A stretch of DNA of 49,367 bases from Thermoplasmata archaeon. Lineage in GTDB: Archaea > Thermoplasmatota > Thermoplasmata > Thermoplasmatales > Thermoplasmataceae. Positions within the stretch are counted from its first letter, which is position 1, and each line of letters begins with the position of its first letter. Of this stretch, positions 1 through 49,367 are shown piece after piece. Made by a program: the position numbers and the translations under genes. Location of the stretch: the NCBI GenBank assembly GCA_021817735.1, contig JAKAFX010000002.1:1-49367 (forward strand), written 5' to 3'. The notes under the pieces were generated by a model, which saw only the letters and a list, made by a program, of their open reading frames with translations, was not told where the DNA came from and did not search any database.

Positions 1-244
1 AGGAGATCCTGGAAACCCAGATGTCGACATTTACTATGCTGCAGTCTCCGGAACCCTCTCAAGGGTTCGGATGTCCTCTTCCAGATCACTGGCCATGATT
101 GCGACCGCACAGAGCATTGAAGAGGCTTCACATGCCGTGGAGGAGTCGATGAAATGCATCAGTGGAAGATTCTACCACAGGAGAGACATCGGGAGCCCTG
201 AACTCATGAAGAGAAAGTTGGAGTTAGCTGGAATCCGCCAGTGA
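1..244 (+). CDS. purD: Phosphoribosylamine-glycine ligase, C-terminal fragment
   Basis: This is the 3' end of a gene that begins before the window, read from base 2 and stopping with TGA at 242-244. The roughly 80 visible residues match the C-terminal domain of PurD (GAR synthetase), which joins glycine to phosphoribosylamine in purine synthesis. The signature is an ARSLAMIATAQSIEEA-like stretch (the family has 'sR.lgvvgiGdtleeA') followed by FYHRRDIGS, the family's typical 'fyRkDIG' near the end. The ATP-grasp core is outside the window. It converges on the minus-strand EF-Tu-like gene with only a few bases between them. Confidence 0.82.
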   Translation, partial: GDPGNPDVDIYYAAVSGTLSRVRMSSSRSLAMIATAQSIEEASHAVEESMKCISGRFYHRRDIGSPELMKRKLELAGIRQ

Positions 245-249
245 AATTC

Positions 250-1155
250 TCATTTGATGCCCGCGTAGCCGAATACCCTGGGAGACGTCGTTGTGCTCGC
301 GATTGCAAACCTCTTTCGGAGCAAAGGTATTGGCCTGTCCAGAACAATGCTTTCACCTTGAATCGAGCCTCTCTGGTAGTGCATGAAGTCTGAAACAAAT
401 ATTTCCATTCCATCCTGGGGCTTGACCTTCAATGACGGGTGAACATTCACCCGGGAAGCTATGTTTTCTGCGGATTGGATCTTGATGCTGCTCAAGATAG
501 ACCCACGCGACACATGATCTACATCTGCATTCTTGAGCGCAAGACCTACCCTTGAGCCGGTTTCTGCTTCGTCGAAGTCGACATCCTGCATCTGGATTGA
601 CCTGACCTGAACTTCTGGTCCGCCACCGGTGTTATGCAGGTCCTGGTGCTTCTTCACCGTTCCTGAGATCACGAAACCGAGAGCTACCAACCCGACGCTC
701 TTAACGACGAAGCTGTGATCCACGATGACCTCCGTATTGTCGCCCTGGGGGGTACTGTAGTAGTTCCATATCTGGTCTGCCAGCTCCACCGGGCTTCCGT
801 TGAAGAAAGATGCATCCTGGATTCCAGTCTGCGATACCAGCCTCTTCAGCATCGCAACGTCTGTATTGCTGTCAGTAATGAATATTGCCTTGCTCTTGCC
901 CATACTGTCAGCTGCAATAAGGACTTCGCCGAATTCCCGGTCTATTTTTCTTGCTGAAATTACGGAGAGATCAGCAGGGAAAATACTGTCGGTAAGTGAG
1001 GAAATTTTGTCAGGGTAGCGAATTGGCTCAATGAGAGTTATCACGCCGTTGTCATCCTTCCTGTTGTAGAGTGCAATGTCGCTTTCGGTACCTTTCTTTG
1101 AAATGCTCTTCACGATGTCCTGGCAGTTGTATACAAATGCGTTAATGCTTTTCAA
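250..1155 (-). CDS. EF-Tu/SelB-like protein lacking a GTPase motif
   Basis: A 301-residue protein. Residues from about 140 to 230 are recognisable as translation-factor domain II: DHSFVVKSVG, a 'GFVISGTVKKHQ' strand, VRSIQMQDVDFDEA, and GSRVGLALKNAD followed by a RGSIL motif. The rest resembles domain III. The first 135 residues occupy the place of the GTP-binding domain but show no P-loop (GxxxxGK), no DxxG and no NKxD, so this should not be a working GTPase. It starts at ATG 1155 and overlaps the end of hemH by 4 nt, so it is probably co-translated with the heme genes. Archaeal SelB-related paralogs of this kind are known, but their role is not settled. Function unknown. Confidence 0.75.
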   Translation of the reverse strand: MKSINAFVYNCQDIVKSISKKGTESDIALYNRKDDNGVITLIEPIRYPDKISSLTDSIFPADLSVISARKIDREFGEVLIAADSMGKSKAIFITDSNTDVAMLKRLVSQTGIQDASFFNGSPVELADQIWNYYSTPQGDNTEVIVDHSFVVKSVGLVALGFVISGTVKKHQDLHNTGGGPEVQVRSIQMQDVDFDEAETGSRVGLALKNADVDHVSRGSILSSIKIQSAENIASRVNVHPSLKVKPQDGMEIFVSDFMHYQRGSIQGESIVLDRPIPLLRKRFAIASTTTSPRVFGYAGIK

Positions 1156-2057
1156 GTGCTCACCTCAGTTGCCCATGATGCTGCAGTAGCCTGGTTACAT
1201 ATCAGCGATACAAAGTCTTTGTCAGAGTCCGGCATACGGGTTCTGATGTATTCCATCCCCCTTTCCCTGACCTTGGATCCGAACTCAAAGTCCAGGTCAT
1301 ATAGGATCTCCATGTGCTCATAGCAGAAACCGATTGGGGCCGCCAGTACCCTACTGAAACCGTTTTCATTTTCCAGAATGGATTCAATCGAAGGTTCGAG
1401 CCACCGTGTTCCGTACTTCCCCCTGCTCTGGTAAGCATATGCGAATGCACTTATACCCGCCTTGGAGGCAATTTCCTGCGCCGACCTCCTGAACCGTTCA
1501 TTGTAGGCGTTTTCCTCTCCACCCATAAGCGGGAGGCTGTGTGCAGTGAACAGGACTAGTGTCTCATCAGAGGTTTCTGCTACTGATTCATTCAGGATCC
1601 TTGCCCACATTTCTACGAACCCCCGGTCATCACTGAACCCATTAAGGAAGGAAATCTCCGCGAATCCACCTTCAGCCTGTACAGACTGCTCTAGAGGTTC
1701 CATGTATGACTTTTCCACGTTCTTTGACTGGAATGGAAATATTGGCAGGGCAATTATATGATCAATCCCATCCCTCTTCATCTGATTGACGGCATCTTTC
1801 AGCCATGGCTTCCAGTGCTTGTTTCCAAGATAGGTGGATATGCCGGATGAGAGAAGCGAAGATCTCACCTTTTCAAGCAGCTGGATTATTATATTGTTCG
1901 ACGGAGAGACCCCGTTTACCATTGAATACTTTCTGCGGTTCTCCTGAAGAGCATATTCAGGCACCGGCCTGCCCTCATAGATCCCTTGAAGATATGGCAT
2001 TAACTCTTCAGTCGATTCAGGGCTTCCATAAGCCATGAGGAGGAGGCCTTCCTTCAT
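1152..2057 (-). CDS. hemH: Ferrochelatase
   Basis: A 301-residue class I ferrochelatase, which inserts Fe(II) into a porphyrin near the end of heme synthesis. The N terminus GLLLMAYGSPES fits the family's 'LL.nlGtP'. The metal-site histidine lies in the motif TAHSLP, and IGFCYEHMEILYDLD matches the conserved 'iGFvsDhiEtLyDiD' segment with the second metal-site Glu. The length is normal for the short archaeal and bacterial form. The ATG (2055-2057) directly abuts the hemE stop codon (2058-2060), so hemE and hemH form one transcription unit. Whether the substrate is protoporphyrin or coproporphyrin cannot be decided from sequence alone. Confidence 0.93.
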   Translation of the reverse strand: MKEGLLLMAYGSPESTEELMPYLQGIYEGRPVPEYALQENRRKYSMVNGVSPSNNIIIQLLEKVRSSLLSSGISTYLGNKHWKPWLKDAVNQMKRDGIDHIIALPIFPFQSKNVEKSYMEPLEQSVQAEGGFAEISFLNGFSDDRGFVEMWARILNESVAETSDETLVLFTAHSLPLMGGEENAYNERFRRSAQEIASKAGISAFAYAYQSRGKYGTRWLEPSIESILENENGFSRVLAAPIGFCYEHMEILYDLDFEFGSKVRERGMEYIRTRMPDSDKDFVSLICNQATAASWATEVST

Positions 2058-3077
2058 CTAACAAGAATAGGAGTGTACAATATTAACTATATCTCTGAGG
2101 GTATCTGGATTTGTTCCTGGAAGCACGCCGTGTCCAAGATTGAACACATAATTCTTCCTATGAAGCATGGATTCTGTTATACGCATTGCCTCGCTGTTGC
2201 AGGCCTCACCCCCAGTTTGCGCCAGCACCGGATCCATGTTTCCCTGAAGACCGACGTGATCTCCAATCACCGGTGAAATGGCTGAAAGGTCGTTTTTCCA
2301 GTCCAGGCTGAGAAAGTTGGCCTTCACCTGCCTAAGTTGATCCAACAGATGCCATGATGAGGTGGAGAAATAGATGCTCCTTGCGTGCCCAAGTTCAGAG
2401 AAGAGATCTGAAAGGAATTTCTCCCGGTAATGGGTGAACTGCTCTCTTGAAAGTGAACCAGCCCAGCTGTCAAAGATCTGGACTGCATCGCACCCGGCCG
2501 ATATCTGGCTCTTCAGCACAGTGATCATGGCTTCGGTAACCATTTGCAAGAAATCGTTGTAATCACTGGGGTTTCTGTACATTAGTGTTCTTGTTGCTGC
2601 GAGGTCCCTATCAGACTCCCCCTTGATTAGATAAGATGCAACCGTGATGGGCCCGCCACAAAATCCGATAATTGGGGTGGAAGCGTGTTTCTCCCTGAAT
2701 ATTTTAATCGCCCTGGAAGGGGAATAGATGTCACCACTTGCATCATACTCCACAGGACTTGATCTGCTAGGACTTCCGAATGGATTTGAGATTACCGGAC
2801 CTAACCCTTCCTGGTACCTAAGGTCAAAACCCATGGCTTCAGCCGGGAGCAGTATGTCCGAGAAAATGATTGCAGCATCCACCCCCAGCTCCCTTACTGG
2901 AAGAAAACTCACTTCTTCCACTACTGCGGGATCCCTGCAGATTTCCTTGATTGATCGTCGTTTCCTTACTTCCTGATACGAAGGCATGTACCTGCCGGCC
3001 TGCCTCATGAACCAGACAGGTACCTTCTCATGCTCGAGCCCGTCCATGGCACTCAAGAAATTGCTTTTGGAGTGCAT
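2058..3077 (-). CDS. hemE: Uroporphyrinogen decarboxylase
   Basis: A 339-residue URO-D that converts uroporphyrinogen III to coproporphyrinogen III by removing four acetate carboxyls. The diagnostic N-terminal motif PVWFMRQAGRYMP is intact, as are the 'FSDILLPAEAMG' segment with the catalytic Asp and the GFCGGP loop. The C-terminal FNLGHGVLPGT motif is also present. It lies 18 nt downstream of asnS and directly upstream of hemH. Having hemE next to hemH suggests the classical decarboxylase branch of heme synthesis rather than only the siroheme-dependent route common in Archaea; this is an inference from gene content. Confidence 0.95.
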   Translation of the reverse strand: MHSKSNFLSAMDGLEHEKVPVWFMRQAGRYMPSYQEVRKRRSIKEICRDPAVVEEVSFLPVRELGVDAAIIFSDILLPAEAMGFDLRYQEGLGPVISNPFGSPSRSSPVEYDASGDIYSPSRAIKIFREKHASTPIIGFCGGPITVASYLIKGESDRDLAATRTLMYRNPSDYNDFLQMVTEAMITVLKSQISAGCDAVQIFDSWAGSLSREQFTHYREKFLSDLFSELGHARSIYFSTSSWHLLDQLRQVKANFLSLDWKNDLSAISPVIGDHVGLQGNMDPVLAQTGGEACNSEAMRITESMLHRKNYVFNLGHGVLPGTNPDTLRDIVNIVHSYSC

Positions 3078-3095
3078 ACAAAACCGCTATTCTAC

Positions 3096-4388
3096 CTATG
3101 GCCTTGTCCTTCTTATGGTTCTGGGGAATGGGATCGCGTCCCTTATCGTCTCGAGCCCGCAGATCCACCAGATAACTCTGTCCAGTCCAAGCCCGAAGCC
3201 GGAATGTGGAACGCTGCCGTATTTCCTCAGATCGACATACCAGTAATAGTCCTCGGGGTTAAGGTTGTACTTCTTCAGATTCTCTTCCAGATCTGCCAAG
3301 TTCCATATTCTCTCGCCACCGCCTATTATCTCACCGTATCCTTCTGGTGCAAGCAGGTCGTGGCAGAGCAGTTCACCGGGTGTCTCGGGGTCCTCCCTGT
3401 GGTAGAAAGTAGGCTTGAGGGTATCCGGGTAATGAGTTACGAAAACAGGCTTATCGAAATGAACTGTGATGGCCCTCTCCTCGTCGGCTCCTAGGTCGTC
3501 ACCATACTTCAGGCCAAGCCCCCAATCTCCTGCCTTCTTCATGAGTTCAGAATACCTCATCCTCGGAAAGGGCGCGCGTATGTTCTCAAGCTTTGAAAGG
3601 TCTCTTTTCAGGAAAATCAGATCTTCCCTGTTCTTCTCTAGCACCTGCCTGATGATGTATTCAATCATGCGCTCCTCATCACGCATCATATCCTCATTCC
3701 CGTACCAGGCTGCCTCAGCCTCTGCATGCCAGTATTCGGTAAGATGGCGCCTTGTCCGTGATTTCTCTGCCCTGAAACTTGGGGCTATGGTGAACACCTT
3801 CTCCAGGGAAAACATCATTACCTCAAGGTAGAATTGAGAACTCTGCGCAAGGCTGATCTCCTCACCAAAGAAGTCGAGTTTGAAGAGTGTTGACCCACCT
3901 TCTGTTGCGGTGGCAACCATCATGGGTCCCTGTGTCTGGTAATAGCCCTCGTTGTAAAAGAAGTCGGAGAAGGCCTTGAAGACTGTGCTCCGTATCTTCA
4001 TAATGGAAGTCATCTCCCTGCTCCTGAGCCAGAGATGCCTTATGTCAAGGAGGAATTCTTCGCCCTTGTCCTTGGTGATTGGGTAATTCTCGTTCCTCTG
4101 GAAAATTTTGAAATCAGATATCTGGATTTCATAGCCCCCAGAAGATCGCTTGTCTTCCTTGACAGTTCCATTCAGCGCAATGCTGCTCTCTATTGTCAGG
4201 TTTGCAAGTTCCTTTAGTCTTGCCTCTCCCAGGGTCTCCTTTGATCCTACTGCCTGAACTATGCCGGAAGAATCCCTAACCACTATGAAGCAAAGAGATC
4301 CACTGCTCCTAATACGATATACCCAACCCCTGATTTCGGCCTGCTTCCCGGTGAGAGAACCGGAGAGAATTTCACCGATGCTGTTCAT
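3096..4388 (-). CDS. asnS: Asparaginyl-tRNA synthetase
   Basis: A 430-residue class IIb synthetase that charges tRNA-Asn. An N-terminal OB-fold anticodon-binding domain ([10 protein letters not shown]...FIVVRDSSG) is followed by the catalytic core with AQSSQFYLE, class II motif 2 ([11 protein letters not shown]), and motif 3 ([13 protein letters not shown]). The ending [12 protein letters not shown] and the long '[12 protein letters not shown]' segment favour AsnRS over AspRS. The start at 4388 is supported by a TATA-like box 28 nt upstream, giving a near-leaderless mRNA. It heads the asnS-hemE-hemH-EF-Tu-like cluster. Confidence 0.92.
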
Positions 4389-4410
4389 TTTCGCTTAGAA
4401 TCAATTCCCG

Positions 4411-4420
4411 TATGATATAG
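4411..4420 (-). promoter_or_regulatory. TATA box for asnS-hem cluster
   Basis: Read on the minus strand this is CTATATCATA, centred about 28 nt before the asnS ATG. That spacing is typical of archaeal leaderless promoters and indicates that asnS has its own promoter, separate from the DUF309 gene upstream. Confidence 0.6.
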
Positions 4421-4433
4421 TTTCGTTGAAAAT

Positions 4434-4988
4434 TCAGGAAATATGAAGCCTGAGTGGATACGAAAATTCAAATGGCAAATTGAGCGCCCTCAATTCTGTG
4501 GATTTAAGTTCCTCGATAATCTTGATTGCCCGGTTGTATACCTCTATTCCAACTTCATGCTGCCCCATCTGTTCCTTGATCATGGAAACGCAAAGCAAGA
4601 CTAAAACCTGGATTTCCTTCTTTCTCTTTCCTACTGCTACCTTCCATTGCGCCTCAAGAACTTCGTGTGCTTCCCAGTACCTTTCCCGTTCGAGATAGGG
4701 GCGAATGGCGCGCAACAGGCATGCCAATTGATTCGGGGCATCACTGCATTTGTTTTCAGGGTTCTGCAGGTTTACGATACGCCAGCCTGTGATAAAATAC
4801 TTCGAGAAGATCTCTCCAAGAGCCAGGTGAACTTTATCAGATTCCAGGTCTATCTCTGAGCCTTGGCTCTTCTGCCTTATGATCAGGTGCAATGGATTGA
4901 CCTGTTTTCTTATGAAGTCCTTATCAGGGCATCTTGACGTAACTTCCACTATCAATCTCAAGCGCTTGTACCTTCTGTTGCTGAACAA
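4434..4988 (-). CDS. DUF309 domain protein
   Basis: The C-terminal half carries the DUF309 signature YWEAHEVLEAQWK followed by helices ending in KEQMGQHEVG. DUF309 proteins are small helical proteins of unknown biochemical role. The N-terminal ~90 residues are basic and unfamiliar. The open frame runs upstream to 5105, but that extension lies antisense to tRNA-Cys and through its promoter, so I do not accept it. The first plausible start I see is TTG at 4986-4988, about 20 nt downstream of the transcript start expected from the AT-rich box at 5023-5037. The start remains uncertain; the domain assignment is firmer. Confidence 0.7.
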   Translation of the reverse strand: MFSNRRYKRLRLIVEVTSRCPDKDFIRKQVNPLHLIIRQKSQGSEIDLESDKVHLALGEIFSKYFITGWRIVNLQNPENKCSDAPNQLACLLRAIRPYLERERYWEAHEVLEAQWKVAVGKRKKEIQVLVLLCVSMIKEQMGQHEVGIEVYNRAIKIIEELKSTELRALNLPFEFSYPLRLHIS

Positions 4989-5022
4989 TGCATAATCTAA
5001 AGCCTTTATGCAGACAAGCCCG

Positions 5023-5037
5023 TTAAATAATTTATAT
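5023..5037. promoter_or_regulatory. Bidirectional TATA region, tRNA-Cys / DUF309
   Basis: The AT-rich stretch TTAAATAATTTATAT lies about 26-40 nt before the mature 5' end of tRNA-Cys and, read on the other strand (ATATAAATTATTTAA), upstream of the DUF309 gene. It probably supplies TATA elements for both. Confidence 0.55.
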
Positions 5038-5062
5038 GGATTCACATTCCTGCGAGATGTCA

Positions 5063-5134
5063 GGATAGGTGGCAGAGAGGTCATGCGTGGGACTGCAGAT
5101 CCCATCTACTAGGGTTCAAATCCCTACCTATCCT
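5063..5134 (+). tRNA. tRNA-Cys (anticodon GCA)
   Basis: The sequence folds by eye into a full cloverleaf. The acceptor stem GGATAGG (5063-5069) pairs perfectly with CCTATCC (5127-5133), followed by discriminator T, the expected U73 of tRNA-Cys. The anticodon stem TGGGA/TCCCA encloses the loop CTGCAGA (anticodon GCA). The T-arm is TAGGG/CCCTA with loop TTCAAAT. No CCA is encoded and I see no intron. Its 3' end is the likely integration site of the element that follows, since an integrase gene starts 51 nt downstream. Confidence 0.95.
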
Positions 5135-5185
5135 TTAGGCTATGACTTCACAAATATTCTAATACATCCTTAGATTATCTTTCTC

Positions 5186-6499
5186 ATGAACCCTAAAACA
5201 AGGCATAAAGTTCTCTTAGAGAGTAAGAAAGTGAGACGGTGGTATGAGAATCTTGAAGCGAGATCCCAAGTAACGGCAAACGTCTATCTGCGGAATCTTG
5301 GTCTGTGGCTTGAATATCTGGATAAGGATCCAGAATCAATTATCGAATTTGCGAAGGATGATTTTGAAGAGTTCAAAGGTTCAGTGTCAGATCAGATAAG
5401 GAAGATGGAGAAGGAGAGAAAGCAAGGATCCTATATCTCCACCTCAATCAAGCCAATGATATCATATCTGAAATTTCATAACGTTGTCGTCAAGCTCAGT
5501 CTGAACATAAAGAATGAGAATCGAAACTTCAATGCAGAGCAAGAGAGAATTCCAGAGAAATTCCAACTCAGATCTGTCTTGATGAAGAGTTCAAAGAGAG
5601 AAATGACAGCGATCTCATTGATGGCGTTCTCAGGTCTGAGGCCAGAAGTAATGGGAAATGATGACGGATCAGATGGCTTGAGACTGAAAGACATCCCAGA
5701 CCTGAGTTTGAACGGAGAAATAGATATCAAGGATCCAGCTAAAATCGAAATCAGAGCAGAATTATCCAAAATAAGACTTCCATACTTCACTTTCTTAGGA
5801 AAAGAAGGATGTGATTATCTCAGAGACTATCTGATACAGAGAAAAGAAAATGGCGAAGTTCTCAGTTCTGAGTCTCCTGTGATCCTTCCCATTATTGAGA
5901 AGTCGCAGAAGGAATCCCCTAACGAATTCTTGACTACTGTGCTATTGGCAAGAAGGATCAAGAGATCAATCAGAAAAGCGGGATTTGATTGGAGGCCATA
6001 TATTTTCAGAGCTTATTTTGGAACAAATCTGGATACTGCTGAAGCTAAGGGATTTATCTCTCATTCTCAGAGACAATTCATCATGGGGCATAAGGGAGAT
6101 ATTGAAGAAGTCTATACAAAGCGTCAGAGTGATGTAAAGGTGGATGAGATAAGATCCGCTTATGCTAAATCTCTGCAATTCTTGGAGACAGAGTCAAAGG
6201 GGATATCGGAGAAGGATTCAGTCCGCTTGTTTAGAGAATCAACAATAAGTGCCATAGAGATCTACGCTGATGTCAAGTTGAGCAGTGAGGAGAGAGAAAA
6301 TTTGTTATCTTTAAGTGTGGATGAATTCAATGAGGAGTTAAGAAAAATAGCTAAAAAATCCAAAGCTGACGAAATGAACAATGGCAATTCTCACAAGATT
6401 GTGTCTGAAAAGGATCTCGTTTCATATCTGGATAAGGGGTGGAAGCTGATTCAATACAATCCGAGGGGCGATAAAGCAGTCATAGAGTTGTCAGATTAG
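5186..6499 (+). CDS. Tyrosine recombinase (integrase)
   Basis: A 437-residue site-specific recombinase. Residues ~15-110 look like an N-terminal SAM-like core-binding domain. Catalytic residues visible in the C-terminal domain are Arg152 (SGLRPEVMG), Lys195 (SKIRLPY), Arg275 in the archaeal-style YIFRAYFG box (no His at the usual HxxR position), His302 (IMGHKGD) and the nucleophile Tyr310 (EEVYTKR). About 125 residues follow the tyrosine, a longer tail than in chromosomal XerA. It lies just after tRNA-Cys, reads away from it and is uninterrupted. It should integrate and excise this element. Confidence 0.88.
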   Translation: MNPKTRHKVLLESKKVRRWYENLEARSQVTANVYLRNLGLWLEYLDKDPESIIEFAKDDFEEFKGSVSDQIRKMEKERKQGSYISTSIKPMISYLKFHNVVVKLSLNIKNENRNFNAEQERIPEKFQLRSVLMKSSKREMTAISLMAFSGLRPEVMGNDDGSDGLRLKDIPDLSLNGEIDIKDPAKIEIRAELSKIRLPYFTFLGKEGCDYLRDYLIQRKENGEVLSSESPVILPIIEKSQKESPNEFLTTVLLARRIKRSIRKAGFDWRPYIFRAYFGTNLDTAEAKGFISHSQRQFIMGHKGDIEEVYTKRQSDVKVDEIRSAYAKSLQFLETESKGISEKDSVRLFRESTISAIEIYADVKLSSEERENLLSLSVDEFNEELRKIAKKSKADEMNNGNSHKIVSEKDLVSYLDKGWKLIQYNPRGDKAVIELSD

Positions 6500-6972
6500 T
6501 CTATTCCCAATGCCTTGTACAGACCTTCAATCTCTTGCTGAGTAAGTTTTCGCTCTCTCTCCATATATTTTTCATACTCCTTCTGCCAATAATCGTTATA
6601 TTCTGTCTCTGTGAGAGAGTCAAAGAAATCAATATCATCCCACGCTTCTCTATCCACATAATCAATGAATGAATCGCGGAGGTCTGGAGATAAATCCTTG
6701 AATTGATCGAAAAGTGTCTGCTCAGACCTCACATGACCGAATCCCCCTATTCTGACATACCAGATGTTATTGCTCCGATCCTTCACTTCTGCAAGCCAAT
6801 TACGCTTAATCAGCGGCCTTACATACCATCTCATGACTTCATTTGGCTTGAGGTCGTAGCTAAATCTCTTATTGATTCTCTCTCGAAGCTGATATTCATT
6901 CATAAATCGAGTATCTGAATGAGTCATAAGGTTGAGAATATACGCGTTAGTTTTTCCATCTCTCTTTCTCAC
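6496..6972 (-). CDS. Hypothetical element protein, possible winged helix
   Basis: A 158-residue protein starting at GTG 6972, converging on the integrase with a 4-nt overlap of stop regions. The first ~75 residues (helical 'MNEYQLRERINKRF', then 'VMRWYVRPLIKRNWL', then a beta-hairpin 'NNIWYVRIGG') have the rhythm of a winged helix. The C-terminal half is acidic and aromatic-rich. A TATA-like box near 6994-7008 fits a leaderless GTG start. Placed divergently from the AbrB-led operon, it could be that operon's regulator; this is inference. I do not recognise a named family. Confidence 0.6.
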   Translation of the reverse strand: MRKRDGKTNAYILNLMTHSDTRFMNEYQLRERINKRFSYDLKPNEVMRWYVRPLIKRNWLAEVKDRSNNIWYVRIGGFGHVRSEQTLFDQFKDLSPDLRDSFIDYVDREAWDDIDFFDSLTETEYNDYWQKEYEKYMERERKLTQQEIEGLYKALGID

Positions 6973-7090
6973 ATTATCAAAATATTCTGAGAGTATTTAA
7001 ATTTATATTTTAACTTCTAAATCTATCGCAGAGGAACATTCATTTTAAATCTCATTATACACACTCTGGATATTATCTCTTTGATATCAG
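6973..7090. promoter_or_regulatory. Divergent promoter region of the element
   Basis: This 118-bp AT-rich gap separates two divergent transcription units. TATTTAAATTTATAT (about 6994-7008) suits the minus-strand gene starting at 6972, and CATTATACAC near 7057-7066 suits the plus-strand operon starting at 7091. Both would give leaderless mRNAs. Confidence 0.5.
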
Positions 7091-7264
7091 ATGGAATTCA
7101 AAATAAAACGAAAATTTGTAAATCGAAATGGTGATTCAAGAATGCTTTCAATTCCGCCATTTTTCTTGGAAAACATGAACGCACTTGATTGCAATGAAGT
7201 TGTCATGACTGTTCCCGACAAAGATCACATCCTGATTGAGGTGGTAAGATATGCCAAAAATTGA
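7091..7264 (+). CDS. Small AbrB/SpoVT-like protein
   Basis: A 57-residue ORF starting MEFKIKRKFVNRNGDSRML. The pattern 'K..v..ngdSRmLsIPpfFLe.m.a..cneVvmtv' is that of a swapped-hairpin AbrB DNA-binding domain, in which a basic first strand is followed by a 'S..ltIPk.l' turn and a final 'v.v......i.v.' pair. Such proteins are transcription regulators or antitoxins. It is first in a run of overlapping genes; its last 14 nt overlap the next ORF. A TATA-like box about 27 nt upstream supports the start. Assigned from motif shape only. Confidence 0.62.
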   Translation: MEFKIKRKFVNRNGDSRMLSIPPFFLENMNALDCNEVVMTVPDKDHILIEVVRYAKN

Positions 7265-7418
7265 CATCTCTCCTTTGAAGAAAGCCGCTTCCCAAATGCC
7301 TCAAAGTACAGTACGAGATCTTATTGAGGATCAGAAGCAGAGCATGGATCTGGACGATTTTTTTGCAAATGTTAAAGCATGGGAGAAGGCATTGAAAAAG
7401 GAGGCTGCGAAAACATGA
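7251..7418 (+). CDS. Tiny ORF, 55 aa, unknown
   Basis: ATG 7251 lies inside the end of the AbrB-like gene in another frame. The product (MPKIDISPLKKAASQMP..., ending KALKKEAAKT) is charged and mostly helical by appearance, with no cysteines or membrane segment. Its ATG overlaps the upstream gene by 14 nt, and its stop forms an ATGA with the next ORF, so translational coupling is likely. It resembles in size and position the small helical partners found beside AbrB-type proteins, but I cannot assign a family. Confidence 0.5.
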   Translation: MPKIDISPLKKAASQMPQSTVRDLIEDQKQSMDLDDFFANVKAWEKALKKEAAKT

Positions 7419-7522
7419 ACCAGGAGAGGGGAGGCAAATCCCCAGACCCGATGAACACTGGATTTCAGATATTTATCAATTCAAAGTATTTCAATATTTT
7501 TGTAGGAAAGTGGAGGTCGTAG
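7415..7522 (+). CDS. Tiny ORF, 35 aa, unknown
   Basis: It starts in an ATGA overlap with the preceding ORF and ends with TAG 1 nt before the ATG of the zinc-ribbon gene. The product begins MNQERGGKSPDPMN and has an aromatic second half (FQIFINSKYFNIFVGKW). The strict packing between two likely genes is the only evidence for translation; it could serve only to carry ribosomes across to the next start. Confidence 0.35.
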   Translation: MNQERGGKSPDPMNTGFQIFINSKYFNIFVGKWRS

Positions 7523-7523
7523 G

Positions 7524-7931
7524 ATGAGTGAGGAATTGTTGATAAAATTGTTTCCTGAATATAGAGGCTTGGAACAGGAGACAAAGTGTGTGCATTGCTA
7601 TTCCACTGATGTAAAATTCATCGGAATGGTGTATTATCTGGATTTAGACATTGAACGGGATTTTCTCTATGCATGCGAGAACTGTCATAAAGGAATGAGG
7701 ATCACCATTGACACTGCCAAAGATGAGTTTGTAGATGTTCAAGATTACAAATTAGATCCCATCCAGAAAGCTGGATATTTCGAGATATTATCATATTTTC
7801 ACGATTACTTTGGAAGGTCTTGCAAGTTAACGATGATAGCAAAGGGCTACGATCCCAATGACATTGTTAAATTCCGGCGTGACCCAAGCTACAGAGAGTG
7901 GAGAGAAGTTGGTTTGGAGGGGGATAATTGA
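7524..7931 (+). CDS. Zinc-ribbon-like element protein
   Basis: A 135-residue protein with two Cys pairs, KCVHCYS near residues 21-26 and YACENCHKG near 50-56, spaced as in a zinc ribbon. A mixed C-terminal region follows with no family I recognise. It starts at ATG 7524, 1 nt after the stop of the 35-aa ORF, and ends 1 nt before the next ATG (7933). Being directly upstream of a P-loop NTPase suggests a nucleic-acid role in element replication or its control. That is inference from context. Confidence 0.68.
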   Translation: MSEELLIKLFPEYRGLEQETKCVHCYSTDVKFIGMVYYLDLDIERDFLYACENCHKGMRITIDTAKDEFVDVQDYKLDPIQKAGYFEILSYFHDYFGRSCKLTMIAKGYDPNDIVKFRRDPSYREWREVGLEGDN

Positions 7932-7932
7932 G

Positions 7933-9240
7933 ATGACTGAGTCCTTCATAGATAACTACAAGTGGTTTATCTCTACGATAGCGAATACGACTGAAGAATC
8001 TTCAAGAGCAATGCTCCAGTTTCTCATATCTCACGCCCTTTCAAATGCGGAATACAGGAATTCCAAAGGACCTATCAGCGCAAACCTCTCATTCATCTGG
8101 GTCTCTCCTTCTGGATCAAATAAGACTCCTCTTATCGACAACGGAATACGCAAGCTACGTGATACCTTTCCAGAGTTCAGGTTATATGGTGAGTTAACGG
8201 GTAAGGGTTTCCGGCAGTCTCTCGCAAAGATCAAGGATCCAATTGTGAAAGCGCTGATTCTCTGGGATGAGTTCGGCGTTGGAATCAAGACATCTAAGAA
8301 TAGCGGAACTTCGGATCTTTTTGAGGTTTTTTCTATGGCATTTGACGGCCAGCTAATTCCTTATGATTCAGTTCGAAGTGGAGCAGAAAAGTATCCACCT
8401 ATCTACGCTAACTTTTGGCTTTCAGGAGTTCCAGATATCTTGATGCACACTGATAAATCCTTTTGGTATCAGGGATTTGGCTTGCGATCTCTCTTCTTGA
8501 AATATGAATTCCCTGAGAGAAATGAGCCCATATTCGATGATGAGGAGAATATTGCCCAAGCCGAGATCAACTTCGAATCAATGAGAGTGGATCTCGGAAA
8601 GATGAAGCACATACAGAAAATCAGGACTATGGATGAATTCATGATCAAATACAATGAATACAGAGACAAGATTCTCAAAGAGATCCAAGCAGTGCAGAAA
8701 GATATTATCTCCTCCCAAGATCCAGCCAACTTTAGCATCATCTCAAGAGCCAAATTTCCTGTCCTCGTCATGAAACTTTCAATGATCTACGCTGCCTCCA
8801 GATATAATTTCGCTGAAGAAATTCTCACTTTAGAACCTGAAGATCTTCAAACTGCTATTGCAGATCTGGAATCTTATCATAAGAACATGGTTGAGATGTT
8901 TGATGTGTGGCAGGAGCTTGTCGAAACGAAGTCGAGAATCGATAACATCAAGAATGTGAAGGATAAGATCAAGAGACATATCAACACTATCATAGCAAAT
9001 GGAAAGAGCTTCATTCTGACAGAGAGAGAAGATGATGGAGTGAAGGAATATCTTGCCTCAATGAGTGCAGAAGGAAAGTGGGTTCCTCATTCTGCTCTAC
9101 TCAGGAATTCTAACCTGACAAGCAGAAAATTCGCAGAGATAATTGAGACATTAACAGATCAGATTATGATAGCAAAAAGAGATGGAATAATAGAGAAAAA
9201 TGGAGTCAAGCACGTTATAACTTTCTATTCTTTGACTTAA
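7933..9240 (+). CDS. P-loop NTPase, DUF3987-like, probable replication protein
   Basis: A 435-residue protein counted from ATG 7933, which sits 1 nt after the preceding stop; the open frame extends upstream but inside the zinc-ribbon gene. Residues 53-65 (SFIWVSPSGSNKT) form a Walker A-like loop with Asn replacing the usual Gly before Lys. Residues 107-114 (ALILWDEF) form a Walker B. The layout resembles DUF3987-type helicase or primase-associated ATPases of plasmids and proviruses. The last ~90 residues look like a winged helix. As the largest gene of the operon it is the best candidate replication initiator or helicase. The family call is from memory of motif style, not a search. Confidence 0.6.
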   Translation: MTESFIDNYKWFISTIANTTEESSRAMLQFLISHALSNAEYRNSKGPISANLSFIWVSPSGSNKTPLIDNGIRKLRDTFPEFRLYGELTGKGFRQSLAKIKDPIVKALILWDEFGVGIKTSKNSGTSDLFEVFSMAFDGQLIPYDSVRSGAEKYPPIYANFWLSGVPDILMHTDKSFWYQGFGLRSLFLKYEFPERNEPIFDDEENIAQAEINFESMRVDLGKMKHIQKIRTMDEFMIKYNEYRDKILKEIQAVQKDIISSQDPANFSIISRAKFPVLVMKLSMIYAASRYNFAEEILTLEPEDLQTAIADLESYHKNMVEMFDVWQELVETKSRIDNIKNVKDKIKRHINTIIANGKSFILTEREDDGVKEYLASMSAEGKWVPHSALLRNSNLTSRKFAEIIETLTDQIMIAKRDGIIEKNGVKHVITFYSLT

Positions 9241-9940
9241 TTCGTAAAATTCGTATTATTCCTTAAATCCTAATTTTCGCTCAATTCGTAATTAATTAAT
9301 TGAATTAAAAATAGAGATAGAAAATATCTATCTCCAGAATCAATCCAGATTCTACAAGCATTCAATTCGAGCAGATCGATATGAATTTACGAATCCACGA
9401 ATTTTACGAACTGACCGAATTGATAACGATCCATGCAATCATCCTAAACCTTGAGCCTACTCCTTCCGCTCCCGCTCCACTCGCAGTCTTAAGCTTCACG
9501 ATGATTGATAGATCAATATGAGCGAAAAGCTTATTTGTTGCCTATTCGCTTTAAAATAAGCATATTCAACGACATTTTTCCCAATTCGGGTTTTTCTTTG
9601 TATGAATAATCACATGAATTGCATAGTGTAAATCTCACTACCATTCCATTGAGAGTCTTAGAATGTCTATTCTTGCCTTCTCTTTTTCCACAAAAATCAC
9701 AGAGAGACATAGCAGAAAATGTTTTACTCCAACTTCAATTTTGCCATAAAAGAACAACGATCCCGAGCGAAGCGAGGAGAATCTGGACCCACATTATACA
9801 AAAATTACTATAAGTATTGGCCAAATAGCATATTCGTGAGAGACTACAGAGACAAGAGTTCTCTGATTTCAATGAAGGATCTCTATTCATTTGAAAATAA
9901 GGCAAAAATTAAAGCCAACTTATATAATAATATACACACT
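9241..9940. other. 700-bp gene-free region, possible origin
   Basis: I accept no gene here. The first 180 bp are very AT-rich and repeat an AATTCGT/ACGAATT word. TTCGTAAAATTCGT (9241-9254) recurs as its exact reverse complement at 9397-9410, with further copies around 9284-9292 and 9384-9395. A perfect palindrome ATTGAT-AG-ATCAAT lies at 9504-9517, and an inverted pair GCTTATTT/AAATAAGC at 9529-9536 and 9554-9561. A GC-rich mini-palindrome CGAGCGAAGCGAG sits near 9764-9776. The region follows the putative replication ATPase, so it could be the element's origin or a partition site. The end holds the promoter of the DUF5343 gene. Confidence 0.45.
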
Positions 9941-10570
9941 ATGACAGACTATCCGCCTTATATCAATGCGTATGGTCAACTACCACGACTATTCAAGAGA
10001 ATTCGAGAGGCAGATGTGCCGCCAAGATTCACACAGGATTTTCTTTCTTCCGTTTTGGAGATGAAGTCAAGCAGCCACAGACCAATGATTCCTTTCTTGA
10101 AAAGAATTGGATTCTTGGACTCAGCAAACACTCCTACCAAAGCGTATCGGGAGTACAGAGATGAAGAATTAGGGAAATTTGTAATGGCAGAACAAATAAA
10201 GAAGTCATACCAGGATTTATACAAAGCTCATGAATACGCACATACATTAAACAAAGACAACATTGTTTCCAAATTGAGTTCAGTTCTCGGAATAGCAAAG
10301 AATGACAAGACACTGCCGGTAGTAGCATCGACCTTTCTGGAACTATGTAAACTTGCAGATTTCAAGGGTCTTCCAGAGAAAAAAGAACCAGTTAAGGTAA
10401 AGGAAAAGGAGGGGATCTTGCAAGAAAAAAGTGAAGGTGCCCTAACGATAAAAGAAGAAGGTCATAGACTCGGGATTTCCTATACAATCAATCTAAATCT
10501 TCCTCCGGCTACTGATCAGAAAGTCTTTGATGCGATCTTTAAGAGTCTCAAGGAACACTTGCTAAAATGA
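9941..10570 (+). CDS. DUF5343 domain protein
   Basis: A 209-residue protein from ATG 9941. The frame stays open upstream to 9719, but family similarity starts at MTDYPPYINAYGQL. The N-terminal ~130 residues match the DUF5343 pattern: 'lprlfkrIreadVPprfTqdFL', then 'MIPFLKRIGFLDSANTPT..yREYRD', then 'YQDLYKAHEYAHT' and 'TFLELCKLADF'. After a charged linker, the family's C-terminal tail appears as INLNLPPATDQKVFDAIF. The domain is wHTH-like and its function is unknown. An AT-rich TATA-like stretch lies just upstream. The stop overlaps the HEPN gene's start (ATGA), a strong sign of a two-gene unit. Confidence 0.8.
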   Translation: MTDYPPYINAYGQLPRLFKRIREADVPPRFTQDFLSSVLEMKSSSHRPMIPFLKRIGFLDSANTPTKAYREYRDEELGKFVMAEQIKKSYQDLYKAHEYAHTLNKDNIVSKLSSVLGIAKNDKTLPVVASTFLELCKLADFKGLPEKKEPVKVKEKEGILQEKSEGALTIKEEGHRLGISYTINLNLPPATDQKVFDAIFKSLKEHLLK

Positions 10571-11157
10571 CAGATTTTTTTCAGGAAATACTTGATCAGT
10601 TGCGTATTTTCGGCATGGAAAATATCTTCTTAGAAAATGCACTCGATAAGCTCGAGGAGGATGGTATAGACATAGGGAGGGAGTTGAATAAGAAGCACAA
10701 AGACATTGTTGATACAGAATTGTTCGAGAGGGATATACTAACAGACGCACGCAAGATGGCAGACTTCTATGTTATCTATTTCGTTCTTGAGAACAGCGCA
10801 AGGAGAATAATAACAGAAGTCCTTGAGGAAAAGTATGGCACTGATTGGTGGATTAGTGCTGTACCTCAAGGGGTGAAGGAATCAGTAGCAAAGAAGCAGA
10901 AAGAAGAACTAGATTCAGCAATGTCTATTAGATCTGAGGACCCCTTGACATATACTAATTTTGGAGAGTTGATCGACATTTTTAATTCAAAGTGGGATGA
11001 TTTCTCTGACTTGTTCAGAAGCCGTAGATCACTACAAGAAACGTTGTCGCAATTCAATAGAATCAGGAATGTCATAGCTCACAGCTGTACATTGAACGAT
11101 GACGAAATTCAAAGATTCCAGCTTTTGATTAATGATTGGTTCAGGATTCAATCGTAA
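10567..11157 (+). CDS. Swt1-type HEPN protein
   Basis: A 196-residue protein whose residues ~60-195 match the Swt1-type HEPN domain: 'YFVLENSARRIITEVLEEKYG', DWWISAVPQGV, 'YTNFGELIDIFNSKWDDF' and the HEPN RNase motif R167-N-V-I-A-H172 (Rx4H). HEPN proteins are typically metal-independent RNases used in toxin-antitoxin, abortive infection and RNA processing systems. The conserved R and H are present, so it may be active. Its ATG overlaps the DUF5343 stop by 4 nt. The first 55 residues are helical and not assigned. The pairing suggests DUF5343 either controls or targets this nuclease. Confidence 0.8.
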   Translation: MTDFFQEILDQLRIFGMENIFLENALDKLEEDGIDIGRELNKKHKDIVDTELFERDILTDARKMADFYVIYFVLENSARRIITEVLEEKYGTDWWISAVPQGVKESVAKKQKEELDSAMSIRSEDPLTYTNFGELIDIFNSKWDDFSDLFRSRRSLQETLSQFNRIRNVIAHSCTLNDDEIQRFQLLINDWFRIQS

Positions 11158-11449
11158 TCTTTCAGACAAGAAAAGTGAACAATATCCAGAACTCTCACTT
11201 CATTTCCGTCATGTATTTTGTCTTAGGGGGAAATCCAACACATTGTTTTCATTCATGCCGTTTCGATCTCTTACATATATCATGTGGAGTTTGGTCAAAA
11301 AGAGATATTTTCAATTTTGATTAAGAATTTAAGACTTTGATTCTTGAAGTAGATTCTTTCAGTGTGAGTGAAACTTAAGAACGGATTAACAGGGATTAAA
11401 AGTCTTAATTTTCCCAGTTTGGTAAAATAGTTAGTGGGGATCATTCTCT
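11158..11449. other. Gene-free gap with promoter
   Basis: There is no convincing gene in these 292 bp; two overlapping 62-aa frames have unnatural composition. AT-rich tracts near 11395-11410 (GGATTAAAAGTCTTAATTTT) probably form the promoter of the following ORF, and the inverted pair TTAAAAG/CTTAATTTT sits inside it. Confidence 0.4.
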
Positions 11450-11842
11450 ATGGCTGGTAATGCCACTTACAACAAATACAAGCGAGAAAATAAAGAATTG
11501 AGAGAGAAGCTTGCACTGTATGAGAGTGGGATATTCAATGTTGACTTAGAAGAGCATGTAGTCAAGGTTCCAGAATCGTTTGAGATGATTGTTGAAGAAG
11601 AAAGAGATAAGAAAGCCCACTATGATGACCTCTCAGATATTTTCAATGATGTCATAAGTGAGATTCCTGGCGTAAATGTGAAGTGGGAATTCAAATCAGC
11701 GTTTCTGGTTCAGCGCGTTTATTGGGCTATATGGGAAGCTTTGTTGAGATTAGGGAATGGTGATGCTTCTAAGGGCCTTGATATCTTTGCAATGAAGTAT
11801 AGGAATGAAATGGCAAGAAATAGAGACCATGAAGTCGATTAA
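11450..11842 (+). CDS. Hypothetical element protein, 130 aa
   Basis: It starts at ATG 11450 after an AT-rich promoter-like stretch and ends with TAA about 30 nt before the IS3 left end. The first ~25 residues (KYKRENKELREKLALYESG) look like a short coiled coil, as in bZIP-like or scaffold proteins. The remainder is acidic, then aromatic (RVYWAIWEALLRLG). The family is not recognised. It is the last gene I assign to the tRNA-Cys element and is apparently complete, not cut by the IS. Confidence 0.55.
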   Translation: MAGNATYNKYKRENKELREKLALYESGIFNVDLEEHVVKVPESFEMIVEEERDKKAHYDDLSDIFNDVISEIPGVNVKWEFKSAFLVQRVYWAIWEALLRLGNGDASKGLDIFAMKYRNEMARNRDHEVD

Positions 11843-11908
11843 ATATTTCACTCTCGGATCAATATTTGCGATTGTGATCTGCTCCAGCAGAATTTGTAAC
11901 ACTTTTCC

Positions 11909-12784
11909 TCAATTCTCATCTAGTGTCACCTCAACTTCTTTCTTCTCGAATCTTTCCCTGAATGACGGATCATCCAGAAACTTCCTCCTGAATTCCCTTG
12001 GAGGAAGATAATCAATGGATGAATGCGGCCTGCATTCATTGTAATCGGAGAATGCCTTCCCTATCTCTATAGAGGCATCATGGAAGTCCCTGAACTCGCT
12101 TGGCCAGATATAATCTGTCTTGATGGAGTTATGGAACGACTCAATGTCTCCATTGTCCTCCGGAGTGTGTTTCTGTATGTATTCAAGCTTGATTCCCAGT
12201 AACTTCATGGCATTCCTGAACTCATGAGATATGTACTGAGGCCCATTGTCTGTCCTCAGTACCAGGCCTTTGGGAACTGATCCATTGAATGCCATGAGAA
12301 CAGAATTCTCCACGGATCTTATGGCATCCTTTGCCATGCATGACCTGGAATAATGAAAGCCCTGCCACTCCTTTGTGAAGCAGTCCTTTATGCACATCAG
12401 ATAAGTCATTCCTGATTCGGTGGGAATGTAAGTGATGTCAGTTTGCCAGAGCTGATCAGGTCCTCGTGGACGGAACAGGTTCCTGGATTTTGTTCTCCCT
12501 CTGTGTCTTGATGCAGGAAGGTTCAGATTGTTATCCTTCAGGACCTTCCTGACAGTCTTCTGGTTCACTTTTGTACCAGAATTACGAAGAACTGCCCACA
12601 CTCTTCTGTATCCATAGGTTGGCCTTTCTGATGCAATGTCTTTGATCCTTTCCCTTGTGGAAGAATCAAGCCTCTGAACGTATTTCTTCACAGGCTTGTA
12701 ATAATATCCGGACAGCGAGATTCCGGATATTCTTGAGATCTCCCTGAGAGACATCTGATCCTTCAGATCTTCAAGAACCATCAT
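11909..12784 (-). CDS. IS3-family transposase OrfB
   Basis: A 291-residue catalytic subunit. An HTH_21-like N-terminal segment (SASGYRRVW-type 'ERPTYGYRRVWAVLR') precedes an rve/DDE core with Asp116 (WQTDITY), Asp179 (LRTDNGPQY) and Glu215 (NGDIESFH), which gives the DD(35)E spacing of IS3. The C terminus has the usual 'YNECRPHSSIDYLPP' motif. All catalytic residues are intact. Its ATG overlaps the orfA stop (ATGA), in the -1 frame relative to orfA. Confidence 0.93.
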   Translation of the reverse strand: MMVLEDLKDQMSLREISRISGISLSGYYYKPVKKYVQRLDSSTRERIKDIASERPTYGYRRVWAVLRNSGTKVNQKTVRKVLKDNNLNLPASRHRGRTKSRNLFRPRGPDQLWQTDITYIPTESGMTYLMCIKDCFTKEWQGFHYSRSCMAKDAIRSVENSVLMAFNGSVPKGLVLRTDNGPQYISHEFRNAMKLLGIKLEYIQKHTPEDNGDIESFHNSIKTDYIWPSEFRDFHDASIEIGKAFSDYNECRPHSSIDYLPPREFRRKFLDDPSFRERFEKKEVEVTLDEN

Positions 12785-13059
12785 TTTGACCTCCCTTGGA
12801 GCCTTTTTTTAAAAGCGTCTATGGCCAGGCTCTGATCTCCTATGATCTTCTTCAGGTCCTCGATCTCCTCGTCTCTTGTATCAGAATTCCTTCTCTGGGC
12901 CAGTGCTGACTTTCCGCCCCGGATGAACTGCTCCCTCCACTTGCTCAGCTGTACGGGATATATGCCGTGCCTCCGGCATATTTCAGCCTGTGTCACATTC
13001 TCGGAGAAGGATTCCATGACTATCTGGAACTTATCTTCAGCCGAATATTTGGACTTCAT
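12781..13059 (-). CDS. IS3-family transposase OrfA
   Basis: A 92-residue helix-turn-helix protein (HTH_Tnp_1 type) that binds the IS ends. It begins MKSKYSAEDKFQIVMES and contains the recognition helix region 'TQAEICRRHGIYPVQLSKWR', followed by a leucine-zipper-like helix. Near its end the coding strand reads TTTTAAAAAAAGG, an A7 run in which ribosomes or polymerase could slip to make an OrfAB fusion. A Shine-Dalgarno-like GGGAGGT before the orfB ATG allows re-initiation instead. Confidence 0.9.
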   Translation of the reverse strand: MKSKYSAEDKFQIVMESFSENVTQAEICRRHGIYPVQLSKWREQFIRGGKSALAQRRNSDTRDEEIEDLKKIIGDQSLAIDAFKKRLQGRSK

Positions 13060-13332
13060 GAAGAGACCTCCACGATCTGGAAAACCGCTTTTCGCATGCT
13101 CTTTATGTATCTGTTCTTCTCTATAATATTATCATCATGGTGTTCCAGTTCTGTGATGGTGCAGGTCAGCTGCTCATTTATTGTATATCCCTGTAAATCT
13201 TCTTAAATTTCGCAAATCTGAACTTATTTATCATCACTGGTAGACAACGTCTCGGATCATACCCTAATAATAGTTTCGAGTACCGGGAAATTAATCACCA
13301 ATAACTTAAGTACTGGACTCCATTTGTAGCCT

Positions 13333-13914
13333 ATGTCGAGACTGATCACCCTCAATATGTACATGACACTGGACGGCTTTGGAGAATTTCCTGAATATCC
13401 TGGGTCAGAAATAGAAGAGGATGAACCAAGTGACTTCTGGAAAGAGTTATGGATAAGCAGATACGACTCTGTAGATACAATCATTTTTGGAAGGAGATCA
13501 TATGAGGGTCATGCACAGGTTCATGCTCTGTCCAAGAGGAAACTGACGGACCCAAAACACCTCTACGACTATTCACGTTTTCTTGAAAGATGCAAACTTA
13601 TTGTGTTCAGCAATACACTTCAGGAGGCTACCTGGGGGAATACCAGAATAATGAAGGGAGATCTCACGGATCAAGTCGAAAAACTAAAGAAGGAGCCAGG
13701 TAAGGATATAATCGCTGAAGGTGGTCCTTCTCTTGCACACGATTTTATAACAAGGGGGTTAGTTGATGAGTACAGGATATTCGTGATGCCTGTTATCTAC
13801 GGGAAAGGCCCACATTACTGGGGAACAATGCCAAAACAGGAAACTCTGGAACTGATGGATGTAAAGAAGATGCCGCACGGTGAAATGATTATCCGCTATA
13901 GAAGCCTGAGATAG
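13333..13914 (+). CDS. Dihydrofolate reductase / RibD C-terminal family reductase
   Basis: A 193-residue protein of the DHFR-like RibD-C superfamily. It opens with LITLNMYMTLDGFGEFP (the 'S.DG' start motif), then has DTIIFGRRSYEG (cofactor-binding 'GR.Ty'), FSNTLQEATW and the NADPH loop DIIAEGGPSLAHDF, ending with 'VDEYRIFVMPVIYGKG'. It is an NAD(P)H-dependent reductase whose substrate (a pterin or riboflavin precursor) cannot be told from sequence. A TATA-like AACTTAAGT about 25 nt upstream supports a leaderless ATG at 13333. It is the first chromosomal-looking gene after the IS3. Confidence 0.85.
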   Translation: MSRLITLNMYMTLDGFGEFPEYPGSEIEEDEPSDFWKELWISRYDSVDTIIFGRRSYEGHAQVHALSKRKLTDPKHLYDYSRFLERCKLIVFSNTLQEATWGNTRIMKGDLTDQVEKLKKEPGKDIIAEGGPSLAHDFITRGLVDEYRIFVMPVIYGKGPHYWGTMPKQETLELMDVKKMPHGEMIIRYRSLR

Positions 13915-14278
13915 ATTACGGTCACCGTCAAGGGCCAGGGTATATTTTCCTGCACATGCTTCCGCATTGGATCTTCACGCAGTAATCCTGAATATTGTTC
14001 AGAATTGATCCGGCCTAATCCAAGAAATATGCAAAATTTGTCTTTCCGTGAAAGCGGGGGCATCAATCATACAGATGATTCTCATTCCATGCCGAGTTAA
14101 CCTTTTAGTTATCGCCTCTAATTCTATTCGGGGAAGTGGTAATCCTTATACGAATTCAGAAAAGTGCTCATACGCTTCATGCCTCATTTTGGTATCTAAA
14201 GAAATGAAGGGTATGACAGGAAACGAGGAATAAGATAAAATAGAGTTTAGACTGTTCTACCTGCCGGGTGCAAATTAG
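13915..14278. other. Gene-free gap
   Basis: These 364 bp lie between the reductase and the regulator. A 61-residue frame (14048-14233) has no promoter, ribosome site or family resemblance, and I do not call it. An AT-rich GATAAAATAG near 14234-14243 may be the TATA box of the regulator. Nothing else is seen. Confidence 0.4.
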
Positions 14279-15055
14279 ATGGAGGCCATTGACAAGCGAA
14301 TTATTTACTACCTGCTCAAGGATGGCAGGATGTCGCAAAAGAAAATTGCGGAAGAACTTGGCATATCTCCTCAGGCTTTGAACTACAGGTTAAGTAAGCT
14401 TGTAGAGAATGGCCAGATTAAGCGGTTCGCTCTCCACATTGCACCGGAATTCCTTGGCAGAACCCAGGGTTTTGCAGCATTCAGGACAGATATGGACTAC
14501 GAGGAGAATATATTCTCGAGATTCAAATGCCTCGAGGAAATCACAATCCTTGGATTTCATGGCAATGAGAAAATGGACTTGAATAGTGCCATGGAAAAAG
14601 CATATCAAAAACTGGGAAAACCCATTATGAACTATACTCCACCACCCAACCAAGAGGTCAGGAACGTGGGCAAGACTGACAGGAACCTTATAGAGATTCT
14701 CAAGAATGATCCAAGGGCACCCATCTCTTCAATAGCGAAGCGCCTAAGCATTTCAAATTCTTCTGCAAAGAAGAGGCTCAATCATCTCAAGGATATGCGT
14801 ATTGCTTCAGTGATCCCGATCCTTGACCTGAGCAAGACGGATGCAGTGATCTACCTGCTATTCAGCGATAAGTCAAGAGAAGTTCTCCCTGCAATTGTCC
14901 AATCACTGATTTTCCAGATCTCAGACGGGAAATCGTCAATATCCGTTTGTTACTCAGATTCCCTAGAGCAGGCCAAGAAAAGCATCAAGAATGTCAGAGA
15001 CGTTGATGAGAAGTCTCAGGTCATGGTAGTATACGACTATGACTTTCTCAACTGA
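14279..15055 (+). CDS. Tandem winged-helix regulator, Lrp/AsnC-like
   Basis: A 258-residue protein with two AsnC-type DNA-binding domains. The first is at residues ~1-50 (IDKRIIYYLLKDGRMSQKKIAEELGIS). The second is at ~134-180 (TDRNLIEILKNDPRAPISSIAKRLSIS...KRLNHL). Each is followed by a short alpha-beta region rather than the standard Lrp effector domain. Tandem wHTH regulators of this kind are common in Thermoplasmatales and related archaea. Its 3' end overlaps the convergent MMPL gene by 19 nt, which permits antisense effects between the two transcripts. Ligand and targets are unknown. Confidence 0.8.
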   Translation: MEAIDKRIIYYLLKDGRMSQKKIAEELGISPQALNYRLSKLVENGQIKRFALHIAPEFLGRTQGFAAFRTDMDYEENIFSRFKCLEEITILGFHGNEKMDLNSAMEKAYQKLGKPIMNYTPPPNQEVRNVGKTDRNLIEILKNDPRAPISSIAKRLSISNSSAKKRLNHLKDMRIASVIPILDLSKTDAVIYLLFSDKSREVLPAIVQSLIFQISDGKSSISVCYSDSLEQAKKSIKNVRDVDEKSQVMVVYDYDFLN

Positions 15056-17685
15056 CCTCCTCTAACTCCAAGCAGGGATATCATCGCTGGAAAATACAGC
15101 GTCCGGATGGCAAAGGTGTCAATCAGAAGTGATATTGCAAAAGCCAATCCCATCTGCTGCAGGAAGGCTATGGGAACCAGTCCAAGCGAGCCAAGAGAAG
15201 CGGCAAGGATAACTCCCAGTGCCGTGACTACTGAACCTGATCCTGCCATTCCCCTGTACAGCCCCTCGGAGAAACCATGCACATTCTGTTCCTCCCTAAT
15301 TCTTGAAATTAGGAACACAGTAAAATCGTTGCCAAGAGACATCAGGATTATGAAGAGGATCACTGGGATCAGGAATATTAGTGATTCGTGCAGGATGTAA
15401 GTCACGACTACGTATAGCAAGCCCAAAGTCCACGATATGCTGATGAACACTCCGGAAAGCGCAATTAATGGGAATTTTACAGAACGGAACGATATTCCAA
15501 TTATTACACCGATAGCCGCCACAATGAGAACCTCAAGCAGGCTGTACTCATAATGGGAGGTATTTTTCAGGTCAATAACCGCAGAGGTTATTCCTCCCAC
15601 TATCAGGCTGCTGTTATCCCTGAGATGCTGGACGGAATTAATGGCAGCCTGGCTATATGGCCCTGAATTGAGGTCAACTATGAAGTATGCTGTCCGGTTA
15701 TTATTGAAGATGAATGAGGGATCCTGTATCGTGCCGTTGTAAGCCCCAGGACCTATGATGGATACAACTCCCTCTGTACTCCTTATGTAGTTTTCAGCTC
15801 CAAGGATCTGGTTGTATGCTGCCTGAGAGACCCCACCTCCTGAATAAACAGGAGAAGTCAGGTTAATTACAACGTATACAGGAGAAAGCGCTGAAGATCC
15901 AAACTTCTCGTTTACCGTGTTAAGTGCCTGGACGCTGGGTAGGGAGGCCGGCAATTCCCCAGAAATGTCATAAGAAACAGGTGCCTCAAACCAGAAATAA
16001 ACTGCAGGAACAGCGCATATCAGGAAAACGGCTGCGACAGCCTTTGCCTTTGATGAGGAAAACTTGGCTGCCTTGTAGAATGCAGACTTCTCCTGCGGTT
16101 TATCTTTGAGCGAATGAAACATTCTCTTTCCTATCATAGCTGCGATCGCTGGAAGGAGGGTGATCTCTGCAAGAACTGTCAGGATTACAGCCAGGAAAAG
16201 AGTCGGACCCCATGTATTGAGGCCGGTTACAAAGAACATTGTTCCAAGGCTAGTGGCAACCGTCAGGCCACTGACAATGATGGCACTGCCAGATCTCACA
16301 GAAGCGATCCGAATAGCCTGCTCCAAGGGCTTTCCGGTCGACGCTTCTTCCCTGAACCTGGAAAGTATGAAAAGCAAATAATCGGTTGACACTCCCAGGA
16401 GCACAGCCATAAGAGTATAGGTCACGATGTAGTTTACTGGTTCGTAGAGAGAGCCTATCACAAAAACGGAGAAATAGCCTAACAAAATGGAGATCGAAGC
16501 TAAAACCAAAGCAAGTATTGGGGAGATATAAGATCTCAGGACAAGCCCTACGATGATTGCGAGGAAGACAAACGTAAAAATGAACCCGATGAATGAGTTA
16601 CCCTGAGAAACCTGGAGATCGTAAGAGATTGCCCCGTTTCCTGTTACACTCCCTTCACCACCGAAATATTGATCAGTAAGACTCCTGATCTGGGGAACAA
16701 TACTCTGTGCAGGGTAGAAATTATTGGTTCCTCTAAAGGAATCGCTTACGTTCAGGGTTATTGTCACAAGATACGTGGTGTTATCCCTGCTGACATATTG
16801 CTTGAATATGAATCCGGGGGCACCTGCCAGTCCATAGTTGCGGACGTAATAGTCTCCTGGATTTGGTTCACTAACTGCTGCATATACAACTTTTTCTGAA
16901 ATAGGAACCCCATATGCAGAAGCAAGTATGGTGGATGTAATTGCGTAAATCGCTGTTGTATAATTATCGACAGTTCCCTGACTGAGGATTATAGCAGTGT
17001 ACTCACTGTAATTGTAAAAATAGAATGCAGTGCTCTTTGTGGCATTCATCACGTTATAGTAAGGACCAAGCTGAGAGTTATATTCCAGGCTGGAGTTTAA
17101 GGACGAAAGGAAGTACTTCTGTTGGGAGGTACCAGAAAATCCCGCATTTTCAGCGGCCGCGGTAATGTTCATATTGCTGAAATTCATGCTGGCCCACTGT
17201 TTGTAGAATGCAGCTGGAAACTCAAAAATGAGTCTGCTCTGTGTAGAAACATTGGTGTAAGTGTTGTTTATGGCCTTTCCGTACTTATTTAGCAGGTTAT
17301 TTATGAGCGAAGCATAGGCAGAAAATGCAGACGCAGTTGAGCTAACATATGGTATTGAGGACGAAGATAACCTTGACTGGAAATCCAACGTGCTATTTGC
17401 CAGGGTAATATTTGATGCGGTTGGGTTAGAGACAACTACGACAAGAGATGAATTCTGGGGCGAAACCTGTGAAAGAAGCTGGCTCGCCCTTGCAGACTCG
17501 CTACCAGTTGTCGCACCTGTCGAGCCCGAATAACTAACATAATTTGAGTAAGCCATCACAGCAGGAGCCATCAGCAGTATTGCAAGTATCCATACTACAA
17601 CAACCGTTTTCCTTCTGGAGAGTATGGCATCTTCAACTTTTTCAAAGAGTCCTGATTTTCTCTGTTGCGATTTGGTTCCGCTCAT
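15037..17685 (-). CDS. MMPL/RND-family transporter
   Basis: A protein of 882 residues counted from ATG 17685 (MSGTKSQQ...); an upstream in-frame TTG start lies before the AT-rich promoter and is unlikely. The architecture is that of a duplicated RND/MMPL pump: TM1 (TVVVVWILAILLMAP), a large Asn/Ser-rich extracytoplasmic domain with many N-glycosylation-type NxS/T sites, five TMs, then a second copy. TM4-like segments carry acidic residues (STDYLLFILSRFREE and GNDFTVFLISRIREE). Such proteins export lipids or hydrophobic compounds, or anchor cell-surface lipid assembly. Possibly regulated by the convergent tandem-wHTH protein. Confidence 0.88.
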   Translation of the reverse strand: MSGTKSQQRKSGLFEKVEDAILSRRKTVVVVWILAILLMAPAVMAYSNYVSYSGSTGATTGSESARASQLLSQVSPQNSSLVVVVSNPTASNITLANSTLDFQSRLSSSSIPYVSSTASAFSAYASLINNLLNKYGKAINNTYTNVSTQSRLIFEFPAAFYKQWASMNFSNMNITAAAENAGFSGTSQQKYFLSSLNSSLEYNSQLGPYYNVMNATKSTAFYFYNYSEYTAIILSQGTVDNYTTAIYAITSTILASAYGVPISEKVVYAAVSEPNPGDYYVRNYGLAGAPGFIFKQYVSRDNTTYLVTITLNVSDSFRGTNNFYPAQSIVPQIRSLTDQYFGGEGSVTGNGAISYDLQVSQGNSFIGFIFTFVFLAIIVGLVLRSYISPILALVLASISILLGYFSVFVIGSLYEPVNYIVTYTLMAVLLGVSTDYLLFILSRFREEASTGKPLEQAIRIASVRSGSAIIVSGLTVATSLGTMFFVTGLNTWGPTLFLAVILTVLAEITLLPAIAAMIGKRMFHSLKDKPQEKSAFYKAAKFSSSKAKAVAAVFLICAVPAVYFWFEAPVSYDISGELPASLPSVQALNTVNEKFGSSALSPVYVVINLTSPVYSGGGVSQAAYNQILGAENYIRSTEGVVSIIGPGAYNGTIQDPSFIFNNNRTAYFIVDLNSGPYSQAAINSVQHLRDNSSLIVGGITSAVIDLKNTSHYEYSLLEVLIVAAIGVIIGISFRSVKFPLIALSGVFISISWTLGLLYVVVTYILHESLIFLIPVILFIILMSLGNDFTVFLISRIREEQNVHGFSEGLYRGMAGSGSVVTALGVILAASLGSLGLVPIAFLQQMGLAFAISLLIDTFAIRTLYFPAMISLLGVRGGQLRKS

Positions 17686-17936
17686 TGAAGTATAATGACT
17701 TCCAGGCTCTTGAACTCTGATCAAAAAAATTTTTAATATTTTCCTCGAAGCGCTTGCCTGAGTCAAGTCTCACTTGAGGTGTAAACATGGACAAATCAAA
17801 ATTAAATTTCTATCCCAGGTAGATGGACTTGAATATGTCTATAATGCAAGGATAGCAGGAACTGGCCTTATCAGCGAAATCAGCGAAGGGAAAGACAAAT
17901 GCGTAAAGACTAATACTCCAAAAAACTCCCCAGACG

Positions 17937-19436
17937 ATGGGCAAAGGCAAACCGCCTGACCGCACAGAAAGCAGTGATCTGTCTAGAATGCTCCCATCTG
18001 AATCGTTAGCATCCATTCTCTCACTCTTCTTTTTCGTAGTCGCGCTAGACCTGGGCTACAGGAACGGGTCCATCATTGTTGACTCATACGTCTTTGGAGC
18101 CGCTGTAACCTTTATCGGTCTGATCGTTTTGCTTACGGCGATCTATGTCATTTCACTGACCAGATGGAAAACTGCGGCTGTCTACTTGGGAATCATCATT
18201 GCCTTCAACTATGCCCTGTCTCTGGCATTCCTGTTTCATACTGGGCTAGCAGTTATACTTGCGATCTCATTTGCCCTCCAGATTATTTCGCTAATTAGCA
18301 TCCTTAGGAAATCAGATGGAAATATTCCGCGAACCGTGGTCGCTGTTGCCTCATTACTGGTGATGCTCTACCTTGGGAATGTTCTTCAGCTGGTTCAGAA
18401 CAGGCCAGATACAGGTATGGTTATTGAAAGCACAGCTTCAGTATTCGCTGCGCTCGGGCAAAATCTTCCGCTCCTTGAAAGGGGGGGCATGTTTGTCCTG
18501 ACAGATCACTTCGATTTCATCCTGAGTATCCAGCAGTTCATTCTGTTCTCAGTTCTTGCATCACTGATTGCTGAGAACTACTACCAGATCATAACGCTGG
18601 TAAGGGGGAAAAGCAAATCAGCAGGCACCATCTCGCTAGCAGCGTATTCCCTGACTGGAGCCCTAAGCTGCCAGTGTGAGAGCTACATATCTGTACTGCC
18701 CGCACTTTCTATATTGCTGATAAACTATATCCTGCTTCCTGTGGTAGGCTTAAGCATAATTCTCCTCATTGCCACTTATTTTTTGATCTCCAGGGTGTAT
18801 GTTCCAGGCCGAAGCCTAAAATTTTTAACCCGTCTACAAACCCAATGGAGCAAAAAATATTTGGTTGTGCTCGGTGCTATATTGCTGATAATTTCTCCCT
18901 TCTTCCTCATTGCAGTAGTATTCTATGGAGGCCTGTCCAACGCATTCTTCTTCTTTGTCTCCGGCATGTTAATGATTCTGGTCGGGTACATCTTTACCCT
19001 TCTTGTGTCAAGGGTGATTAGTATTCCGATATGGGCAAAACGGCTCGATTATGCACTAGGGTTGATTGGGTCCTTTATACTCTTCGCCTGGTTCTATCCT
19101 CCGCTGACAAGCCTTGCCTACAGCATTCCGTACGTATTTGCAGTAATGAATATCTCCATGCTGGCTGCCGGGATATCCTTTGGAATAGTCTATCTGCACA
19201 ATATTGGCAAATGGGGAGACATTCTCAACGAATACCTATCCACCGCCCTGGGCATTTTTTCCCTTGTCCTTTTCTATATTCTTGCCACTTTCCAGGTGAA
19301 GATATGGCCAATTTTCAGTTTTCAGAGCCAGCTGCTTTTCGCCCTCTACGGATGGGTTGCTATGGTGCCACTGATGTGGATCACCACTCAGATATCCTTG
19401 AACAGACTGGCAAAGGAAAGAGGGTATTCAACGTGA
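17937..19436 (+). CDS. Polytopic membrane protein, unknown
   Basis: A 499-residue protein of a dozen or more hydrophobic segments with short loops, and a basic N-terminal tail (MGKGKPPDRTESSD) that suggests a cytoplasmic N terminus. One feature stands out: a mid-protein TM with the sequence TGALSCQCESYIS, where a CxC pair plus Glu lies at a helix start, a possible metal or disulfide site. It is transcribed divergently from the MMPL gene with ~250 bp between starts, so the two may be co-regulated. I recognise no transporter family. Confidence 0.7.
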   Translation: MGKGKPPDRTESSDLSRMLPSESLASILSLFFFVVALDLGYRNGSIIVDSYVFGAAVTFIGLIVLLTAIYVISLTRWKTAAVYLGIIIAFNYALSLAFLFHTGLAVILAISFALQIISLISILRKSDGNIPRTVVAVASLLVMLYLGNVLQLVQNRPDTGMVIESTASVFAALGQNLPLLERGGMFVLTDHFDFILSIQQFILFSVLASLIAENYYQIITLVRGKSKSAGTISLAAYSLTGALSCQCESYISVLPALSILLINYILLPVVGLSIILLIATYFLISRVYVPGRSLKFLTRLQTQWSKKYLVVLGAILLIISPFFLIAVVFYGGLSNAFFFFVSGMLMILVGYIFTLLVSRVISIPIWAKRLDYALGLIGSFILFAWFYPPLTSLAYSIPYVFAVMNISMLAAGISFGIVYLHNIGKWGDILNEYLSTALGIFSLVLFYILATFQVKIWPIFSFQSQLLFALYGWVAMVPLMWITTQISLNRLAKERGYST

Positions 19437-19568
19437 ATTTGTCCATTCTTAAGGTAGAGATTCGAAATCACCTTGAGATGGAGGAATACAGATAATCTCA
19501 TTCGTGTGTAAACCACTGGGAGCAAACATTTCTCTACCTGTATAGATTTGGAAGGAAGGATAGGTGCA

Positions 19569-20117
19569 ATGTCTGAATCAAATGCCTCCAGGAGCCAGGT
19601 TAAACTCATTGAAAAATTGTGCAGTGGTAACCTGGGAAGAAGAAAACTTCTTCAGGCATTCCTGAAGGATCATGGCATAACAGACATCTCGGAACTTGCT
19701 TTAAGAGAAGCTTCTGCACTGATTGAAATTCTCAAGAAGTCAGATGAAGGCAGTGGAGAAGGAAAGCGGACCCCTTTGGTTACCGAGAAGCAGTTGCAGT
19801 TCCTGAAAAAGCTGCAGGACTCTGCCCCCAGGAGAGATGAGACTCTGGATTTTATCAGGGCAGCTCGTGTTAGCAGCCTGGATGAACTATCGGTGGCCCA
19901 GGCCTCGAGCCTTATCGATGCACTGATGAAACTTCCCAGGGGGAAGGCATCAGATGCTCCAATATCAGGCAAGCAGATCAAGTTCATACAGTCGCTCATT
20001 AAGAGGAGCGAGAATGCTGCAGTCCTGAAAAATTTTCTTGCAGGAGCAAGGAAAAAATCACTTGATGAACTCTCAAGTGGCGAGGCAAGCGATTTAATCG
20101 ATAGGCTTAAACAGTAG
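19569..20117 (+). CDS. Triple-repeat helical protein
   Basis: A 182-residue protein counted from ATG 19569, preceded by GGAAGGATAGG; an in-frame TTG at 19548 is an alternative. It consists almost wholly of three ~50-residue repeats with the consensus '(S/T)xKQxxFIxxLxx....FLxxxxxxSLDELSxxEASxLIDxL', at about residues 7-57, 71-124 and 130-182, joined by Gly/Ser/Lys linkers. Similar single repeats occur beside DNA-binding domains in phage and archaeal proteins, which suggests a small nucleic-acid or protein-binding helical unit. The role is unknown. Confidence 0.7.
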   Translation: MSESNASRSQVKLIEKLCSGNLGRRKLLQAFLKDHGITDISELALREASALIEILKKSDEGSGEGKRTPLVTEKQLQFLKKLQDSAPRRDETLDFIRAARVSSLDELSVAQASSLIDALMKLPRGKASDAPISGKQIKFIQSLIKRSENAAVLKNFLAGARKKSLDELSSGEASDLIDRLKQ

Positions 20118-20231
20118 GTATTGCATATCATCTGGATGAACCCATTTCTTAGGTTGAAACCATTAACTGGGCTTTCATTCTCTGACGGATCAATTATAAA
20201 TGATGACATCCGCAGGAGTGAAAGGGGTAAA

Positions 20232-20300
20232 ATGATTAGATTTGCGAGTTCATTTGCCATTTTTGTGAATTCAGAGGAGATCCTGTTTGCTCTTCCGTGA
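20232..20300 (+). CDS. 22-codon upstream ORF or frameshifted gene start
   Basis: ATG 20232 follows a good ribosome site (AGGGGT) and a TATA-like ATTATAAAT near 20193-20201. It reads MIRFASSFAIFVNSEEILF and stops at 20298-20300, overlapping in another frame the TTG start of the next gene. It could be a leader peptide coupled to that gene, or the true N terminus of that gene broken by an indel. Confidence 0.35.
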   Translation: MIRFASSFAIFVNSEEILFALP

Positions 20301-21210
20301 AGTTGAAAACAGGCTGGACATGCGCCTCGGGTTTTCCGTGGAATTCAAGCACAAACTGCTTCCTCTGATTCAGAAAGATATTGCGCTGATACCAGCCACC
20401 ATGAATCATATCGAAAACTCGTCTCATATTGATCTGTTCATTCGTGCAACGGATGATACAAGGATTGGTGGGATAATATCCACGTTCAACCCAATAAAGA
20501 GGGGAGGATACTACATAGTCAGAGTAGCGGACTCTGAATTCCCGGAAATGAATAGTTTTTCAATGAAATTGCTCTCCCTACCATCTTCAGTACCTGGAGA
20601 GCTCTATGTAACTGGCGATAGGCTGTTCAGCAGTATCCGGTTTCATCATTCTGATTTAGAGAAAGTATCGGGCATTGCCGGGGCGATCATAGACTCCGGA
20701 GAAAAGGCAAGACTGGAAGACCTTGGTCCGTCTTTTGGTGGCATCAACACACTGGACAGCGTGAATTCAAGAATACCGCTGACAATGATATCTTTCACAT
20801 TCCTTAGGATAGATCAACTTCCTGAAGGACTCTATAAAGATCACTATGGCGAAGTTAATATTGAGCTTATTGCCGGTGGAAAATACAGGGTTACAGTCTA
20901 TCCAATTAAACAAGAATCAAAGAATGACAACCAGAATGTTGTTTCAGCCGAGGACGGGATATATTCTTATCTGGGAACTGGGAAATTCCAGCAGGAACTT
21001 TTTATCAAATCTGGGGAAAGGAGAATCCCGGTCGCAGCCACCATCAGCAAGGTGAAGGATGGCAGCATCACCTTCAATCAGTTTATTCCCAAGGCGTTCA
21101 AGGACGAGCAACTTTCCGTTCTCTTCGAAACTGCCAGGAATCATCCATCGGTTAATTTCAGGCTTACTACTGTAAGGGACTATGACAGCACCATCTGGGA
21201 ATGGCTCTGA
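20287..21210 (+). CDS. Hypothetical protein, 307 aa
   Basis: The frame opens after a stop at 20266 and has a TTG at 20287 with AGAGGAGA upstream; the first in-frame ATG is at 20320. The product is soluble, mixed alpha/beta, without cysteines or known motifs. A repeating beta-rich rhythm ('GGYYIVRVADSEFPEM', 'GGKYRVTVYPIKQES', 'GERRIPVAATISK') suggests two related halves. I do not recognise the family. The unusual start next to a short well-signalled ORF suggests coupling or a frameshift. Confidence 0.6.
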   Translation: MLFREVENRLDMRLGFSVEFKHKLLPLIQKDIALIPATMNHIENSSHIDLFIRATDDTRIGGIISTFNPIKRGGYYIVRVADSEFPEMNSFSMKLLSLPSSVPGELYVTGDRLFSSIRFHHSDLEKVSGIAGAIIDSGEKARLEDLGPSFGGINTLDSVNSRIPLTMISFTFLRIDQLPEGLYKDHYGEVNIELIAGGKYRVTVYPIKQESKNDNQNVVSAEDGIYSYLGTGKFQQELFIKSGERRIPVAATISKVKDGSITFNQFIPKAFKDEQLSVLFETARNHPSVNFRLTTVRDYDSTIWEWL

Positions 21211-21315
21211 TATCTCCGCCCAATTAAGGCAATCGATGCCAAGGAAACTGTTTTTGCAATGTTCCAAGGGGCTAGTTGACAAGTAATATTAGGTGGTTCC
21301 ATCTTACTTCGAAGA

Positions 21316-21966
21316 ATGTCTTCTCTAGGAAGCATAGTAGCGCTACTTCACGCCTCATCCGCACTTGTACAGCAGATAGTTGCAAGTTATGGCTATCTAG
21401 GCATCTTTGGGCTCATGTTGCTCGAGTCAGCCTCCCTTCCAATACCAAGCGAGGTGATCATGCCTCTCGCAGGATATTATTCCAGCATCGGGGTGCTCGA
21501 TCCCTTTGCAGCAATGGCCGTAGCGCTCATCGGCAGCGTCATCGGAATGGCAGTAGATTATTATGTTGCGTATTTCGTTGGAAAGGAGGTTGTATATAAA
21601 CACCTTGGGGCCTTTCACATCAGCAAGGAACGGCTTGATGCGTTTGACAGGTGGTTCAAGGTAAACGGGCCTGCAGCCGTGATGATTGTAAGGCTCATTC
21701 CCGTAATAAGGGGCCTGGTGAGCTTTCCAGCTGGCTTTGCGGAAATGCCTGTCAGGAAATTCTTCCTATATTCATTCATTGGGGCTTTCATATGGGACCT
21801 GGTACTGTTCATGCTTGGGTTTTATGCTCTATCCTACGCCCTCCAGGAGAACAATGTCTACCTCCTGTTCATCATAATCGCTGCTGTCGCTGTCGTAATG
21901 TACCTCGTCTATTACTTTGCAATGAAGCGAATGAACAGGTCTGAGCAGAATGCAAAGGAGCAGTAA
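21316..21966 (+). CDS. DedA-family membrane protein
   Basis: A 216-residue protein of the DedA/VTT (SNARE-associated) family. It has the family's N-terminal motif GYLGIFGLMLLESASLPIPSE, a GxxxG-like helix (ALIGSVIGMAVDYYVAYFVG), the 'VRLIPVIRGLVSFPAGFAEM' segment with the conserved R...R and P, and two C-terminal TMs. DedA proteins are flippases for lipid carriers or phospholipids and support membrane homeostasis. The start at ATG 21316 is reasonable. It converges on the ada-like gene. Confidence 0.92.
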   Translation: MSSLGSIVALLHASSALVQQIVASYGYLGIFGLMLLESASLPIPSEVIMPLAGYYSSIGVLDPFAAMAVALIGSVIGMAVDYYVAYFVGKEVVYKHLGAFHISKERLDAFDRWFKVNGPAAVMIVRLIPVIRGLVSFPAGFAEMPVRKFFLYSFIGAFIWDLVLFMLGFYALSYALQENNVYLLFIIIAAVAVVMYLVYYFAMKRMNRSEQNAKEQ

Positions 21967-22039
21967 GACCAACCACCCAAACCCATTGCGACAATAGGTA
22001 TTGAGAAACGGGAATTTCCAAACCCACAGGAGAGCACCA

Positions 22040-22885
22040 TCATCGGTCGCCCCTCCTGGCGTTGCCTGGAGACCTTTTTTTCTCCATATCTAGCAGGTAT
22101 TTCTTTCTTCGAGCCCCCATTCCGTATCCACCCAGTTCTCCGTTGTTTCTTATCACTCTGTGGCAGGGGATTATCAATGGTATGGGATTAGATGCACATG
22201 CGTTAGCGACAGCTCTATAGGCCTTTGGCTTGCCTACGGTTGCAGCCACCTCGTTGTACGAACGCGTTTCTCCGTATGGTATTGCCATAATAGCAGCCCA
22301 TACCCTTTTCTGGAACTCGGTTCCGCTGATGTCCATGGGCAGGTTCAGTAACTGTCCATCGAAGTATGAGAGAACGGAGTCAAGACTTTTTCTGGCAGAT
22401 TCTGATCTGGTGATTACTGCCCTGGGGTACTCCCGGATCAGGGCCGTTTCGAGTTGGAGTTCATCGTCTGCAATGCTCACGGAGCAGATCCCGTAATCGG
22501 TTTCAGCAACTAGGAGAAAGCCAAGCCTGCACTCCGAAGTGAGGAACCTGATCGACGCTCCCTCTCCCCCTTTCCTGTAACTGGACGGAGACATTGCAAG
22601 TTTGGAGAGATAATCCTCATAAAGCCAGCTCTGGGACGCGTAACCTGTACTGTAAATAGCCTCTGGCAAAGGTTTACCATTCCTGAGGTTGCCTTTTAAA
22701 GCATGAATTCTGCACTGCTCAGCATATTGGCGAGGCGACATGCCCATCACTTCGATGAATACCCTCTGCAGGGAATACCTGCCCACCTGAAACCGCTTCT
22801 CCAAGGAGCGCAGGGTAAGGTCTCCTGAAAGGTTGGATCTGATGTAGTTGCATATCTTCTCAACAAGTTCTTCCTTAGTTGGCAA
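22040..22885 (-). CDS. Ada-like AraC HTH + O6-alkylguanine-DNA methyltransferase
   Basis: A 281-residue fusion. Residues ~5-105 form an AraC-type double HTH (LRSLEKRFQVGRYSLQRVFIEVMGMSPRQY). Residues ~115-275 form a DNA-alkyltransferase with the active-site motif PCHRVIR (Cys241) and 'AIPYGETRSYNEVA' recognition region. It is like E. coli Ada without the N-terminal zinc domain that senses methylphosphotriesters. It repairs O6-methylguanine and may regulate genes. AraC-type domains are rare in Archaea, so a bacterial origin is likely. Confidence 0.9.
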   Translation of the reverse strand: MPTKEELVEKICNYIRSNLSGDLTLRSLEKRFQVGRYSLQRVFIEVMGMSPRQYAEQCRIHALKGNLRNGKPLPEAIYSTGYASQSWLYEDYLSKLAMSPSSYRKGGEGASIRFLTSECRLGFLLVAETDYGICSVSIADDELQLETALIREYPRAVITRSESARKSLDSVLSYFDGQLLNLPMDISGTEFQKRVWAAIMAIPYGETRSYNEVAATVGKPKAYRAVANACASNPIPLIIPCHRVIRNNGELGGYGMGARRKKYLLDMEKKRSPGNARRGDR

Positions 22886-23309
22886 TACGATTTCACCATC
22901 TACCCCTGAAAGAGTCGTGTGATTTTCTTATCACGCATATGACACCCAAAAGAAAATAACAGGTCATTGCGCCACCGCTCGCAAAATTACATGACTGGGT
23001 GCAGGCAGAACCATTCAGTACAACCTTCCCGTCCGAAAAGATTCCCAGGTTTTCTAAACAATTAATGGCTGGTACGATAGGTAATTCTGCCTGAGAATTC
23101 ATGATAACATGTAACACCAGATGCAACGTGATAAAAGACATTTTGTCGGAAATTTGCTTAGAGACTCTATTTCTGACAAAAATCAGGCTGGACAGATTAG
23201 AGTAATTGAACCGCTAAGCACCCAGGTTATCCTCATAAATTCAAGTGCTGAAGCAGTGCGATATTATATCGCAAGCAATGATCCTTGAATTGCTTTGATC
23301 TCTGCAAGC
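22886..23309. other. Gene-free gap holding divergent promoters
   Basis: A 424-bp region between the divergent ada-like and MFS genes. I see no credible ORF. The notable element is a palindrome at 23258-23272 in front of the MFS gene, listed separately. The stretch 23143-23200 repeats a 'TTTCTGACAAAAATC' / 'TTGTCGGAAATT' flavour but no clear repeat. Confidence 0.4.
23258..23272. promoter_or_regulatory. Palindrome over the MFS gene's TATA box
   Basis: GCGATAT-T-ATATCGC is a perfect 7+7 bp palindrome with a 1-nt centre. Its AT-rich core is at the right distance (about 45 nt before ATG 23310) to be the TATA element of a short-leader promoter. A dimeric repressor bound here would block TBP. Confidence 0.5.
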
Positions 23310-24539
23310 ATGGAAAAATACCTGAACAAAAATGTAGTGATGATTGCCTTTTCGGCATTCTTTGCAGACATGGGTTACCAGGCGGTAACAGCAGTATTCT
23401 CAGTACTTCTCGTAGTCGAGATGCATCAGCCCGCGTATATTTATGGACTACTACTTGCATTAAGTTTTGGAGTAGGGTCCTTATTCTCCCTCATCGGTGG
23501 AAGGCTCGGGGAGAAATACAGCAAGAAGGGTGTTGCATTGCTTGGAAACCTCCTGATCCCGCTAATGTCCCTTAGCGTGCTGTTCAATAATCTCTACATA
23601 TTGGGTGCACTATTTGTGTTCGGGTGGTGGGCAAGATACTTTCGTACTCCGGTCAGGAGAGCTTGGCTGGTGGAGGTCTCAAACCCGGCTTACCGGTCCA
23701 ATGTATTCGGCTTCCTACATGCGCTTGATGTCGGAGGTGGAATCATTGCGGTCTCATATTCCATACTACTGATTCTGTCTGGCGTATCCCTCAGATTTAT
23801 TGTTCTTATAACAGGTATCCCGCTCGTTGTTTCCAGTCTCTGTCTGATGTTCGCCGGTACCGTGAAATATGAAGGTCCCGCTGAGGGCAGATCTGAAACC
23901 GGAGTGCCTATCAACCCGCACGACGAGACTAACATTATCAGGAAAGATAATAGTGTATTCAGAGCAGTGATCTTCTCTTCCATGCTTTTCGGTTTCAGTT
24001 ACTACGCCCTGGGCTTTCCAATCATAACAGTCTCGATTGCAACAGGGAGTTATGTTCTCGGGATACTCACCTTTGGAATTTATCTCGGAGTCTCGGCAAT
24101 TTCTGGCATTATGCTGGGGACATTCAGGGGGAGAAAACCGATGCGTACACTGTGGTCCATGGGATACTTGCTTTCAGCAGTATCTTCGATAGTAGTCGGG
24201 TTATCGTTTGCCTTCCATGGTTTCCTGATCCTCTATTATATGGGGGCAGCAGGATTGGGATTTGCTACTGGTGCAGTGGAGACATTTGAACCTGTGCTGA
24301 TTTCTAAAGTTAGCAGGGTCAAGAAAATGTCCACCAGAATGGGTTGGCTGAGTTCAAGCAGGGCCCTTGGGTTGTTTGTATCCAATTCTGTCATGGGTGC
24401 TATTTTCGTCGTGAGCGTGCTATATTCATATGTTTACGCAGCAGTGACCTCATTTGCTGCTGCAATCATGTTAATGGTCACTGAATTCCTTGTCTTGAGA
24501 GAGGGCAAAAATCATGAAGCCTCAGTATCCATGAAATGA
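23310..24539 (+). CDS. MFS transporter, 12 TM
   Basis: A 409-residue protein counted from ATG 23310 (MEKYLNKN...); an in-frame TTG lies 15 nt upstream. About 12 hydrophobic segments are seen, with an MFS-like loop 'GGRLGEKYSKKGV' between TM2 and TM3 and an 'RGRKPMR'-like loop in the second half. 'WWARYFRTPVRRAWLVEV' fits the drug or metabolite MFS group. The substrate is unknown. The promoter contains a palindrome, so expression is probably induced by a repressor's ligand. Confidence 0.85.
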   Translation: MEKYLNKNVVMIAFSAFFADMGYQAVTAVFSVLLVVEMHQPAYIYGLLLALSFGVGSLFSLIGGRLGEKYSKKGVALLGNLLIPLMSLSVLFNNLYILGALFVFGWWARYFRTPVRRAWLVEVSNPAYRSNVFGFLHALDVGGGIIAVSYSILLILSGVSLRFIVLITGIPLVVSSLCLMFAGTVKYEGPAEGRSETGVPINPHDETNIIRKDNSVFRAVIFSSMLFGFSYYALGFPIITVSIATGSYVLGILTFGIYLGVSAISGIMLGTFRGRKPMRTLWSMGYLLSAVSSIVVGLSFAFHGFLILYYMGAAGLGFATGAVETFEPVLISKVSRVKKMSTRMGWLSSSRALGLFVSNSVMGAIFVVSVLYSYVYAAVTSFAAAIMLMVTEFLVLREGKNHEASVSMK

Positions 24540-24645
24540 GGGGCAGTTCACACTGGGGATATTATTTAGCGACCAGCGAATGCACGAATCTTGAGAAACA
24601 TAGGCAAGGGAATATATACGTGTCGCCCGTTGTTTGAACGGAAGG

Positions 24646-25008
24646 TCAGGAGTCTTTTCCCATCAGCCACTCGCTTCCCCATTTCTGGAGATCTTCCAGT
24701 GATGAGCCTAGTGATTTTCCCTTCTCTGTTAGGGAATACTTGACCCTGAAAGGCCTGGTGCTCTCAATTTCCCTGGATATGATATTCCTTGACTCCAGGT
24801 ACTTCAGGGTGGAGGACAGTGTCTTGGAATTCATTCCTTCTGTAGACCTTAGAAGTTCATTGAACCCCATGGGCCTCTCGGACAGGTACCTGACGACTAT
24901 CATCTTCCATTCACCTCCTATCTCCTTGATTGCCTCTACTATTGGGCATTTATCTTTCTTTCCGATCTGCACTTCCAGAACTTCATCTGGTTTCTTCTCG
25001 GTAATCAT
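24646..25008 (-). CDS. HxlR-family winged-helix regulator
   Basis: A 120-residue protein counted from ATG 25008. The HxlR signature is clear: CPIVEAIKEIGGEWKMIVVRYL, 'FNELLRSTEGMNSKTLSSTLKYLE', then a wing 'RPFRVKYSLTEKG'. One Cys (in KCPIV) is in the place often used for redox or electrophile sensing in this family. A TATA-like CATTTAAGTA at 25031-25040 is 27 nt before ATG 25008, so I prefer that over the ATG at 25026. It is divergent from the yceI gene and may control it. Confidence 0.88.
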   Translation of the reverse strand: MITEKKPDEVLEVQIGKKDKCPIVEAIKEIGGEWKMIVVRYLSERPMGFNELLRSTEGMNSKTLSSTLKYLESRNIISREIESTRPFRVKYSLTEKGKSLGSSLEDLQKWGSEWLMGKDS

Positions 25009-25100
25009 GTTCCCGCGTAGATACATGCTCTACTTAAATGTATTATGTATATGGGATAACGCAAAGGAATTAGCTTTCTTTTTGCAATTTAGGTGATAAC

Positions 25101-25634
25101 TTGGAAGAAACAAAATGGGTAGTAGACAAGGCACATTCCAGTATTGAGTTTAGCATAAGGCATATGATGATCTCGACGGTAAGGGGCAAGTTTACCGACT
25201 TCGATGCAGAAATCTCAGGCAATCCAGCAGATTTCAGTACAATGCATGCAAGGTTCACAATCAAGGTGGCCAGCATAAGCACAGGCAACTCCGACAGGGA
25301 TAACCACCTGCGATCCGACGAGATCATGGCAATAAAGGAATATCCCGAGATTGTTTTTGCAACAAAAAGTATAAAGGGTAACGGGGAAGATGTTGAAATA
25401 ACCGGGGATCTCACCATAAAAGGCATCACCAAGCAAGTCGTTTTCAAGGGAGAATACGGAGGAGAGATAAAAGATCCATACGGAAACCAGCGGTTTGGCC
25501 TAACTGCAACAACATCCATCAACAGGGCGGATTTTGGGGTAAAATGGAATATGGTGCTTGAAGGTGGCGGGCTGATGCTGGGCGAGAAGGCAAACCTCTT
25601 CCTTCAGCTAGAAGCTTTCCACCCTCCTAACTGA
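25101..25634 (+). CDS. YceI-like lipocalin-fold protein
   Basis: A 177-residue YceI-family protein that starts at TTG 25101 with AGGTGAT upstream. The family pattern is intact: WVVDKAHSSIEFSIRHMMIS.VRGKF, 'DNHLRSDEIMAIKEYPEIVFATKSI', 'ITGDLTIKGITKQVVF' and 'FGLTATTSINRADFGVKWN'. YceI proteins bind isoprenoid lipids such as quinones or polyprenols. There is no signal peptide, so it is probably cytoplasmic or membrane-associated. Next to a divergent HxlR gene, it may respond to quinone or electrophile stress. Confidence 0.92.
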   Translation: MEETKWVVDKAHSSIEFSIRHMMISTVRGKFTDFDAEISGNPADFSTMHARFTIKVASISTGNSDRDNHLRSDEIMAIKEYPEIVFATKSIKGNGEDVEITGDLTIKGITKQVVFKGEYGGEIKDPYGNQRFGLTATTSINRADFGVKWNMVLEGGGLMLGEKANLFLQLEAFHPPN

Positions 25635-25740
25635 GAATAGAATGGGAAACAGGGCAGCAGTTTTTGTGGCTACTGCCCAATTTTTAAAGCAAGGAAGATC
25701 AACAACCAGCAATTTCTTCTAAGCAGGGGCTTAAAGACTG

Positions 25741-26208
25741 TCATTTCGCCTTGCTGATGATCTCTCCGAGGGCACTCATAGCAGCCAGTGCGGCTCTAAT
25801 TCCCCTCGCAGTGTTCTTGTCTTTCATAACCCTGTAAAGTTCCAGAGGCGTTATTGGTGAATCCCTGTCATTGGCCTCGGTCACCTTGTCCATTACTCCC
25901 CTCATGTTGAACATCAGCAGCTTTACGGAGTCAGATACTTTTTCGTCGGCGAGGGCGTACATCACGCTCGAGAGCAGGTTGGCACTCTTGAGCGCAGCAT
26001 AGGTGAACTCCCTGGAGGTGAAGAAGTGACCTAGAAACTCTACATCCGTGGGCAGGTAGTCTTTTGCTATGTCAGCCACAAGGTTGAGAATCCCAGCCTC
26101 TTTCAGCCTCACCAGTAGAGGGACAAACGCTGTGATCACATCTGCATTCTTGACCAGCTCCAGGATTGCTGCTTCCATCTGATCCTGTTTATCTTCATCC
26201 ATTTTCAT
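25741..26208 (-). CDS. DUF1641 protein of the sulfur operon
   Basis: A 155-residue, mainly helical DUF1641 protein, last gene of the minus-strand operon. The family's core (a 'LRGVMDKVTEANDRD.PITPLELYRVMKD'-like region and the final 'RGIRAALAAMSALGEI') is visible. DUF1641 genes often sit with sulfide:quinone reductase or formate dehydrogenase genes in archaea and bacteria. Their exact role is unknown. ATG 26208 has a GGGGTGA ribosome site; it starts a few bases after the sqr stop. Confidence 0.82.
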   Translation of the reverse strand: MKMDEDKQDQMEAAILELVKNADVITAFVPLLVRLKEAGILNLVADIAKDYLPTDVEFLGHFFTSREFTYAALKSANLLSSVMYALADEKVSDSVKLLMFNMRGVMDKVTEANDRDSPITPLELYRVMKDKNTARGIRAALAAMSALGEIISKAK

Positions 26209-26214
26209 TCACCC

Positions 26215-27360
26215 CTACATTATCCCCCTTAGCATGGCCGAAAAATATGTATCGGACGATGTCCACTTCAGGAAATAGTCGGACTTGCTTTGGAAATTTG
26301 CACGCGGAGGCTTGTTGTAACTGAAAAATAGGGTAATAGCCTGTTGTCCCCCGGTTATTGTCGTGCACGCGACCTCACCATTATATGATTCAAAGAAAGC
26401 GTTTCCGTTGACTTCACTGGCTATGCGGTTTGCAAGATACTCTGACTCAAAATGGGCAGTCGCCCCGGCCTTGGAGATCGGAAGATTAGTTGCATCCCCA
26501 ACAACAAAGACGTTATCGTAGTCCCTGTAGTTGAGGTGGTTCCTGTCAACGTCTATGTATCCGTTCTCGTCTGCTAGGCCAGATTCCGTTATCACTTTTT
26601 GTCCCTTGTGCGGAGGAACCAGGATGAGTAGATCAAAGGGAATCTGTTCACCCTCAAGGGAACTGAGGGTTTTCGAGTCTGGGTCAAGGGAATCCACGTT
26701 GAACATCTTGTGCACTACTATACCCTTCTCATCCATCAGCTTCTCTATAAAAGTAGAAACATTCGGCATCGTGAATACCCTGTTGAGTGGGTAAATATAG
26801 TGTATTTCCGTCTTTTCCCGCAGGCCCTTCAGCTTTAGGTACTGCTCTAGCTGGAAGGTAAACTCGTATGGTGCTGGTGGGCACTGAATTGGAATGCTTG
26901 CTTGTCCAACCACAATCTTGCCCCCCTTGAACTCCGCGAGTTTCTCCTTTAGCCGGAGTGCACCATCTAGACTGTAGAAATGCTGGGCTGCCTTATCATA
27001 CCCAGGAAGATCGTCTGTCGCAAACCTGTCCCCAGTTGCGATGAACAGATAGTCGTAACCAATTTCACCGCTGTTTATGGTTTTGACCTTGTGATTCTGT
27101 ACATCTATTGATGTGACCGTATCCCTGATATATTCTACGCCATGATTGAACAGAAACTGAGTGGGCTTAACGCTCTTGCTGTGGTCTTTGAAGCCAAACG
27201 GAATCATCACGCCGTCCGGCTTGAAATAGTGAGCCGGAGAATTCCCGACCACTTTTATCTCAAGTTGCCTGAGGTCTGAATGAAACCTGAGCTTGTTAGC
27301 CATTATCGTCCCTGACGCGCCATCGCCCAGTATCAGGGCAGTTTTTCTTGAGTTAGGCAT
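26215..27360 (-). CDS. sqr: Sulfide:quinone oxidoreductase-like flavoprotein
   Basis: A 381-residue FAD enzyme that oxidises sulfide to sulfane sulfur and reduces quinone at the membrane. Seen are an N-terminal dinucleotide loop variant (GDGASG), ATG at residue ~108-110, 'VFVVGDATNLPISKAGATAHFE' for FAD binding, and two active-site cysteines: Cys160 (IPIQCPPAPYE) and Cys332 (GEVACTTITGG). The third Cys found in many SQRs near residue ~128 is absent. The C-terminal ~30 residues look like an amphipathic membrane anchor. Co-transcribed with tusA and dsrE. Confidence 0.88.
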   Translation of the reverse strand: MPNSRKTALILGDGASGTIMANKLRFHSDLRQLEIKVVGNSPAHYFKPDGVMIPFGFKDHSKSVKPTQFLFNHGVEYIRDTVTSIDVQNHKVKTINSGEIGYDYLFIATGDRFATDDLPGYDKAAQHFYSLDGALRLKEKLAEFKGGKIVVGQASIPIQCPPAPYEFTFQLEQYLKLKGLREKTEIHYIYPLNRVFTMPNVSTFIEKLMDEKGIVVHKMFNVDSLDPDSKTLSSLEGEQIPFDLLILVPPHKGQKVITESGLADENGYIDVDRNHLNYRDYDNVFVVGDATNLPISKAGATAHFESEYLANRIASEVNGNAFFESYNGEVACTTITGGQQAITLFFSYNKPPRANFQSKSDYFLKWTSSDTYFSAMLRGIM

Positions 27361-27365
27361 CTGAT

Positions 27366-27602
27366 CTACCTGGTTTTCTTCATCACGATTTCGTAGTATC
27401 CCTGCCTGTCAAAGATCCCTAAAAGTTGGTTTCCAGATTTCTTGATCCACTCTGGGGCATCCTTCTTGGTTCCTTCGTCAGTCGAATAGACAGATATCAC
27501 GTCACCGACCTTACCCTGCTTGTAAGCCTTAATTAATTCCATGAGCGGGCCAGGGCAGAAACTTCCTCTTGCATCAATTATCTTTGAAGGTTTTTCATCC
27601 AT
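27366..27602 (-). CDS. tusA: TusA/SirA-family sulfur carrier
   Basis: A 78-residue protein from ATG 27602, preceded by GGGGTG; a GTG at 27611 is an alternative start. The TusA motif [12 protein letters not shown] contains the CPxP cysteine that carries persulfide. It likely accepts sulfur from a sulfurtransferase or DsrE and passes it on. It sits between dsrE and sqr with gaps of a few nt, so it is surely co-expressed with them. Confidence 0.92.
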
Positions 27603-27616
27603 TTTCAACACCCCAT

Positions 27617-28030
27617 TTATATAAATAGAGTCATGTTAGAGTTCTTTGCCATGTCAACAAACTGAGAAACCCCTATTATGTCTTTGACAATCGGGTCCAG
27701 ATCAGACTTCTTCAATCCAAGCATGTCCGCGAACATTGCACATCCGTAGACAGTGACATTACCAACCTCGGCTGCCTGTTTTATGGTATCCAGCCAGGAC
27801 GGTATCTTCTTCTCTGCCATGATCTTCATCATCTGCTGAGCCATTGGACCAGCTTCAGGGCTCAGTGTAGGCGGAGGTGTCCCGCTCTTCTTCAGATGCA
27901 GGAGAGCCCAGAATGTGACGAAGACGTCCACATCCATGTCGTTAGCGACTGCTCCGGACGTTATGATGGAGCCAGCCATCAGTTTGTCCACGTTTCCCGA
28001 AAACAATATGAGAGATACCTTTCCGGCCAT
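27617..28030 (-). CDS. DsrE/F-like sulfurtransferase
   Basis: A 137-residue protein (from ATG 28030) of the DsrE/PF13686-like group. Features include '[15 protein letters not shown]', a '[15 protein letters not shown]' strand-helix, and [13 protein letters not shown] with the conserved Cys. These proteins bind and transfer sulfane sulfur together with TusA in archaeal sulfur oxidisers. A TATA-like box about 28 nt upstream supports this leaderless start over the upstream ATG at 28042. It heads the dsrE-tusA-sqr-DUF1641 operon. Confidence 0.86.
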
Positions 28031-28073
28031 AATCCCACGCAAAGCCTATCCCTAGCTTTAACAAATTAATCAG

Positions 28074-28089
28074 CCCTAATAGATTAGGG
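28074..28089. promoter_or_regulatory. Palindrome upstream of the sulfur operon
   Basis: CCCTAAT-AG-ATTAGGG is a perfect 7+7 bp palindrome. It lies just upstream of the TATA-like stretch (ATTAATTTGTTAAAG on the minus strand, 28056-28070) that serves dsrE. This position, before rather than over the core promoter, fits an activator or a repressor contacting TFB. Confidence 0.5.
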
Positions 28090-28282
28090 AGCACCACCAC
28101 GAATCCGGCAATATCCTGATTATTTGATGATCACTAAAGACATGGGATTTATTGCGATCCCAGGACGAGTTATCGACCATAAAAACTAAATGTGAAGGTA
28201 TCTTAGTGTGTGAGAGAATTCCACCGGCTCAGATATTGGTGGAAATTGTTATCTTATTCCAAACGCTCCCAATGGGATGCCA

Positions 28283-29914
28283 ATGACACTTAAGCCTATT
28301 GTAGACGTAGCATCAGGACTTGGTATAGCACAGGATAGCATTGAGACATACGGCAGGTACATGGCCAAGGTACCTCTGAACAGCGAAGCTTTCAGGAACA
28401 AGAGGAGGGGCAAGCTAATCCTGGTAACTGGAATGACGCCAACACCAGCCGGCGAAGGAAAGACAACCACAGTCATAGGGCTTGCACAGGGATTGAACAG
28501 GCTAGGCAAGAATGTCAGCCTTGCAATCAGGGAACCCTCACTGGGGCCTTGTTTCGGTGTAAAGGGAGGTGCAACTGGAGGCGGAAAGTCAAAAGTTGAG
28601 CCCAGTGACAAGATCAACCTCATTTTCACAGGTGACTTCCCTGCAGTATCAGCTGCTCACAATCTACTTTCTGCGGTCATCAACAATCACATGTATTACA
28701 AAAACAGCCTAAAGATCGACCAGAAGGACATATTTTTTCCCAGGACTATTGACATGAATGACAGGTCGTTGAGATCCATAGCAGTTGGAGTGGGTGGAAA
28801 AGACGACGGTACCTTGGCAATGGACAGGTTCGTGATCACGCCTGCATCTGAGATCATGGCGATACTTGGCCTGAGCAAGTCATATCCGGACATGAAGGAA
28901 AAACTTGGAAAAATAATGGTTGCAAGGGATACTAGCGGGAACCCGGTCTATGCATCTCAACTCAAGGTGCATGGGGCCATGGCGGCCCTACTCACTGACG
29001 CCCTAAAACCAAACCTTGTTCAAACAACGGAGGGCGTCCCTGCGTTCATCCACACGGGACCATTTGGAAATATTGCTCATGGAACATCCAGCATTGTCGC
29101 CGATGATCTGGCGCTGAAAACAAGCGATTATGTGGTCACCGAGTCAGGTTTTGCAACTGACCTGGGGGCAGAGAAATTCCTTGATCTGGTTTCGCGCGTT
29201 GGATCTCTTGGGGTTAGCATGGTTGTCATAGTGGGTACCATCAGGGCTATTAAACATCACGGTGGAGCGAAAGACGTTAAGGTTGAAGACATACCCGCGC
29301 TGAAGACCGGTTCGCTCAACCTGATCCGCCATGTTGAGATAATTAGATCTTTTGGAATAGAACCGCTAGTAGCACTCAACAGGTTCCCCACGGACACGGA
29401 AAAGGAAATCGACACCATTCTTCAGCTGCTCAAGACAGAGAGGATAAATTGCGCATTGTCTGAAGTTTATGAGAAGGGAGGTGAAGGCGGGATCAACCTA
29501 GCCAATGAAGTACTGAAGAATATTCGGCCAGAACCATATAAACTGAAATATGCATACGAACTTGAAGACCCGATCAAGACGAAGATTGAGAAGGTTGCAA
29601 AGAGGATATACGGGGCAAATGAGGTTATTTATGGAAAGCAGGCAATGAAGGACCTGAAGTTCATAGAGAAAGCAGGATTAACTGAACTCCCGATTTGCAT
29701 GGCCAAGACTCAGAACTCAATCAGCGACGATGCAACCATCCTCAATGTCCCGAAGAATTTCTCAGTGACAGTTGGTTCAATAGGTATATCATCCGGAGCA
29801 GGATTCTTAGTGCCTTTCATGGGTAATATCATGACAATGCCCGGGCTTCCGAGGATCCCCAATGCAGAAGGAGTAGACATAACAGAAAGTGGAGAGATAG
29901 TAGGCCTATTCTGA
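28283..29914 (+). CDS. fhs: Formate-tetrahydrofolate ligase
   Basis: A 543-residue enzyme (from ATG 28283; an ATG 6 nt earlier is also possible) that makes 10-formyl-THF from formate, ATP and THF. Motifs seen: the P-loop TPTPAGEGKTTT, 'REPSLGPCFGVKGGATGGGKS', 'TGDFPAVSAAHNLL', 'VTESGFATDLGAEKF' and the C-terminal FMGNIMTMPGLP. Length is normal. It supplies one-carbon units for purine synthesis. A short inverted repeat TTCCACC/GGTGGAA (28219-28225, 28238-28244) lies just upstream of the promoter. Confidence 0.96.
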   Translation: MTLKPIVDVASGLGIAQDSIETYGRYMAKVPLNSEAFRNKRRGKLILVTGMTPTPAGEGKTTTVIGLAQGLNRLGKNVSLAIREPSLGPCFGVKGGATGGGKSKVEPSDKINLIFTGDFPAVSAAHNLLSAVINNHMYYKNSLKIDQKDIFFPRTIDMNDRSLRSIAVGVGGKDDGTLAMDRFVITPASEIMAILGLSKSYPDMKEKLGKIMVARDTSGNPVYASQLKVHGAMAALLTDALKPNLVQTTEGVPAFIHTGPFGNIAHGTSSIVADDLALKTSDYVVTESGFATDLGAEKFLDLVSRVGSLGVSMVVIVGTIRAIKHHGGAKDVKVEDIPALKTGSLNLIRHVEIIRSFGIEPLVALNRFPTDTEKEIDTILQLLKTERINCALSEVYEKGGEGGINLANEVLKNIRPEPYKLKYAYELEDPIKTKIEKVAKRIYGANEVIYGKQAMKDLKFIEKAGLTELPICMAKTQNSISDDATILNVPKNFSVTVGSIGISSGAGFLVPFMGNIMTMPGLPRIPNAEGVDITESGEIVGLF

Positions 29915-29967
29915 ATAAGCCTTTCTTGCTGCGAATGGGGATGCAGGCTTCTGCATCCCTTGAATTT

Positions 29968-30609
29968 CTAAATTGTATTGGCCAGCAGTATCTTTGCGTC
30001 TGCAACTATTACTCCTTTTTCAGACGCAATGACCGGGTTCAGGTCTATGGAGTAGATTGGGTATAGGTTTGATTCCACTATCCTGCTGATATTCAGCAGC
30101 AATTCCACCAGGCTGTCGCAATTCACCTTCTTCCCTCTGAACCCATGACAGAACCTCCTGGAGGCTATCTCCGAAATCATTTCTGTCGCATCACTGCTGG
30201 ATATGGGAACTTTCCTGAAGGAGACATCTTCATACAGTTCAGTAAATATCCCTCCTGAGCCGAGCATAATAACATTCCCAAAATCCCTGTCCTTGATGAT
30301 TCCGATTATGAACTCAACACCGGGCGGCGCCATTTCCTCAACCAGGTAAGCCGATTGAGGGAACTTCAGTTTCATTGCTTTGAACTCTTTTTCCAGTGCT
30401 TCCCTTGAGCCAATGTTAAGAACAACGCCGCCAACGTCTGTCTTATGGAGTATACTATCGTCGGATACCTTGAGAACAACTGGAAAATGCAACCCGCTGG
30501 AATCAGGCAAATCTCTTGACATTATGGATCGAGGAACAGTTATACCGTGCTTGGAGAGTAACTCCTTGGCATCTTTCTCCAACATGCTTACCTGCTTAGC
30601 TTCACTCAT
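29968..30609 (-). CDS. acdB: ADP-forming acetyl-CoA synthetase, beta subunit
   Basis: A 213-residue ATP-grasp subunit. Seen are 'LLSKHGITVPRS', 'FPVVLKVSDDSILHKTDVGGVVLNI' (nucleotide-binding with the catalytic His), 'GVEFIIGIIKDRDFGNVIMLGSGGIFTEL' and the C-terminal 'IYSIDLNPVI'. It pairs with the alpha subunit to convert acyl-CoA, ADP and Pi to acid and ATP, conserving energy in peptide or sugar fermentation. The start overlaps the alpha stop by 8 nt. Confidence 0.92.
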   Translation of the reverse strand: MSEAKQVSMLEKDAKELLSKHGITVPRSIMSRDLPDSSGLHFPVVLKVSDDSILHKTDVGGVVLNIGSREALEKEFKAMKLKFPQSAYLVEEMAPPGVEFIIGIIKDRDFGNVIMLGSGGIFTELYEDVSFRKVPISSSDATEMISEIASRRFCHGFRGKKVNCDSLVELLLNISRIVESNLYPIYSIDLNPVIASEKGVIVADAKILLANTI

Positions 30610-31990
30610 TTCCGTGCCTCCTCATGTATTCTCCGTATTCGCACAAAACCTTCATCGCAGCCACCGTCCTGCTAACAGAAGGATAAGCGGGAATCCTTGC
30701 AACTTCAAGTTCCCTGAGGATGTCCTTTGAAAGCCTATTTCCGATTGCGCCCGCGACAACTGGCTTCGATCTGGCTGCAACCGTGAGTGGACTTACAATG
30801 TCGAGGTTTATCTTCGGGGTCTGTGGAAGCGCATACGCGATAATCGCGTCAACATAAGGCGATCGAACCAGTATATCCAGAATGCTTCCATATGCTTCAG
30901 TGCTTCCGTCAGCTGTTAGGTCGATCGGGTTCGCGACTGACGCAAAGGGAAGAACAAATTTCCGCATTTCCGCCTCCTCCTCTTCACTGAAGTTTGCCAT
31001 TTCGCACCTTCCATGTGCGTCTGTTGATGTAAGGAGATCGGTTGTAAGGACCCCGACACCTCCTGCAGTGGTAATCACAGCCACTCTCTTTCCAGCTGGG
31101 GGTTTCTGGTATGCAAGTACTCTTCCAAAATCCAGGAGTTCTGTCTCGTCAAACGCCCTGGTTACCCCGACCTGTTTCAAAACACCTCCAAATACTCGGT
31201 CGTTCGATGCCATGGCCCCAGTGTGAGAAGCTGCTGCCCTAGTAGACTCCCTTGATCTACCAGTCTTTAGAACCACCACTGGCTTCTTTCTGTTTACTCT
31301 TTTCAGGGACTTAAAAAAAGATTCTCCGTCAGAGATACTCTCAAGATACATTACTACAGACTTCGTGTTCTGGTCCACTTCAAAGAGTTCAAGCGCATCT
31401 ATCTCGCCAAGATCCGCCCGATTCCCGATATTGATAAATCCAGAAATGCCCATCCCATATTCAGTGATTGAGTCCATCACCAGCAAACCAAGGGCTCCGC
31501 TCTGCGAGAGGAACCCTACTTCACCTCTCCCAGGGAAAAATAGCCTATCGTTTGGCGTTAGGGCAGTGTTCAACCCCGTATATGGAAAAAGAACGCCAAC
31601 TGTATTCGGCCCTATGACCCTAGTTTCAGTACCTCGTATCAGATCGCGAATCATCTGTTCCAGGTTTTTCCCCTCATCACCAGTCTCTGAGAAGCCACCA
31701 GCCACTATTATCACGAAGTGAACTTTCTTTCTTACAGATTGTTCCAGGGCCACAACGGCCTGCTTGGCTGGAAGGGTGATTACTGCAAGATCCACCTCTG
31801 ACGGGATTTCCTCCACGGAGGGGTAGCACTTGAGCCTCATAATTTCCGTGCTGGAAGGGTTTACAGGATATATTCTTCCACTGTACCCCTGTAATACAAG
31901 GTTTTCCAGAACGGCATGACCTATCTTTCGAGGATCCGACGAAGCACCTATAATCGAGACGCTCCGAGCATTGAAAAGTTGTTCAAGCAA
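30602..31990 (-). CDS. acdA: ADP-forming acetyl-CoA synthetase, alpha subunit
   Basis: A 462-residue CoA-binding and succinyl-CoA ligase-like subunit. An N-terminal Rossmann CoA-binding domain (ARSVSIIGASSDPRKIGHAVL), 'GPNTVGVLFPYTGLN', 'GEVGFLSQSGALG', and AASHTGAMASND with the phospho-His are intact. With the beta subunit overlapping downstream, the two make a split ACD as in Pyrococcus-type enzymes. It acts in the cytoplasm and yields ATP from acetyl-CoA. Confidence 0.93.
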   Translation of the reverse strand: MLEQLFNARSVSIIGASSDPRKIGHAVLENLVLQGYSGRIYPVNPSSTEIMRLKCYPSVEEIPSEVDLAVITLPAKQAVVALEQSVRKKVHFVIIVAGGFSETGDEGKNLEQMIRDLIRGTETRVIGPNTVGVLFPYTGLNTALTPNDRLFFPGRGEVGFLSQSGALGLLVMDSITEYGMGISGFINIGNRADLGEIDALELFEVDQNTKSVVMYLESISDGESFFKSLKRVNRKKPVVVLKTGRSRESTRAAASHTGAMASNDRVFGGVLKQVGVTRAFDETELLDFGRVLAYQKPPAGKRVAVITTAGGVGVLTTDLLTSTDAHGRCEMANFSEEEEAEMRKFVLPFASVANPIDLTADGSTEAYGSILDILVRSPYVDAIIAYALPQTPKINLDIVSPLTVAARSKPVVAGAIGNRLSKDILRELEVARIPAYPSVSRTVAAMKVLCEYGEYMRRHGNE

Positions 31991-32157
31991 GTATCTTCAT
32001 CGGCGGAAGACGGAAAACCCTATTAATTTGTGACCTCATACATTCAGGGAGCCTAAACCAGAGGCATAAACGTTATATTTTGCAGTTGCACGTTATATGG
32101 CTAATCGCAGGAAGGGAGTATTCGGCAAATACTTCTTTTGCCAAATCGTCATTAAAT

Positions 32158-34812
32158 ATGGTAATGTTGAAGACCAAGAATTCAGCAGAGATCTCAAAAA
32201 TGCCAGTGGAAGAACTAGTTTCCCATCTAGGTACAGATCTGAAGAATGGACTATCCTCTTCTGAAGCTGCGGACAGATTGCTTGATCATGGCCTTAATGT
32301 CATTGCAGAGCCCCCAAAATATGGCTTGGCTTCGATTATTCTCAAAGAAATCAGGGAACCAATGATAGTTCTCCTGATAATAGTCGGTGCTATTTACTCA
32401 CTACTTGGGGAACCAGGAGATTCCATAGTTATCATAGTTGTGGTGGTCCTCGTAGTCCTGGTTGAATCGTACAACGTATTCAAAGCCAGGCGATCGATGA
32501 ATGCTCTAAGGCAGTTATCTGCAACATCCACCACCCTGGTAAGGGACGGCAAGGCCATGAGAACAAGTGCAGTTAATCTTGTGACGGGCGATATTGTCAT
32601 CATTGCCCCCGGAGATCGTATTCCTGCGGACGGCCGTTTGATAGAATCATACAACCTCAAGATTGATGAATCATCGCTTACAGGGGAATCCATGCCGGTT
32701 TCCAAGGATGCTGATCAAATTCCGGCCAGCAACAACCTAGCCGAACTCTCTAACATGGCATTTGGCGGCACCATGGCAGTACAGGGAACAGCAAGAATGC
32801 TCGTAACATCAACGGGGAAGGATACCGAGATAGGGCGGATCTCAACGCTCGTCGCAGAAGAGGAGGAACCGGTAACTCCACTGGAAGAGTCCATGAAGAG
32901 ACTTGCTGAAGTTCTTGCGTCCCTGGCCATATTCCTTAGTTTTTGCGTCCCTCTCATAGGCTATTTTCAAGGCCAGTCACTGGACACGATGATCCTGACA
33001 GGCCTGTCGATGGCTTTTGCCACGGTTCCTGAGGAACTTCCTGTTCTTGTTTCTATGACCCTGGCCGTTGGAGCCTACTTCCTATCAAAGCAGAACGCAG
33101 TCGTGAAGAATCTCCGGGCAGCTGAAACCCTGGGCCGGGTGACGGTCATTGCGACGGACAAGACCGGTACCATAACGGAGGGAAAGATGTCCATTGGACA
33201 TATTGTCTCAGGAACCGTTATGAGGGACTCCTCTTCTGCGGAAAACGCAGATCTTGCAAGGATTGGCATATTGGCCACTGGAACCATGATGCTGGAGGCT
33301 ACAGGGGTTAACTCCTACAAGGATCCAATGGAGGTTGCAATTTATGAGTACTCCAAAACACTCGGAGTGAAGCTTGAGGAGTTGAAAGTTTCCTACCTGC
33401 CCGTAGACGAATTCCAGTTCGACAACAAGATCAAACTCACATCTTTCCTCTATCGCACGCAGGAAGGAGGAATGAAGCTATTTGTCAGCGGGGCTCCAGA
33501 AGTCGTGCTTTCAAGATCAAAATACCTTGGGGGAGAAGGTGACCCACAGCCAATCAACTATTCAGTGGCTGCATCAGTAAACAAAGTACTGGATGATTTA
33601 TCTTCCTCGGGCGAACGTGTAATTGCCATAGCTTCAAGATCTGTTAAGGAAATAACCAGCGACAGAAATCTCCTTGAAAGGGATCTCACCTACCATGGAA
33701 TGATAAGTTTTGCGGATCCTCCAAGGAAAGAGGCTAAAAAGGCAATTGAAGAATGCCAGGATGCCGGGATTCGAGTGATTATGCTCACAGGGGATCACCC
33801 AAAGACAGCCCGAGCAATTGCATCTCAGGTAGGAATGAACGGCGTTTCAAGCGTTATTACCGGTCAGGAGATGGCAACCATGGATGACGAGAAACTATCA
33901 CTCTCCATCAAAACCTCCACCGTGTTCGCTAGGATTACTTCTGAAGACAAGTTCAGGATTGTTCAACTCTTGAGGAAGAGGGGGGAAGTAGTGGCGGTAA
34001 CAGGGGACGGAGTCAATGATGCACCCGCTCTGAGGACTGCGGAGATCGGGGTTGCGATGGGCAAGAGGGGGACAGAAGCCGCAAGAGAAGCCTCCGACAT
34101 GATACTACTCGATGACGACTTCTCAACTATCGTGGATGCAGTGCATGAAGGCAGGAAGATTATGTTCACCCTCAGGAAGGGTATTACATATGAAATAAGC
34201 ATTAAAATAGCGCTTGTACTCATACTTCTTATCCCCATACTCCTGGTAGTTCCGTTTCCATTCTCACCAATACAGATCATAATAGCAGAACTCCTGATGG
34301 ATGTGGTCGCCATCGGAGCATATCTTGCTGAAATGGAAGAACCAGGGTTAATGAAACAGCCTCCCAGGAGAAATAACAGGAGTTTCATCGACAGACCTGT
34401 TGCGTTGAACCTCGCCTTTTCTGCACTTGCTGTAACGGTGGCTGTGGCGGGGATATACCTGTATGTCCTGTACTCTTCTGGCTCACTGGTCAGGGCTCAG
34501 ACTGCTGCTTTTGCGGCTTGGCTTCTTGCGCAGTTATTCCTTGCCTACAATCTCAGGACGGAGAAGGAGCCTATCTTCCTGAAGGGCTTTTTCTCAAACA
34601 GGGTGATCAACGTCTGGGCTCTTATGGTGATCCTGATGATGGTGGCACTAACTGCTTTCCCGGATTTGCAGGTAATCATGCATACATACTACCTCACGGC
34701 GTCGGATTGGATCCTGATAATCCTTGGCACTGCTGCGTCTGGGTTTTGGCTTGAAGCATACAAACTGGTCAATCATTTCTTGGCTGGAAAACCACATAAA
34801 ACAAGCGTTTAG
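32158..34812 (+). CDS. P-type cation-transporting ATPase
   Basis: An 884-residue P-type ATPase from ATG 32158; the frame is open upstream but only from a poorly placed TTG at 32080. Order: cation_ATPase_N domain, two TMs, actuator with LTGESMPVS, TM with VPEELPVLV, phosphorylation site DKTGTITEG, 'MLTGDHPKTA', hinge GDGVNDAPALR, then six C-terminal TMs. This is the P2 type (Ca2+, Na+/K+ or H+ pumps). PEELP instead of the Ca-pump PEGLP makes the ion uncertain. TATA-like boxes lie at 32071-32080 and 32091-32099. Confidence 0.9.
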   Translation: MVMLKTKNSAEISKMPVEELVSHLGTDLKNGLSSSEAADRLLDHGLNVIAEPPKYGLASIILKEIREPMIVLLIIVGAIYSLLGEPGDSIVIIVVVVLVVLVESYNVFKARRSMNALRQLSATSTTLVRDGKAMRTSAVNLVTGDIVIIAPGDRIPADGRLIESYNLKIDESSLTGESMPVSKDADQIPASNNLAELSNMAFGGTMAVQGTARMLVTSTGKDTEIGRISTLVAEEEEPVTPLEESMKRLAEVLASLAIFLSFCVPLIGYFQGQSLDTMILTGLSMAFATVPEELPVLVSMTLAVGAYFLSKQNAVVKNLRAAETLGRVTVIATDKTGTITEGKMSIGHIVSGTVMRDSSSAENADLARIGILATGTMMLEATGVNSYKDPMEVAIYEYSKTLGVKLEELKVSYLPVDEFQFDNKIKLTSFLYRTQEGGMKLFVSGAPEVVLSRSKYLGGEGDPQPINYSVAASVNKVLDDLSSSGERVIAIASRSVKEITSDRNLLERDLTYHGMISFADPPRKEAKKAIEECQDAGIRVIMLTGDHPKTARAIASQVGMNGVSSVITGQEMATMDDEKLSLSIKTSTVFARITSEDKFRIVQLLRKRGEVVAVTGDGVNDAPALRTAEIGVAMGKRGTEAAREASDMILLDDDFSTIVDAVHEGRKIMFTLRKGITYEISIKIALVLILLIPILLVVPFPFSPIQIIIAELLMDVVAIGAYLAEMEEPGLMKQPPRRNNRSFIDRPVALNLAFSALAVTVAVAGIYLYVLYSSGSLVRAQTAAFAAWLLAQLFLAYNLRTEKEPIFLKGFFSNRVINVWALMVILMMVALTAFPDLQVIMHTYYLTASDWILIILGTAASGFWLEAYKLVNHFLAGKPHKTSV

Positions 34813-34837
34813 AAGGCATCATGACGCAATCTCTCCC

Positions 34838-35500
34838 TTACAGAGCAGGTCTACCCATGATGTCATTCTGAGCTTTTTTCAGAAGAGACTCAACCTCTTC
34901 ATTTGAGGTTTGTGTGAAATCCTCGTAGTATCCGCCTACGGCATACAGTACTGGAACACGTTGTGCACAAACAACGTCATCAGCCATTTCAGCGACTTCC
35001 TCAATGACGGACTCCTGGGCCACTGGAACTGCAACCACGATTTTCCTTTGGGAAATAGACTTGAGCCACATCACAGCAGCTTTTACCGTTGCTCCAGTTG
35101 CGATTCCATCATCCACAACGATTGCAGTTGCCTCTGAATCCTTCCGTATTTCCTTGTCGCCTCGAAACCTTCTCTGCAGTAGCAAAATTTCATTTATCCT
35201 CTTCCTGATCAGAGGTTGCAACGCTTCTTCTCTGTAGCCAAGTGAACTCATCAGGTCCAGGTTGAGGTAGATAAATGGAGGTTGCCCTTCAGTCACCGCC
35301 CCAAGGGCGAGTTCATCTTCGCCCGGAGCACCTATTTTCTTAACTATGATTATGTCAAGAGGCTTATTTAGGGCCATGGCAACCTCAAAAGCCACAGGCA
35401 CACCTCCACGCGGGAGCCCATAAATGATGCATTTTTCACTAGAGTATGCTAGCAGTAGGCTTGCGAGTTTTTTTCCGGCATCAACTCTATTCTTGAACAT
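34838..35500 (-). CDS. Phosphoribosyltransferase domain protein
   Basis: A 220-residue PRTase of the group with N-terminal 'F.nR.dAG..LA..L' (FKNRVDAGKKLASLL) and GLPRGGVPVAFEVA, then the PRPP loop AIVVDDGIATGATV. Bacterial relatives are called predicted phosphoribosyltransferases, sometimes fused to dienelactone hydrolase-like domains. The substrate is unknown. It converges on the P-type ATPase gene with a gap of 25 nt and is divergent from the next ORF. Confidence 0.85.
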   Translation of the reverse strand: MFKNRVDAGKKLASLLLAYSSEKCIIYGLPRGGVPVAFEVAMALNKPLDIIIVKKIGAPGEDELALGAVTEGQPPFIYLNLDLMSSLGYREEALQPLIRKRINEILLLQRRFRGDKEIRKDSEATAIVVDDGIATGATVKAAVMWLKSISQRKIVVAVPVAQESVIEEVAEMADDVVCAQRVPVLYAVGGYYEDFTQTSNEEVESLLKKAQNDIMGRPAL

Positions 35501-35672
35501 TCATTATCATTTCGAGGTTCAATACTTACTTTGCTCCGAATTTCACAAGATGCAGCAACACTATGCAAGCTTATGGATAAATGCAAGAGCATATGTTACA
35601 GTCTAGCGCGATGTGGCGGGCATGACTGAAAGATTGGGTTCCCCTGTTAAATAACTTCTTCGACTAAATAGA

Positions 35673-36101
35673 ATGAGGGAGATGACAGAAGAAGAAATCG
35701 CTAAGTTCGAGGATGAGGCAGAAAGACTCCTTAAGCCCTTTGGAAGCATGATGCCAGTTTCGCGCACGAGGATCCTTAATGATAGGATATGTGAAATCCT
35801 CCTTGAAAATTGCAGGAAGCACGAGAGCGTCATATACGAATCTAAGGACAGGGCATATTCTGTGTCCTTCAGGTTTGTGGAAGCAAAGATAGATGGGAAA
35901 CTTGCTGTATACACTGAGTTGCCCGAAGATGTGAACGCATCCAACGCCATAACAGCCTCATTCATGGTAGATGGTTTTCACAGGAAGGAACGGACGGAGG
36001 TACAGCTCTCGAAGGGAGAGATGCTGCTCAACATTGATCGGGATCAGCGGATCCTCGTGGACTTCCAAAGGGCAGTTCTCAGGAAAGGAATTGTCGACTA
36101 G
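35673..36101 (+). CDS. Hypothetical protein, 142 aa
   Basis: It starts at ATG 35673 with TTAAATAAC 18-26 nt upstream, typical of a leaderless archaeal gene, and has reasonable codon use. The N-terminal 60 residues are helical and charged, the rest alternates hydrophobic and charged residues as in a beta-sheet ('AVYTELPEDVNASNAITASFMV', 'DQRILVDFQR'). No motif or family is recognised. The gene ends 20 nt before the 3' end of the minus-strand tRNA-Val. Confidence 0.6.
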   Translation: MREMTEEEIAKFEDEAERLLKPFGSMMPVSRTRILNDRICEILLENCRKHESVIYESKDRAYSVSFRFVEAKIDGKLAVYTELPEDVNASNAITASFMVDGFHRKERTEVQLSKGEMLLNIDRDQRILVDFQRAVLRKGIVD

Positions 36102-36120
36102 AGCCATGCTCCGAATTAGA

Positions 36121-36193
36121 TGGGCTCGACCGGATTTGAACCGGTGACCACCGCCTTGTAAGGGCGGTATCATAACCACTAGACTACGAGCCC
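36121..36193 (-). tRNA. tRNA-Val (anticodon TAC)
   Basis: Read on the minus strand, GGGCTCG pairs with CGAGCCC at the acceptor stem and the discriminator is A. The anticodon stem CCGCC/GGCGG encloses CTTACAA (anticodon TAC, valine). The T-arm is ACCGG/CCGGT with TTCAAAT. No intron or encoded CCA. A TATA-like AAATATATC at about 36212-36222 lies ~25 nt upstream. Confidence 0.95.
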
Positions 36194-36432
36194 AGTTTCT
36201 GGTGATAGCCGATATATTTATTAACATTGCCGGAGCAGGGTTTGGTTAAGTGGCGGATAACCCATTTAGCATAGCCTTATTCACTTAAAGTTCCCTGCTG
36301 GGTCCCTGATGGTAGCATTATGGTCACAGGCAACTTGAGTTGATCAAAATTGGAGTGCATCCTGAAGTAGCCGAATGAAAACCTAATCAATCCAGAAGAG
36401 AGTAATTGGTATATCATTACGTATGGTTAGAA

Positions 36433-36446
36433 CCGCCTCAAGGCGG
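36433..36446 (-). terminator. Hairpin after the glycosyltransferase operon
   Basis: CCGCC-TCAA-GGCGG forms a 5-bp GC-only stem with a 4-nt loop, about 22 nt past the stop of the GT-C gene. There is no clear U-tract, so it may be a 3'-end structure rather than a classical terminator. The rest of 36194-36468 holds only the tRNA-Val promoter. Confidence 0.35.
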
Positions 36447-36468
36447 AATCAATGAAGATCAGCAGTCC

Positions 36469-38007
36469 TCAGGTCTTGGTCTGGTATACCGTATAAAATG
36501 AAAACCGCTCAACCAAATCATAGTATGCAGGAGAAAAAGTAACGTAATACTTGCCATCCACAGTGGAATTCACCATATAGTTCGGAACCACAATATACGT
36601 CACCTGGTATTTTGTTATATTTTCAATTGAAGAATTGCTGCCCGACATCAGTATAATTCCAGCTCCCGCGTTTCTTAATTCCATCTCCTTGGTCCCAACG
36701 AAATAGCCACTGTATATGATCACTCGTGCTCCTGAGAGCGCTGAGATATATTCACCAATGCTTGGTGCAACAACAACCTTGCCTGCAGTATTCTCTTCAC
36801 TCCAGTGAATCAATCCTGGGTCATACTGGAATGAACCAGTCGAATAGTAATAGACAGACTGTTGCTCATTCAAGTACTGTATAGGCAGGAGGAGGAATAG
36901 GATAACAATGAGGATAGTAATGAACTTCCATTTGCCATGAGCGTCATTTCCTGGTTTGGCCGGTGTGATAGTCTCATTCCTGTCGAGTTGATACATTGCT
37001 CTGAGAAGAACGATCATTATCAGAAATATTGCATAAAGCGCGACCCTTGCAACAACCGTTTCATCAAACGGCAGAAATGCGATGCCAGCGAAGGTGCCGA
37101 GAAAACTCAGGGTAAAGGGGTCCGCCAATAACTTCACCTGCTTTCTGAAATATCCTCTGGCAACAAAGATTGCTATGAAAACAAGAGGAATCGAAAATGG
37201 CACCTCTGCAAGAACAATAGGGAAAATGTTGTTGATTGGCACGATAGGTCCAGTTGCCGCACCCTGTGTAAGAAACAAGGCACTTAGGACAAATGATAAT
37301 CTGGGCAGCCACCAGATAAGTCCTGCTGCTATTGCGATTGAGATTATCACGAACATCCTGTAAAAAACCTGCATCTTTCTCTTGTATAGGTCATAGAGCG
37401 CAATGACAAGCAAAAGCCAGACCATAAGAAAATAGGTCAGATCGTGGGAGAACGCTACGAGAATGGCCAATATAGATGAAACTAAGACCCAACGCATCCC
37501 AGCAGGGTTTCTTTCATCAAGCTGGAATAGCATTATCACCAGAAGAAACTGGGCAAAAATGTATGGATATCCTCCCCATGTAAGGGTATATAAGTCTATG
37601 CTGAAAAGAGACACAATGATTGCCGTGACGAAGTTCCTAGTGTTTTCCCCGTCTTTTCTAACCTTGTAGTAAATGTAAGCAGAGCAGATGGAACTGAAGG
37701 TTGCGGCCATGAGAAAAAGGGTATTCACATAGAATGTGGATCCCAAAGGGCCAAATGCGCTAGCGATCTTCCCAAGATAGTAAGCAAGGAGAAAAAGAAG
37801 AGGAGGGTAGATATAGTTGCTACCCGGCATGTAAAGAGAATTCGTGGATGGAATATTTCCGCCATTAAGTGAAATCTCCCTTGCGAAAGTGGCATACTGT
37901 GCAACATCCCCTGTCGGTATGTGACCTGGGAAAAAGATCACAATTCTGACCAATATTGATACGGCGAATACAAAGGATATTTCGTAAAATCTCTTCAAGC
38001 AGACCAC
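36469..38007 (-). CDS. GT-C-like integral membrane protein
   Basis: A 512-residue protein with ~11 hydrophobic segments and a C-terminal soluble domain. The first loop (HIPTGDVAQYATFAREI) has an acidic residue placed like the catalytic Asp of GT-C glycosyltransferases, and the C-terminal part (VAPSIGEYISALSGARVIIYSGYF) resembles the outer domain of 6-pyruvoyl-/PMT-like membrane transferases. It probably adds sugar from a lipid carrier at the outer face. Its start overlaps the GT4 gene by 13 nt, so they form one operon. Confidence 0.75.
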   Translation of the reverse strand: MVCLKRFYEISFVFAVSILVRIVIFFPGHIPTGDVAQYATFAREISLNGGNIPSTNSLYMPGSNYIYPPLLFLLAYYLGKIASAFGPLGSTFYVNTLFLMAATFSSICSAYIYYKVRKDGENTRNFVTAIIVSLFSIDLYTLTWGGYPYIFAQFLLVIMLFQLDERNPAGMRWVLVSSILAILVAFSHDLTYFLMVWLLLVIALYDLYKRKMQVFYRMFVIISIAIAAGLIWWLPRLSFVLSALFLTQGAATGPIVPINNIFPIVLAEVPFSIPLVFIAIFVARGYFRKQVKLLADPFTLSFLGTFAGIAFLPFDETVVARVALYAIFLIMIVLLRAMYQLDRNETITPAKPGNDAHGKWKFITILIVILFLLLPIQYLNEQQSVYYYSTGSFQYDPGLIHWSEENTAGKVVVAPSIGEYISALSGARVIIYSGYFVGTKEMELRNAGAGIILMSGSNSSIENITKYQVTYIVVPNYMVNSTVDGKYYVTFSPAYYDLVERFSFYTVYQTKT

Positions 38008-39110
38008 GATGAAAGATAGAGGTTGGCAAGTTTATCTGCTATGTTATCCCAGTCGTAATCTGAGGTGAAATCATATGCATTCTTGCTCATGGCCCTCCAT
38101 CCATCCTCATCCTTGTAAAGCCCTCTTATGCGATTTATCATGTCAGAAAAATCTGAGGATATTATGCCGTTATAACCGTCCCTTACCACCTCATTGGCGG
38201 CATAGTTAAACGAACTGTCAACGGTGAGGACAGGAACAGATGCTGCCATAGCTTCCAAGGATGCTATTGAGAAACCCTCCCTGTAACTAGGCATCACGAA
38301 AAGCCACGAGTGCTTCACTTCCTCCAGAAGACGGCTCTTTTCCACGTGACCAAGTATCTTGATATTCTTGTTTCCGTTCACCATTGACTTCAGATATTTC
38401 AACTGGCTTCCAGAACCTATAATCTGGAGCTGAAGATCGGTTTCCTTCTTGAAAACCTCGATCATTTTGTCGAGTCTTTTATGCGGCTCGAGCCTTCCAA
38501 CATAAACGATTTTGCCCCATTCCTTCTCGTAAGAATTCTGGAACTCCTTCCGGTTCACTCCATTCTGTATCACTACTGAGTTGTTTACGGAATAAATGCT
38601 GTTGAGTAGGCTTGATATGGTGGAGGATACCGTTATGTGGTTCTTGAATTCCTTCGAAACCTTCTCTTCCCAAGATGCCGCAACTTTCCACGGAAAGCCT
38701 TTTTCTGTGTAAAATTGCCTCAACACTTCATGCCATGTAAAAAAAGCGGTTTTTCTGTCCTTCAATTCACGTATTCCCTTTATGGCATGAATGAGAGGGA
38801 ATTCGTCAAAGTTGAAAATATCAAAATCATGCTTATGCTCCCGTACATATTTTTTGACGCTCGAAGAAAAGTGGTTAACCCCTAGCAGCCTTCGTGAATT
38901 TTGCTTGAAATACTTGTTTTCACTGAGGTTAGTTATGTATTCAATGTCCAGATCACCGACTTCGTTCTTTCCAGGGAAGGGGTTGGTTGCTATTGTGACC
39001 TTGAAACCTCGCTTACTCAACCTGCTGAGTATTTCATACGCCCTCTTTTCCGCCCCTCCCTCGTGTGGGAAGAAAGCCTCGTTGACTGAGAGCACCCTAG
39101 GCAAATCCAT
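37995..39110 (-). CDS. GT4-family glycosyltransferase
   Basis: A 371-residue GT-B enzyme. N-terminal VNEAFFPHEGGAEKRAYEIL is the acceptor-side glycine-rich loop; the C-terminal domain has 'IVYVGRLEPHKRLDKMIEVF' and the EX7E-type motif EGFSIASLEAMA. It transfers sugar from a nucleotide-sugar to a glycan or lipid in the cytoplasm. A TATA-like TTATAATC (minus strand, 39136-39143) about 29 nt before ATG 39110 supports the start. Co-transcribed with the GT-C gene; both likely act in surface glycan or N-glycan synthesis. Confidence 0.92.
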   Translation of the reverse strand: MDLPRVLSVNEAFFPHEGGAEKRAYEILSRLSKRGFKVTIATNPFPGKNEVGDLDIEYITNLSENKYFKQNSRRLLGVNHFSSSVKKYVREHKHDFDIFNFDEFPLIHAIKGIRELKDRKTAFFTWHEVLRQFYTEKGFPWKVAASWEEKVSKEFKNHITVSSTISSLLNSIYSVNNSVVIQNGVNRKEFQNSYEKEWGKIVYVGRLEPHKRLDKMIEVFKKETDLQLQIIGSGSQLKYLKSMVNGNKNIKILGHVEKSRLLEEVKHSWLFVMPSYREGFSIASLEAMAASVPVLTVDSSFNYAANEVVRDGYNGIISSDFSDMINRIRGLYKDEDGWRAMSKNAYDFTSDYDWDNIADKLANLYLSSWSA

Positions 39111-39168
39111 TAACTTGCACCGAAGTCCGATCGAGATTATAACTTCGATGGATATAATGATATATGAA

Positions 39169-39204
39169 CCCTTATTAATAGGTAGCCATGAATCTTAATA
39201 AGGG
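39169..39204. repeat. Inverted repeat between divergent genes
   Basis: CCCTTATTAA (39169-39178) and its exact reverse complement TTAATAAGGG (39195-39204) are separated by 16 nt. They lie in the 299-bp gap between the GT4 gene and the dCMP deaminase gene, upstream of the GT4 TATA box. It may be an operator or an RNA hairpin. The gap also has TATA-like words ATATATAAG (~39301-39309) and CTTATAAG (~39324-39331) that do not serve a visible gene. Confidence 0.45.
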
Positions 39205-39409
39205 ATAACGCAGTAGAGCATCTTAAAATCTAGAACCGGACTGTTTCTACCGAGTCTCAAGATTTTTCCAGGCATTACTGACAACAAATCCCGAGCGGCA
39301 GATATATAAGCGCGTGGGGTAGCTTATAAGAATAGGATGAGCCAATACCAAACCCTACGGGACTCAAATTTAGGCTAACTTATTAAACAAGCGAGGATAT
39401 GATCCAGAA

Positions 39410-39913
39410 ATGAAGCCTACATGGGACCAGTACTTCATGAGAATGGCTTTTCTAGCAGCTTCAAGATCAAATTGCATCAGGAGGAAGGTCGGTGCAGTGA
39501 TAGTCAAAGACAGGAATGTCATTGCCACAGGCTACAACGGTCCCCCATCCGGGATGGCCAACTGTGACCAGGTGGGGTGCGTCAGAATTGACTTGGATAT
39601 CCCATCAGGAGAGAGGCATGAGCTTTGCCGGGGACTTCACGCCGAGCAGAACGCAATCATCCAGGCTGCGGTACATGGATCCTCAATTGCAGGTGCCGTG
39701 ATATATTCGACCACCTATCCTTGCGTAGTATGCTCTAAGATGCTCATAAATGCACAGATAAAAGAAATCATTTACAACGATGGTTATCCAGACGATCTTG
39801 CAGAACTCATGCTGGTTGAAAGCCGAATGCCGGTACGTAAAGTATCGCTTCCGCTGGAGGATATAAAGAACATACTTGGTGAATATGCCTGGAACCAAGT
39901 TGGCGAGGACTGA
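39410..39913 (+). CDS. dCMP deaminase-like cytidine/deoxycytidylate deaminase
   Basis: A 167-residue zinc deaminase. The motifs GLHAEQNAI (zinc His and catalytic Glu) and [13 protein letters not shown] (two zinc Cys) are intact. The N-terminal '[25 protein letters not shown]' and the 'NCDQVGC' insert are typical of dCMP deaminases (ComEB type). It makes dUMP for thymidylate synthesis. A TATA-like ACTTATTAAAC at 39378-39388 gives a leaderless start at ATG 39410. Confidence 0.93.
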
Positions 39914-39984
39914 AATCAAGTATTTGTCAAAAACAGACTACATGCTAAGTTTCACATCGTATATCCATACCATGTGCGAAGAAA

Positions 39985-39996
39985 GATATAAATTAT
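39985..39996 (+). promoter_or_regulatory. TATA box for sdh operon
   Basis: GATATAAATTAT is centred about 31 nt before the sdhA ATG at 40022, with a purine-rich GAAGAAA before it that may be the BRE. It marks the start of the sdhABC transcript, which would have almost no leader. Confidence 0.6.
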
Positions 39997-40021
39997 CCAC
40001 GACTATACCAAGAAGTTTTAT

Positions 40022-41755
40022 ATGGCTTCAGAGCACGAATATTCCAAGGTCGAGTCTGACATTCTTATCATAGGAGCAGGCGGGGCAGGACTTAGGGCGG
40101 CAATAGAGGCCAGCGAAAACAACAAGTCAGTTGTCATAGTATCCAAGTCAATACTTGGAAAGGCTCATACGGTTATGGCAGAGGGCGGTATCGCGGCCTC
40201 TCTGGGGAACGTTGACAAGGAAGACAACTGGAAAGTCCACTTCGCTGACACGTACATCGAGGGCGTCTATATCAACAACTGGAAAATGGTAGAGATTTTC
40301 GCCAAGGAGGCCCCCGACAGGATATATGAACTTGAACGGTATGGTGCACTCTTTGACAGAACCCCCGATGGGAGGATTCTGCAAAGGGCCTTTGGAGCAC
40401 ATACTTACAGGCGTCTTTGCCATGTGGGAGACAGGACAGGACTGGAACTTATCAGGACACTGGAAGATAAGGTGCTTCACACGAATGCCAGGATACTGGA
40501 TGAAATGGTCATCACTAAAATTGTTGTAGAAGGCGGCAAAGTGAAGGGTGCCATAGGGTTCAGCATGAGAGAGGGAAGATTTTATGTGTTCCAGTGCAAG
40601 GCACTTATTATCGCTTCTGGCGGGAGCGGTAGAGTATTCAAGGTTACATCAAACTCATGGGAGTCGACCGGGGATGGCCTGGCAATAGCATTTAGAGCTG
40701 GCGCGGAGCTCAAGGACATGGAAATGGTTCAGTTTCACCCCACCGGCATGGTTTGGCCACCTTCAGTTCGGGGCCTACTGGTTACGGAGGGTGTCAGGGG
40801 AGAAGGAGGTATACTGGTAAACAAGGAAGGAGAGAGATTCATGCTCAGATACTCTCCCAAGAAAAAGGAACTGGATGCCAGAGATGTCGTGGCAAGGTGC
40901 ATTTACAGGGAGATAACCGAGGGCAGAGGCACTGAGCATGGCGCAGTTTACCTGGACATAACCCATAAAGGATTCAAGTTCATCTACGACAAGCTTCCTT
41001 CAATGTACAATCAGTTCAAGGATTTTGCTGGAGTCGACATATCAAAGGAACGCATGGAGGTGGCCCCTACCACCCATTACCACATGGGGGGGATAAAGGT
41101 CGATCCTGAGGAGGAAAGCACAAACGTCCCAGGACTATTTGCTGCTGGCGAGGCTGCATCTGGCCTGCATGGTGCGAACAGGCTAGGTGGAAACTCCCTT
41201 GCCGACCTGCTTGTATTTGGAAGGAGAGCAGGCATCGGAGCAAGCCACTATGCCGATGGCGTTAAGTTTTCTCCGATCTCAGAGGACGAAGTCCAGAAGG
41301 AGATAGAGAGAGTTGAACAATTCACCAAGAGGAAGAACCCAATTAACCCATATGAACTAATTGAGGAACTAAGACAGAATATGTCCAGCAAAGTGGGAAT
41401 TATCAGGAATGAGAAAGATCTCACCGATGCTCTGTCAGTTATACGCCAGATCAAGGGAAAACTCGATAGGATAGGTGTCGCGGGTGGAGTTAGATTTAAC
41501 CCTGGACTAATAGCATGCCTGGAGTTAGAGAACATGGTACAAAATGCGGAACTTATGGTTTGGGCAGCAATCGAGAGAAAGGAGAGCAGAGGAGCACACA
41601 CAAGAAGCGATTATCCTGGAACCAAGGATGAGTTCCTAAAGAACATAGTGTTCAAGCTTGAAAACGGCCAGGCCAAGATGACCATGGAACCTGTTCTTAA
41701 ACCACCAAAAGAATTGGAGGAAATACTTTCGGAGGGTGAAAAGACCAATGCGTGA
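40022..41755 (+). CDS. sdhA: Succinate dehydrogenase flavoprotein subunit
   Basis: A 577-residue FAD subunit that oxidises succinate. Seen: N-terminal FAD loop IIGAGGAGLRAAIEAS; KAHTVMAEGGIAAS with the His that carries covalent FAD; FHPTGM; the catalytic 'RGEGGILVNKEGERFM' region; 'APTTHYHMGGI'; and 'LFAAGEAASGLHGANRLGGNSLAD'. The C-terminal helical domain is complete. It heads sdhABC; its stop overlaps the sdhB start region. It acts at the inner face of the cell membrane in respiration and the TCA cycle. Confidence 0.96.
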   Translation: MASEHEYSKVESDILIIGAGGAGLRAAIEASENNKSVVIVSKSILGKAHTVMAEGGIAASLGNVDKEDNWKVHFADTYIEGVYINNWKMVEIFAKEAPDRIYELERYGALFDRTPDGRILQRAFGAHTYRRLCHVGDRTGLELIRTLEDKVLHTNARILDEMVITKIVVEGGKVKGAIGFSMREGRFYVFQCKALIIASGGSGRVFKVTSNSWESTGDGLAIAFRAGAELKDMEMVQFHPTGMVWPPSVRGLLVTEGVRGEGGILVNKEGERFMLRYSPKKKELDARDVVARCIYREITEGRGTEHGAVYLDITHKGFKFIYDKLPSMYNQFKDFAGVDISKERMEVAPTTHYHMGGIKVDPEEESTNVPGLFAAGEAASGLHGANRLGGNSLADLLVFGRRAGIGASHYADGVKFSPISEDEVQKEIERVEQFTKRKNPINPYELIEELRQNMSSKVGIIRNEKDLTDALSVIRQIKGKLDRIGVAGGVRFNPGLIACLELENMVQNAELMVWAAIERKESRGAHTRSDYPGTKDEFLKNIVFKLENGQAKMTMEPVLKPPKELEEILSEGEKTNA

Positions 41756-42491
41756 AGTCGTTCTAAAAATCAAGAGATCAGAACCATCTGTAAGTTCAGT
41801 AACAAGGTTCGATGAGTTCAAAGTGCCGGTAGAAGAAGGCATGGTAGTCCTGGATGCAGTTCATTACGTGGAGCAACACATGGACCCCACGCTTGGAGTA
41901 AGATGGAATTGCAAAGCGGCACGATGCGGGTCGTGCGCTGCCGAAATCAATGGAAAGCCAAAGCTGATGTGCAAGACCAGGGTGGACAGCATTGGTGAGA
42001 AGATCACAATTGAACCGATGCACGCTTTCCCTGTTGTCAAGGATCTGGTGACGGATGTGTCCCACAATTTCGAGATAGCCAAGAAGATCCCTGCATTCAC
42101 ACCAAAAAAGGATGCACCTTCTCCACTAATCATGCAGCAGACTGACATCATGAGGAGCAAGGAATTCAGAACTTGCATAGAGTGCTTTTTGTGCCAGGAT
42201 GTGTGCCATGTCATCAGGGAGCACCACTCTGACTATGTTGGACCAAAACACGTTGTGAAAATTGCATCTCTTGATATGCATCCTATTGACGGAATTGACA
42301 GGTCAAATTTCCTTCACTCAGGAGGTGGCTTGGGCTTCTGTGATATCACGAAGTGCTGCCAGGAGATATGCCCAGAGGGAATAAGGATCACAGACGACGC
42401 AATCATACCCGAGAAGGAAAGGGTCGTAGACCAGGTATTCGATCCCATTGGCAGGCTGGTTCACAGGATCAGGGGAAGCAGGTGGCAATAA
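41748..42491 (+). CDS. sdhB: Succinate dehydrogenase iron-sulfur subunit
   Basis: A 247-residue subunit from ATG 41748, overlapping the sdhA end by 8 nt (a GTG at 41736 is an alternative start). It contains the plant-type [2Fe-2S] site (NCKAARCGSCA...LMC), a ferredoxin motif CIECFLCQDVC, and a final CDITKCCQEICPEG for the third cluster. It relays electrons from FAD to quinone. Normal length and all cluster cysteines are visible. Confidence 0.95.
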   Translation: MREVVLKIKRSEPSVSSVTRFDEFKVPVEEGMVVLDAVHYVEQHMDPTLGVRWNCKAARCGSCAAEINGKPKLMCKTRVDSIGEKITIEPMHAFPVVKDLVTDVSHNFEIAKKIPAFTPKKDAPSPLIMQQTDIMRSKEFRTCIECFLCQDVCHVIREHHSDYVGPKHVVKIASLDMHPIDGIDRSNFLHSGGGLGFCDITKCCQEICPEGIRITDDAIIPEKERVVDQVFDPIGRLVHRIRGSRWQ

Positions 42492-43217
42492 ATGTATAAA
42501 ACAGAGAGAAAACAGGGATGGTTTCCGGAATTCACTGAACTAAATTGGAGATTCTGGAGTTTTGTTCTCCTACTTGTAATGTCTTTGGGAGCCCTTACAT
42601 GGTTTCCAGTTATCGGCACATTTGAGGGTTATACCGATCCATTCTATTCACCTACCCTGCTGGTAATACCGCTCATTGCTGCATTCAGGCTCAGCTGTTA
42701 TGCATACAGGAAGGACTACTACAGGCACGTCTTCAAGCACCCTCAGGCGTGCGCAGCGGGTATAAGGGAAGGAAAGAATGGGGAGAGCCGCGGATACAGT
42801 GGAGAGAAAGGGTTCTTCGCCCTTAACAACTATCACAGGTATTTCCTTTATGTTGGGTTGGCGATACTGCCGTTCTTCTACTATGACTTTGCCGTTTCCA
42901 TGTTCTATCAGCCAGGTTATTTTATCTTCAGGCTCGGCAGCATTCTGCTCATAGTAAATGCACTGTTGCTCACGCTGTGGACAATTTCTTGCCACGCTTT
43001 CAGGCACATATTCGTAAGGGGGCAACTGGACTGTTTCAGCTGCTCTCTCGGGGGGAAAACCATGAAGAAACTCTATGATGGCCAGTCATTCCTGAACAGG
43101 CATCACGAAGAGTTTGCATTCATCAGCCTGATAATTGTTGTAGGAGTGGATTTGTATATAAGGGCGTTGATCGCAGGTCTTCCAGTTGACTTCACCTTCC
43201 TGAAGTTGGCAATTTGA
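42492..43217 (+). CDS. sdhC: Succinate dehydrogenase membrane subunit C
   Basis: A 241-residue protein starting right after the sdhB stop. It has five hydrophobic segments and the pattern LSCYAYRKDYYRHVF...PQACA and NNYHRYFLYVG seen in actinobacterial-type SdhC. It has several His in or near TMs (HRYFLY, CHAFRHIF) that could ligate heme b. It anchors the enzyme and holds the quinone site. Confidence 0.82.
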   Translation: MYKTERKQGWFPEFTELNWRFWSFVLLLVMSLGALTWFPVIGTFEGYTDPFYSPTLLVIPLIAAFRLSCYAYRKDYYRHVFKHPQACAAGIREGKNGESRGYSGEKGFFALNNYHRYFLYVGLAILPFFYYDFAVSMFYQPGYFIFRLGSILLIVNALLLTLWTISCHAFRHIFVRGQLDCFSCSLGGKTMKKLYDGQSFLNRHHEEFAFISLIIVVGVDLYIRALIAGLPVDFTFLKLAI

Positions 43218-43227
43218 GGTGTAACAA

Positions 43228-43413
43228 ATGAGCGAAAATGCAACAAGATATAGGTATCCCCTTTTCTTCGTGGGTTCATTCCTCATGCTCATCATGGCTT
43301 TCTTCCTTCACTTTGGTGTTGAAGTGCCGGAACTCTACGTTGAAACAGTTGTGTTGATAGGATTTGTGCTTTTTGTCCTTTCAATGGTTGTAGGTCTGGG
43401 ATCAAAGGAGTAG
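43228..43413 (+). CDS. Small two-TM membrane protein, possible SdhD
   Basis: 61 residues: a short polar tail, TM1 (LFFVGSFLMLIMAFFLHF), a loop and TM2 (VVLIGFVLFVLSMVVGL). It starts 10 nt after sdhC with GAGGTG upstream. Position and size suggest a second anchor subunit of the SDH complex, but no motif proves it. Confidence 0.6.
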   Translation: MSENATRYRYPLFFVGSFLMLIMAFFLHFGVEVPELYVETVVLIGFVLFVLSMVVGLGSKE

Positions 43414-43592
43414 GGTCTTACTTACTCCTGCGCCTCCACATATTTTTATAATTCTTTGATTTTTGCAGGATTGCGTTACAATAGGTATTTCTTGGTGGGA
43501 AGAATCCTCATTCACCAGATATGGACTGAAGAGGCCCCATTTCTGGAAAGAACGTGATCTGGATATTGGTCGGGAAGATGAGACCTGAGTAA

Positions 43593-45068
43593 ATGGAATA
43601 CAAGTGGATAGTACTTAGCAATACAACCCTTGGAGTCCTGATGTCATCACTGGATACTAATATAGTCCTCATAGCTCTCCCTACCATTGGACATAGCCTT
43701 CCAGGAATGAACGCATTTAACGTTCTGTGGGTCATTCTTGGATATCAGCTCATAATCGCAACAGTTCTAGTAAATTTTGGTCGGCTCTCGGATCTCTTCG
43801 GAAGAGTGAAACTATATAATATCGGCTTTGCGGTTTTCACAATAGGATCTGCCCTTTGCAGTATTTCGCAGACAGCGGATCAGTTAATCGGTTTCAGACT
43901 TATACAGGCAACTGGCGCTGCATTCCTGTTCTCAAACAGCGCGGCAATAATCACGGACGCCTTTCCGCCAAACGAAAGAGGCAAAGCACTTGGGATCAAT
44001 CAGGTTGCCATTGTCGTAGGTTCGGTGGCAGGGCTAGTAGTTGGTGGGGTCCTTACAACAACGGTCAGCTGGCAGTCAATATTCTGGGTAAACATCCCAA
44101 TAGGCATATTTGCAACCGTGTGGGCACATCTACGGCTGAAGGAATTGTCTCACCTTCCAACAGAGCATAAGATAGACATCGCTGGAAACTGTTTCTTTGC
44201 TATTGGCCTGCTTCTGCTTCTTCTTGGGATCACCCTAAACGCTGTATCTGGGTTGAGTGACCCAATCACTGCAGTCATGATCATCTTCTCATTACTGAGC
44301 TTCGGGCTTTTCCTTTACGTTGAAAGGAGAGTAAAAAACCCGATGTTTGATCTCTCACTGTTTCGCAGCCGAATATTCAACGCGGGAAACGAGACAATAT
44401 TCCTGAATGCCCTGTCGAGAGGCTCGTTTGTACTTGTTATGGTCTTTTACTTGCAGGGACCCCTGATGCGGTTATCGCCGCTAGAAGCCGGTCTATTCCT
44501 CATCCCGATGTCAGTCTCACTCTCCATAACTGGACCAATAAGTGGATCATTATCTGACAGATATGGTTACAGGCCATTTGTCATCATTGGCCTTGCTCTC
44601 TCTGCGCTAGGGTTCCTGATGATGGCGGGCATAGGAGGAACAGTGACCAGTTTACAGGTTCTATTCCCTCTGATCTTGATAGGGAGTGGAATGGGGGTTT
44701 TTGCGTCTCCCAACAGGTCGTCAATCATGAATTCTGTCCCTGCAGAGCGCAGAGGAGTAGCATCAGGGATAAGCACCACTCTTGTAAATGCTGGAAACAC
44801 GATGAGCATCGGTCTCGCTTTTTTGTTCATGAGCACTGCCACCCCGAGATCCACCCTTGATCTAATCTTTTCAGGAACGTCGAATGGCATCGGAAGTTTT
44901 TCCTATACAGATTTCCTGACTTCCGTTCATCTTGTGTTCTACATTTCAGCGATGATGCTCTTGGTATCAATTCTTATCTACGTGGTAGGTTTCAGAAAGG
45001 GGGAGAAAGAGGGTGCCAGCTTAATATCTCATAAGATTGGAACTTCCCAACTCAGGGATAACAGTTGA
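43593..45068 (+). CDS. MFS drug-proton antiporter, 14 TM (DHA2/EmrB type)
   Basis: A 491-residue EmrB/QacA-type exporter. TM1 motif 'TLGVLMSSLDTNIVLIALPTI' with the membrane Asp, 'FGRLSDLFGRVKLYNIGF' (MFS motif A), 'RLIQATGAAFLFSNS' and 'PNERGKALGI' (motif C region) are typical. 14 TMs are counted from hydrophobic segments. It exports toxic organics using the proton gradient. It follows sdh after 180 bp with no clear shared regulation. Confidence 0.9.
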   Translation: MEYKWIVLSNTTLGVLMSSLDTNIVLIALPTIGHSLPGMNAFNVLWVILGYQLIIATVLVNFGRLSDLFGRVKLYNIGFAVFTIGSALCSISQTADQLIGFRLIQATGAAFLFSNSAAIITDAFPPNERGKALGINQVAIVVGSVAGLVVGGVLTTTVSWQSIFWVNIPIGIFATVWAHLRLKELSHLPTEHKIDIAGNCFFAIGLLLLLLGITLNAVSGLSDPITAVMIIFSLLSFGLFLYVERRVKNPMFDLSLFRSRIFNAGNETIFLNALSRGSFVLVMVFYLQGPLMRLSPLEAGLFLIPMSVSLSITGPISGSLSDRYGYRPFVIIGLALSALGFLMMAGIGGTVTSLQVLFPLILIGSGMGVFASPNRSSIMNSVPAERRGVASGISTTLVNAGNTMSIGLAFLFMSTATPRSTLDLIFSGTSNGIGSFSYTDFLTSVHLVFYISAMMLLVSILIYVVGFRKGEKEGASLISHKIGTSQLRDNS

Positions 45069-45215
45069 ACCAGCATACAATGTCAGCGTGCGTTGTCCAG
45101 GGACATTCGCGGGGCCATGCAAATTGGAATTTAGATATTGAACAACCTCCCCGAGGTTATAGCAAAAATTAGTTAGCATTCCAAGATGGGCAGTGCTGGC
45201 AATGATGAGGCTAAA

Positions 45216-45265
45216 CGATTATATATGTGTGTGTTATAATTGGTTGACAACTACTGGTTGTCAAC
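45216..45265 (+). promoter_or_regulatory. hsp20 promoter with overlapping palindrome
   Basis: A TATA-like CGATTATATATG (about 45216-45227) is followed by the perfect inverted repeat GTTGACAAC-TACTG-GTTGTCAAC (45243-45265). Transcription should start inside the palindrome, ~25 nt past the TATA, so a dimeric repressor there would block RNA polymerase. The regulator encoded downstream is the natural candidate. Confidence 0.6.
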
Positions 45266-45275
45266 AGGTGATAAT

Positions 45276-45833
45276 ATGACACACAGGAGAAATTACGACG
45301 ATGACTGGGACGACGACTTCTTTGAAGACTTCTTTGAAGGGTTCAACTTTGACTTCAAGAAGTTCAACGAGAGAATGATGAAGATCTTTGAAAACATGAA
45401 GAAGAATATGGGAGAAATGCAAAACGAGCCCTATGTCTACGGATTCAGCTTCAAAGTCGGGCCTGACGGAAAACCTCACTTTCAGGAGTTTGGAAATATT
45501 CCGGAAAGGGAAAGGGGTAGGCTCGGTCCATCCGTGGATCTCGAGCAAGGCGTTAGGGAGCCGATGACTGACATATCTGAAGACAAGGAAAAGATCTATG
45601 TCACTGTGGAACTTCCCGGTATATCCAAGGAAAACATCGACCTTAAGGTTACAGAGGACAAGGTCATAGTAAGTGTCAAGGAAGGAAACAGAAGCTATTT
45701 CAAGACCATGAACCTTGAATCGCCAATTATCGTGGATGCAACCGTGGCAAAGTTCACGAACGGAATACTCGACTTGGTTCTTCAGAAGCAGAAGAAGGAG
45801 GAGCAGGGCGGGAAGAAAATCCGCATCGAGTAA
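45276..45833 (+). CDS. Hsp20/alpha-crystallin small heat shock protein
   Basis: A 185-residue protein from ATG 45276; the in-frame TTG at 45240 lies within the operator. The first ~75 residues are acidic and Phe-rich (DDDWDDDFFEDFFEGF-like repeats, typical of assembly arms). The crystallin domain follows with 'PMTDISEDKEKIYVTVELPGISKENIDLKVTEDKV'. It holds unfolded proteins. The C terminus (KKIRIE) carries an I-x-I-like anchor. It is followed 22 nt later by a winged-helix gene. Confidence 0.88.
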   Translation: MTHRRNYDDDWDDDFFEDFFEGFNFDFKKFNERMMKIFENMKKNMGEMQNEPYVYGFSFKVGPDGKPHFQEFGNIPERERGRLGPSVDLEQGVREPMTDISEDKEKIYVTVELPGISKENIDLKVTEDKVIVSVKEGNRSYFKTMNLESPIIVDATVAKFTNGILDLVLQKQKKEEQGGKKIRIE

Positions 45834-45855
45834 ATACAACCTTAGCAGTGAAAAC

Positions 45856-46473
45856 ATGGATTACGGGGACGACTACATAGAGTATTTCATAGCGGCTCTT
45901 GAGAATGAAACAAGACGACAAATTCTCAGGAGCCTTATTTCAGATAGATCGTATGCTCTGGAAATCAGCAGGAGTATCGGCGTTTCTCAGCAAGCGATTA
46001 ACAAGCATCTCGCTGTACTTGAAGATGCAAAGTTGATCATCTCGCAAGGGTTGCTGCCATCAACCTCTGGGGCAGCGAGGAAAGTGTACAGGCCTACTGG
46101 ATTCTCTACTCTTGTAGTTGATTACTCCAAGAATTTCTTTGACATAAAGAGGTATCCTCTTGAATTCAGCGAGAGCCCAGAGGATACTACAATTCCAGGA
46201 AACGTTGAATCAATGATGAAGCGACTGAGAGAAGTGGATCAGAACATCAGTCACCTCATGGATGAGCGAGAACGGATGCTAAGAGAGAAAGACTCTCTGA
46301 TCTACAACCTCAAGTTAATGATTGGCAGGATAGCGCCGGATTCAACAAGCAGGCGCATACTCGAGACATATCTTGAGACCCTTGATCCGGAAGCAACCTC
46401 AACTAAATTGTCTTTGCCAGTAGAGCTCGTTAACCTGATCGTGGAAAGGTTTCTAGAGTCAAGCAACTTCTGA
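45856..46473 (+). CDS. ArsR-like winged-helix regulator
   Basis: A 205-residue protein from ATG 45856. Residues ~5-95 form a helix-turn-helix of the ArsR/HTH_20 type (EYFIAALENETRRQILRSLI, then 'EISRSIGVSQQAINKHLAVLEDAKLI', then a wing with 'SGAARKVYRPT'). A coiled-coil-like helix follows (MMKRLREVDQNISHLMDERERMLREKD). No metal-binding Cys is seen. Being 22 nt downstream of hsp20, with a palindrome over that promoter, it is likely an autoregulatory heat-shock repressor, comparable in role to Phr of Pyrococcus. Confidence 0.82.
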   Translation: MDYGDDYIEYFIAALENETRRQILRSLISDRSYALEISRSIGVSQQAINKHLAVLEDAKLIISQGLLPSTSGAARKVYRPTGFSTLVVDYSKNFFDIKRYPLEFSESPEDTTIPGNVESMMKRLREVDQNISHLMDERERMLREKDSLIYNLKLMIGRIAPDSTSRRILETYLETLDPEATSTKLSLPVELVNLIVERFLESSNF

Positions 46474-46529
46474 CCCATCTTTCTGAGACAAGCAATCAGC
46501 TAATAACGGCCATAGAAATATACTGAAAG

Positions 46530-47429
46530 ATGAAATTCCTCGCTTACTTCGGACATCTTAACATAGACATTGTGCTGAAGACTAAAAAGATAAATTTCCT
46601 CGGGTCCTCGAGCATCGACAGCGTGAATGACGTATTTGGGGGAACTGCTGGGAATTTTGCAATCGTGGCTTCAAGACTTGGAGTACCATTTGACTTATTT
46701 AGTTCCGTTTCAAGAGAAACTCATTCAGGCTACCTGCAGTACCTGTCCAACTGCGGAATCAATATAGAGCATATCACGATTTCAGAAGGAACACGAGGCC
46801 CAGTATGTTACATCGTGTCTGATGGGGTAAATCAGCAGTATTTCATGCACCAGGGGCCTATGGAAAATTGGGATCCAAACAAAAACGGCTCATTTATGGG
46901 CGATTACAGATACGTACATTTTTCAACAGGTCCGCTGGAGAATTTTGTCAAATTGAAGACAGGCAAGGACACTACAATTACTCTTGATCCCGGGCAGGAA
47001 GTAAGTTTCAGGTATCAACCTGATCTGTTGAAAGAGGCTATTGAGCGCTCAGGAATACTTATTGTGAATTCTCATGAATCTGAGGTGGTAATGAAATTGC
47101 TTGGTATATCCCGTGAATCATTCTGGAATTTGCGTAAGACCATCATAGTAACCTCAGGCTCAAATGGTGTCGACTACTCTTACATGGGAAAAAGATATCA
47201 CCAGGATTCAGTCAAGGCGATCAAGCCCCTCGATTCCATTGGGGCCGGGGATGCTTTTAGGGCGGGATTTTACTTCGGCCTCTGGAATAACAAGAACTTC
47301 CATGAATCCATATTTTTAGGACAGGTTGCAGCGTCAAGAGCGGTCGAGACTGGGATAACAAACTTCGATTTGACTTCTGATGTATTGCTCAACAAGCTTC
47401 CTGAAGCACCTGAATTTGTGGATCGTTAG
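46530..47429 (+). CDS. PfkB-family sugar/nucleoside kinase
   Basis: A 299-residue ribokinase-fold enzyme. 'FGGTAGNFAIVASRLG' is the substrate-binding G-rich motif, and DSIGAGDAFRAGFYFG the catalytic motif with the Asp base and anion hole. 'VTSGSNGVDY' lies between. The substrate could be ribose, adenosine or a ketodeoxy acid. A short TATA-like CTAATAACG sits ~28 nt before ATG 46530. Confidence 0.9.
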   Translation: MKFLAYFGHLNIDIVLKTKKINFLGSSSIDSVNDVFGGTAGNFAIVASRLGVPFDLFSSVSRETHSGYLQYLSNCGINIEHITISEGTRGPVCYIVSDGVNQQYFMHQGPMENWDPNKNGSFMGDYRYVHFSTGPLENFVKLKTGKDTTITLDPGQEVSFRYQPDLLKEAIERSGILIVNSHESEVVMKLLGISRESFWNLRKTIIVTSGSNGVDYSYMGKRYHQDSVKAIKPLDSIGAGDAFRAGFYFGLWNNKNFHESIFLGQVAASRAVETGITNFDLTSDVLLNKLPEAPEFVDR

Positions 47430-47770
47430 CAAAGTCTAGTATTCCATTTCCCACGGTAAGGGCATGTTAAGTTCACTAACCTTTCCAGTGGGACAATGCA
47501 AGCATATAGTGGTTCGCCAAAATCAAAAATTCACTCATTGTGGGACATCTATGTCGACCGTTGGGATTGATTTATTTCGAAAATCGAAGTATTAAATGTC
47601 TAAACCGTGACTTTACACCTGCCTTCCTCCAGATTTCCATGAAACCCTTTAATCAAGCCAATTTTTCGCTTAATCAAATGTGGGTGCACGAATAATTCCA
47701 TTAATCACATTATCAGAGATTCTGTATTTATAGGATACATACAGTGGTTATGGGTGAAAATATTTATTAG

Positions 47771-47783
47771 TGTGGGTGCACTA
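47771..47783 (+). repeat. Internal repeat of the IS, left copy
   Basis: TGTGGGTGCACTA sits between the transposase TATA-like box (AAATATTTATT, 47757-47768) and its ATG. An exact reverse complement lies at 49284-49296 over the stop codon, and a near copy (TGTGGGTGCACGA) at 47679-47691. It may be a transposase-binding or read-through-blocking site. Confidence 0.5.
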
Positions 47784-47792
47784 TAACTATAA

Positions 47793-49286
47793 ATGGCATA
47801 CTTTGCTTACAAGCGCTCTGGAAAGAACAGGTACCTTGTAATACGGTGGAAGAAACGCATTAATGGTGTACCGACAATAGTCAAGGAGGTAAGTGTGGGT
47901 ACAGCGGATGATCTTGCCAAAACCATTGCAAACGATCTCGATGAGATCGAGATCACAGCATACAGCGGTGGATCAACCCTATGTGTCTTAAGGATGGAAC
48001 ATGAGGTTGGAATAAGATCCATCGTCAATAATATCATCAGCCACCATGACACGGGCATGTCCCCCGGTGATTATTTCCTCCTCTTCATCATGAATCGGCT
48101 GTCGGATCCGGAATCGAAGAGCGGAATCGAGAGGTGGATGCAGAGGGATTATGCATCCACCCTATACCCGAAGAAAGGATCACAGGATTTCTGGAACTTC
48201 ATGGATCGCATAACTGATGATCTCATGGACAGGATCATGAAAGCGGTGAGGGAAAAGATCCTGACAATGGGATATGATTTCTCCAGGATATTTGTGGATG
48301 CATCAAACATGTACACATTCATGGAGGAGAATGACATGGCAAGGAAGGGACATAACAAGGCGCATCGCTATGACCTGAATCAGATATCATACTACATCGC
48401 CTCGAACTATGATTACATTCCCCTATTCTGGAATTCATATGCTGGGAATATACATGATTCAAAGACTTTTCCTGAAATGATAAAGCAGGTTCCACAGGAT
48501 TCGGTGATAATATTCGACAGAGGATACAATTCCAGAGAGAATGTGGAACTTCTCCATGGAAGGAAATACATCGGATCTCTTGTCATGTCGGATCACAGTG
48601 ATCTTGCCGATCTCATTACGGATAACGATTCTGTTACAGAAACGGAGAAGTTTGTATATGGAAGAAAACACAGGATAATCGTGTACCACAGATCTGAACT
48701 GCAGAGAAAGAGGATCATGTCATTCATGAAGGTCTTGAAGAGAGTTTACAGGAAAGCAGAGAAGATCATGGATTCCGGTGATTCCGATGCCATGGATAGG
48801 GCAAGAATGTATCTGGAATCCCATAACCTCAATGAAACCATTCTCTTACCTGATCTCACAATAGATCATGAAAGGATGAGGGAAAGAATGAAACTCCTGG
48901 GCATGAATGCACTCTTCACGGATATAATGGACATGAGGGCAGATGACATCATAGATCTGTACAGGAAGAGAAACAGGGTGGAGCACTGCTTCCGCACAAT
49001 TAACACAATGGATATTGCCTTCCCGGTATACCACTGGACTCCACAGAAGATACGGGTGCACATGTTAATGTCAATGATTGCGTATCTCTTCCTGGCACTG
49101 ATTTACAATGAGATGCACAGATCTGTGGATGAAATATCACTCCAATCCACAGCAGAAGCCATGAAAGACATAATGGTGGTTTATGCAGCAAGGGGAAAAA
49201 CTGTGAGATCAAGACTGGACTTCAAGTCGGAAACGGGAAAGATAATGGGGAGGGTCATGAAACTCGATGATCTCGTAGCAGGGTAG
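47793..49286 (+). CDS. IS1634-like DDE transposase
   Basis: A 497-residue transposase of the IS4 group. Catalytic residues are Asp169 (RIFVDASN), Asp242 (VIIFDRGYN) and Glu397 in the YREK-like motif YRKRNRVEHCF. The long insertion region between the second Asp and the Glu fits IS1634-type enzymes. The ATG at 47793 lies ~30 nt from a TATA-like box, so the mRNA is leaderless. The ORF is complete with no frameshift. Confidence 0.9.
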   Translation: MAYFAYKRSGKNRYLVIRWKKRINGVPTIVKEVSVGTADDLAKTIANDLDEIEITAYSGGSTLCVLRMEHEVGIRSIVNNIISHHDTGMSPGDYFLLFIMNRLSDPESKSGIERWMQRDYASTLYPKKGSQDFWNFMDRITDDLMDRIMKAVREKILTMGYDFSRIFVDASNMYTFMEENDMARKGHNKAHRYDLNQISYYIASNYDYIPLFWNSYAGNIHDSKTFPEMIKQVPQDSVIIFDRGYNSRENVELLHGRKYIGSLVMSDHSDLADLITDNDSVTETEKFVYGRKHRIIVYHRSELQRKRIMSFMKVLKRVYRKAEKIMDSGDSDAMDRARMYLESHNLNETILLPDLTIDHERMRERMKLLGMNALFTDIMDMRADDIIDLYRKRNRVEHCFRTINTMDIAFPVYHWTPQKIRVHMLMSMIAYLFLALIYNEMHRSVDEISLQSTAEAMKDIMVVYAARGKTVRSRLDFKSETGKIMGRVMKLDDLVAG

Positions 49287-49367
49287 TGCACCCACAAGTG
49301 TAAATTAAAAAAGAGCCTGAAAAACCTACTCCCGGATCAACAAAAATAAAATGGATGTAAAGTCACG

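Follow-up and report, generated by a model that had tools for sequence, protein, structure and literature searches.

A DUF5343–HEPN gene pair from a Thermoplasmata archaeon belonging to the candidate defence system PDC-M34, and the conserved tail as a probable HEPN-docking piece

The window (the whole stretch of DNA that was analysed, 49,367 nucleotides from a Thermoplasmata archaeon) carries two adjacent genes on the same strand, gene A and gene B, which encode a DUF5343 protein and a Swt1-like HEPN protein. The features considered here are the following:

5062..5135, + strand: tRNA-Cys(gca), identified by ARAGORN; left boundary of an integrated element
5186..6499, + strand: integrase-like gene (437 aa) directly after tRNA-Cys, weak matches only
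9941..10570, + strand: gene A (PDC-M34A), 209 aa, start ATG, DUF5343 protein
9941..10363, + strand: DUF5343 body of gene A (residues 1-141), 40-69% identity among the four Swt1-paired relatives; basic, pI ~9.1
10364..10468, + strand: hypervariable linker of gene A (residues 142-176), 0-29% identity among the same four relatives
10469..10567, + strand: conserved C-terminal tail of gene A (residues 177-209, 33 residues), 64-79% identity among the Swt1-paired relatives; proposed HEPN-docking element
10567..10570, + strand: ATGA overlap, the start codon of gene B lying within the final four bases of gene A
10567..11157, + strand: gene B (PDC-M34B), 196 aa, Swt1-like HEPN protein
10789..10791, + strand: codon of E75 of gene B, an acidic residue that precedes the catalytic motif and is invariant in five homologues
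11065..11082, + strand: R167-N-V-I-A-H172 of gene B, HEPN RNase motif (Rx4-6H with a polar residue after R)

Residues 6-143 of gene A match DUF5343 (Pfam PF17278, E=9.1e-48), and the Pfam search indicates that the protein is not a nucleotidyltransferase. A longer frame that opens at 9719 was rejected as the start of the gene, since the relatives start at the residue equivalent to 9941. The region that is most conserved among the relatives is not the body but the C-terminal tail, from which the body is separated by the hypervariable linker. In the Swt1-type pairs, the body is basic (pI 8.6-9.3) and most of the HEPN partners are acidic. A preliminary description of this DNA had recognized both the DUF5343 body and a characteristic C-terminal tail in the first gene, as well as the ATGA overlap, which is read directly from the sequence; all three were borne out.

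Gene B matches HEPN_Swt1 (Pfam PF18731) over residues 73-193 (E=1e-11; 45.5 bits for a curated cut-off of 27.5). The signature of HEPN RNases consists of Rx4-6H, a polar residue after R and an acidic residue located upstream (PMC3710099). Among five homologues (the four pair members and one homologue from a cyanobacterial plasmid), E75, R167 and H172 are invariant, while N168 is found in four and replaced by H in the fifth. Such an invariance agrees with what an active HEPN RNase should show (PMC3710099). Gene B therefore appears to encode a HEPN RNase with intact catalytic residues, its RNase activity being predicted from these residues. The intact motif that had been noticed in the second gene is thus found at its exact position, and its R/H pair is conserved.

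Both proteins match profiles of PADLOC-DB 2.0.0. Gene A matches PDLC04589 (PDC-M34A; 1.9e-56, positions 1-207 of 208) and gene B matches PDLC04592 (PDC-M34B; 1.4e-44, positions 4-188 of 192) as well as PDLC04590 and PDLC04591. Judged by these profiles, the pair belongs to the candidate defence system PDC-M34, of which it is an archaeal representative. The PDCs are PADLOC candidates that were obtained by 'guilt-by-embedding' in known defence systems and are mostly unvalidated (PMC12988326, PMC10855318). As the pair is already present in this database, the association of its two genes is not a new discovery. The suggestion that the two genes form a candidate defence module therefore holds for the two-gene arrangement and the intact HEPN site, but the association itself was already catalogued. 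Likewise, the system had been presented as poorly described: no paper or experiment dealing with DUF5343 or PDC-M34 was found in the literature searched (the PADLOC source preprint lies outside its coverage), but PDC-M34 does have a database entry. No description of the body-linker-tail anatomy or of the alternative HEPN partner described below was found in the papers searched. What is new in PDC-M34 is the testable anatomy of gene A, the kind of system being already known.

DUF5343 is rare in the genomes examined, being found in 3 of 293 Thermoplasmatota genomes and in 4 of 350 genomes of a class-level draw (the two draws overlap); the PDC-M34A model detects 5 of 371 genomes of the phylum that includes the Woesearchaeota match. 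The pair with a Swt1-type HEPN gene, with the same order and strand, was found in four archaea belonging to two phyla: in the window (ATGA overlap), in a woesearchaeote (L006; 13-base gap), in L009 (11-base overlap) and in L031 (ATGA overlap). The side-by-side recurrence of the two families anticipated by the preliminary description is therefore real. Adjacency to a Swt1-HEPN gene in two of the five Thermoplasmatota loci would have a chance probability of ~4e-9, a value based on ~1.9e-5 per gene, as derived from the 10 of 293 Thermoplasmatota genomes that match the M34B profile and from an assumed ~1800 genes per genome. Over the four loci, the divergences of A and B are correlated (r=0.95 from six non-independent pairs); identities that drop together are as expected of a pair travelling as a unit. 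An open profile scan of genome contigs gave two archaeal loci, and the recurrence described here concerns archaea. Scans of IMG/VR with DUF5343, the HEPN set and the tail detected no relatives, and tblastn searches of plasmids and phages revealed only the Swt1-HEPN of one cyanobacterial plasmid, devoid of DUF5343, and one Spirosoma match to the alternative HEPN. Two other candidates (L029 and L030) were discarded as chance matches in what appear, from their sequence, to be YchF-type GTPases.

The occurrence of the tail follows that of the HEPN genes. A HEPN gene directly follows all six tail-bearing DUF5343 genes and none of the four tail-less ones (one-sided Fisher p=0.005, for a test of ten loci that was framed after the first loci had been seen and in which related loci are not independent events). 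The partners of the tail-bearing genes are Swt1-type in four cases and belong to another HEPN type in two. In these two loci (L004 and L010), the DUF5343 protein carries a recognizable tail and the next gene encodes a HEPN-like protein (P0006 and P0013) with the motif KRNEC[AG]HP and weak matches to PD-T7-3 (7e-6 and 1e-3). The tail-bearing proteins reach the end of the PDC-M34A profile, whereas the tail-less ones cover it only to position ~173 or less. No HEPN-like neighbour was found for the tail-less genes (L003/L007, L011, L012 and L032). A search with the tail only, in 145 genomes, retrieved just the two known DUF5343 genes, the remaining matches being due to chance. Being both conserved and tied to HEPN neighbours, the tail is probably the piece by which a regulator or sensor docks on the HEPN protein, a binding that is suggested by comparison of sequences.

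Two further arrangements of DUF5343 were observed. In L003 (991-1935) and L007 (6001-6945), the body is fused to an apparent multi-pass membrane domain. In L036 (7041-8015, genome G486), the gene after a distant tail-less DUF5343 gene encodes a HicA toxin (PF07927, 2e-9); it lies on the same strand, separated by 27 bases, and is possibly another toxin partner or a chance neighbour.

The pair is tentatively viewed as a two-gene RNase-toxin or abortive-infection module of PDC-M34, a plausible reading in which gene B would be the effector and gene A its regulator and sensor. The following model of its action can be drawn. Gene B would encode a dimeric HEPN endoribonuclease acting as a toxic effector, controlled by the product of gene A. 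The basic DUF5343 body of the latter may be a binding site for nucleic acid or for a molecule of the invader, and the flexible linker would join it to the conserved tail docked on the HEPN protein. As the genes overlap, both proteins would be made together, so that the RNase would be kept inactive until an infection cue. This cue would act on the DUF5343 body and free the HEPN protein, which would then cut RNA and stop the cell or the virus. The antiviral role is suggested by the PADLOC association and by what is generally known of HEPN proteins. As to gene A, its position before gene B and the overlap argue for an antitoxin-like function, and the exchange of partners between HEPN types argues for a general sensor or adaptor.

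Judging from this exchange, HEPN RNases of more than one kind may be partners of DUF5343. A broader scheme, possible although somewhat doubtful, is that the tail is a general docking plug through which the body controls different HEPN RNases (Swt1-type or PD-T7-3-like), the body being also re-used on membrane anchors. If this were true, DUF5343 would serve archaeal and bacterial immunity as a modular sensor. The same data bear on a different and rather unlikely reading, according to which DUF5343 is a targeting or activating subunit: its body would recognize an invader nucleic acid or protein and its tail would bring the HEPN RNase, gene B alone being harmless. Such a subunit would fit the presence of the tail with two different HEPN types, that of the body on a membrane protein, as for a general sensor, and the contrast between a basic body and mostly acidic Swt1-type partners. 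However, no target is known, and sequence does not separate an activator from an inhibitor of gene B, inhibition being presumed in the model above.

The pair is probably located inside an integrated element. Collinearity with a genome of the same genus (G171) stops at position 5137 of the window, i.e., at the 3' end of tRNA-Cys; in another genome of this genus (G1028), the contig itself ends inside tRNA-Cys. The integrase-like gene that follows has a weak match to the PHROG 1 integrase (3.4e-4) and one, below cut-off, to the SAM-like N-terminus of phage integrases (0.043). The GC content decreases from ~0.48-0.50 before tRNA-Cys to ~0.37-0.41 after it, up to ~12 kb. A second copy of the tRNA 3' end, as expected at an attachment site, was not found towards the right of the element. 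The integrated element that had been proposed therefore has a left edge, but as its right edge was not found, membership of the pair is only probable. Just downstream of the element genes lies an IS-type transposase pair (11909-13059; two-gene arrangement with an rve integrase core), and the right end may have been disturbed by it. Another gene of the element (7858-9240) encodes a 460-aa protein of no clear family with, as judged by eye, a degenerate P-loop-like GSNKTP near its start; this is possibly a replication protein. Further downstream, an AsnC/Lrp-like regulator gene (14279-15055) is partly repeated, with 97% identity, on a second contig of this genome (G000:C7, 9099-9506), either as a duplicate or as an assembly artefact.

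The main functional rival of the abortive-infection model is pure maintenance of this element. The pair would be a plain toxin-antitoxin module made of a HEPN toxin and a DUF5343 antitoxin, which would stabilize the integrated element and be selected for its maintenance rather than for defence. Overlapping genes with the antitoxin first are typical of toxin-antitoxin modules. Both this order and the location in an element inserted at tRNA-Cys agree with maintenance, but the three other Swt1-type pairs have ordinary chromosomal surroundings, which are not defence islands, and no integrase was noted nearby. As read from the sequence, the L006 pair lies among genes for MCM and DNA polymerase D subunits, and the pair lies amid mixed genes in L033 and L037. 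Such surroundings, being no defence islands, count against the abortive-infection model as well. Furthermore, the listing by PADLOC is due to embedding in defence systems (PMC12988326). A role limited to maintenance is considered unlikely. In favour of a role in defence, one of the tail-bearing pairs with an alternative partner has genes for a PLD-family protein and a DNA methylase next to it.

For the claim that the genes lie behind their own promoter, no convincing placement of an archaeal promoter was found. The best TATA-like octamer starts only 22 bases upstream of the ATG of gene A, so that the implied transcript would start inside this gene; a sigma-70 promoter scan is not applicable, the host being archaeal. 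Structure prediction gave little information on the fold of either protein. The AlphaFold2 models of gene A (3-sequence alignment, pLDDT 43) and gene B (2-sequence alignment, all-helical, pLDDT 61) are too poor to assign a fold or an interface, because the alignments are shallow. Foldseek searches of the PDB with both models detected nothing at E below 0.7. Solved structures were also searched with profiles of DUF5343 (full and core) and of the HEPN set, and nothing significant was detected; a weak DUF5343 match to 1sfx (archaeal AF2008, a winged-helix regulator; E 0.063) is only a lead for a winged helix. A highly improbable reading is that DUF5343 does no more than autoregulate its operon as a DNA-binding transcription factor, with the tail as a dimerization element and not a HEPN dock: the 1sfx match and the order of the helices, which is of low confidence but would allow a winged helix, might point to it, but the tail is absent exactly where DUF5343 has no HEPN neighbour, no winged helix was matched when solved structures were searched with core profiles, and no operator-like repeat was found upstream of gene A in three of the four pairs (window, L006 and L031).

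The two-gene RNase-toxin or abortive-infection module remains the preferred, tentative reading. The anatomy of gene A makes PDC-M34 a testable model, in which E75, R167 and H172 would be used for catalysis and the tail, residues 177-209, would serve to dock. The analysis also places PDC-M34 in two archaeal phyla in which few defence systems have been characterized.

Among known systems, PDC-M34 is the closest: gene A and gene B cover both component profiles almost over their full length and are adjacent on the same strand, and no difference was found between the pair and this unvalidated candidate. With the HEPN_Swt1 or Abi2-Swt1 group (PF18731; Anantharaman et al. 2013, PMC3710099), gene B shares Rx4-6H, the polar residue after R and the upstream acidic residue. 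Eukaryotic Swt1 differs by a HEPN dyad that is likely inactive and by the presence of a PIN domain (PMC3710099). Moreover, many Swt1-HEPN domains of Thermoplasmatota belong to longer proteins, whereas the protein encoded by gene B is small, separate and accompanied by DUF5343. Such longer and varied proteins were seen in L014, L016, L018 and L021, that of L018 being a STAND/NB-ARC ATPase and that of L021 being DndB-like.

PD-T7-3 is a validated defence protein listed with a HEPN domain (Vassallo et al. 2022, PMC9519451). Its N-terminal part is weakly matched by P0006 and P0013, the alternative partners, but PD-T7-3 is much longer (432-position profile), and gene B of the window does not match its profile at E up to 10. 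Type II toxin-antitoxin modules, in which the gene for an antitoxin with a DNA-binding domain and a tail for the toxin precedes that of the toxin, fit in gene order, linker and tail; a DNA-binding fold of gene A would agree with the low-confidence order of its helices, but core-profile searches did not detect one. Finally, AbiJ-type Abi proteins and HEPN-MNT pairs resemble the proposed module in placing a HEPN RNase under the control of a variable part with a regulatory or sensor function, which has been proposed for the N-terminal domains of AbiJ (PMC3710099). In the pair described here, the regulator would instead be a DUF5343 protein that is encoded by a separate gene and is not a nucleotidyltransferase.
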